DNA of 31,144 nt from a virus. Position numbers and translations under genes: made by a program. The notes under the pieces were generated by a model, which was not told where the DNA came from, ran no database searches, and was given only the letters and a program-made list of their open reading frames with translations. The stretch is taken from positions 1 through 31,144 of IMG/VR virus record IMGVR_UViG_3300047388_000198; one strand, given 5' to 3'. The stretch's first letter is position 1. Each line of letters starts with the position of its first letter. Shown here piece after piece: positions 1 to 31,144 of this stretch.

Positions 1-314
1 ACACTCGAATCGCTACTCGGATAGACCACAAATCCGGATGGCATCCACAGCGTGAGGACTTCCGTCTCAGGAGCTGCGCGACCCTGTGGTCTCGGCGGCG
101 TCAGTCGAACCGTCGGCGTAGTGCCATCAAACCATGCCTCAACTAGCGCTCCGTCGCCGAGGATTTTCTGCATGCGGAAAAACTTCAGATGCCCCGCCTT
201 TACGGCCTGCATCACCATGCCGAGCAGAAGCTGCCCGGCACTGTACATGGCCGGCGTCACCTCGCGCGGTGACTCCGTCAGAAGCCGTCGATAGGAACCC
301 CATCGCGCGGCCAC
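1..314 (-). CDS. Hypothetical virion-region protein, C-terminus cut off by window edge
   Basis: An open frame starts at GTG (312-314) and runs off the left end after 104 codons. It begins MAARWGSYRRLLTESP and continues with a hydrophobic, Met-rich stretch (MYSAGQLLLGMVMQAVKAG) and then a more polar part. I do not recognise the family. It lies nine bases after the stop of the 191-aa gene and in the same frame as that gene, so the TGA at 324-326 is all that separates them. An AGGG sits only two bases before the GTG, so translation may depend on coupling. It is probably another virion or tail-assembly protein by position. Confidence 0.6.
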   Translation of the reverse strand, partial: MAARWGSYRRLLTESPREVTPAMYSAGQLLLGMVMQAVKAGHLKFFRMQKILGDGALVEAWFDGTTPTVRLTPPRPQGRAAPETEVLTLWMPSGFVVYPSSDSS

Positions 315-323
315 ATCCCTAGC

Positions 324-899
324 TCAGCTCGACACCAGAGACATCGTGTAGACGACGTAGAGATTGTCGCCAACGCCCATTGCGAGCTTTGGCGTAGAGA
401 ACTGCGCGGCGGCATAGAGGAATCCAGTGCCCGACAACTTTGTGCTCACGGTAACGAGGCCGGCGCCATAAGCATTCTGCGTGGCGGCATTGATCGTGAA
501 CTGTGCCGGGCTCGCCGTATTGGCAATGGCACCGCCAGAGGATGCGCCGGGGGTCCATGCCACGCGACCGGCTTGCGAGTAGTTAGTCTGCTCGGTGAGT
601 GTGCTGTTGAAATTCGCCGCGGTCGTCGATGATGCCGGTACGGCATTGGCAGAGAACGGCTCGATATAGAACGCTGCCGGGACGCTGCCGCCCGCGAAGA
701 AAATGGTTTCGAGATTGAAGATGCCCTCGTCGGTGACGACGTTCTGGTCATCCACTGCTGGGCCATCATTGAGCCACGACGTGAAGTAGCTGTTGACATG
801 CAGTTTCGCGCGCGGAAGGTAAATGCCGCGGTTCGTGCGCTCGTACCAGAAATTGCGCACGGCTTGGCCGATTTCAATGGAAAGACGATGGAAGTTCAT
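324..899 (-). CDS. Hypothetical phage structural protein (191 aa)
   Basis: The chosen start is the ATG at 897-899, which overlaps the stop of the upstream gene as ATGA. The N-terminal half has mixed character (MNFHRLSIEIGQ, then NFWYERTNRGIYLP). The C-terminal two thirds is rich in Ala, Ser, Thr, Gly and Asn and looks like a beta-structured virion protein. No membrane segment or catalytic motif is visible. Its place in the virion-gene run after the fibre genes suggests a tail or fibre-associated structural role, which is an inference. Confidence 0.75.
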   Translation of the reverse strand: MNFHRLSIEIGQAVRNFWYERTNRGIYLPRAKLHVNSYFTSWLNDGPAVDDQNVVTDEGIFNLETIFFAGGSVPAAFYIEPFSANAVPASSTTAANFNSTLTEQTNYSQAGRVAWTPGASSGGAIANTASPAQFTINAATQNAYGAGLVTVSTKLSGTGFLYAAAQFSTPKLAMGVGDNLYVVYTMSLVSS

Positions 900-1099
900 T
901 GCGCAACTCCTGATTGTACGGCGAACCACTTCTTCATTGGGCAGCTAGCGTTTGCTCTCCAAACCCTTGCTGACATGGGGACGATGCAGCGGCATTTATC
1001 GCATAGCCGCATCGCGTCGTGCTGCGCAGGCTTCAGATGCGTGCAGCCTAGGCATATTGAAAATCTCTCTCTACGCTCTCCTTCCTGCGCAATTATCAT
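896..1099 (-). CDS. Small zinc-finger-like phage protein (67 aa)
   Basis: The protein has paired cysteines in the order ICLGC, LCDKCRC and a final CP..KW motif. This resembles a short phage zinc-ribbon family (DUF6171-like), which I name from the pattern only. The cysteines could bind one zinc ion. The start ATG overlaps the stop of the 437-aa upstream gene as ATGA, which suggests translational coupling. Function in the family is unknown to me. Confidence 0.75.
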   Translation of the reverse strand: MIIAQEGERRERFSICLGCTHLKPAQHDAMRLCDKCRCIVPMSARVWRANASCPMKKWFAVQSGVAQ

Positions 1100-2409
1100 A
1101 CTGCCACCCCATTCCGTATGACAGTGGCAACGGCGAAGTCCGATGCGGTAGCGTTCTGGCGAGTACCGGGATCTTCAAGCGCCATGACAACTTGCCGCAT
1201 GCTGGCCTGCTCACGGAAAAACGCGGCCCCTGACTGCGCTGGCGAGGCCAAGGCGTAGCCCTCGGTATAAGGCATTACGACGCCACCAGGGAGACCGACG
1301 CAGAACACGCCGTTCGACGATAGCCAGTGCGCGACCATGCGCGTCTCTGGCGGGGCGCCGAATAGGCTGCCAGGCACATAGCATAGCGTCCCCGGAACCG
1401 CGCGAAACGGATAGGCGCGGCGCTGCGTCGGCTTGCGGCCGTCCGTCCACTCCATCGACGTCGCGTCTAGCCAGTACGTGCCAGAGTCATCGGAGATGAA
1501 CAACCCGGCACCAGCCTGACCCTCTCCAACGGGCGCAATCATCTGGACGCCACCGCGCTGCTTCAGATACCCCTCGAACGGAACCCACTGGCCATAGCGC
1601 TGCGGCGGTGAAAAGCCGATGATATTCTCGCGCACGCCGAACAGGCGGCCATTGCAGTAGGCTAGTATCGAGCAACCTTGCATAGGCTCGACAAACTGCG
1701 TCTCAAGCTGGCGACCGCGCTGCGTGCCATAGATGAATTCAGTCGTGATCGCCGCTGGATACTCCTGCCATAGCAGAAGTGTCTCACCGTTGCACTCGGT
1801 GGCGTAGATGCGCACGGTCTGAACGTTGTTCGGTGGTGCTGGGAATCCGGTGAGCTGAATCCCCTGCCCTTGGCTTATGGTGACGACCGCCGCTATGCCT
1901 GTGCCAGACTCGCGGCCAAGTTCGTCCGTCCATGTGATCGCCACCTGATAGGTGCCAGCCTGCATGCCGCCATTGGCAGTCGCTGTCGCCGTCGGCTGGA
2001 AACTCGGGTTTGGACACGCGCCCGGATGCACCGTTCCGGATGAGTCAATGCAGCGCAACGTCGGACCGTCGGAGAAGAATAGCAGCGGCCCAGCCTCGGC
2101 GTAGGTGACATCATTGTAAGCGTCGATAGGTATCGTCGAATGCACGGCAAGATTCGCGTCTATGAGCTTCAGCGCGGTGGCGTCGGCAACAACAACGTAA
2201 GGCAGGATGGTGCCGACGAAACCAGATCGCCCAAACGCGAATGACAGCGCCTTCGCTGTACCAGAACGACGATTGAAATTCATGCCGTCGTCGACATCGA
2301 CATTGGTCGCGCCGCGCATGAATCCCGGCGGAATAGCCGTCTCAGGCGCGACATTATTCAGCCCAAAGAAGTCGCGCTGGGTTTTCTGACCTTTGTCGTT
2401 TGCGGCCAT
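1096..2409 (-). CDS. Phage virion protein, possible tail-hub or DNA-stabilisation component (437 aa)
   Basis: The N-terminus has a pattern seen in many short-tailed phage tail proteins: GLNNVAPETAIPPGFMRGAT, followed by NVDVD and RRSG. The remainder is beta-rich with Gly-turn segments and an Ig-like or fibronectin-like stretch near residues 145-215 (AGTYQVAITWTDELGRESG). No signal peptide or membrane segment is seen. The position after the fibre genes supports a tail-tube or hub role such as the P22 gp10 class. That assignment is an inference from position and the N-terminal pattern. Confidence 0.75.
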   Translation of the reverse strand: MAANDKGQKTQRDFFGLNNVAPETAIPPGFMRGATNVDVDDGMNFNRRSGTAKALSFAFGRSGFVGTILPYVVVADATALKLIDANLAVHSTIPIDAYNDVTYAEAGPLLFFSDGPTLRCIDSSGTVHPGACPNPSFQPTATATANGGMQAGTYQVAITWTDELGRESGTGIAAVVTISQGQGIQLTGFPAPPNNVQTVRIYATECNGETLLLWQEYPAAITTEFIYGTQRGRQLETQFVEPMQGCSILAYCNGRLFGVRENIIGFSPPQRYGQWVPFEGYLKQRGGVQMIAPVGEGQAGAGLFISDDSGTYWLDATSMEWTDGRKPTQRRAYPFRAVPGTLCYVPGSLFGAPPETRMVAHWLSSNGVFCVGLPGGVVMPYTEGYALASPAQSGAAFFREQASMRQVVMALEDPGTRQNATASDFAVATVIRNGVAV

Positions 2410-2414
2410 CTAAG

Positions 2415-2726
2415 CTACTTCTTCGGTGGAACTCGCGTGCCGACAGGAACCGAATCGACGCCAGTAACATCATCGACAAGGAATGCAAATCCATGCTGAT
2501 CAAGTGTCGCGTTTCCGCCGCTGCTGCGAACGTCGTAGACGTTGAAAGTCAGCGGTCCTTGTGCGAATGGTGCCGCTATGTCAGCAATAACTGGCGTTGC
2601 TCCGGGCGTGATATTTCCGGTATCCACGTCCGGTAAAGCTCGCACGACCATCGCTGGAGTCGTTTCGCTGACCTCTCCGCGGCTGACAAGTTGGGAAAGT
2701 ACAAGAACAATATCGCCCTTTTGCAT
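2415..2726 (-). CDS. Hypothetical virion-associated protein (103 aa)
   Basis: The start at ATG 2724-2726 (MQKGDIVLVLSQL) is preceded by AGGAGA at good spacing, which rules out the longer in-frame extension. The sequence is a compact beta-type domain with no signal or membrane segment. It is placed between the fibre and the 437-aa tail protein. I do not recognise a family. A structural or assembly role is likely from context. Confidence 0.75.
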   Translation of the reverse strand: MQKGDIVLVLSQLVSRGEVSETTPAMVVRALPDVDTGNITPGATPVIADIAAPFAQGPLTFNVYDVRSSGGNATLDQHGFAFLVDDVTGVDSVPVGTRVPPKK

Positions 2727-2771
2727 TTTCTTTCTCCTAGTTTCCGACGTACCTTCTAAATTCCCAACCAC

Positions 2772-5150
2772 CTACTGTACTCTCTCTACTGCTGCATAAA
2801 GCGCGTACTTGGCCGTCCCGAACAGCCCTGTGTGGGCTGTCGAATACGCGATGCTGCCGGAGTTGAGCTGCACGAAAATCGAGCCCTGCGTTCGTCCGGT
2901 GCCGGTCAGCAACTGCGCCGTACTGGCCTGTGTCGCCGCTCCCGCGGTGTCCGTGTACGTAATCGTCAGCGTAACCGCGCCTGCTGTAGCGTCAGCCGTG
3001 GTGTCCTCCAGCGCATAGCTCACTCTGTACAGGCCAGCGACGTTAGCGCCGGTGAAGTTCGTCGACCCGATGTCAGCCGACTGGTTCGTTGTCGAAACCG
3101 TCGTCACCACGCCAGTGATGCCCGAGCCGACGACTGTCGTGATCGAGCTATCCGTCAAACGGCCGTTGGTCGTGGCTACCGGGATCTTGCCCGACGTGAG
3201 CGCTGCATCATTCAGCGCGATCTCCTTGCGCGCCGCGCCTGTCGTGATCGTGGCGTAGAGTTTGTCCGTCAAGAACTCGATGCCGCCTGCTTCGGCAGTC
3301 GTCATCAAGGTGCCAGACGTCAGTTTGATCGGCGCCGTGCTCGCCGCCGTCGTGCCTGCAGCAAGATGCAAATACGCAGTCGGGTTTGTAAGGCCGGCAC
3401 CAAGTCCCAGCGCCCCTGCCATGAAGCTCGGTGCGGTGCCGTTCATAAATACGTTGTACCGCGCCGTGCCGCTGGCCGCGAGGTTTCCATAGAAACCGTA
3501 GTTCGTCGTGGCTCCTGTCAGGTTTGATTCGACTCGGTAGCCGTACTGCGCGGTCACCGTCGAACCGGCGCCTATGGTGCCTTGCGAGGCATCGAAATGA
3601 ATCAGCGACGAAAGCGTGAACGCAGTTGCTGCCGTGCCCAAGCTCGTAGCGTAGCCAGCGCCAGTTGTAGCATCGGTGCTCGGGAAATTTCCAGATGCAT
3701 AGTAGCCCCGGACGGTCGTGTTGGTGAGTGCCGCAATGCCTACAGAAGCCTGCACAGCACTGAACGTATCTGGTGCGCCACCTACACCGACAATGCCCGT
3801 GAAGGCATTAGGGGCCGTGCCCGCTGCATAAAAACAATATCGAGACGCACCACTTGCTGCTATATTGCAGTGGAACCCGTAGTTTGTTGTCGCGCCAGTT
3901 AGGTTGCTTTCCGCAGCGAATCCCTTCTGCGTTGTGACGGCCGAACCGGCGCCTATCGTGCTCTGCTGCGCGTAGAAGTGCTGCAGGTTATTGAGTGTGA
4001 ACGATGAGGCCGCAGTGCTGGCCGAGCTGATGAAATAGCTAACGCTCTGCGTCGTCGTGCTCGGTATAACGCCTTGCGAACGAATGCCGTCAGCAGTTGT
4101 TCCGGTTGTCAGAGAACTCGCCGTCGTCAGTGCTGCAGTGGCGTTCGGAGAGCCGCCAACGCCGATAATACCGTTGAATTGACTCTTTGCCGTGCCACTG
4201 GCGAAAACCGCCAAGTTGTTCGTTCCGCTCGGAATGGCACTATAGAACCCATAGTTGTTCGTTGCGCTGATTAGCGAAGATTCTGCCGAGAACCCGATCT
4301 GCGTCGTGACGGCAGAAGATGCTCCGAACGTTCCTTGCGTCGCATAGAAGTGGCGGAGATTGTTGAGCGTGAAGCTCGCTGCCGCCGTGTTTGCGTTTGA
4401 ATAGAAATAGTTCGCGCTGCTAAGAACGTCCGATTGAATCGTCGCGTCGCTGGCATATCCGTATGCGGTCGTGCCGCCTGTGATGTTTTGTGAGTTGCGC
4501 AGACCATACGCCGTTAGCGACGACGCATTGATTCCGAACGCACCGATGATATTGTTCGAGAACGCGCCATCGCCGCGAAAGAAATTGGCCGAACTGCCGC
4601 CGGCTGCGAGCCGCGCTGGCGCCAACGTGCCGCTGCCAATGTTTGTGGCGTTTGTCGCATCCGTGTTGCAGCTTGCTGCCGCGTCGGAAAGATCGCCGCA
4701 CGCGGGCTGTGATGCAGCAGGAACGCCGCTGGTGCTGATTGAGGTCAGGAAGTTGTGCGATACCGCTGCCTTCGACTGCACTCCGCCCAGAGACGACGAT
4801 GACGGATTGGGCAACCTTGCTGCACCAAGCGTGCCGGAACTGATGTTGCTGGCGTTCGTGGTATCGGTCGTGGCGCTGGCGGCAAATGAGACGCCATTGG
4901 TCTTGGTGCACGTCAGCACGCCTGAGCCGCCAGGCGTTGTGCAATCGCCACTGAGCGCGGCCTGCATCGTCAGGTCGATATAGCCGAGCGGGTTGATTAG
5001 CGGCACCTTGGCCGCGTCTCCAGCGCCTGCGCTCGTGTCCTTGGCCGCGACGAGCCCATGATTCGGCGGGTTGCTGGTGACTAGTGTATTGGTCGCCGCA
5101 CCGGCTGAAATGGAAATCAGCAGCGCGAGCAGTGCATGGAATCGCATCAT
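2772..5150 (-). CDS. Large repeat-built tail fibre or appendage protein (792 aa)
   Basis: Residues 2-19 ([20 protein letters not shown]) look like a signal peptide, which is odd for a virion protein. A low-complexity Ala/Ser/Thr/Asn region with two similar SGTL.(A/P)ARL motifs follows. Three imperfect repeats of about 126 aa occupy roughly residues 200-326, 327-452 and 453-577. Each carries FTL..L.HF.A.Q.T.GA.S.VT.Q.G and an NYGF segment. The C-terminal ~100 residues end in [18 protein letters not shown] and resemble the trimerising jelly-roll knobs of phage fibres and TNF/C1q-like proteins. The start overlaps the collagen-like gene stop (ATGA). It is probably a receptor-binding or decorating fibre. 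Confidence 0.8.
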
Positions 5151-6133
5151 GGAATCGGCCCCTGTGGCGTCTGTTTGCTTATCAAGAATTCGGTCGCACT
5201 AAGCGCCGTTCCAAGCACGCTGACCATATTTCCACTCGCTGCCGGAGCGGTTACGGTGATATGCCCAGCCGTCGACGCGTCGAGATAGTAAACAGATCCG
5301 GCAGTAAGTCCACCACTCTGGCCAGTGACAACATCCCATAGCGCCGTCGTTAGCGTCACCATGCCACTATGTTGCACATTGCCTTGCGCCGCGACGATGA
5401 TCGATGCGTCAGTAATAAATCCGAATGCTCGGCAGTTTGCGGCATTGGAGTTTGCCTGAGCACGTTTTACGGTGTCGTTTCCAGTGATGTATACCGGCAT
5501 GCCGGCAACGATCGTTGTAGCGGCTTCACCATTCGTTACGGTTGACGTGAATGGTGCTGACGAGCCCGTGGCTCCAGTGTTTCCAGTCGCGCCTTGCGCT
5601 CCAGTTGCCCCCGCAGCACCCGTCGCTCCGGTAGCGCCAGTGTCTCCGGTTGCGCCCTGTGCGCCAGTAGCTCCCGTTGCGCCAGTTTCACCTGTCGCAC
5701 CCTGAGCACCGGTGGCACCAGCTGCGCCAGTGGCGCCCTTGACTCCGGTCCATGTCGCGATTGTATCGGCAGGAATTAGCGCAGGGTTTCCAACAACCTC
5801 TCCGCCGTATGCTGACGTATCAACGTGAATGTGATCGACGTCAACGTCGACGATCTTCCCAACAAGTTTGTTGGTACCGTCGAATATATAGACGTACTGA
5901 TCCAGCTCGTAGGCTGTCGTTGGAGTGTTAAATGGAACGATATAGACGCCCGCACCAATGGGGGATATAGCGCTGATGATTGGCTGAGCGCCAATTCCAT
6001 CAAGACCGGTCGCGCCAGCTGCTCCACGCGCACCATTTCCCTTGGCGACCATGTCGCGAGACTTGGTTATGGGAAATATCAGCCCTTTCCCCTGCCCACT
6101 CAGAAACACCAATGATAGCGGTTCATTGAGCAT
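5147..6133 (-). CDS. Collagen-like phage structural protein (328 aa)
   Basis: About 20 consecutive Gly-X-Y triplets, dominated by GAT, GAQ, GET and GAA, span roughly residues 130-190. A shorter set ([10 protein letters not shown]) lies near residue 35. Such stretches form trimeric collagen-like rods in phage fibres. The flanking N-terminal domain (~35-125) and the C-terminal domain (~195-328) look beta-rich. The start chosen is ATG 6131-6133, two bases after the upstream stop; a TTG 18 bases earlier is an alternative. The next gene is the large fibre, so this is probably a fibre-network connector or tail-fibre stem. The product class is clear; the exact role is inferred. Confidence 0.85.
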
Positions 6134-6135
6134 GT

Positions 6136-6798
6136 CTATGCAGCCGACCAACCGATAGAGATACCACCAGAATCGATCAGGAACTTTGCGCCACCGCTGT
6201 CGGTAATAACTACCTGAAAGTATCCATTTCCAAAAATATACAACGCAAGGACTGATGCTGCCACGGGGAAGTTAACTGTCTGGCCGCTCACATCAACTAT
6301 CCCAGCGATGGAATATAGCGGAGTTGGCGGCACAGGAACTGGTGGCGTTGGCACCGGTGGTACAGGCTCATACGGAGGCCACGGCGGCGTCGGGAAAGGT
6401 GGCGCCGGGGTGATTGGTGGCGATGAGTAAATGTTTAGCTCAGCCGTCATACCGGCAGCGAATGCAGGCGTCAACCATCCCAGCATTCCGCCGCTAGTAT
6501 AGGCGCCACCAAGGCGAGCTGCGTCCACTGAATTCAATTGCACAGTGTTCACGTCGACAACATGCACTTCGTACCACTGCGATGCCTCTGGCGGCCAAGC
6601 GCCAGCTTGCAGCGCATCGAGACCGGGAAGCTCGGCAATAGCGACCGGATAGCCTTCGGTAAGCCCGTGCCCAGTGACAGTCATCGTCAACGGAGTCAGT
6701 GCCGTAACCGCGGCAATGGGCTTGTAAATCCACGGCTCATTCGCCCAGCGATAGGTCGGATCGAAGTCTTCGCCTTGCGTGATGACGAGATTCGACAC
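6136..6798 (-). CDS. Virion protein with proline-rich linker (220 aa)
   Basis: Translation starts at GTG 6796-6798 behind AGGATAG. The N-terminal domain has a [13 protein letters not shown] segment, a pattern common in phage baseplate and fibre proteins. Residues ~126-160 form a proline-rich linker with repeated PP, TPP and VPP units. A small beta-rich domain of about 55 residues follows. A linker of this kind would hold two domains apart, consistent with a tail or fibre attachment protein. The family is not recognised. Confidence 0.75.
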
Positions 6799-6801
6799 GG
6801 G

Positions 6802-7536
6802 CTATCCTACGTGGTAGTTGCGACGACCGGAGCCCCATGACGAATTACCCCACGGGATGCCTCCGAATTTCACTTTGTACGGCTTGTCCTGACGCTTTTC
6901 GCGCTCAGTTTTTGCCAGCGCGCAGTAGTCCTCGAACATGACCTTGAAGTCAGATGCCTTTCCGGCATTGAACGTCTCGGCGTCTTTCTTGAGGTACGCC
7001 AGCGCCTCCATGCCCCACAGCAGGTAAATGTGGTGGAACGATGGGATCTCCAGCGGCACTACTTTCTCGACCGTGATCTCCGTTGGAAGTCGATACACAC
7101 TCAGCTGCGCAACGTCGCTGTCCTGTGGAATCCGAATCCACCGGATACGGCACTGATCCATGTCGGTGATGTATTCGCTTACCTGGCCGGTCGCCTGCAT
7201 GACGGAGGCGTTGTAGCAGAAGCCATAGTCGTCACGGTAGCCGGCGCCGGTTTTGAACTGGCCGACGTTCGCCGCCGTGATCTCGCGGCCATCGGACTTG
7301 CGAAACATCGCGTTGACGTACAAGATTCGGTCACTGAACGTCGACCACGGCACGTTCGTCTGAATGGGAACCTGCGTCATCGAGCTAGACGAGTCGGGAA
7401 TGCCATACGTGAGGCGGCAGAACATCTCCTGTGCCGCGCTCAAGTAGCCATAGGCTTCCTCATCGGACCACAGATACGGAACGATCGCGTCGTGGACGTC
7501 ACTGCGGAACCGCTTGACGACGTCGACGGGAGTCAT
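6802..7536 (-). CDS. Probable head-tail adaptor or connector protein (244 aa)
   Basis: The protein starts MTPVDVVKRFRSDVHDAIVPYLWSDEEA. This helical N-terminus with W-S-D/E-E is typical of short-tailed phage adaptor-like proteins (compare DUF6682-type annotations). A helical region around residues 180-225 (YLLWGMEALAYLKKDAETF) follows a more beta-like centre. It lies a few bases after the 136-aa gene and before the tail proteins, where head-completion proteins normally occur. The adaptor call is moderate. Confidence 0.75.
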   Translation of the reverse strand: MTPVDVVKRFRSDVHDAIVPYLWSDEEAYGYLSAAQEMFCRLTYGIPDSSSSMTQVPIQTNVPWSTFSDRILYVNAMFRKSDGREITAANVGQFKTGAGYRDDYGFCYNASVMQATGQVSEYITDMDQCRIRWIRIPQDSDVAQLSVYRLPTEITVEKVVPLEIPSFHHIYLLWGMEALAYLKKDAETFNAGKASDFKVMFEDYCALAKTEREKRQDKPYKVKFGGIPWGNSSWGSGRRNYHVG

Positions 7537-7541
7537 TGGCG

Positions 7542-7952
7542 TTAGTTGCCCGACTCGTTACCTAGCTGCTGCTGGAAGCCCATCCAGAGCTTGTTGACTT
7601 CGACCTGATCGAACCTCATGCCGGTGCGCTTGGAAATTGCTTCGCACGTCGGAGTGCCGGCGCCGGTGAAATCGAAGCGCTCGTTGTCTTGGATCACAGC
7701 ATTGAACGCCTTCGTGGCCGCAGCCTTGCGTTCCTCGTTGGATACCGTCTTGCGCACGGGCTGATCGTCATCGACGATGGACTGGACGCCACCGTCCGTG
7801 CGACGCGCACCGATCGCGACGGCTTCCTCGTAGATGGCCGGGGAAACGTTTACGGGGGTGCCTTTCTCAAAGCGAACGCTTTGCCCCTTGGTCGTCCGCA
7901 GCGTGAAATTCTTGTCTAGCACCATTTCAACTGGCGCAGTGGGTAGTGACAT
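7542..7952 (-). CDS. Hypothetical head-region protein (136 aa)
   Basis: The start ATG is preceded by GGAGGCGG. The N-terminal part (residues 10-55) is a small beta-type module (LRTTKGQSVRFEKGTPVNVS). The C-terminal half, after residue ~70, is helical and charged. This combination is common in small proteins encoded just downstream of phage capsid genes, but no function is known to me. A perfect 10-bp hairpin separates it from the decoration-like gene. Confidence 0.8.
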   Translation of the reverse strand: MSLPTAPVEMVLDKNFTLRTTKGQSVRFEKGTPVNVSPAIYEEAVAIGARRTDGGVQSIVDDDQPVRKTVSNEERKAAATKAFNAVIQDNERFDFTGAGTPTCEAISKRTGMRFDQVEVNKLWMGFQQQLGNESGN

Positions 7953-7967
7953 GTTCCGCCTCCATGA

Positions 7968-7991
7968 GCGCGGGAGCGGTTGCTCCCGCGC
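7968..7991 (-). terminator. Perfect 10-bp stem-loop between head genes
   Basis: GCGCGGGAGC and GCTCCCGCGC form a perfect 10-bp GC-rich stem with a four-base loop. It lies between the stop of the 158-aa gene and the ribosome binding site of the 136-aa gene. No T-tract follows, so it is not a canonical terminator. It may attenuate, stabilise the upstream mRNA end, or be a processing site. Confidence 0.5.
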
Positions 7992-8019
7992 GTAGCATAG
8001 CGCATCTGGACCGGGTTAG

Positions 8020-8496
8020 TTACAGCCCGTACCGCGATGCCGGCGGATTTTCGGTTTCGTGAGCGCGGCCAGGGTAGATGTAACGGACGATCACGATGGC
8101 GTGGCCTGCCGTCAGTGCCGCACCGGTGCCGCCCGTCAGCGTCACCGTTGCCAGCATCGGCAGCGCGGAGACGTTGTTGAACGGAGTACCGGTCAGCGCC
8201 GTATTACCGGTGGCAAAAATGTTGACAGCCGCACCGTAGCGCGTTGCCGAGCCAGTATCGCCCAGTGCCAGCGTTGCCGCGGTGAGCGGGCCAGCGCCAG
8301 CAAAGGCTGTCGTGACCAGCACGGAGCCGCCGGTAACGATGGCGCCGGCACCCATGATGCCGAACGCCTGAATCGCCGTGCCCGCAGTGATCTTGCCGTT
8401 GACGAAATCGGTATAGTCGATCGGCAGGGTGGCGGTCAGCTCGTACTGACGACCATAGTCCGGACCATAGCCAACTGCTGTGTCGAGATTGCTCAT
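8020..8496 (-). CDS. Probable capsid decoration (cement) protein (158 aa)
   Basis: The gene directly follows the major capsid gene and has AAGGAGCC before its ATG. The protein is Gly/Ala/Thr-rich and beta-like, with the segment LALGDTGSATRYGAAVNIFA in its middle, and lacks signal or membrane segments. In BPP-1-like phages a jelly-roll cement protein is encoded next to the capsid gene. The call here rests on position and composition, so it is an inference. Confidence 0.7.
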   Translation of the reverse strand: MSNLDTAVGYGPDYGRQYELTATLPIDYTDFVNGKITAGTAIQAFGIMGAGAIVTGGSVLVTTAFAGAGPLTAATLALGDTGSATRYGAAVNIFATGNTALTGTPFNNVSALPMLATVTLTGGTGAALTAGHAIVIVRYIYPGRAHETENPPASRYGL

Positions 8497-8508
8497 GTCG
8501 TTGGCTCC

Positions 8509-9630
8509 TTACTGCGCGACGTAGCAGGAAACAACACCAAAGTCCTGCACGGTGTTGTTGGAATAGATCGAGTTGAACTGCGGCTTCAGGAGACCGAACA
8601 ACTTCGACACCGAGATACCGAGCTGGTTCTCGTAGTCGAACTCTTTCTCCGTCCACTCCGCGATTCCAAGATCCGCCATGCCAAGCGCCTGTGCGCCGCA
8701 GAACAAAACCTGCGCGCCATTGACGTTGTTGCCAGCACCCCACATCGTCGAACCAGAAATGCCGCTGGACGAATTGTAGACGTGGCGGAACTCGTGGATG
8801 TAGATGCCATCGACCTTGACCGCGCTGCCGGTGAACAACGGATTGTCCGGGCCGCGCTTCTGCGCCCACTTGAGCGCGTCGAGGTAGTCCGCGTCCAGCT
8901 TCAGGCGGGCATTCGCCGAAGGCGTCACAAACATGTGGTAGGTTTCCTCACCGCCTGCCTCACGCACGCCACGAATGTACTGATTCTTCGCGTATGCCTT
9001 GAGCTGGACGATGGTGGCCCACTGGAGGTAATCGGTCGCAGTCACATTGCCCGTGACGGCATTGGCGCCGACGACGAGGTTCTGACCGGTGGCGTCCCAG
9101 CGCGTCACGCGCTGCGAGGTCGGTGCAGATACGTCGCTGGCAAAGGCCAGGTTGACGAGGTCCGAGCCCACACGCGGCGATCCGTTGTTGTGCATGGCAT
9201 ACGAGACGCCGGACATGCTAAGGAACGCCATCTGATCGATACGATCCGACGCCTGATAGGCCAGCTTGTCGCGCGAGTCCATACGGAAGTTGACGATCGA
9301 GCGCTGGTCGGAAATGCGACCCTCGCTGCGATTGGCGTTACGCCATTGGTCGATCTGGATGATCGTGTCGAAGGACTGCAACGATTCCTCGTTACCTTCC
9401 AGCGTGCGGTCTCCGGCGACGCCGTCACCGGTCAAGTCGGCGAGCAGTGTGATAACTGCTCGTGCGCCCTTCTCGGTACGCTTGAGTTCGGTGATGTGCT
9501 GAACGAGTGAGTTCGGCCCTTTACCGAGGAAGCGATTGATGAAGCTGTAGTTGCGCGCCTGCTGCCAGAATTGCAGTGACCATACCTGCTTTTGCTGGGT
9601 TGTCAGTCGCGCGAAATTAGTGAATGCGAT
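8509..9630 (-). CDS. Major capsid protein, N4-gp56 family, with apparent ATC start (373 aa)
   Basis: The protein forms the icosahedral shell. The sequence matches the N4-gp56 capsid family as I know it: AFTNFARLTTQQKQVWS, then FLGKGPNSLVQ, ELKRTEKGARAVITLLADL, GDGVAGDRTLEGNEE, and RIDQMAFLSMSGVSYA. Family members begin M-A-x-T-N-F, and that Met falls on ATC (9628-9630). This codon sits eight bases after AGGAG. A TAA lies four codons upstream in frame, so no earlier start exists. The first in-frame ATG/GTG/TTG is TTG at 9435, which would delete 65 conserved residues. A real ATC start or a single base error is possible. A sigma70-like promoter and a hairpin-rich leader lie upstream. Confidence 0.9.
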   Translation of the reverse strand: MAFTNFARLTTQQKQVWSLQFWQQARNYSFINRFLGKGPNSLVQHITELKRTEKGARAVITLLADLTGDGVAGDRTLEGNEESLQSFDTIIQIDQWRNANRSEGRISDQRSIVNFRMDSRDKLAYQASDRIDQMAFLSMSGVSYAMHNNGSPRVGSDLVNLAFASDVSAPTSQRVTRWDATGQNLVVGANAVTGNVTATDYLQWATIVQLKAYAKNQYIRGVREAGGEETYHMFVTPSANARLKLDADYLDALKWAQKRGPDNPLFTGSAVKVDGIYIHEFRHVYNSSSGISGSTMWGAGNNVNGAQVLFCGAQALGMADLGIAEWTEKEFDYENQLGISVSKLFGLLKPQFNSIYSNNTVQDFGVVSCYVAQ

Positions 9631-9682
9631 GACACGTACTCCTTACCTGCGTACTCGCAAATACAGCGCTGCTTTCCGGCTT

Positions 9683-9764
9683 CGGTAGGGTTACTACCGC
9701 GATTAGATTACCAGCGGTTGCTGGCGAGTCACTTCATTGCAAAGCGACCATCTATCGCGATGGT
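9683..9764 (-). other. Three stem-loops in the capsid mRNA leader
   Basis: Three short perfect inverted repeats lie in the untranslated leader of the capsid gene: 9747-9764 (ACCATC/GATGGT), 9711-9724 (CCAGC/GCTGG, four-base loop) and 9683-9699 (CGGTAG/CTACCG, five-base loop). The leader is about 150 bases from the predicted start of transcription. They could stabilise the mRNA or control translation of a gene with a non-standard start. Confidence 0.45.
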
Positions 9765-9784
9765 GAGGCGGGTGTTACGCCTTG

Positions 9785-9813
9785 AAGATATTTGTTTCTT
9801 GTGAGGTTGTCAA
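9785..9813 (-). promoter_or_regulatory. Sigma70-like promoter for the capsid operon
   Basis: On the minus strand there is a perfect TTGACA (9808-9813), a 17-base spacer and TATCTT (9785-9790, four of six matches). It lies immediately after the terminator-like hairpin that ends the preceding gene run, about 150 bases before the capsid start. The arrangement would give capsid and tail genes their own strong transcript. Confidence 0.65.
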
Positions 9814-9815
9814 GG

Positions 9816-9847
9816 AAGGCCGGCCCAGCCTATTCCGAGCCGGCCTT
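9816..9847 (-). terminator. Terminator-like hairpin after the lysis island
   Basis: AAGGCCGGC and GCCGGCCTT pair over nine bases around a 14-base loop, starting five bases beyond the stop of the Ig-like gene. The following minus-strand bases (CCTTGACAACC) are only weakly T-rich and already contain the next promoter, so termination may be partial. Confidence 0.55.
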
Positions 9848-9851
9848 GAAA

Positions 9852-10148
9852 TTACACGACATCCACAGTCACGGTCAGACCACCACCGGCCGCGGCGCTG
9901 ACGGTACACAGACACGTACCAGTGCCGATGCTGCCGCTGACAGGATCGGTGACGCTGGCGGTGACAGTCGATGTGCCGACGGCGATGAGTGCAATCGCAC
10001 CGGTGCCGGGGTCGATCGTCATCACGGAGCCGGCGCTGTTTTCCGACCAGATGGTGACGGTATTGGCTACCGTGTTGCCTTTGGAATCGGTCGCCGTGTT
10101 GGTGGCCTGGGCCTTGTTGCCTAGGGTGAGACTTGCGGGATTGGACAT
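9852..10148 (-). CDS. Small Ig-like (Big_2-type) domain protein (98 aa)
   Basis: The ATG at 10146-10148 follows GGAGAACGAA. The sequence is a single bacterial Ig-like domain: SNPASLTLGNKAQATNTATD, then VTIWSENSAGSVMTIDPGTG, then AIALIAVGTSTVTASVTD. Such domains sit on phage capsids or tails and bind surface glycans weakly. The frame is open farther upstream to a GTG at 10305-10307 that overlaps the previous stop (GTGA). That would add a His/Asp/Arg-rich 53-residue piece. I favour the ATG because of its binding site. It is probably a virion decoration or appendage protein. Confidence 0.75.
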   Translation of the reverse strand: MSNPASLTLGNKAQATNTATDSKGNTVANTVTIWSENSAGSVMTIDPGTGAIALIAVGTSTVTASVTDPVSGSIGTGTCLCTVSAAAGGGLTVTVDVV

Positions 10149-10171
10149 TTCGTTCTCCGAATCAATAAGGA

Positions 10172-10189
10172 CGCTCACGGAAATGTGAG
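10172..10189. repeat. Small inverted repeat upstream of the Ig-like gene
   Basis: GCTCAC and GTGAGC form a six-base stem with a six-base loop in the stretch between the 166-aa and Ig-like genes. It lies shortly upstream of the GGAGAA binding site and could shape translation of the Ig-like gene. Confidence 0.4.
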
Positions 10190-10303
10190 CATGACAGTGT
10201 AGCAACCGCTCTATTAACGCGCGCTGCAAGCGCAGCTCGTGCCAGAGTCTGCGCCATTCGTCTTTCTCACGACGGTCGTCGTCGTGATCGTGGCCGTGAT
10301 GTT

Positions 10304-10804
10304 TCACTTCGGCTTGTGCCAGCTCGGCATGTGCGCGAACACCTTCGCCCATGTGTCGTACTCATTGCCGATGCTCCACGCGCCGACGGGCAGCCAGTTC
10401 GGGCCGGCGATGTATTTCGCCAGACCGGCGCCGCCAGACTGCGCGACCATCTCACGGACACGGGTCCACATGCCGAGACCGCGATCGGCGCCGGCGGCAT
10501 TCGTCGTATTGATCGACACCGAGGCGTAGCCTTGGCTATTCGGGTCGAGGCTGAGCATGGTCGGCGCGACGGAGAACGTCTGGCCGGCGCATTCCGGATT
10601 CGGAACCACCGATGCGTCGAAGCTTACGAGACCGTTGTCGCGGTCAACCAGCGTCACGCCGACCGGCAGCGGCGCAAGTGCGCCGCCACTACCGCCGCCA
10701 GCGCTCGGTAGCGTTGCTGGGCACGGATACAACGTACCGGCGCGGTATGCCGCGACGATGAGCGCGACCCATTTGTTGAGGTTGTCGAGTGCTGCGTTGG
10801 ACAT
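10304..10804 (-). CDS. Hypothetical phage protein (166 aa)
   Basis: The ATG follows AGGAGC. The N-terminus (MSNAALDNLNKWVALIVAAY) is amphipathic. A Gly/Ser linker lies near residues 34-41, and an Ig-like or beta-rich segment covers ~45-100. The C-terminus is rich in Trp and Gly (YIAGPNWLPVGAWSIGNEYD). No clear signal peptide or catalytic motif is visible. It follows a lipoprotein gene in the lysis/envelope run, so it may be virion-associated or envelope-associated. The family is not recognised. Confidence 0.7.
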   Translation of the reverse strand: MSNAALDNLNKWVALIVAAYRAGTLYPCPATLPSAGGGSGGALAPLPVGVTLVDRDNGLVSFDASVVPNPECAGQTFSVAPTMLSLDPNSQGYASVSINTTNAAGADRGLGMWTRVREMVAQSGGAGLAKYIAGPNWLPVGAWSIGNEYDTWAKVFAHMPSWHKPK

Positions 10805-10813
10805 GTGATGCTC

Positions 10814-11041
10814 CTAGGGGTTCGGCTTCGCAGCCGGAACGGTGACGGTGGTCGTCGTGGTGGTGCCTTCCGGCGCGCAACTGATGTCGAAGGCGACGGT
10901 CGCGGTGCCGAGAGTGCCGCCGACGCTGCCTGTGTAGTGGCGCGTGCAGTCGTGGCTCAAGTTGTCGAGGAAGGGCTTCATCTGGTCGGCGGCACAGCCT
11001 GGCAGCAAAGCGGCGCAAAGCACGAATGCTAGTCGTTTCAT
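10814..11041 (-). CDS. Small lipoprotein (75 aa)
   Basis: The ATG at 11039-11041 overlaps the DUF1353 gene stop (ATGA) and follows GGAGCG. Residues 1-16 are a lipoprotein signal with lipobox LLPGC (MKRLAFVLCAALLPGC). The mature part is short and ends in a Thr-rich, Pro-rich tail. Next to endolysin and holin-like genes, a small outer-membrane lipoprotein could be the outer spanin subunit. No matching inner spanin is certain, so this is only a possibility. Confidence 0.7.
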   Translation of the reverse strand: MKRLAFVLCAALLPGCAADQMKPFLDNLSHDCTRHYTGSVGGTLGTATVAFDISCAPEGTTTTTTVTVPAAKPNP

Positions 11042-11490
11042 TTTTTCGCTCCGAGTAAGTCTGGAAGACATGCGTATGGAGGGACCGGCTTGATGCCAGC
11101 CATCCGCGAATAACCAGCGGCCTTCAACTCAGAATTATGGTCCCACGCACCTTGACCAAACAAATGCACCGCTGTGTATATTTGTTCCACTGTGGATTTT
11201 TCCACACCGAGTAACGTCATTGCTTCACTAAGCAAGCAATCTGCGGTATCGCGTGAGCAAGGCTTCGACCAGTAAACCCAGTCATGCAGGCATGCTGCTG
11301 GACCATACCGTGACCACGGCGGGAATTGCACCCATAGAACGCGAGGAATACTGGCAAAATCTGTGCAAAAATTCTTTGGAACAATTATTTGCCCAGCCAA
11401 ATCACTCTGATACACCAGCGGCGCCTGAAACGCCCACTGCAACCCATCCGGCATCGGCGCAACCAGCATCATCGTACTGAAGAAACTCAA
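11038..11490 (-). CDS. DUF1353-family protein (150 aa)
   Basis: The protein has the family hallmarks TDFASIPRVLW (residues ~43-53), then YGPAACLHDWVYW, and then a helical segment with ADCLLSEAM. The His-Asp pair and the TDFASIP loop are the conserved positions. DUF1353 proteins are frequent in tailed phages, often near lysis genes, and their biochemical activity is not established. Overlap with its neighbours on both sides (ATGA) shows it belongs to the operon. Confidence 0.85.
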   Translation of the reverse strand: MSFFSTMMLVAPMPDGLQWAFQAPLVYQSDLAGQIIVPKNFCTDFASIPRVLWVQFPPWSRYGPAACLHDWVYWSKPCSRDTADCLLSEAMTLLGVEKSTVEQIYTAVHLFGQGAWDHNSELKAAGYSRMAGIKPVPPYACLPDLLGAKK

Positions 11491-11774
11491 GGCTGCCGCT
11501 CCGCAGCAAGGAACTCCGCGACGCGCTTGCGGGCTTCTGAGATCGAATCATCCGTCATCTCACTTTCCGCAGTCATTAGTGCCGCTGATGCATTGTAGTG
11601 CGCGGTCCTTACCGAGTCGCAGCGCTGGTGTACGGCGCAGTACGAGTCCTCGGCATCTGACGCAGTGACGTAGGATTGCTTGATGACGTCCAGATCGTGA
11701 CGCTGGCTCGACGTCGGCTGGCAGCAACTGCAAGCCACAAGCATCAGCATCATTAAGAACGACAGGTGCCTCAT
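11487..11774 (-). CDS. Small lipoprotein, possible spanin-like subunit (95 aa)
   Basis: An N-terminal signal with lipobox LVAC is visible (MRHLSFLMMLMLVAC). The mature protein is helical and charged, with heptad-like spacing after residue ~25 and an Ala/Glu-rich C-terminus. Cysteines occur at several positions near the processing site. The gene overlaps its neighbours as ATGA on both sides. A spanin or envelope-anchored role is a guess from the lipobox and the lysis context. Confidence 0.75.
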   Translation of the reverse strand: MRHLSFLMMLMLVACSCCQPTSSQRHDLDVIKQSYVTASDAEDSYCAVHQRCDSVRTAHYNASAALMTAESEMTDDSISEARKRVAEFLAAERQP

Positions 11775-11929
11775 TTCTTTGGCTCGATCAGCTTCATGAA
11801 TTTTTCCAGTTCCCGCGTGTGTCGGCGCAGGATAGTGTCTGCCTTTTTCTGTTGGAATTCGTTCATGGTATTCCAGCGACTAGCGAACTTCGCCAGCATT
11901 ATTTTCGCGGCCTCGCGTTCGCCGTTCAT
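11771..11929 (-). CDS. Very small charged helical protein (52 aa)
   Basis: The ATG at 11927-11929 overlaps the upstream stop as ATGA, and its own stop overlaps the lipoprotein start. The protein is almost entirely helical and basic (MNGEREAAKIMLAKFASRW, then QQKKADTILRRHTRELEKF). It is probably cytoplasmic. No family is recognised, but the exact fit between two neighbours supports that it is translated. Confidence 0.7.
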   Translation of the reverse strand: MNGEREAAKIMLAKFASRWNTMNEFQQKKADTILRRHTRELEKFMKLIEPKK

Positions 11930-12519
11930 GACGGAAAAAATCTTGAAGCAATGGCGAGTAGAAGCATGACGCCAGAAATAATGTATGCCACCATCGCTGA
12001 CGCACCTTTTTGAGATCCAGACTGCGTGGCGCTGCCTTCCTTCAACGTCTCAAGGCTTGCCAATATCTTCGTCATCATGGGGTCGGTGTAAGCCTGCTTG
12101 CCCTGACCCTCATAGGCCGATTTTTCCAGCGATGCGATCCGGTCAGTTACCCGGTCAAACAACCGCGCTGTTTGCTCAGCCAAGGTCGTCGCTGTGTTCT
12201 GCACGGCCTTTCTCAAATTCTCAGAATCTACCTCAGTCCGTTCCGACAGGGCTTGCACGGCCGCTACATCGATGGATCGGATCGATAGCAGCCGGTCTTG
12301 TTCTGCTTTGTGTATGTCCCTGTCGTGCGTGGAGTGCAGTTGCATCAGTTTTTCAAGCCAATTTATGTTGCTGTCCACCAGACTTTTTAGCCCTCGCAAC
12401 TCGCACTCGATGAGCGCAGTATTCGCCGCACGAAGATCATCTTGCCGAGCATTCGCCGCTTGGCTCAACGCAATGACGTTGGCCGTAGGGTCGATGATCT
12501 TCGTGCGTTCTCTTTTCAA
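11926..12519 (-). CDS. Coiled-coil protein with C-terminal membrane anchor (197 aa)
   Basis: The protein begins with a DPTANV.AL..AA..RQDDLR pattern that I know from a widespread phage/bacterial family of unknown function. A long coiled coil follows (~20-150). A single hydrophobic segment (AYIISGVMLLLAIASRFF) ends the protein, so it is probably tail-anchored in the inner membrane. The only in-frame start is TTG (12517-12519). It has no clear binding site, and an in-frame TGA lies two codons upstream. It lies between the holin-like gene and the lipoproteins. Confidence 0.75.
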   Translation of the reverse strand: MKRERTKIIDPTANVIALSQAANARQDDLRAANTALIECELRGLKSLVDSNINWLEKLMQLHSTHDRDIHKAEQDRLLSIRSIDVAAVQALSERTEVDSENLRKAVQNTATTLAEQTARLFDRVTDRIASLEKSAYEGQGKQAYTDPMMTKILASLETLKEGSATQSGSQKGASAMVAYIISGVMLLLAIASRFFPS

Positions 12520-12541
12520 GTCACATCACGGACTAGCGGCA

Positions 12542-13168
12542 TCACGGACCGGGATTGAAGTTCGGCTCGTTCGGGTTGTTCTGGATCGGCTTGGTCGGGT
12601 CATACTTCGCGTTCAGATGCACGGCATCCGGCGCAACATAGCCATCATCACCCGGCTGCGGGTCGGGCTTGATGATCTGGCCGGGGGCTTTCGGATTCTG
12701 GTTCGACATGTCTTTCTCCTTGGAAATAGGAGCATCGGCAACTACCGACGCGGTCTGACCGGCGTGTAGCGGTACAGTGACCGTGGCCGGAGTCGGGGTA
12801 GTCTGCGCCGGAGCGGCTGTACCTGCAACAACGGGTGCGTGGCTTGAGGTTGTCGTGGTCGTAGTGGTACTTGGAGGTGGATTCGCCGCCGCCTGCGCCT
12901 TAGCCGCGGTTATAGCCATCGTCGAGATCGTCTCGGCCTGCTTCTTCGCCTCCTGGCTCGTCCTGAAAAACCAACCAATGATGATGCCGACTTGCAGGAG
13001 AACGGCGCCGGTGATCTGCGATATGTTGCTCGTGTTCTCCGTCGGAATCTTGATGAACATGAAGCCGTAGGTCAGCCCGTATAGCTCCAATATCAGGAGA
13101 AAAGCGATGAGGCCGCCGAACCAGTTCAGCGTCTGCGGCTGCGATTGGTCGCCGGAGAGTTCGGTCAT
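12542..13168 (-). CDS. Holin-like membrane protein with Thr-rich tail (208 aa)
   Basis: The ATG at 13166-13168 overlaps the DUF3309 stop (ATGA). Two membrane segments lie near residues 14-38 (LNWFGGLIAFLLILELYGL) and 49-68. An Ala-rich helix and a long Thr/Pro/Ala-rich tail from residue ~95 follow. Gene position next to the endolysin and the membrane topology suggest a holin. The last 55 codons can also be read as a separate product: ATG 12707-12709 is preceded by AAGGAGA. That piece (MSNQNPKAPGQ...) is polar. I annotate the long form and regard the internal start as possible. Confidence 0.7.
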   Translation of the reverse strand: MTELSGDQSQPQTLNWFGGLIAFLLILELYGLTYGFMFIKIPTENTSNISQITGAVLLQVGIIIGWFFRTSQEAKKQAETISTMAITAAKAQAAANPPPSTTTTTTTSSHAPVVAGTAAPAQTTPTPATVTVPLHAGQTASVVADAPISKEKDMSNQNPKAPGQIIKPDPQPGDDGYVAPDAVHLNAKYDPTKPIQNNPNEPNFNPGP

Positions 13169-13329
13169 ATACGCCCAGCGATCCACAGAATCAGCACGAT
13201 GAGCAGGATCAGACCCAGCCCACCGCCGCCGTAATAGCCGGTGCCGTAGAACTGGCCACCACCGATGCCACTGAAGCCACCGAGAAGAAGAATGACGATA
13301 ATGATGAGAAGAATTGCGCCAAGTGACAT
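13165..13329 (-). CDS. DUF3309-type small membrane peptide (54 aa)
   Basis: The protein is two hydrophobic helices (MSLGAILLIIIVILLLGG and LGLILLIVLILWIAGRI) around a Gly/Tyr-rich loop. This is the DUF3309 pattern, known from many proteobacteria and some phages and of unknown function. The ATG at 13327-13329 follows TAGGAGA, and the stop overlaps the next start. In a lysis cassette such a protein could act as an accessory holin; that is inference. Confidence 0.8.
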   Translation of the reverse strand: MSLGAILLIIIVILLLGGFSGIGGGQFYGTGYYGGGGLGLILLIVLILWIAGRI

Positions 13330-13338
13330 GATAGTCTC

Positions 13339-13821
13339 CTACGAATCGACCGCGCCGTAGCGGAGGTCTTGAGCGGCGCGGCCGGCCCAACCCTTACCGA
13401 AGCGCGGCCATGTGCTCAGCGCGCGCCAGAAATCGAGACGTTCAGCTACAAAGCGCATGATCGCGTCGGACTCTGACGTTCGCGCCATCGCAGCCTGAGA
13501 GATTGGTCCCCAGTGACCGTCATCAGCGACGCCGACGGCGCGCTGCAATTTTCGGATCGCGGTTGAGATACCTGAATTGACGGCGAAGTCGAATGCCTGA
13601 AACAGCACCGACTCCGGCATCTTATCGAGCGTCAGCGGCATCCAAAAATCACGCAGATATATCGCTTTCGCGCCGTTGAGAGACAGGTTCTTGATGTCGA
13701 CGTTCGGATAGCTGCGCTTGCTGATTCCCCACTGCGTTTCACCACCTGGGTCAGCAGGATCGTTGCTGTATCCGCCCTCGCTACCGAGGACGCGATCAAA
13801 GGCAGTATCGAAGTCAACCAT
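13339..13821 (-). CDS. Endolysin, GH108 muramidase (160 aa)
   Basis: The enzyme cleaves the glycan strands of peptidoglycan. The catalytic Glu15 lies in VLGSEGGYSNDPADPGGETQ, the GH108 signature, followed by WGISKRSYP. A C-terminal peptidoglycan-binding type 3 region includes LQRAVGVADDGHWGP. Length fits the family. There is no N-terminal signal or membrane anchor, so release would need a holin. The neighbouring 44-aa, DUF3309 and holin-like membrane proteins are candidates. The start ATG overlaps the 44-aa gene stop as TGATG. Confidence 0.95.
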   Translation of the reverse strand: MVDFDTAFDRVLGSEGGYSNDPADPGGETQWGISKRSYPNVDIKNLSLNGAKAIYLRDFWMPLTLDKMPESVLFQAFDFAVNSGISTAIRKLQRAVGVADDGHWGPISQAAMARTSESDAIMRFVAERLDFWRALSTWPRFGKGWAGRAAQDLRYGAVDS

Positions 13822-13955
13822 CAGATAAAACGCTCCCGAGCATGCTCGTCCTGAGCCCGCTCCTTTTTCTCAGCGCGTATAAAAATCCAGTACGCGGCGA
13901 CGTAAGGAGCCAACATGGCGATGACGATACCAACGCAACCAGCGAAGGAAATCAT
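13821..13955 (-). CDS. Small single-span membrane protein (44 aa)
   Basis: The protein has one hydrophobic segment (MISFAGCVGIVIAMLAPYVA) followed by YWIFIRAEKKERAQDEHA, a highly charged tail. Its ATG (13953-13955) overlaps the upstream stop (ATGA) and its stop overlaps the endolysin start (TGATG). Position directly before the endolysin and the topology resemble a pinholin or antiholin, but this is unproven. Confidence 0.75.
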   Translation of the reverse strand: MISFAGCVGIVIAMLAPYVAAYWIFIRAEKKERAQDEHARERFI

Positions 13956-14272
13956 GGCCGCTTACCTTCCTCAATGCGCTGGATTCGGTAGTGGTCATCG
14001 GCCTGCCGAAGATCCGATGACTTGACGTGCTCTGCCAACGTCTCCCCGGCGAGTCTGAGACGTTGCAGTTCGTTGACGATTTGCTGCTGCTGGTTTGTTA
14101 GCTTGTCGACTGCGCTTTTCATCATTTCCTGCGCGTCCGTAAGCCCTTTGTAGAAGATTCCTGCGGTCAGCGCAAACCCGAGAAGGCTAACCCCGTACCG
14201 CTCCCAAGCATCACGGCGGAACTGGCTTAAGCCATTCCCATTTCCGTGACCATTGGGAGCGGTGTTGCTCAC
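13952..14272 (-). CDS. Membrane protein with N-terminal anchor and coiled coil (106 aa)
   Basis: Translation begins at GTG 14270-14272, overlapping the previous stop as GTGA. After a Gly/Asn-rich start there is one membrane segment near residues 28-44 (YGVSLLGFALTAGIFYKGL). A coiled-coil region rich in Gln, Leu and Arg follows. This is the layout of an inner-membrane spanin, although no lipoprotein gene is nested inside it. An anchored cell-envelope or lysis role is inferred. Confidence 0.75.
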   Translation of the reverse strand: MSNTAPNGHGNGNGLSQFRRDAWERYGVSLLGFALTAGIFYKGLTDAQEMMKSAVDKLTNQQQQIVNELQRLRLAGETLAEHVKSSDLRQADDHYRIQRIEEGKRP

Positions 14273-14616
14273 GGCCCAGCGACCTCTGCAAGCAACGCCT
14301 CGGCGAGCCCGTTATAGGTCTCGACGGCTTTCGAGATCACCATCTTGTCGTGGTTGTTTAGGAACTTCTTCGACAGCAGCGGCTGGATGGTGCCGACGAC
14401 GCTGACCATCATGATGTTGGCGCGATCCTTCTGCGGATCGCTCATGACTTCTTCACCATCGTACGTTGCGGTGCCGAGATCGCACTCGGACTGCGCATTG
14501 CCTATCGCAATCTGAAGCTCGACGGTAGAATCGCCAGCCCACAAACCAATGGCGGTGCGCATCAAGGCTTGGAGCAGGTTCCCGGTGATGATGATTTTGC
14601 AGGCGACGCCAGAAAT
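14269..14616 (-). CDS. Hypothetical protein with possible ATT start (115 aa)
   Basis: The ordinary ATG at 14560-14562 has no ribosome binding site. Seventeen codons earlier, in the same open frame, ATT (14614-14616) follows AGGAGTACGTGTC. This is the same leader that precedes the capsid gene. The extension (ISGVACKIIITGNLLQAL) is open and hydrophobic. The remainder contains MSDPQKDRANIMMVSVVG and a helical C-terminus with AVETYNGLAEALLAEVAG. The family is not recognised. The gene overlaps the next by GTGA. Confidence 0.65.
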   Translation of the reverse strand: MSGVACKIIITGNLLQALMRTAIGLWAGDSTVELQIAIGNAQSECDLGTATYDGEEVMSDPQKDRANIMMVSVVGTIQPLLSKKFLNNHDKMVISKAVETYNGLAEALLAEVAGP

Positions 14617-14656
14617 GACACGTACTCCTATGCTGGGTGGATATTGCTACGCCGAA

Positions 14657-14935
14657 CTATTCCTTCGGTTGAGTTGGACCATTACCCTGCCGGTCTTCCG
14701 GCTTTGCCTTGCCTTCGCGAATCATTATTGCGTTTGTGTTCTCGACATCGACTCCGATGAGACGAACTTCCTTGCCTACGCTATCCATGCTCTTTGACAG
14801 AAAATCTATGCCGCGATCGAACTGGTGTCCAAGCGCCAGCATCTCCATCAGACACGCACCGAGTAGAAAAGCTATCACGATCAGTGCGAACAAAATCCAT
14901 TTTGGCGTGCCACCTATCTCGCTCTCCGTCTGCAT
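14657..14935 (-). CDS. Single-span membrane protein (92 aa)
   Basis: The ATG at 14933-14935 (MQTESEIGGTPKWILFALIV) follows GAGGG at seven bases. One membrane helix lies at about residues 13-33, followed by a soluble helical and charged part with DRGIDFLSKSMDSVG. A TTG six codons earlier is a weaker start. It lies within the lysis/envelope island. No family is recognised. Confidence 0.75.
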   Translation of the reverse strand: MQTESEIGGTPKWILFALIVIAFLLGACLMEMLALGHQFDRGIDFLSKSMDSVGKEVRLIGVDVENTNAIMIREGKAKPEDRQGNGPTQPKE

Positions 14936-15043
14936 TGGCCAACCCTCAGTCAATGCCCCATCACCCTGAAGCGTGGACCATGCGTAACCAAACCCCTTGG
15001 TCGCTCACGGTATTGTTCTACTCCACCACCATGCCGTGCGCAA

Positions 15044-15214
15044 CTACGCACGCCGCAGGGCCGATTTACTCTTTTTCTGGTACTTGCCTGCCGCCTTGTC
15101 TGCGCCGGTGAACTCCTTCGCTACAGCAACGGATGGCGCCTTCCTACCGTCGGGCTTGAATCCGTGCTCGACGGCTTGGAAGAAGCGGTGCTGCTTTAGC
15201 GAGGACGAAGGCAT
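15044..15214 (-). CDS. Small basic phage protein (56 aa)
   Basis: ATG 15212-15214 overlaps the scaffold stop as TAATG. The protein begins MPSSSLKQHRFFQAVEHGF and contains KAPSVAVAKEFTGADKAAG, then a basic tail. This matches a common short phage protein pattern (MP.KS..QH..M...AHG...K.PS.AVAKEF..AD). Its role is unknown. The gene lies next to the scaffold, so a head-assembly function is possible. Confidence 0.8.
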   Translation of the reverse strand: MPSSSLKQHRFFQAVEHGFKPDGRKAPSVAVAKEFTGADKAAGKYQKKSKSALRRA

Positions 15215-16113
15215 TACTTCAGCACATCGCCACGCAGAATCGCCAGCGTCTTCTCATCCATCTTGGCGAGGTCATCCACATTGCGCGGCATCCGCGGCTT
15301 GGTATCGTCGCCAGAGACGTCGCGACCGACGCCATTGGTCTTCGGCGGCTGCTTGCCGACAGCGGCGATGGCGCGCTCACGGGCGAGCCTGGAGCGGTTC
15401 TTGCCATCGTCAGCGACCACAGCCGAGACACCGCGCGCCTTGAGAACGAGATCCGCGGCCTTCTTCAGCGCCACATGCTTCGGGTGCCGCGCCGAGAGCC
15501 CGGCGGCGATGTCGGCGATCTCATCCGTCAGCGCCTGATCGAACTGAGAGCTGGCCTCGTCGAGCTGCGGATATTTGGCCTCCAGCGCCGATAACGCGGT
15601 GTCGTAGCGCGAGTCGTCGGTCGCCCGGCTCCTGGCGTCGTCGCTGCGCAGGATCGTCTTGAAGTCGACGATGTAGTCCTGTACGGCCGACAGCTCCTTG
15701 CGCAAGCGCTTGGCATCGTCTTTCTTGCCGTCCATGATCGCATCATCGAGATCGCCTTCCAGCTTCTCCTTGTGCGTCATCATGCGCGTGAGCTGTTCCT
15801 GCGGCGAGATACGGCCCTTGTTCTTGGCCGCGTCGAGATCGCCACCGATCTGTTCGAGCTTGCCGCGCAGTTCCTCGTTGGCGCGCTTGAGATCCGCGAG
15901 CTGTTCCGCCGTCGGGTCTTTCGCCGCCTTGGCAGCAGCGGCAGCTTCCTCAGCCTCGCGCGCCTCGCGTTCCTCGTCGGTTTCGTCTTCCGGCGGGTCG
16001 TTGCCGGGACCGTCGCTCGGCAACTCGCTACCATCATCGCCTTCGTCGCCAGGCAACCGGTTCACTTCCTCCAGCAGTTCGGAGGGGGTCTTCTCAGAAT
16101 CACTCTTGGCCAT
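15214..16113 (-). CDS. Probable capsid scaffold protein (299 aa)
   Basis: The protein is strongly acidic at the N-terminus (DEGDDGSELPSDGPGNDPPE, then many Glu). It then forms long charged helices with coiled-coil spacing at ~65-150 and ends in a basic, Arg/Lys-rich C-terminal part. This layout is that of phage scaffolding proteins, in which the C-terminal region binds the capsid protein. It overlaps the portal by 14 bases and follows GGAGTAG. The capsid gene is unusually far away (about 5.5 kb). Confidence 0.75.
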   Translation of the reverse strand: MAKSDSEKTPSELLEEVNRLPGDEGDDGSELPSDGPGNDPPEDETDEEREAREAEEAAAAAKAAKDPTAEQLADLKRANEELRGKLEQIGGDLDAAKNKGRISPQEQLTRMMTHKEKLEGDLDDAIMDGKKDDAKRLRKELSAVQDYIVDFKTILRSDDARSRATDDSRYDTALSALEAKYPQLDEASSQFDQALTDEIADIAAGLSARHPKHVALKKAADLVLKARGVSAVVADDGKNRSRLARERAIAAVGKQPPKTNGVGRDVSGDDTKPRMPRNVDDLAKMDEKTLAILRGDVLK

Positions 16114-18355
16114 TTGCTACTCCGTTGGGCGCGGTCGCGCCGTTAGTCTGAGCCGGCGGTTGTGCCTGGCTTAACGTCGTCGCCTGATCCCACAGCGCCG
16201 CATCGTGTTTGTGCTCAAGGTCTTGCGCATGCAGCTCCGCCTTTCGCTGAAGCTCTGCGCGGTGCTTCTCCATTTCCAGCGCCTGCGAGTGTTCTAGGTC
16301 TTGGCGCTCAAGCTCGTGCTTGCCAGCCAGCTCCCGCATCTTGCGCTGGTGCTCCAGCTCGACTTCCTTGCTCTTGGCGTCGGCTTCAGCAGCCGGCGTG
16401 TCCTGCCCAATCTTCGCCGTGATCTCCCGCGCGCGCGCCATCTCCATCATGGCCTTCGCCTTGCGCTCCATGACATCAGCTTCCTTGAGGCCGATTTCGG
16501 CTTCGAGCATGCGCTGCTTGAGCTGCTGCTCCTGCTGCGCTTGCGGACTATTGGCCGCCGCGTCCATCTCGTCGACGATCTTCTTCTTGTCGCGGACCTT
16601 GGACGCCATGAGAATGTACTTGTCCGGAACCTTGATGCCGATTTTCGGATCACGTAGCGCCACGAGCTGATCGAATTGCGTATCGTCGAAGGTGTCGCGC
16701 TGCGGTTCCGACGTACACGTCACTCCGTAGTCGCCGAGCGTCAGATCGTTGAGAATTTCGCCGTCGACTTCCTGATTGACTTGCACTTCGACGGGATCAT
16801 TCAAAACCCCCTCGGTGATGCGGATCAGGCGCGGTTCGATGTAGAACGATTGGATGTTTGTGAGCACGGCGGCGGCAAGCAGCTTGTCGGACTTCGTCAG
16901 TCCGTCGAGTTCATAGACCTGGCCTGCCTGACCAGCCGTCTGATTCCGGCGCAGGGCCCGATCCGACACATCTTCGCGTGCATTTCCTGTCTGATAGTCT
17001 GTCTGAAGCGAGATTTGCTTGATGTCTTCCTCGGCCACGGCCGCCATCTGTTGCAGGCCCGGCGGAACGGCATTGGGTTGGATTTTAGTGACTTCCAGAC
17101 CCTTTTTCTTGACGATAACCAGACCCGATTCAGCACCGCGATTCTCCAGCTCCTGCGGGGTTGACGGCGACACCAATGCGCCTTCGTCGACGATGTATCC
17201 GGAATTGGCGGTGGTGTTGACAACATGCAGCACCTGAGACCGCATCTTGTTCAGCAGTTGCTGCGGGTCCATCAGGTTTTCGACGTCGCCGACGGTGGTG
17301 CCGGCGATCAAGAATGGGAAGAACGGAACGACGGTGAATTCCTCATACGGCGACCACTCGTTCTTGAGCACGATGTCGTCGGCGACCGTCGTCCACATCA
17401 CGCGCTTGATGACCTTCTTCGTCACCGCGCAGTTCGGCATGCGTTGCAGGTACGCGGAGATGCGGTTGTGATTCCACCCTTCCGGAATCGCATTCATGTC
17501 ACCGGTGTTGAGGTCGACGAAGTGCTCAACCGAGCACAGCTTCTTCCACTGCCGCTCCAGCACGCGAACCATGCGTGCGAGACCGCGCATCGATTCGGCG
17601 CCCATCCAGTACGTGTTGGCCGGCGGCGTGCCGAAACGGTCGCGCTCGTAGTCCAGCACGTCGAAGGAGTACGGGTACGCGCCGGTCATGCGACCGCGCA
17701 GATCGTCGCCAGCGGCTTTCGAGTAGTACAGCGAGATGTCGTCAGGCGACATCCACTTCGAGTGGACAACGTCGCCCCACCCCTTCGGCTCATAGGAGTC
17801 GGCATCGGGATCGAGCAGCACCGACTTCGGATTCATCCGGTCTATTTCGATCTTGCCCATCACGTTCTTGTCGAGACCCAGGCGCACGTCGTAGTAGCCA
17901 CGCCCGGTGACGATGCCGTCCATGAACACGTGCGTGCGCACGTACTCCAAGGAATTTTCGTTGCCGATTTGAATGAAGACCTTCGACAACGCATCGGCTA
18001 TCGATGATGTCGCATCGCCAGACTGCGGCACGTACGAAATCATGTTGCGATAGAAAATCTGCTCGCCGAGCATGCGCTTGATGACGCCAAGCACCTTGTT
18101 GATGGTCAGCGCAGGGCGGCGGCCTTCGGCGAGTTCGGCTCGGTCTCCGGCATCCCAATGGTTGCCGATCACGTAGTCTTCGCACCGCAGCGCTTTTTCG
18201 AGAAACGCAAAGTGGCCGTTGTCTCGCATGTAGGTGTAACGGGTCCAGAGGTCGCTTAAAATCGCCGAGTCGTTGCCGGCGACCGACATGTGACCGTAGA
18301 GTTGAGACTCCGGAGAGTTCGTCAGAATGGTATCGTGACCGGAGACTTCACTCAT
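16100..18355 (-). CDS. Portal protein, P22-like (751 aa)
   Basis: The portal forms the dodecameric DNA channel at the capsid vertex and docks the terminase. The length and the N-terminal region match the P22-type portal family: LWTRYTYMRDNGHFAFLEKA, GNHWDAGDRAELAEGRRPAL, then the TINKVLGVIKRMLGEQ helix. A LNKMRSQVLHVVNTTANSG helix and NAREDVSDRALRRNQTAGQ follow. From residue ~590 to the end the chain is almost entirely helical and rich in Glu, Lys, Gln and Ala, the C-terminal barrel region of P22-like portals. The start overlaps the preceding stop by ATGA. Confidence 0.92.
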   Translation of the reverse strand: MSEVSGHDTILTNSPESQLYGHMSVAGNDSAILSDLWTRYTYMRDNGHFAFLEKALRCEDYVIGNHWDAGDRAELAEGRRPALTINKVLGVIKRMLGEQIFYRNMISYVPQSGDATSSIADALSKVFIQIGNENSLEYVRTHVFMDGIVTGRGYYDVRLGLDKNVMGKIEIDRMNPKSVLLDPDADSYEPKGWGDVVHSKWMSPDDISLYYSKAAGDDLRGRMTGAYPYSFDVLDYERDRFGTPPANTYWMGAESMRGLARMVRVLERQWKKLCSVEHFVDLNTGDMNAIPEGWNHNRISAYLQRMPNCAVTKKVIKRVMWTTVADDIVLKNEWSPYEEFTVVPFFPFLIAGTTVGDVENLMDPQQLLNKMRSQVLHVVNTTANSGYIVDEGALVSPSTPQELENRGAESGLVIVKKKGLEVTKIQPNAVPPGLQQMAAVAEEDIKQISLQTDYQTGNAREDVSDRALRRNQTAGQAGQVYELDGLTKSDKLLAAAVLTNIQSFYIEPRLIRITEGVLNDPVEVQVNQEVDGEILNDLTLGDYGVTCTSEPQRDTFDDTQFDQLVALRDPKIGIKVPDKYILMASKVRDKKKIVDEMDAAANSPQAQQEQQLKQRMLEAEIGLKEADVMERKAKAMMEMARAREITAKIGQDTPAAEADAKSKEVELEHQRKMRELAGKHELERQDLEHSQALEMEKHRAELQRKAELHAQDLEHKHDAALWDQATTLSQAQPPAQTNGATAPNGVANGQE

Positions 18356-18531
18356 ACGAAGTGAACCTCAGCACCCTCGAACATTTTCGTTCCCGTCTTG
18401 GTCAGCGGCGACTCGATGCGATCGAATAGCGACCTAGGAACGTAGGCTACATAGCGCTGAAACCTCGGCCCATGGATGTCCATGACCTTGCGCATCTCGC
18501 GGAGTTTTTCGGAGAGCGCGACGTCAGCCAT
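18352..18531 (-). CDS. Hypothetical small protein (59 aa)
   Basis: ATG 18529-18531 overlaps the previous stop in ATGGCTGA, and its stop overlaps the portal start. The sequence is MADVALSEKLREMRKVMD followed by IHGPRFQRYVAYVPRSLFDR and ends VHFV. No family or motif is recognised. Its position between the 53-aa gene and the portal, with overlaps at both ends, shows it is part of the operon. Confidence 0.7.
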   Translation of the reverse strand: MADVALSEKLREMRKVMDIHGPRFQRYVAYVPRSLFDRIESPLTKTGTKMFEGAEVHFV

Positions 18532-18685
18532 TATGATTGCACTCAGCACTCATGATCGACGCAAACTGTTCTTCGTCGAAGAAGGCAGTGAGGTCTTTAG
18601 CAATCAAAGCCTTCTGCTGGTCGGTGAGCTTCACTAGCGCGATCTCGTCTGGCGGAGCGTCTTCCCGGTCATCGTCCGTAATCAC
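18524..18685 (-). CDS. Hypothetical small acidic protein (53 aa)
   Basis: I chose the GTG at 18683-18685, which overlaps the preceding stop as GTGA. An ATG at 18724 would overlap the neighbour by over 40 bases. The product is acidic at its start (ITDDDREDAPPDE), then helical (LTDQQKALIAKDLTAFFDEE). It may be a regulator of terminase or portal, but nothing in the sequence proves that. Confidence 0.65.
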   Translation of the reverse strand: MITDDDREDAPPDEIALVKLTDQQKALIAKDLTAFFDEEQFASIMSAECNHNG

Positions 18686-18972
18686 GACGCGGCCTTCGCC
18701 TGCCCAACCTGATACGGCATCCACTTGCAGTACCCAGTATCCGGCGTCAGCTCGGGCTCATCATCTTGCACGAGCCTCACACTCGTTCGCGCGAACTGCT
18801 TTCCATTGTGATCGAAGCCGGCGATGTTGATGCAGTTGTCGCCGTGGACGTAGACGATGTTGGCGTCGATGGGCTGACCGGATTGGTAGTTCAGACCGCC
18901 GTCGAGGCAGCGGTTGTCTTGGTCGACGATCGGGTAGTAGTGCAGCTTGCGACCTACGGTGGGCTTAATCAT
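18682..18972 (-). CDS. Conserved phage protein with SH3-like barrel pattern (96 aa)
   Basis: ATG 18970-18972 follows GGAGAG. The protein reads MIKPTVGRKLHYYPIVDQD and later VYVHGDNCINIAGFDHNG, FARTSVRLVQDDEP. The pattern VGR..YY....G.Q...A.V.YV......N...FD..G.....TSV.LVQ is a short, widespread phage family, probably a small beta barrel, with no known activity. It is the first gene after the terminase in this unit. Confidence 0.8.
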   Translation of the reverse strand: MIKPTVGRKLHYYPIVDQDNRCLDGGLNYQSGQPIDANIVYVHGDNCINIAGFDHNGKQFARTSVRLVQDDEPELTPDTGYCKWMPYQVGQAKAAS

Positions 18973-19027
18973 TTTTCTCTCCGTTAGTACGCTATCTCGA
19001 ACAGCGTAGCACTGTGCCACACGTCCT

Positions 19028-20677
19028 TCAAGCGCTCATGTGCGACAACCCCTTCACGCTAGAGCCATGCTTATTTCCAAACGCCGCAATCTTCTCAGCC
19101 ACGGTCTTTTCCTTATTCGGCCGCTGAGCTGCCTGCGGTGCCGCCACAGGCTCAGCCGCGCCCATCGACAGCGCCCGCCGCACGCCCATCGCCGAGCTAT
19201 CCACGGTGTCGTCATGCGCGCCAGCGGGGAATTGCAGCATCTCGCGCTTGATGTCGTCGGTCCATGACTGATCGGCGAGGATTTCGAACCGGCCATTCCT
19301 GGCGACGTACTGAAGCTGCCGCGCTCTCGCGAGTTTGTCCGTCAGCGGCTTGTCGACCTCGGCCACGACCGCCAACTTCCGAGCCCGGCAGGCGGCGACA
19401 AACATCGGCTCAAGCGTGCCCCAAATATGGCCGTCCTCCACGCACAGCGTCATCGACGGATGCTGACCCAGCCAGTCCGCCGACTCCCAGCGCGCCCACA
19501 GTTCCACCATGGCCGACACCACGGCCGGCGAGTCACCCTTGAAGCGCATCATGTCGATGAGAAGAAACCTGTCACCGGGGATATGCGCTATCACGCTGCC
19601 CACGGTGTAATCGTTCTGCTGCTGCTCACGAAGCCCGAAGTCCCACGACAGATACAAGCGCATGCCTAGCATCGGCTGCCACTCGGCCAGCAGCCTTATA
19701 TCGCTTGAAAGAAAATACGCCCCCTGATCCGGCACCGGTCGCTGCTGATACAGCGCCGACCACAGGCGCGTAGCCATCGTGCGCTTCCTACGCAGTAGTT
19801 CCGGCAACGGCCAGCGCTCGGGATGCAGGGCATCACCGACCTCGCGGAATTTCTGCCACGCCTTGTTGCTGCCCCACATCTCGTCCGGGTCCGGGCATGG
19901 GCCGTACACCATCTCGTGTGTGCGCAGATGGCACCACTCCTGGGTCTCGGCGATGGCGGCGTACCGAATCACCTCGTAGCGATCGGCCTCCGGATCGAGT
20001 TCCATCGCCTCCAGCAAGCGGCCGACGATGTCATCGAGGTTGTACCACGTCTCGATGATCAGCACGCCGCCGCCGGGACTAAGGCGCGTGTAGGCGTCCG
20101 ACATGAACCAGTTCCACACATTCTCCCTAGTATTGGCGTTGTCCGCGTCTTCCATGCCGGCGAACAAGTCGTCGCAGCAGAGCACGTCCGCGCCGCGGCC
20201 GACAATCGCGCCGCCAACGCCCTTGGCCTGCAAGCCACCGCCTTCCGTCGTCATCCAGTCGTCCAAAGCCTGACTGTCCGAACCCAGCTTCGTCTTCGGG
20301 AAAATGGCCTTGTACTCGGGCCGGCGAATGATGCCGCGCACGACGCGCGAAAATCGATTCGTCAGATCCTGCGAGTGACCGACCATCATGACCTCATGGT
20401 GCGGGTTGTGTCCGAGATGCCACGCCGGCAGACACTGCGAAGCCAGACTCGATTTCGAATGTCGCGGCGGCATCAACAGTATCAGCCGCGGCGATAGCTT
20501 CTGCGTGACCTGTAACGAAAACCGCTCCAGCCGGCCGCCGACGTCGTGCTGCACGGCGCCGCATTCAAACCTCGGAATAAACCTCTCCGCGAAGTAGGCG
20601 ATTCGGCGACGGATCAGTTCGCGCCGAGCGTATTCGCGTTCGGCGAATTCGACGGTGCCGGGGAGGGGTTTAGCCAT
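19028..20677 (-). CDS. terL: Terminase large subunit, ATPase and nuclease (549 aa)
   Basis: The protein packages DNA into the prohead. The N-terminal ATPase has a variant Walker A (LLMPPRHSKSS, residues 67-77) and Walker B VLCCDD (165-170). Coupling motif GGGVLIIETWYNLDD lies at 202-216. The C-terminal RNase H-like nuclease has acidic residues in YLSWDFGL (Asp346), LCVEDGH (Glu414/Asp415) and AHDDTVD (Asp489/490/493). Length is usual for the family (terminase_6-like). It overlaps the 102-aa gene by eight bases. All catalytic positions are present, so it should be active. Confidence 0.95.
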   Translation of the reverse strand: MAKPLPGTVEFAEREYARRELIRRRIAYFAERFIPRFECGAVQHDVGGRLERFSLQVTQKLSPRLILLMPPRHSKSSLASQCLPAWHLGHNPHHEVMMVGHSQDLTNRFSRVVRGIIRRPEYKAIFPKTKLGSDSQALDDWMTTEGGGLQAKGVGGAIVGRGADVLCCDDLFAGMEDADNANTRENVWNWFMSDAYTRLSPGGGVLIIETWYNLDDIVGRLLEAMELDPEADRYEVIRYAAIAETQEWCHLRTHEMVYGPCPDPDEMWGSNKAWQKFREVGDALHPERWPLPELLRRKRTMATRLWSALYQQRPVPDQGAYFLSSDIRLLAEWQPMLGMRLYLSWDFGLREQQQNDYTVGSVIAHIPGDRFLLIDMMRFKGDSPAVVSAMVELWARWESADWLGQHPSMTLCVEDGHIWGTLEPMFVAACRARKLAVVAEVDKPLTDKLARARQLQYVARNGRFEILADQSWTDDIKREMLQFPAGAHDDTVDSSAMGVRRALSMGAAEPVAAPQAAQRPNKEKTVAEKIAAFGNKHGSSVKGLSHMSA

Positions 20678-20978
20678 CCGAAGGATCGATCACAACACCG
20701 GCTGCCACAAGGTCGACTACCCTACACGGAATCGTTTTTCCTCCGAGGAAAGCAGCGCAGCCCGATTGCGCGCAGTGACGTTCATGCGAGTTACACCAAT
20801 ATTGCGGCGGCGTCCAACCGAGTGCGACCAGCCCCTTACGCACATACTGATCGCGAGTATCTATGCGATAGCGCGTAATGATCTTATGCCAATCCTCAAT
20901 GGCGTCACCGAGGTTTTCCGTCTCGTCAACTTCAAAGCAGGTATCGTTCAAGACGCGCAGTGACCAGTTAAGTTCCAT
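20670..20978 (-). CDS. Hypothetical protein between terminase subunits (102 aa)
   Basis: The ATG lies three bases after the small-terminase stop, and the stop overlaps the large-terminase start. The sequence is MELNWSLRVLNDTCFEVDE with a central helical part (AIEDWHKIITRYRIDTRD) and several cysteines and histidines (YWCNSHERHCAQSGCAAFLG) that could bind zinc. It is not a recognised family. The placement suggests a packaging-related role. Confidence 0.75.
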   Translation of the reverse strand: MELNWSLRVLNDTCFEVDETENLGDAIEDWHKIITRYRIDTRDQYVRKGLVALGWTPPQYWCNSHERHCAQSGCAAFLGGKTIPCRVVDLVAAGVVIDPSDG

Positions 20979-20981
20979 AGC

Positions 20982-21653
20982 CTACTGCTCGCTCACCACA
21001 CTATCGTCCCCATTCCCCACCGCCCCCCGATACTCAATATGCTCCACCCGCTTCTCCCCGTGCATGATCCGCAGCAGCTCGGAATCCGGCAACTGCTGAA
21101 TGACGTCGTGCTGCACGCGGCCGTTGACCTCGACGCTGACCTTCCGTACCTCAGGCGCGTAGTAGCCCAGTATCTTCGCCATCTCTCGAATCACCGCCAC
21201 CGCGCCACCCGGATCTTTCAACCGCACCGCCAAGTCGTGCGCCTTCATGAGCCTTTTCAGCAGCTCATCCTGCGTCAGCAACGACACGTCTTCGAGAGCC
21301 CAGCGCGTTTTATGCGAATGGCGCTCGCTCAATATCCCAACAGCCTCGGCGTTTGTCGTAACCAGCGCCTTGACCTCGGACAGCTTGAATCCGCATTTGC
21401 CGGCGGCCTCCTTGACGGAGAGGCCGTCGGCGACCAGGGCAACGGCCATTTTTTCCGTCGCACTCAGAGGCCGCTGGTCGAGCTGAGCGGGGTCAACAGC
21501 GGCTGGCGATGCGGAAAGCACAAGGCCCGGCTCCTTGCTAGCGTCTTCGAGCGTCGCGCCCTGAAGCAACTCCGCCACCGCCGCATCCATCTCCAGCGCC
21601 GCCGCGCCAACCGGCACGGTCTTGGGTCTGCGTTCGCGCCTACCGTACGGCAT
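20982..21653 (-). CDS. terS: Probable terminase small subunit (223 aa)
   Basis: The protein recognises phage DNA to start packaging. ATG 21651-21653 (MPYGRRERRPKTVP) is basic at the N-terminus. A helix-turn-helix is visible at LSATEKMAVALVADGLSVKE, followed by AAGKCGFKLSEVKALV. A long helical oligomerisation region follows (LTQDELLKRLMKAHDLAVRL). The position two genes before the large subunit supports the call. An in-frame TTG 23 codons earlier is possible, but it would be buried in the newly found 58-aa gene. Confidence 0.75.
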   Translation of the reverse strand: MPYGRRERRPKTVPVGAAALEMDAAVAELLQGATLEDASKEPGLVLSASPAAVDPAQLDQRPLSATEKMAVALVADGLSVKEAAGKCGFKLSEVKALVTTNAEAVGILSERHSHKTRWALEDVSLLTQDELLKRLMKAHDLAVRLKDPGGAVAVIREMAKILGYYAPEVRKVSVEVNGRVQHDVIQQLPDSELLRIMHGEKRVEHIEYRGAVGNGDDSVVSEQ

Positions 21654-21816
21654 CCGCAACTCGCTCCACTGTCCAACCTTTCCGATCACAATACCGCTTG
21701 ATCGCCACCGCCGTCCAGCCAAGCATGTAGCGCAAGATAGGTGCGGCCTCGGTGCATACAGCGCCAGTCAAGACGAAACCGGCTACGAAGTGTGGAGCGG
21801 AAATGCGGGCCAGCAC
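21640..21816 (-). CDS. Small membrane-like protein preceding terminase (58 aa)
   Basis: It starts at GTG 21814-21816, three bases after the previous stop, and its TAG overlaps the small-terminase ATG by 14 bases. The product begins MLARISAPHFVAGFVLTGA, has a hydrophobic stretch (residues ~8-25), and ends with KRYCDRKGWTVERVADAVR, a charged amphipathic helix. The binding site is weak (GAG). No family is known to me; overlap and the coding look of the frame support it. Confidence 0.6.
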   Translation of the reverse strand: MLARISAPHFVAGFVLTGAVCTEAAPILRYMLGWTAVAIKRYCDRKGWTVERVADAVR

Positions 21817-21819
21817 GGT

Positions 21820-22068
21820 TTACTCAGGCAGCCGCGGCTCCAGCGTCTCCGTCGAGTGCAGTCCGCGATGCGCAGGCTTCTTTCTCAGCAACGTCACTCC
21901 GGGCTTCTCGACCCATGGAATGCGCGGCAGTCCGAGGGTGCCAAGCAAATCCAGTGGATTCGGCTTCATACTCGCGTACGCCGAGCAGTGGACCATGCGC
22001 GGTTCCGGTCGCAGAAGTTTCAGATATTCCCAGCGTTCGGTGCCGCAGCTTTCGTTTGGTTTACGCAT
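21820..22068 (-). CDS. Hypothetical small protein (82 aa)
   Basis: ATG 22066-22068 overlaps the gp49-like gene stop in ATGCGTAA. The product begins MRKPNESCGTERWEYLKLLR and is rich in Pro, Arg and Leu. No motif, signal or membrane segment is seen. The tight junction with both neighbours makes translation likely. Confidence 0.65.
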   Translation of the reverse strand: MRKPNESCGTERWEYLKLLRPEPRMVHCSAYASMKPNPLDLLGTLGLPRIPWVEKPGVTLLRKKPAHRGLHSTETLEPRLPE

Positions 22069-22438
22069 TGTTGTCTCCCTGTAATTTTGTCCGTAACTCA
22101 TACCCTAGCAGCGGCCAGATTTTCTCTACCGCATGCTGACGAGCAACCTTGCGGCCAATCTCCTGATTATAGTTCTCAGGCGAAGCACACGCCGACTCGC
22201 CGGTGACGGTGAAGCCGTTTTTCAAAACCAATACGTAGATGGTCAGCAAGTCCAGCGAGCGCTGGTGCTCGGCAGAAATCGGCAGTGTCAAACCGCCTGC
22301 CGCCGATACAGAACTGCCAGCGTTGAATGTGAACTCGCGCGCAATCTTCGCCTCAATATCCGTCGGAGTCACGCGCAGTGCGGTCAAGCCTTTGGCGGCA
22401 ATATCCTGTTCAACAGTCGTCACGTCTGAAACCTCCAT
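22061..22438 (-). CDS. N4 gp49 / Sf6 gp66 family protein (125 aa)
   Basis: The C-terminal half carries the family pattern: VLVLKNGFTVTGESACASPE, YNQEIGRKVARQHAVEKIWP, LLGYELRTKL. Residues 1-55 are more variable. The family is widespread in phages; its function is not established to my knowledge. The gene starts inside the last 29 bases of the preceding small membrane-protein gene and belongs to the packaging operon. Confidence 0.9.
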   Translation of the reverse strand: MEVSDVTTVEQDIAAKGLTALRVTPTDIEAKIAREFTFNAGSSVSAAGGLTLPISAEHQRSLDLLTIYVLVLKNGFTVTGESACASPENYNQEIGRKVARQHAVEKIWPLLGYELRTKLQGDNNA

Positions 22439-22562
22439 AGATAGCCCACAAAATAGACGCCGCCAGCAATGTCATGCCGCCGAATTGGGGTGAGCGGCGT
22501 AGCCATGAGTCGAAGGTCGCGGACATTCCGGCGCGACGTTTTCCTTCGTAGATTGTGGTCAC
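22410..22562 (-). CDS. Small membrane protein, first gene of late transcript (50 aa)
   Basis: GTG 22560-22562 follows GAGGACGGCAAC. The product is MTTIYEGKRRAGMSATFD, then SWLRRSPQFGG, then a membrane segment (MTLLAASILWAIYGGF) and a charged end. It overlaps the gp49-like gene by 29 bases. It lies about 115 bases downstream of the promoter at 22684-22712. The function is unknown. Confidence 0.7.
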   Translation of the reverse strand: MTTIYEGKRRAGMSATFDSWLRRSPQFGGMTLLAASILWAIYGGFRRDDC

Positions 22563-22683
22563 GTTGCCGTCCTCAGATAAGGGCTGCCGACCCCGTCAGT
22601 GACTCATCACCTCAGAGGCCGGCCAGCCACGTTGTCCGGCTGCGCACATCGTGGTGGGGAACCGCGTTGTACCGGACGTGGAT

Positions 22684-22712
22684 ACTGTAGCGCTACGTTA
22701 CAAATAAGTCAA
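22684..22712 (-). promoter_or_regulatory. Sigma70-like promoter with palindromic operator for packaging genes
   Basis: On the minus strand TTGACT (22707-22712), a 17-base spacer and TACAGT (22684-22689) form a promoter-like pair. The perfect palindrome GTAGCGCTAC (22687-22696) covers the spacer end and the first bases of the -10 box. A protein bound there would block RNA polymerase. Transcription would enter the 50-aa gene and then the terminase region. Confidence 0.6.
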
Positions 22713-23083
22713 CACGTCGTCACACCGCCATTAGTCACAAACCCGTGCCATCCGCAACCACTAATCAACAGTATCGACGGCGACAACGTCAGGTCTTTCA
22801 GCCCAGTTCCAGACACTTTCCAGCGCGGCAGCGGATTTAGTCGAGCCGGAACTCCGCGGTCGGCAAACCACACCAGAACGCCATGGCTTCGACATTTCGG
22901 ACAGTCGAACCAGATACCGTGGGAATGCGATAGCAGTTTCGACGGCAACAGCACGTCCGTTTCAAAGCCGCCCCATTGGGTAGTTCCGTCAGGCAGAGTT
23001 CGGCCGTGATGAGAATCAGCAAGCCTTACACAGTGAAGTTTGAAGCAAGGATTGAGTTCCAGTAGTTGCATTTGTATACTCAT
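22709..23083 (-). CDS. DUF6527-like protein (124 aa)
   Basis: The protein contains WFDCPKCRSHGVLVWFADRG, a zinc-ribbon-like CPKC pair, then W.VSGTGLKDLTLSPSILLI and SGCGWHGFVTNGG. The pattern (CP.C, sLTLsPSI, C..HgfI..G) is that of DUF6527 proteins of phages and plasmids, of unknown function. Two ATGs are possible (23083 and 23071), with the second at better spacing from a GAG. The start lies among the GTATACT repeats of the control region. Confidence 0.8.
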   Translation of the reverse strand: MSIQMQLLELNPCFKLHCVRLADSHHGRTLPDGTTQWGGFETDVLLPSKLLSHSHGIWFDCPKCRSHGVLVWFADRGVPARLNPLPRWKVSGTGLKDLTLSPSILLISGCGWHGFVTNGGVTTC

Positions 23084-23131
23084 TTAAAAGTATACTGTAT
23101 ATTTGTATACTGCCAGAATTTTTATAGTATA
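23074..23131. promoter_or_regulatory. AT-rich repeat region with three GTATACT copies
   Basis: GTATACT occurs at 23074-23080, 23090-23096 and 23105-23111, at 15-16 base steps. The middle one is the palindrome AGTATACT, and TATAGTATAT follows at 23123. On the minus strand each copy contains TATAC, close to a -10 box. This could be an operator array or overlapping promoters for the DUF6527 gene and for rightward genes. Confidence 0.5.
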
Positions 23132-23146
23132 TGGGAGTGAGTGGGA

Positions 23147-23305
23147 TTAGCCCATCGCGCCGTCCACCAGGCCGCCCGGTTCGGATTCTGTCTCGATGGC
23201 GCGGAAAGGGGACCCATTGTCAGTGTTTGAATATTGTTTTGTTTCGATGGCCACCCATGCCGGGCCCGGCTCGCCTTCAGGCGCCAGCGGTTGACACTCG
23301 ATCAT
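23147..23305 (-). CDS. Possible small acidic protein (52 aa)
   Basis: The minus-strand frame reads MIECQPLAPEGEPGPAWVAI and continues through SNTDNGSPFRAIETESEPGG. Composition looks more protein-like than the overlapping plus-strand frame, which is Arg/Cys-rich. The binding site is weak. A GTG 11 codons earlier (23338) is an alternative. If real, it would be the first gene of the DUF6527 transcript. Confidence 0.4.
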   Translation of the reverse strand: MIECQPLAPEGEPGPAWVAIETKQYSNTDNGSPFRAIETESEPGGLVDGAMG

Positions 23306-23331
23306 GCGTGCTGGTTCGGCAGCGTAGCGTG

Positions 23332-23464
23332 GTGACACTCCGTGTCACAGCGTAGCGCTACGCGTCACAGTGTGACCAGGCACGTCACACACATACATCG
23401 ATTCCACGCCATTCTATGTTGGCATGTCACATGCATACGCTCTGTTGTGTAGCGCAGCGCTACA
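23332..23464. promoter_or_regulatory. Palindrome-rich control region before early genes
   Basis: Five perfect inverted repeats lie within 133 bases: 23332-23348 (GTGACAC/GTGTCAC), 23350-23363 (GCGTAGCGCTACGC), 23364-23376 (GTCACA/TGTGAC), 23422-23434 (GCATGT/ACATGC) and 23448-23464 (TGTAGCGC/GCGCTACA). TTGGCA at 23419-23424 could be a -35 element but lacks a good -10. The region ends about 20 bases before the first early gene and probably holds its operators. Confidence 0.6.
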
Positions 23465-23485
23465 TACCACTAACAGGACGCGCAC

Positions 23486-23698
23486 ATGTACTCACCCAAA
23501 CAAGCAATGCTGGCACGCTTCCCTAACGCCAAGCTGGTAATGGACAAGTTCACGCGCAAGTATGACGTCTATCTCGGCGAGACCGCAGAGGACCGTTACT
23601 CGCGCGATGTGGACATGATCAGCACTGGATCAGGCAGCCCGCCAGACGCATGGGCAGAGGCAGCGTTCCGCTTCCGTCTTGGCCAATTCAACTTCTGA
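23486..23698 (+). CDS. Hypothetical early protein (70 aa)
   Basis: This is the first gene of the rightward run, with AGGA seven bases before the ATG. It reads MYSPKQAMLARFPNAKLVMD and ends AAFRFRLGQFNF. It appears cytoplasmic and soluble. No family is recognised. It is likely controlled by the palindromes upstream. Confidence 0.75.
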   Translation: MYSPKQAMLARFPNAKLVMDKFTRKYDVYLGETAEDRYSRDVDMISTGSGSPPDAWAEAAFRFRLGQFNF

Positions 23699-23708
23699 GG
23701 ACATGACC

Positions 23709-24056
23709 ATGCTCCGCACAGCACTAGAACTAGCAGCAACAGCCGGCGCCGCATACCTCGGCTATCGGTCAACACAGATTGCAACGAACGGAAACAAAAC
23801 TGCCGCAGCTATCAGCGGTACCGTGACAGGCGGCATGGCCGCGCTGTACTTTTTCGCACCCGGCGGCATGGCAGCGGTCAACGCCGGCACGATGGCTGCG
23901 ATAGGCGCGGCTGGCGTAGGCGTGGCGGCGATCGATGCGTATCACGCGGTGCGCGTGAATGACATGAAGGGCACAGACTTCGCCGCGTGGCTCTCCGCGC
24001 AGGCTACCAAGGGCCGCGAGCTGGTATCCGACGCAGTGTCGAGCGTGGTGTCATGA
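23709..24056 (+). CDS. Membrane protein (115 aa)
   Basis: GAGGA lies eight bases before the ATG at 23709; a second ATG at 23703 is possible. The protein has Gly/Ala-rich hydrophobic segments near residues 5-20, 35-55 and 60-80 (TGGMAALYFFAPGGMAAV). A charged helical C-terminus follows. Its stop overlaps the next start as ATGA. It is probably an inner-membrane early protein; function unknown. Confidence 0.75.
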   Translation: MLRTALELAATAGAAYLGYRSTQIATNGNKTAAAISGTVTGGMAALYFFAPGGMAAVNAGTMAAIGAAGVGVAAIDAYHAVRVNDMKGTDFAAWLSAQATKGRELVSDAVSSVVS

Positions 24057-24223
24057 CCGCCACAGCCTACAAATACGACGCACCATCCTGCGATTGTCCC
24101 GAATGCCCCTACTGTGCCGGCGATGGCCGCCTGGTCTCTGGCAAGATGGCACGCTGCACGGACTGCGGAGCGCTATTCCGCTACGTGGTGCCGCAGTGTG
24201 AGCGGGAATTGGATTTTAACTGA
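24053..24223 (+). CDS. Small zinc-ribbon protein (56 aa)
   Basis: The ATG overlaps the preceding stop (ATGA). Cysteines occur as CDCPECPYC near the N-terminus and CTDC near residue 36, which could form a zinc ribbon. The sequence ends QCERELDFN. Small zinc-ribbon proteins of this type are common in early phage regions and may bind nucleic acid or host proteins; this is inferred. Confidence 0.75.
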   Translation: MTATAYKYDAPSCDCPECPYCAGDGRLVSGKMARCTDCGALFRYVVPQCERELDFN

Positions 24224-24233
24224 GGATACGACC

Positions 24234-24443
24234 ATGCAAGCTCTGACAGGTTACGACGGCAGCACGTATCACATCGGCTCGCGCGTCGAATTGCACCCAG
24301 GTACAGATCTCTGGATGCGCGGCGCCCGCTATGGTGTCGTGGTCGGCACAAGCTGCACACCGAACGATCGCGTCAAGGTTCAGCTAGACAAGCTACCGGG
24401 TCGCAAGTTCAGTTGCAGCGAAGACACGCTCCGCGCCATTTGA
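24234..24443 (+). CDS. Small SH3/KOW-like protein (69 aa)
   Basis: The ATG follows GAGGATACGACC. The sequence MQALTGYDGSTYHIGSRVEL, then YGVVVGTSCTPNDRVKVQLD, is typical of a small five-stranded barrel with G-x-V-V-G turns. No function is known. It is separated from the zinc-ribbon gene by ten bases. Confidence 0.7.
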   Translation: MQALTGYDGSTYHIGSRVELHPGTDLWMRGARYGVVVGTSCTPNDRVKVQLDKLPGRKFSCSEDTLRAI

Positions 24444-24505
24444 CCCTCGCCGCAGCCCATGCCTTGCGTGGGTTGCAACGATGGCCAAGAAAGGAGAACC
24501 GCGAC

Positions 24506-24709
24506 ATGATCAACAAAATTGAAGTCTACGCGGACGCTGGTACTAAGACCGCCAAAGCGCGCAATTGCGGTGATGAGGCATGCGCACGATTCCATTCCGA
24601 TTGGGCGCGGCGAGCGCTGCACCTCGAAAGCGAAGCATATCGCACCGAATGCAGAACAGCATTCGACAATGCCTATAAACAGGCGCGCAATGTTCCGAGG
24701 GTGTCATGA
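24506..24709 (+). CDS. Hypothetical helical protein (67 aa)
   Basis: AAGGAGA precedes the ATG. The sequence (MINKIEVYADAGTKTAKARN) continues with a helical, Ala/Arg/Glu-rich C-terminus. No motif is recognised. The stop overlaps the next start as ATGA. Confidence 0.7.
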   Translation: MINKIEVYADAGTKTAKARNCGDEACARFHSDWARRALHLESEAYRTECRTAFDNAYKQARNVPRVS

Positions 24710-24990
24710 TCCTCGAATCCGGCATGATCGTCTTTCTGGGCTTACTGCTACTCGCAGTCAAGCTGCCGAAGAAAATGCTGTTGCGACTGCTAGGCGTGCC
24801 GCTGCTGTTCGATCTGAGCGTCTCAGCCATCGCCTACGCGCTGCACTGGGGAACGTTCTCTGGCGTCATGGCAGCCGCGGTCGCAGGCTTGCTTACGTCA
24901 GGCTTCACGAGCGGCGGACGCTGGCTCATTGGCTACATTCGCGCAGGCGTTTATCACGCTGGCGTGTTTCCTATGGATGTTGGCAAATAG
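24706..24990 (+). CDS. Membrane protein with three hydrophobic segments (94 aa)
   Basis: Hydrophobic stretches lie at about residues 5-20 (SGMIVFLGLLLLAVKL), 26-45 and 50-70 (WGTFSGVMAAAVAGLLTSG). A basic patch KKMLLRLL follows the first helix. It is the last gene before the 430-base repeat region. The ATG overlaps the previous stop (ATGA). The family is not recognised. Confidence 0.8.
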   Translation: MILESGMIVFLGLLLLAVKLPKKMLLRLLGVPLLFDLSVSAIAYALHWGTFSGVMAAAVAGLLTSGFTSGGRWLIGYIRAGVYHAGVFPMDVGK

Positions 24991-25001
24991 CGCGCCGAGA
25001 G

Positions 25002-25030
25002 CGGCGGATTCAAACGCCGATTCAAACGCT
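25002..25030 (+). repeat. Tandem 12-base repeat with small stem after the membrane-protein gene
   Basis: GATTCAAACGCC (25007-25018) is followed directly by GATTCAAACGCT (25019-25030). CGGCG (25002-25006) can pair with CGCCG (25015-25019). A T-rich run (about 25031-25047) comes next. It may act as a weak terminator or as the edge of the origin-like region. Confidence 0.4.
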
Positions 25031-25061
25031 TGTTTACTATTTTTCTTCACGCCAGTTTAAC

Positions 25062-25380
25062 TTACACATACGACCGACCTCAAATGGCGTGGTTACACCA
25101 AATTACACCTTTACACATGGTTTCAACTTCTCTGGGAAATCTAATGCCCTGTAACTCTGTGCATATTACAGGATAGTAGACTATCTAAAATGTTTAAAGG
25201 TATATGTAATTGGTGTAAAAGCTGTAACCATGCGGCCTATAGGGTGTAACCACTTACAGGTGTTTAGGTGTAAGCAGTTGCTGAGCAGGACAAATCCTGT
25301 TATGCTGTGGCTGCCTTAGTAAAACTACAGAATTACAGGATATGCGCGGTTTCGAGGGATTCGCCGAAAAGAGGTGTAAT
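25062..25380. repeat. Iteron-like array of GTGTAA/TTACAC repeats
   Basis: In this gene-free stretch TTACAC occurs at 25062, 25093, 25103 and 25111. Its complement GTGTAA occurs at 25213, 25244, 25268 and 25374. Related TTACAGG or TGTAAC sites are at about 25150, 25166, 25223, 25254 and 25333. The left half holds one orientation and the right half mostly the other. This is what an origin of replication or a multi-site operator looks like. The region is also richer in A+T than its surroundings. Confidence 0.6.
25278..25306 (+). promoter_or_regulatory. Possible promoter for the ribbon-helix-helix gene
   Basis: TTGCTG (25278-25283) and TATGCT (25301-25306) are 17 bases apart. The spacer contains the inverted repeat AGGA/TCCT. 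Both boxes are imperfect. A GTGTAA repeat lies ten bases upstream and another lies 70 bases downstream, so the array could regulate this promoter. Confidence 0.45.
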
Positions 25381-25421
25381 CTCAAAATCCGTGAGACAGT
25401 CAAAAAAGAGGAAATTTGGTC

Positions 25422-25880
25422 ATGCCAAGTAACGAAAACGTAATGTTTGACAGGAACGCCGAGATTGCGTCATCTACGATCAAGCGCAGCACCTCGATAA
25501 GCATTTGGCTCTCGCCCGAGGAAGTTGCATGGCTCGACAAGGTGCGTGTCGGTATGGGGCCTGGAACGCCGAGATCCTGGGCCGTTTTCACCCGCTCCGC
25601 CTTGCTGCGCTATCTACTCATCAACGAGGCCACCGAGCGTGGCGTGCGCGAGGGCGCCGTGATGCGCATGAACGGCACGCTGGTGGAGTACACGGAAAAT
25701 GGGCGCAGGACCACAACGCCCAGCGCGCTTGTGCCGCTGCCGCCACAGCGCGTCGACAACGTCGAGGTCGACGGATGGGGGCGGCCGTTGCGGCCCGCCG
25801 AGCCGGTCGCGCCAGTAAGGAAAAATCCCCTTGATTCGTGGGACGGAACCGGCGAGAAGCCGGGAGACCCGTCTGCATGA
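25422..25880 (+). CDS. Probable ribbon-helix-helix DNA-binding protein (153 aa or fewer)
   Basis: The segment STSISIWLSPEEVAWLDKVR followed by SWAVFTRSALLRYLLIN has the beta-strand, helix, turn, helix order of Arc/CopG-type regulators. A Pro/Arg-rich, probably disordered tail follows (after residue ~100). ATG 25422 has GAGG ten bases before it; a TTG two codons earlier is the alternative. It sits directly beside the GTGTAA repeats, so it may bind them as repressor or replication initiator. The fold call is from pattern only. Confidence 0.65.
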   Translation: MPSNENVMFDRNAEIASSTIKRSTSISIWLSPEEVAWLDKVRVGMGPGTPRSWAVFTRSALLRYLLINEATERGVREGAVMRMNGTLVEYTENGRRTTTPSALVPLPPQRVDNVEVDGWGRPLRPAEPVAPVRKNPLDSWDGTGEKPGDPSA

Positions 25881-25931
25881 GTATGGGCGTGCGTGGCAAC
25901 GGCCCGCATCGTGCATGTATGATAATGTAGC

Positions 25932-25940
25932 GTAGCGCTA
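25932..25940. promoter_or_regulatory. GTAGCGCTA motif upstream of the 305-aa gene
   Basis: This exact copy of the motif lies six bases after TATGATAAT, a possible -10 region at 25918-25926, and 31 bases before the next gene. AGCGCTAAGCGCT adds a second half-site. Occupation would interfere with transcription start. Confidence 0.5.
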
Positions 25941-25971
25941 AGCGCTTGGCATAACTGGAGAGTCTGAGACC

Positions 25972-26889
25972 ATGAACTACGAAAACGACATCTCCCTATC
26001 GCTTGCAGTGTCGGCACATTCCGGCACAAGCTTCTCACCAGAGAAGCGCGGTGAGTCAGAGCGCGCAAGCTATGCCGCCGAGATTGCCGGCGCGCTTGAG
26101 ACGATGACACAGAACGCGACCAAGGGCGGCACCCTTGACCTAGTGGCGGAAGAGTTCGAGCGCTTCCGCGCAGGCTACGCCGCAAAGTATCGCGCGTACT
26201 TGTCCAGCAAATCACGTTGCATGTCGACCATGATCACCGGCGCAAGCAATTTTCCTGTACGTCGCCAGCAGAAACGCAACGACGTTGCGCACAGCCGCTT
26301 AAACGAGCTTTTAGACTTCCGCGCGCGCGCCATGAAGGCCGCGCTAACCAAGCTGCGACCAGACTTGCGCCCCATCATGGCGGGCGACTCCGACGCAACC
26401 ACTCGGCTGCAAGCGGAGATTGAGAAGGCCGAGCAGCGGCAAGCGAACATGAAGGCCGCAAACGCCGCCATACGCAAGCACAAGAAAGCCGGACCGGATG
26501 CGCAGGTTGCTGCACTGGTCGCGCTTGGCTACATCGGCGACGTAGCGCGCGAGTTGATAAAGCCGGATTGTTGCGGGCGCATCGGATTCGCCGACTACGA
26601 GACCAGCAACAACAACGCGAATATTCGACGGATGCGGCAGCGCTTGGAATCGCTGCAGGTTGCCAAGGCAGCGCCGACGACGGAAATAGAAGGCGCGGCG
26701 GCAAGGGTTGAGGATGACCCGCCAGCAAACCGTGTGCGCCTGTTCTTTCCGGGCAAACCCTCCGCCGAGGTACGGGACCGCCTGAAGTCCGGCGGGTTCC
26801 GTTGGGCGCCGAGCATCGGCGCATGGCAGGCGTATAGACATAACCACACAATCGAGCTGGCACGACAAGTGGCTGAGGTGCGGCCATGA
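25972..26889 (+). CDS. Conserved mobile-element/phage protein with C-terminal GFRW domain (305 aa)
   Basis: The N-terminal part (SAHSGTSFSPEKRGESERAS) and NFPVRRQQKRNDVAHSRLNE are strongly conserved in a family of plasmid and phage proteins as I recall them. The middle is helical and basic. The C-terminal ~55 residues contain VRLFFPGKPSAEVRDRLKSG, then GFRWAPSIGAWQAYR, a separate module seen at the end of many phage and plasmid proteins (related annotations: DUF3560-like). Function is not known; a nucleic-acid or anti-defence role is only a guess. GGAGAG lies before the ATG. Confidence 0.8.
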   Translation: MNYENDISLSLAVSAHSGTSFSPEKRGESERASYAAEIAGALETMTQNATKGGTLDLVAEEFERFRAGYAAKYRAYLSSKSRCMSTMITGASNFPVRRQQKRNDVAHSRLNELLDFRARAMKAALTKLRPDLRPIMAGDSDATTRLQAEIEKAEQRQANMKAANAAIRKHKKAGPDAQVAALVALGYIGDVARELIKPDCCGRIGFADYETSNNNANIRRMRQRLESLQVAKAAPTTEIEGAAARVEDDPPANRVRLFFPGKPSAEVRDRLKSGGFRWAPSIGAWQAYRHNHTIELARQVAEVRP

Positions 26890-27140
26890 AAGAATCCGAC
26901 ATCAAACACGAAAATGGCGGCTACTGGGTCGGCAAGAATAAGGTCGGCAAGCTGGCGACTTATAGCGTCTTTCGCAACATGGGCACGCACAGTGTCAGCG
27001 ATTCGCACTATGTGTGCGATACGGACGGACTAAGTATTGCCATTGCGCGCTGCAACTACCTGGCGAGCATGGCAGCCGCCAGGGAGTTTGCCGCGATGAC
27101 GGAAGACGAGCGCGAGGACAGATTTGGGGCGGCGGAATAA
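26886..27140 (+). CDS. Hypothetical early protein (84 aa)
   Basis: The ATG overlaps the preceding stop (ATGA). It reads MKESDIKHENGGYWVGKNKV and contains a helical C-terminal segment (ARCNYLASMAAAREFAAMTE). The family is not recognised; it is probably co-translated with the 305-aa protein. Confidence 0.75.
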   Translation: MKESDIKHENGGYWVGKNKVGKLATYSVFRNMGTHSVSDSHYVCDTDGLSIAIARCNYLASMAAAREFAAMTEDEREDRFGAAE

Positions 27141-27147
27141 TCAAGTC

Positions 27148-27177
27148 TGGACTAAAACCGTAGCGCTATGCTATACT
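27148..27177 (+). promoter_or_regulatory. Possible promoter with GTAGCGCTA in its spacer
   Basis: TGGACT (27148-27153), an 18-base spacer and TATACT (27172-27177) form a promoter-like pair. The exact motif GTAGCGCTA (27160-27168) lies inside the spacer. It precedes a run of six small overlapping genes by 25 bases. Confidence 0.5.
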
Positions 27178-27201
27178 AAGTTACCCTGAAAGGAAATGCA
27201 A

Positions 27202-27294
27202 ATGAACGCACTCGACGCCGTTGGTCTGCCAATGTGGTTTGCTGCCGCGGTTGTGTACTACGCGGTGGGTAAGCTGTGGCGGGCGCGGTCATGA
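27202..27294 (+). CDS. Very small membrane peptide (30 aa)
   Basis: AAGGAAA precedes ATG 27202. The peptide is MNALDAVGLPMWFAAAVVYY followed by AVGKLWRARS, a single hydrophobic helix with a basic end. Its stop overlaps the next start as ATGA, which supports translation. Confidence 0.65.
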   Translation: MNALDAVGLPMWFAAAVVYYAVGKLWRARS

Positions 27295-27560
27295 CCCCAC
27301 TCGCCTGCCTCTGCCTCGCCTTCGTGATTCAGCCGGGCCCGTCATTCGGTGGCTCGGTTGGATCGTTCGGCAGCACGTTTATGTTGGCTGGTGCTACCAA
27401 TGGCGACGCTGTATTCATCTCATCGTTTGAGCCCATGACGGTGGGCAATTGGACGCTGGAATTTACCACGGCGCCGCATTACGCGAATATCGCGCTGCCT
27501 GGCTGCGGCCGGTGGCTGTATCGGGATGTCGTGGTGATTGACTGCGGCAGCACGCCGTGA
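27291..27560 (+). CDS. Probable exported protein (89 aa)
   Basis: The ATG overlaps the previous stop. The N-terminus (MTPLACLCLAFVIQPGPSF) resembles a short signal peptide, after which the chain is Gly/Phe-rich and beta-like. Two cysteines near the C-terminus (PGCGRW and DCGSTP) may form a disulfide. It may act at the envelope, for example in exclusion; this is speculative. Confidence 0.65.
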   Translation: MTPLACLCLAFVIQPGPSFGGSVGSFGSTFMLAGATNGDAVFISSFEPMTVGNWTLEFTTAPHYANIALPGCGRWLYRDVVVIDCGSTP

Positions 27561-27748
27561 CCGAGCAAGAAATTGACGCACAGGACAAACTCATGACCGA
27601 GAACGAAATCATCGACGAGCGCCTACGCAATCCCCGGCCATTGACCGAGGAAGAATTCCTCGCCGCCTCCGAGAACATTCGCAAGCGCATCGTGTTGCGA
27701 CGGCTGGAGCGGATGGTTGAGGTGCTGGAGCGGGAGGCCGGGAAATGA
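27557..27748 (+). CDS. Small charged helical protein (63 aa)
   Basis: GTG overlaps the previous stop as GTGA. The protein (MTEQEIDAQDKLMTENEIID and later RKRIVLRRLERMVEVLE) is almost all helix and may form a coiled coil. No family is recognised. Confidence 0.7.
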   Translation: MTEQEIDAQDKLMTENEIIDERLRNPRPLTEEEFLAASENIRKRIVLRRLERMVEVLEREAGK

Positions 27749-27858
27749 CGCGCTTGACACTCCACGCTATCCGCATCGTCGCGCTTATGCTTGGTGCTAC
27801 CGTCGCGCTTGGGTTGCTATTTCGCGGCGCGGTGGCGGTGGGGAGGATGCTGCCGTGA
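27745..27858 (+). CDS. Very small membrane peptide (37 aa)
   Basis: The ATG overlaps the previous stop. The peptide MTRLTLHAIRIVALMLGATV continues as ALGLLFRGAVAVGRMLP, a single hydrophobic helix. The stop overlaps the next start as GTGA. Confidence 0.65.
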   Translation: MTRLTLHAIRIVALMLGATVALGLLFRGAVAVGRMLP

Positions 27859-28145
27859 AGCTACCCCCAAAGCACCGCCGCTTCGCTCGCCTGTGCTACC
27901 ACGTTTCCGGCGTGTTCTTCCCCGATCCCTACCGCGACTGCAACATGGCCATCCCTGAGTACCGCATCATGGGGGCGTATCGCCGGCTCGGCAAGGATCT
28001 CGGTCGACAGACGGGTCGTGAGCACGAGGCCTTGCTCGGCGAGTACAAAGCTATCGAGTACCTGCGCCGCCTCAACGTGCGCCGGGTATGGGATGACATG
28101 TCGCACAAAATAGCGCGGGTTACGAAAAAGCCGAGGCTGCCGTGA
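27855..28145 (+). CDS. Basic hypothetical protein (96 aa)
   Basis: GTG 27855 overlaps the previous stop. The protein is rich in Arg, Lys and Tyr: MKLPPKHRRFARLCYHVSGV and LGEYKAIEYLRRLNVRRVWD. Overlap with the next gene (GTGA) continues the coupled chain. A DNA/RNA-binding role is possible from charge, with no motif to prove it. Confidence 0.7.
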   Translation: MKLPPKHRRFARLCYHVSGVFFPDPYRDCNMAIPEYRIMGAYRRLGKDLGRQTGREHEALLGEYKAIEYLRRLNVRRVWDDMSHKIARVTKKPRLP

Positions 28146-28369
28146 ATCAACACAGCCATGACACGAAGTCCTCCCGCATCCGCAACGCCCTGCGCAAGCT
28201 CGGCCGCGCAACGTGTGTGCAGCTGTCGTGGGAAAGCGGTGTCGCCGTGCGCGATGTGCAGAGCATCGTGCCGGCCCTGCTCAGGCACGGCTCCGCAAAG
28301 TTTGGAGGCGTTGCCAATTTCCACCATGGCGACTGCGGCAGGTTTCCGCACATTTACGAGCCAGTATGA
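28142..28369 (+). CDS. Small winged-helix-like protein (75 aa)
   Basis: GTG overlaps the preceding stop. The segment SSRIRNALRKLGRATCVQLS and SWESGVAVRDVQSIVPALLR resembles a helix-turn-helix with a wing (VANFHHGDCGRF). It could be a small transcription regulator of the early region. The call is from pattern only. Confidence 0.6.
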   Translation: MNQHSHDTKSSRIRNALRKLGRATCVQLSWESGVAVRDVQSIVPALLRHGSAKFGGVANFHHGDCGRFPHIYEPV

Positions 28370-28578
28370 ACATTATCGCGCTAACCCTATTCACCGCCGC
28401 CGCCCTGTCAGCCACGCCGCTGACGCTGACCATCCACACCGGCACGCACACATATGTTGTGCATGGCACGTACAACGCGATGGTGTTCGACATCAGCGGC
28501 GTCACGCTTGACTACACCACTGACAGGATTTTTTGCTCCGACTTCAGCGCGACCGACTGCAACCAGGTCTTGCCGTAA
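28366..28578 (+). CDS. Probable exported protein (70 aa)
   Basis: The ATG overlaps the preceding stop. The N-terminus MNIIALTLFTAAALSATPLT is a plausible signal peptide, with processing after ALSA. The mature part is short, beta-like and has two cysteines (FCSDFSATDCNQ). It is an envelope protein of unknown role. Confidence 0.7.
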   Translation: MNIIALTLFTAAALSATPLTLTIHTGTHTYVVHGTYNAMVFDISGVTLDYTTDRIFCSDFSATDCNQVLP

Positions 28579-28606
28579 CCCGCTCCACCCAAAAGAGGGC
28601 TAGCTA

Positions 28607-28858
28607 ATGAACAGTCAAACGACAGCACGGACGGCGAACAGTCAATGGCAGCCAATCGAAACTGCGCCGGTTGGTGTATTTCTGGTTTGGATTCCGTCGA
28701 TTCAATTGACGCCGAATGGTTCGGCATGGCCAGCCTGGAAGCAAGAAAATGGGCAGATATTCTCCAACGCTCATGGCGTGCTGAACGAGATTGATACCGG
28801 ATACAGGAATAGAGAACTGATCGCCACTCACTGGACGGCCATGGAGCCGCCGAAATGA
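28607..28858 (+). CDS. DUF551-like protein (83 aa)
   Basis: AGAGGG precedes the ATG. The pattern WQPIETAPVGVFLVWIPS and the final ATHWTAMEPP fit the DUF551 family, small phage and prophage proteins of unknown function. The stop overlaps the next start as ATGA. Confidence 0.8.
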   Translation: MNSQTTARTANSQWQPIETAPVGVFLVWIPSIQLTPNGSAWPAWKQENGQIFSNAHGVLNEIDTGYRNRELIATHWTAMEPPK

Positions 28859-29121
28859 CCACTCAAACGCGCGAACAGCCGAACACGCCTGAGAGTGGGG
28901 TTGCTAATGGCGGCCCAGCGTTTCCGATCTATCCGCGAGTCCAAGGCATGCAGACCAAGGAACTCAGCGACATGGTTGGCATGTCCTTGCGTGATTACTT
29001 CGCGGCTAAGGCGCTTGCGCATCCCTATGCCCAAGGTGATGACACTCACATGAATTGCGACAAAGCGGCTGCTTGGGCCTATGAACTGGCAGACGCAATG
29101 CTGAAGGCGCGGAACGCATGA
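28855..29121 (+). CDS. Conserved small phage protein (88 aa)
   Basis: The sequence has GGPAFPIYPRVQGMQTK followed by GMSLRDYFAAKALAHP and AYELADAMLKARNA. This GGPAFP/GMSLRDYFAA/ADAML pattern is frequent in phage early regions and has no assigned function. The ATG overlaps the preceding stop. Confidence 0.8.
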   Translation: MTTQTREQPNTPESGVANGGPAFPIYPRVQGMQTKELSDMVGMSLRDYFAAKALAHPYAQGDDTHMNCDKAAAWAYELADAMLKARNA

Positions 29122-29189
29122 ACCTCTCGGCTGTTCGCGCTCTCACCATCGCACTCCTGGTCAACGGCACCCCACACACAACGAGGTAA
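29118..29189 (+). CDS. Possible very small peptide (23 aa)
   Basis: ATG 29118 overlaps the preceding stop (ATGA) and opens a short frame MNLSAVRALTIALLVNGTPH plus three residues. It is too short to judge; the overlap and hydrophobic character are the only support. Confidence 0.3.
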   Translation: MNLSAVRALTIALLVNGTPHTTR

Positions 29190-29195
29190 CTAAAC

Positions 29196-29351
29196 ATGAA
29201 ACTTCGCATCTGCGTAAAACCGTCGCCGCTCAAGTGCTGGCAGCATCCATGGGGATTTCGTCGCCTTACCTGGGTTGGTGCTGACAAGTCACATCCTCCG
29301 CACGGTTGGCAATTCGGACTCTGGTTCATTGGGTTTGAGTATTGGCCATGA
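29196..29351 (+). CDS. Small Trp-rich protein (51 aa)
   Basis: GAGG lies before the ATG. The protein contains MKLRICVKPSPLKCWQHPWG and FGLWFIGFEYWP at the end. The aromatic C-terminus resembles short phage proteins ending in FGxWFxGFxYxP, of unknown function. The stop overlaps the HTH gene start. Confidence 0.65.
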   Translation: MKLRICVKPSPLKCWQHPWGFRRLTWVGADKSHPPHGWQFGLWFIGFEYWP

Positions 29352-29548
29352 GCGCGCCTCGCGGTTTGCGCCAAGCAATTGAGAGGAAAATTGCTAACCA
29401 TGGAGGCTTGCGCGCGGCGGCGCGGGTACTGAAAACTGATCCGTCGTATCTGCTTCGCTGTATGACAGGTGCGCGCGGTCCATCGCCAAAACTGTTGCGT
29501 GGACTTGGACTCGTGAAGGTCGTCGGTTATCGGAAGCACAAACCATGA
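29348..29548 (+). CDS. Small Cro-like helix-turn-helix protein (66 aa)
   Basis: The ATG overlaps the preceding stop (ATGA). LRQAIERKIANHGGLRAAAR, then VLKTDPSYLLRCMTG, has the spacing of a Cro/CI-type helix-turn-helix (GGLRAAARVL as helix 2-turn). A basic C-terminus follows. It could be a repressor acting at the palindromes in the control region; no direct evidence links them. Confidence 0.7.
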   Translation: MSAPRGLRQAIERKIANHGGLRAAARVLKTDPSYLLRCMTGARGPSPKLLRGLGLVKVVGYRKHKP

Positions 29549-29766
29549 TTTTCATTCTCCTCACTATCGCTGGCCTAACCACCCCACACCAAGCCACGGA
29601 GCTGCACTTTCAGCGTTCCGGTGCCGTCGCCTCATGGTGGAACGAGGGTGGAGTAACGAGGGTGTGTAGGCCGGTGGAGGGTTACAGGTTTTCATTCGAG
29701 AGCGCGAACATCTCGTGCCGGGAAGTCTGGCCTGACTTGATACACGTTGACGGATTTGGAGGGTGA
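29545..29766 (+). CDS. Probable exported small protein (73 aa)
   Basis: The ATG overlaps the preceding stop. The hydrophobic N-terminus MIFILLTIAGLTTPHQATEL could be a short signal. The mature part has two cysteines (RVCRP and ISCRE) that may pair. Similar composition to the 70-aa and 89-aa exported proteins nearby; function unknown. Confidence 0.6.
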   Translation: MIFILLTIAGLTTPHQATELHFQRSGAVASWWNEGGVTRVCRPVEGYRFSFESANISCREVWPDLIHVDGFGG

Positions 29767-29769
29767 CAA

Positions 29770-30003
29770 ATGGCTCTTAGTTCTCGCATCACCTGTGAAA
29801 GCTGCGGAGAAGTGGCGACCGTTATGCACTCTCCATCAACGTATCCGACGATTTGCGGCCAATGCCAAGCGAAGGAAAAACAGACGGAACGCGATAAGCA
29901 TTTTGCAAAGCTGGACGCGCTCTCAGTCGAGGAACGCCTGCGCTTGGTTGAAGCGTGGATTTACGACTACCGACCGCAGTACGTGCGGCCACCCAGGTAC
30001 TAA
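29770..30003 (+). CDS. Small zinc-ribbon protein (77 aa)
   Basis: GGAGGGTG precedes the ATG. Two CxxC pairs (CESCGE at residues 9-12 and CGQC near 29-32) form a zinc-ribbon pattern. A helical charged C-terminus with SVEERLRLVEAWIYDYRPQY follows. A nucleic-acid or protein-binding adaptor role is likely for such folds. Confidence 0.75.
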   Translation: MALSSRITCESCGEVATVMHSPSTYPTICGQCQAKEKQTERDKHFAKLDALSVEERLRLVEAWIYDYRPQYVRPPRY

Positions 30004-30018
30004 ACGGAGACTACGCAA

Positions 30019-30174
30019 ATGACGACGACAGTGAAAGTACATGTGAACGGCAAATACCGCGCAACGGTGATTCAAGATGATCGCGAGCCGGTGATTGTCG
30101 AGGGAAACTACAACGGCGGATCGGGCGGGGCTGTGGTGGATGACGTGATCGCTTATCGAGGGTTTGAGAAATGA
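30019..30174 (+). CDS. Small beta-rich protein (51 aa)
   Basis: GGAGA lies before the ATG. The sequence MTTTVKVHVNGKYRATVIQD with a Gly-rich loop (GNYNGGSGGAVV) looks like a compact beta sandwich or barrel. Its stop overlaps the NADAR gene start as ATGA. The family is not recognised, though it may be translationally coupled to NADAR. Confidence 0.65.
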   Translation: MTTTVKVHVNGKYRATVIQDDREPVIVEGNYNGGSGGAVVDDVIAYRGFEK

Positions 30175-30695
30175 ACGCTGCAAAAATCGAGTCGCACAAA
30201 CTTGATACCGACTCGCAGGTATTTTTCTACGAGCAGGACTTCTATGTTTTGTCGAACTTTTCGGCCTTCGCGTTGTTCTGGCGGGGTATTCGGTTTGACA
30301 CGTCGGAGGCCGCATACCACTGGGAGAAGTTCCCTGATGCGCGTGCCGTAGAGGTCCGCAACGCGATCCGGTTTGCGCCATCCGCGCATGAGGCTTTCAA
30401 GATCGCCGAGCGCAACAAGGCATTGCGGCGGTCGGATTGGGATGATGTGAAGGTTGACTTCATGATCCAGATTCTACGCGCCAAAGTCAGTCAACACGAA
30501 TACGTCATGCGCAAGCTACTGGCCACTGGCGACCGCGAGTTGATCGAGGATTCATGGCGCGACGACTTCTGGGGCTGGGGTCCGAACCGCGACGGGAAGA
30601 ACATGCTCGGCAAGCTGTGGATGGAAATTCGCGCGGAGTACGCCACCCACCCACCCATGCGGCCCTCTATGGGCAGCTTGGTGGAGCGCGAATAG
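30171..30695 (+). CDS. NADAR (YbiA-like) ADP-ribose-acting enzyme (174 aa)
   Basis: The protein has the NADAR hallmarks: LSNFSAFALFWRGIRFDTSE, then AAYHWEKFP, SAHEAFKIAERNKALR, WDDVKVDFMIQILRAK, TGDRELIEDSW, then DDFWGWGPNRDGKNMLGKLW. Members hydrolyse N-glycosidic bonds. Some remove ADP-ribose from guanine in nucleic acid, counteracting DarT1-type toxins; YbiA itself is linked to riboflavin intermediates. The full length and the catalytic motif (DSW..DFWGWG) are intact. In a phage this would be an anti-defence enzyme or a metabolic repair enzyme; the first is an inference. Confidence 0.9.
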   Translation: MNAAKIESHKLDTDSQVFFYEQDFYVLSNFSAFALFWRGIRFDTSEAAYHWEKFPDARAVEVRNAIRFAPSAHEAFKIAERNKALRRSDWDDVKVDFMIQILRAKVSQHEYVMRKLLATGDRELIEDSWRDDFWGWGPNRDGKNMLGKLWMEIRAEYATHPPMRPSMGSLVERE

Positions 30696-30744
30696 CTGTG
30701 AAACTTTGAACCACTGGAACACTAACCAAACTGAGGAAACCGAA

Positions 30745-31032
30745 ATGGCAACGAAGAAAGAACGCGCGGTACTGGTCACCACTGAATTCAAGGGTGTGTT
30801 TTTCGGCTACGCCACCAAGACCGATGGCGACACGATTGCGCTCAAGCGTGCGCGCAATTGCATCTACTGGTCGAGCGATATTGGCGGCTTTGTCGGGCTG
30901 GCGTCGAAAGGCCCGAACGGCAACTGCAAAATCGGTGCGACGGCTGACTTGGAACTGCGCAAGGTGACCTGCGTGGCCGAAGTGTCTGCGGATGCCGAGA
31001 AGGCATGGGTGGCAGCGCCATGCGTATTTTGA
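30745..31032 (+). CDS. DUF6948-like protein (95 aa)
   Basis: GAGGAAACC lies before the ATG. The sequence KGVFFGYATKTDGDTIALKR, then ARNCIYWSSDIGGFVGLASK, fits a short family of phage and plasmid proteins (DUF6948-like; named from pattern). Function is not known. The stop overlaps the start of the Gly-rich gene as TGATG. Confidence 0.75.
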   Translation: MATKKERAVLVTTEFKGVFFGYATKTDGDTIALKRARNCIYWSSDIGGFVGLASKGPNGNCKIGATADLELRKVTCVAEVSADAEKAWVAAPCVF

Positions 31033-31144
31033 TGGGTAACGCGCCGGACGGCGACGGCTCCGGCTCCGGCTCCGGCTCCGGCTACGGCTACGGCTCCGGC
31101 TCCGGCTCCGGCTACGGCTACGGCTCCGGCTACGGCTACGGCTC
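31032..31144 (+). CDS. Gly-Ser/Gly-Tyr dipeptide-repeat protein, cut by window edge
   Basis: ATG 31032-31034 overlaps the preceding stop as TGATG; an ATG four codons earlier is also possible. After MGNAPDGDG the frame is an exact array of six-base units encoding GSG and GYG dipeptides through the window end. The 3' end is not visible. Short Gly-rich proteins of this type occur in phages and bacteria, with unknown function. The low codon diversity (ggc tcc, ggc tac) points to slippage-driven growth. Confidence 0.7.
   Translation, partial: MGNAPDGDGSGSGSGSGYGYGSGSGSGYGYGSGYGYG
31056..31144 (+). repeat. Six-base tandem repeat (GGCTCC/GGCTAC)
   Basis: The DNA alternates GGCTCC and GGCTAC units without interruption to the window end, forming blocks such as two to four GGCTCC followed by two GGCTAC. 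This is a coding minisatellite that can change length by slippage, and it may also cause assembly errors. Confidence 0.8.

Follow-up and report, generated by a model that had tools for sequence, protein, structure and literature searches.

The major capsid gene of the virus record IMGVR_UViG_3300047388_000198, whose 31,144 bases are referred to here as the window, carries ATC at the codon where most of its relatives start translation. This codon lies behind a well-placed ribosome-binding site and in front of a stretch of 65 codons under purifying selection, and not one of the relatives compared starts its capsid gene with it. We infer that the ATC is probably a wrong consensus base or a variant that is non-functional or in the minority, and regard a genuine AUC start as less likely.

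Capsid reading frame and ribosome-binding site

The capsid-start region is present in a single copy in the window. Its minus strand reads, from about 9660 to 9600, cgcaggTAAGGAGtacgtgtc followed by ATC gca ttc act aat ttc. According to the first-pass annotation, the capsid frame is open for 65 codons above the TTG at 9435, up to a TAA, contains no upstream in-frame ATG, GTG or TTG, and carries the ATC eight bases after an AGGAG. All of this was confirmed: the frame is stop-free throughout, ATC 9630-9628 precedes TTG 9435 by 65 codons, none of the three standard start codons occurs in frame between TAA 9642-9640 and this TTG, and TAA and ATC are separated by GGA GTA CGT GTC. The features of the region are compiled in Table 1.

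Table 1. Features at the start of the capsid gene (window coordinates)
Feature	Position	Strand	Remarks
Major capsid protein gene	8509..9630	minus	373 codons from ATC; N4-gp56 / Phage_capsid_3 type
TTG, first standard in-frame start	9433..9435	minus	without Shine-Dalgarno sequence, within conserved domain; rejected as start
ATC at homologous start codon	9628..9630	minus	from sequence and relatives' start codons
Out-of-frame GTG	9633..9635	minus	frame of 10 codons up to TGA 9603; rejected as start
Shine-Dalgarno region, core TAAGGAG	9639..9645	minus	7-base match to anti-Shine-Dalgarno sequence; last G 8 bases before ATC
In-frame TAA closing the capsid frame upstream	9640..9642	minus	read from sequence
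Sigma-70-like promoter TTGACA-17-TATCTT	9785..9813	minus	10/12 matches; predicted
GC-rich hairpin, 13 pairs, strong, terminator-like	~9816..9848	minus	after upstream gene; predicted

Since a stop-free stretch of 65 codons is expected with a chance of about 11% from base composition alone, the evidence for the extension is its homology and not its openness. The extended protein matched Pfam PF13252 over residues 6-370 (137 bits, gathering score 23) and, from residue 2 onwards, the major head protein family PHROG 334 (273 bits), and narrowly missed NCBIfam TIGR04387 (58.1 bits, cut-off 60). Alignments obtained by tblastn with most relatives begin at residue 1. Thus, the extra residues fit the family N-terminus as had been proposed, and the two family peptides quoted in support, AFTNFARLTTQQKQVW and ELKRTEKGARAVITL, are both present. 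Purifying selection is stronger on the 65 N-terminal codons than on the rest of the capsid gene: divergence across relatives at codon positions 1, 2 and 3 was 0.27, 0.15 and 0.56 in the former as compared to 0.34, 0.25 and 0.50 in the latter. All of 122 distinct proteins share residues T4, N5 and F6. Judged from these comparisons, the 65-residue extension is a translated and strongly constrained part of the true capsid protein. As TTG 9435 in addition has no Shine-Dalgarno sequence, it does not qualify as the natural start. In the AlphaFold model, the capsid protein is weak over residues 40-117 (mean pLDDT 63.7), and the N-terminal arm is therefore not argued from this model. Antisense to the capsid gene, a 483-aa frame extends over 8059-9510 (plus strand); the relatives' antisense frame matches as well, and the frame is probably a shadow of conserved GC-rich capsid codons.

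With seven bases, the Shine-Dalgarno match ranks in the top 16% of relatives, a match of at least seven bases being present in 19 of 120. The spacing to the ATC falls into gap class 7, the second most common (26/120 relatives), within a range of 3-10 and mostly 5-9. In local folding predictions, 87% of relatives have a less accessible Shine-Dalgarno region than the window, and in 95% the start codon is less paired than the ATC. The capsid gene appears to be transcribed separately, as a predicted hairpin is followed by a predicted promoter, and the TTGACA-17-TATCTT motif at 9813-9785 is the likely source of this transcript. Searches for Rfam leader RNAs, introns or riboswitches gave no match at the gathering threshold, and relaxing the threshold added nothing but weak matches to the opposite strand, far below gathering scores. 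No tRNAs were found.

Start codons in related capsid genes

Relatives were gathered from viral contigs, bacterial genomes and named phages, resulting in 121 distinct start regions. In 103 of them the codon homologous to the ATC is the start codon (99 ATG, 3 GTG, 1 TTG), in 17 the start lies one codon downstream (16 ATG and, in relative L170, GTG), and in KPP25 an ATG six codons upstream is used. A search of related genomes for the codon at this position had been suggested by the first-pass annotation, which placed a conserved initiator Met there. When the search was carried out, standard starts at or near this codon were found in 121/121 relatives and ATC in none, the nearest capsid being only 68% identical. 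The nearest capsid relatives share 66-68% amino acid identity with the window's protein (L094 being the best), and exact-pattern searches for near relatives, using DNA patterns of the start region and of an N-terminal coding stretch, or the upstream gene and the portal, found none. The bacterial genomes that carry related capsids are mostly from proteobacteria.

Thus, since ATG is used by nearly all relatives, it was most likely also the ancestral start codon of the capsid gene, and the ATC appears to be a private single-base departure from it. This is the simplest history, since one substitution accounts for everything and both spacing and length fit the family.

A non-representative base or AUC initiation

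In the reading that we favour, a KPP25-like phage would have a capsid gene of the ordinary kind, with the TAAGGAG Shine-Dalgarno sequence setting the start of translation at 9630-9628, and functional virions most likely carry another codon than the printed ATC. The ATC would then be either a consensus error of the metagenome assembly or a non-functional or minority variant picked by the assembler, events that we judge to be a priori at least as frequent as a real AUC start. The major capsid protein is normally the most abundant product of a phage, and in our judgement few genes would tolerate a weak start less well than the capsid gene. Selection on the start codon is strongest in highly expressed genes, and for 61,358 ancestral AUG starts in prokaryotes one change to AUU, two to CUG and none to AUC are listed (PMC5622118). 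In E. coli, AUC and other weak starts reach about 0.04-3% of AUG with one leader and 0.1-0.3% with another (PMC9680021), and a capsid gene would be crippled by so low a yield. The near absence of AUG-to-AUC switches together with this low yield favours an error or variant. A base error had been listed as an alternative in the first-pass annotation; in light of the relatives' uniformly standard starts and these base rates, we rate it as more likely than the ATC start.

The other conserved window genes that were checked, including terminase, portal, head-closure, endolysin and the gp49/66-like gene, start normally, arguing against a genome-wide habit of odd starts. In detailed alignments, the window's ATG coincides with the relatives' start in the gp49/66-like gene, the endolysin gene and the gene at 6802-7536. 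Displaced starts of the first two had been considered, as homology seemed to run upstream, and were rejected because the relative's ATG aligned on that of the window. However, several observations speak against an error. Neither a second copy of the virus nor a near relative with another base at this position was found. The conserved window genes are unbroken, and nothing else in the window hints at poor sequence quality; when the check was widened to related contigs, their 122 capsid proteins were free of stops. Furthermore, where the window's protein has unusual residues in place of conserved ones, multi-base changes were seen on inspection among the differences, which look like real divergence and not like errors.

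A real and functional, although very inefficient, ATC start is possible but less likely in our view. If it were used, the fMet-tRNA would pair at two of three positions and the strong Shine-Dalgarno sequence would hold the ribosome, and discrimination by IF3 against start codons not ending in G (PMC4611024) would keep the yield low. This could be compensated by the gene's own strong promoter or by a host with permissive initiation. The length of the Shine-Dalgarno match, its normal spacing and accessibility, and the separate transcript suggested by the predicted promoter and terminator are in line with such a start. Natural non-canonical starts do exist: infC starts with ATT in E. coli and with ATC in Streptomyces, and sigR with GTC (PMC5472188), whereas the S. 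aureus genes cvfC1 (AUU) and ccpN (AUA), which have an extended Shine-Dalgarno sequence, reach about 10-30% of AUG (PMC13009471). Clostridial yields from AUC, AUU, AUA and CUG are far above those of E. coli: with one leader, C. butyricum reached 5-20% and C. sporogenes 7-17%, and the values were higher with another leader (PMC9680021). However, the known non-canonical starts belong to regulators of low expression, the ATC itself is predicted to be unusually paired, and the proteobacterial background of most related capsids would make AUC a weak start if E. coli is a guide. Literature searches gave no case of AUC, AUA or AUU initiation in a phage capsid. With respect to the ATC start postulated in the first-pass annotation, its anatomy therefore holds, i.e. 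the family start position, the well-spaced Shine-Dalgarno sequence and the lack of a usable standard start, but real initiation on the ATC, which no relative shares, does not find independent support. The more specific version, an AUC-initiated major capsid with strong Shine-Dalgarno sequence and dedicated promoter whose output is tied to host IF3 or permissive initiation, is slightly more doubtful still.

The loss of a three-base ATG codon behind an ATC, by an assembly fault or a genuine deletion, which would leave the ATC beside the Ala codon, is improbable. An ATC-ATG-GCA motif is common in relatives (e.g. L003, L021 and L082), but this history implies an ancestral gap of 10, found in 2/120 relatives, as compared to 26/120 for gap 7. 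Relative L101 reads ATC ATG CTT at its capsid start (~790-798), which shows how the loss of an ATG could leave an ATC. Finally, a start at one of the two standard codons near or inside the gene, either at GTG 9635 followed by a frame shift or at TTG 9435 with a shortened capsid protein as product, has next to no likelihood: the GTG, the sole nearby standard start, is out of frame with a Shine-Dalgarno gap of 2, outside the 3-10 of 120 relatives, its frame closes after 10 codons and no slippery site was seen by eye, so that the recoding event considered in the first-pass annotation is left unsupported, and the TTG, besides having no Shine-Dalgarno sequence, would delete 65 strongly conserved codons.

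Consequences, genome context and comparison with known systems

If the ATC is an error, it illustrates clearly how a single wrong base in a viral contig can misplace a gene start. If it were real, an essential, highly expressed gene would live with a start usually at about 1% of AUG in E. coli, and gene callers restricted to ATG, GTG and TTG would shorten the capsid protein by 65 residues.

Elsewhere in the window, a collagen-like repeat protein (PF01391) with a 45-base tandem repeat is encoded among the structural genes (5147-6151, minus strand), and a NADAR-domain protein (PF08719, E 3e-27) at 30171-30695 (plus strand). The NADAR family has links to ADP-ribose metabolism and, in some cases, to conflict between phage and host. 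The contig end falls inside a 6/18-base tandem repeat (ACGGCT / CGGCTCCGGCTACGGCTC; 31048-31144), which is probably the point where assembly stopped.

When compared to infC (ATT/ATC), sigR (GTC) and ccpN/cvfC1 (AUA/AUU), the window is alike in that a Shine-Dalgarno sequence precedes a non-canonical codon at the position of the homologous start. However, those genes encode low-level regulators or factors in which the odd codon has been tested or is conserved, whereas the ATC of the window belongs to a structural gene, was seen once and is not conserved (0/121 relatives, the best with 68% amino acid identity). The closest known parallel is the major capsid protein of Pseudomonas phage KPP25 / phiR18 (Kochitakasuvirus), which shares 60% amino acid identity with that of the window over residues 3-372. 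KPP25 differs in its capsid ATG, located six codons upstream of the window's ATC position, and in the spacing of its genes: in the window, the post-portal gene (15214-16113) is separated from the capsid gene by about 5.5 kb of lysis and other genes (9852-15213), among them an endolysin gene and many small genes, and the corresponding genes of KPP25 and AP1 by only ~160-180 bases. The gene order terminase-portal-hypothetical-capsid is the same in KPP25 / phiR18 and in the window.
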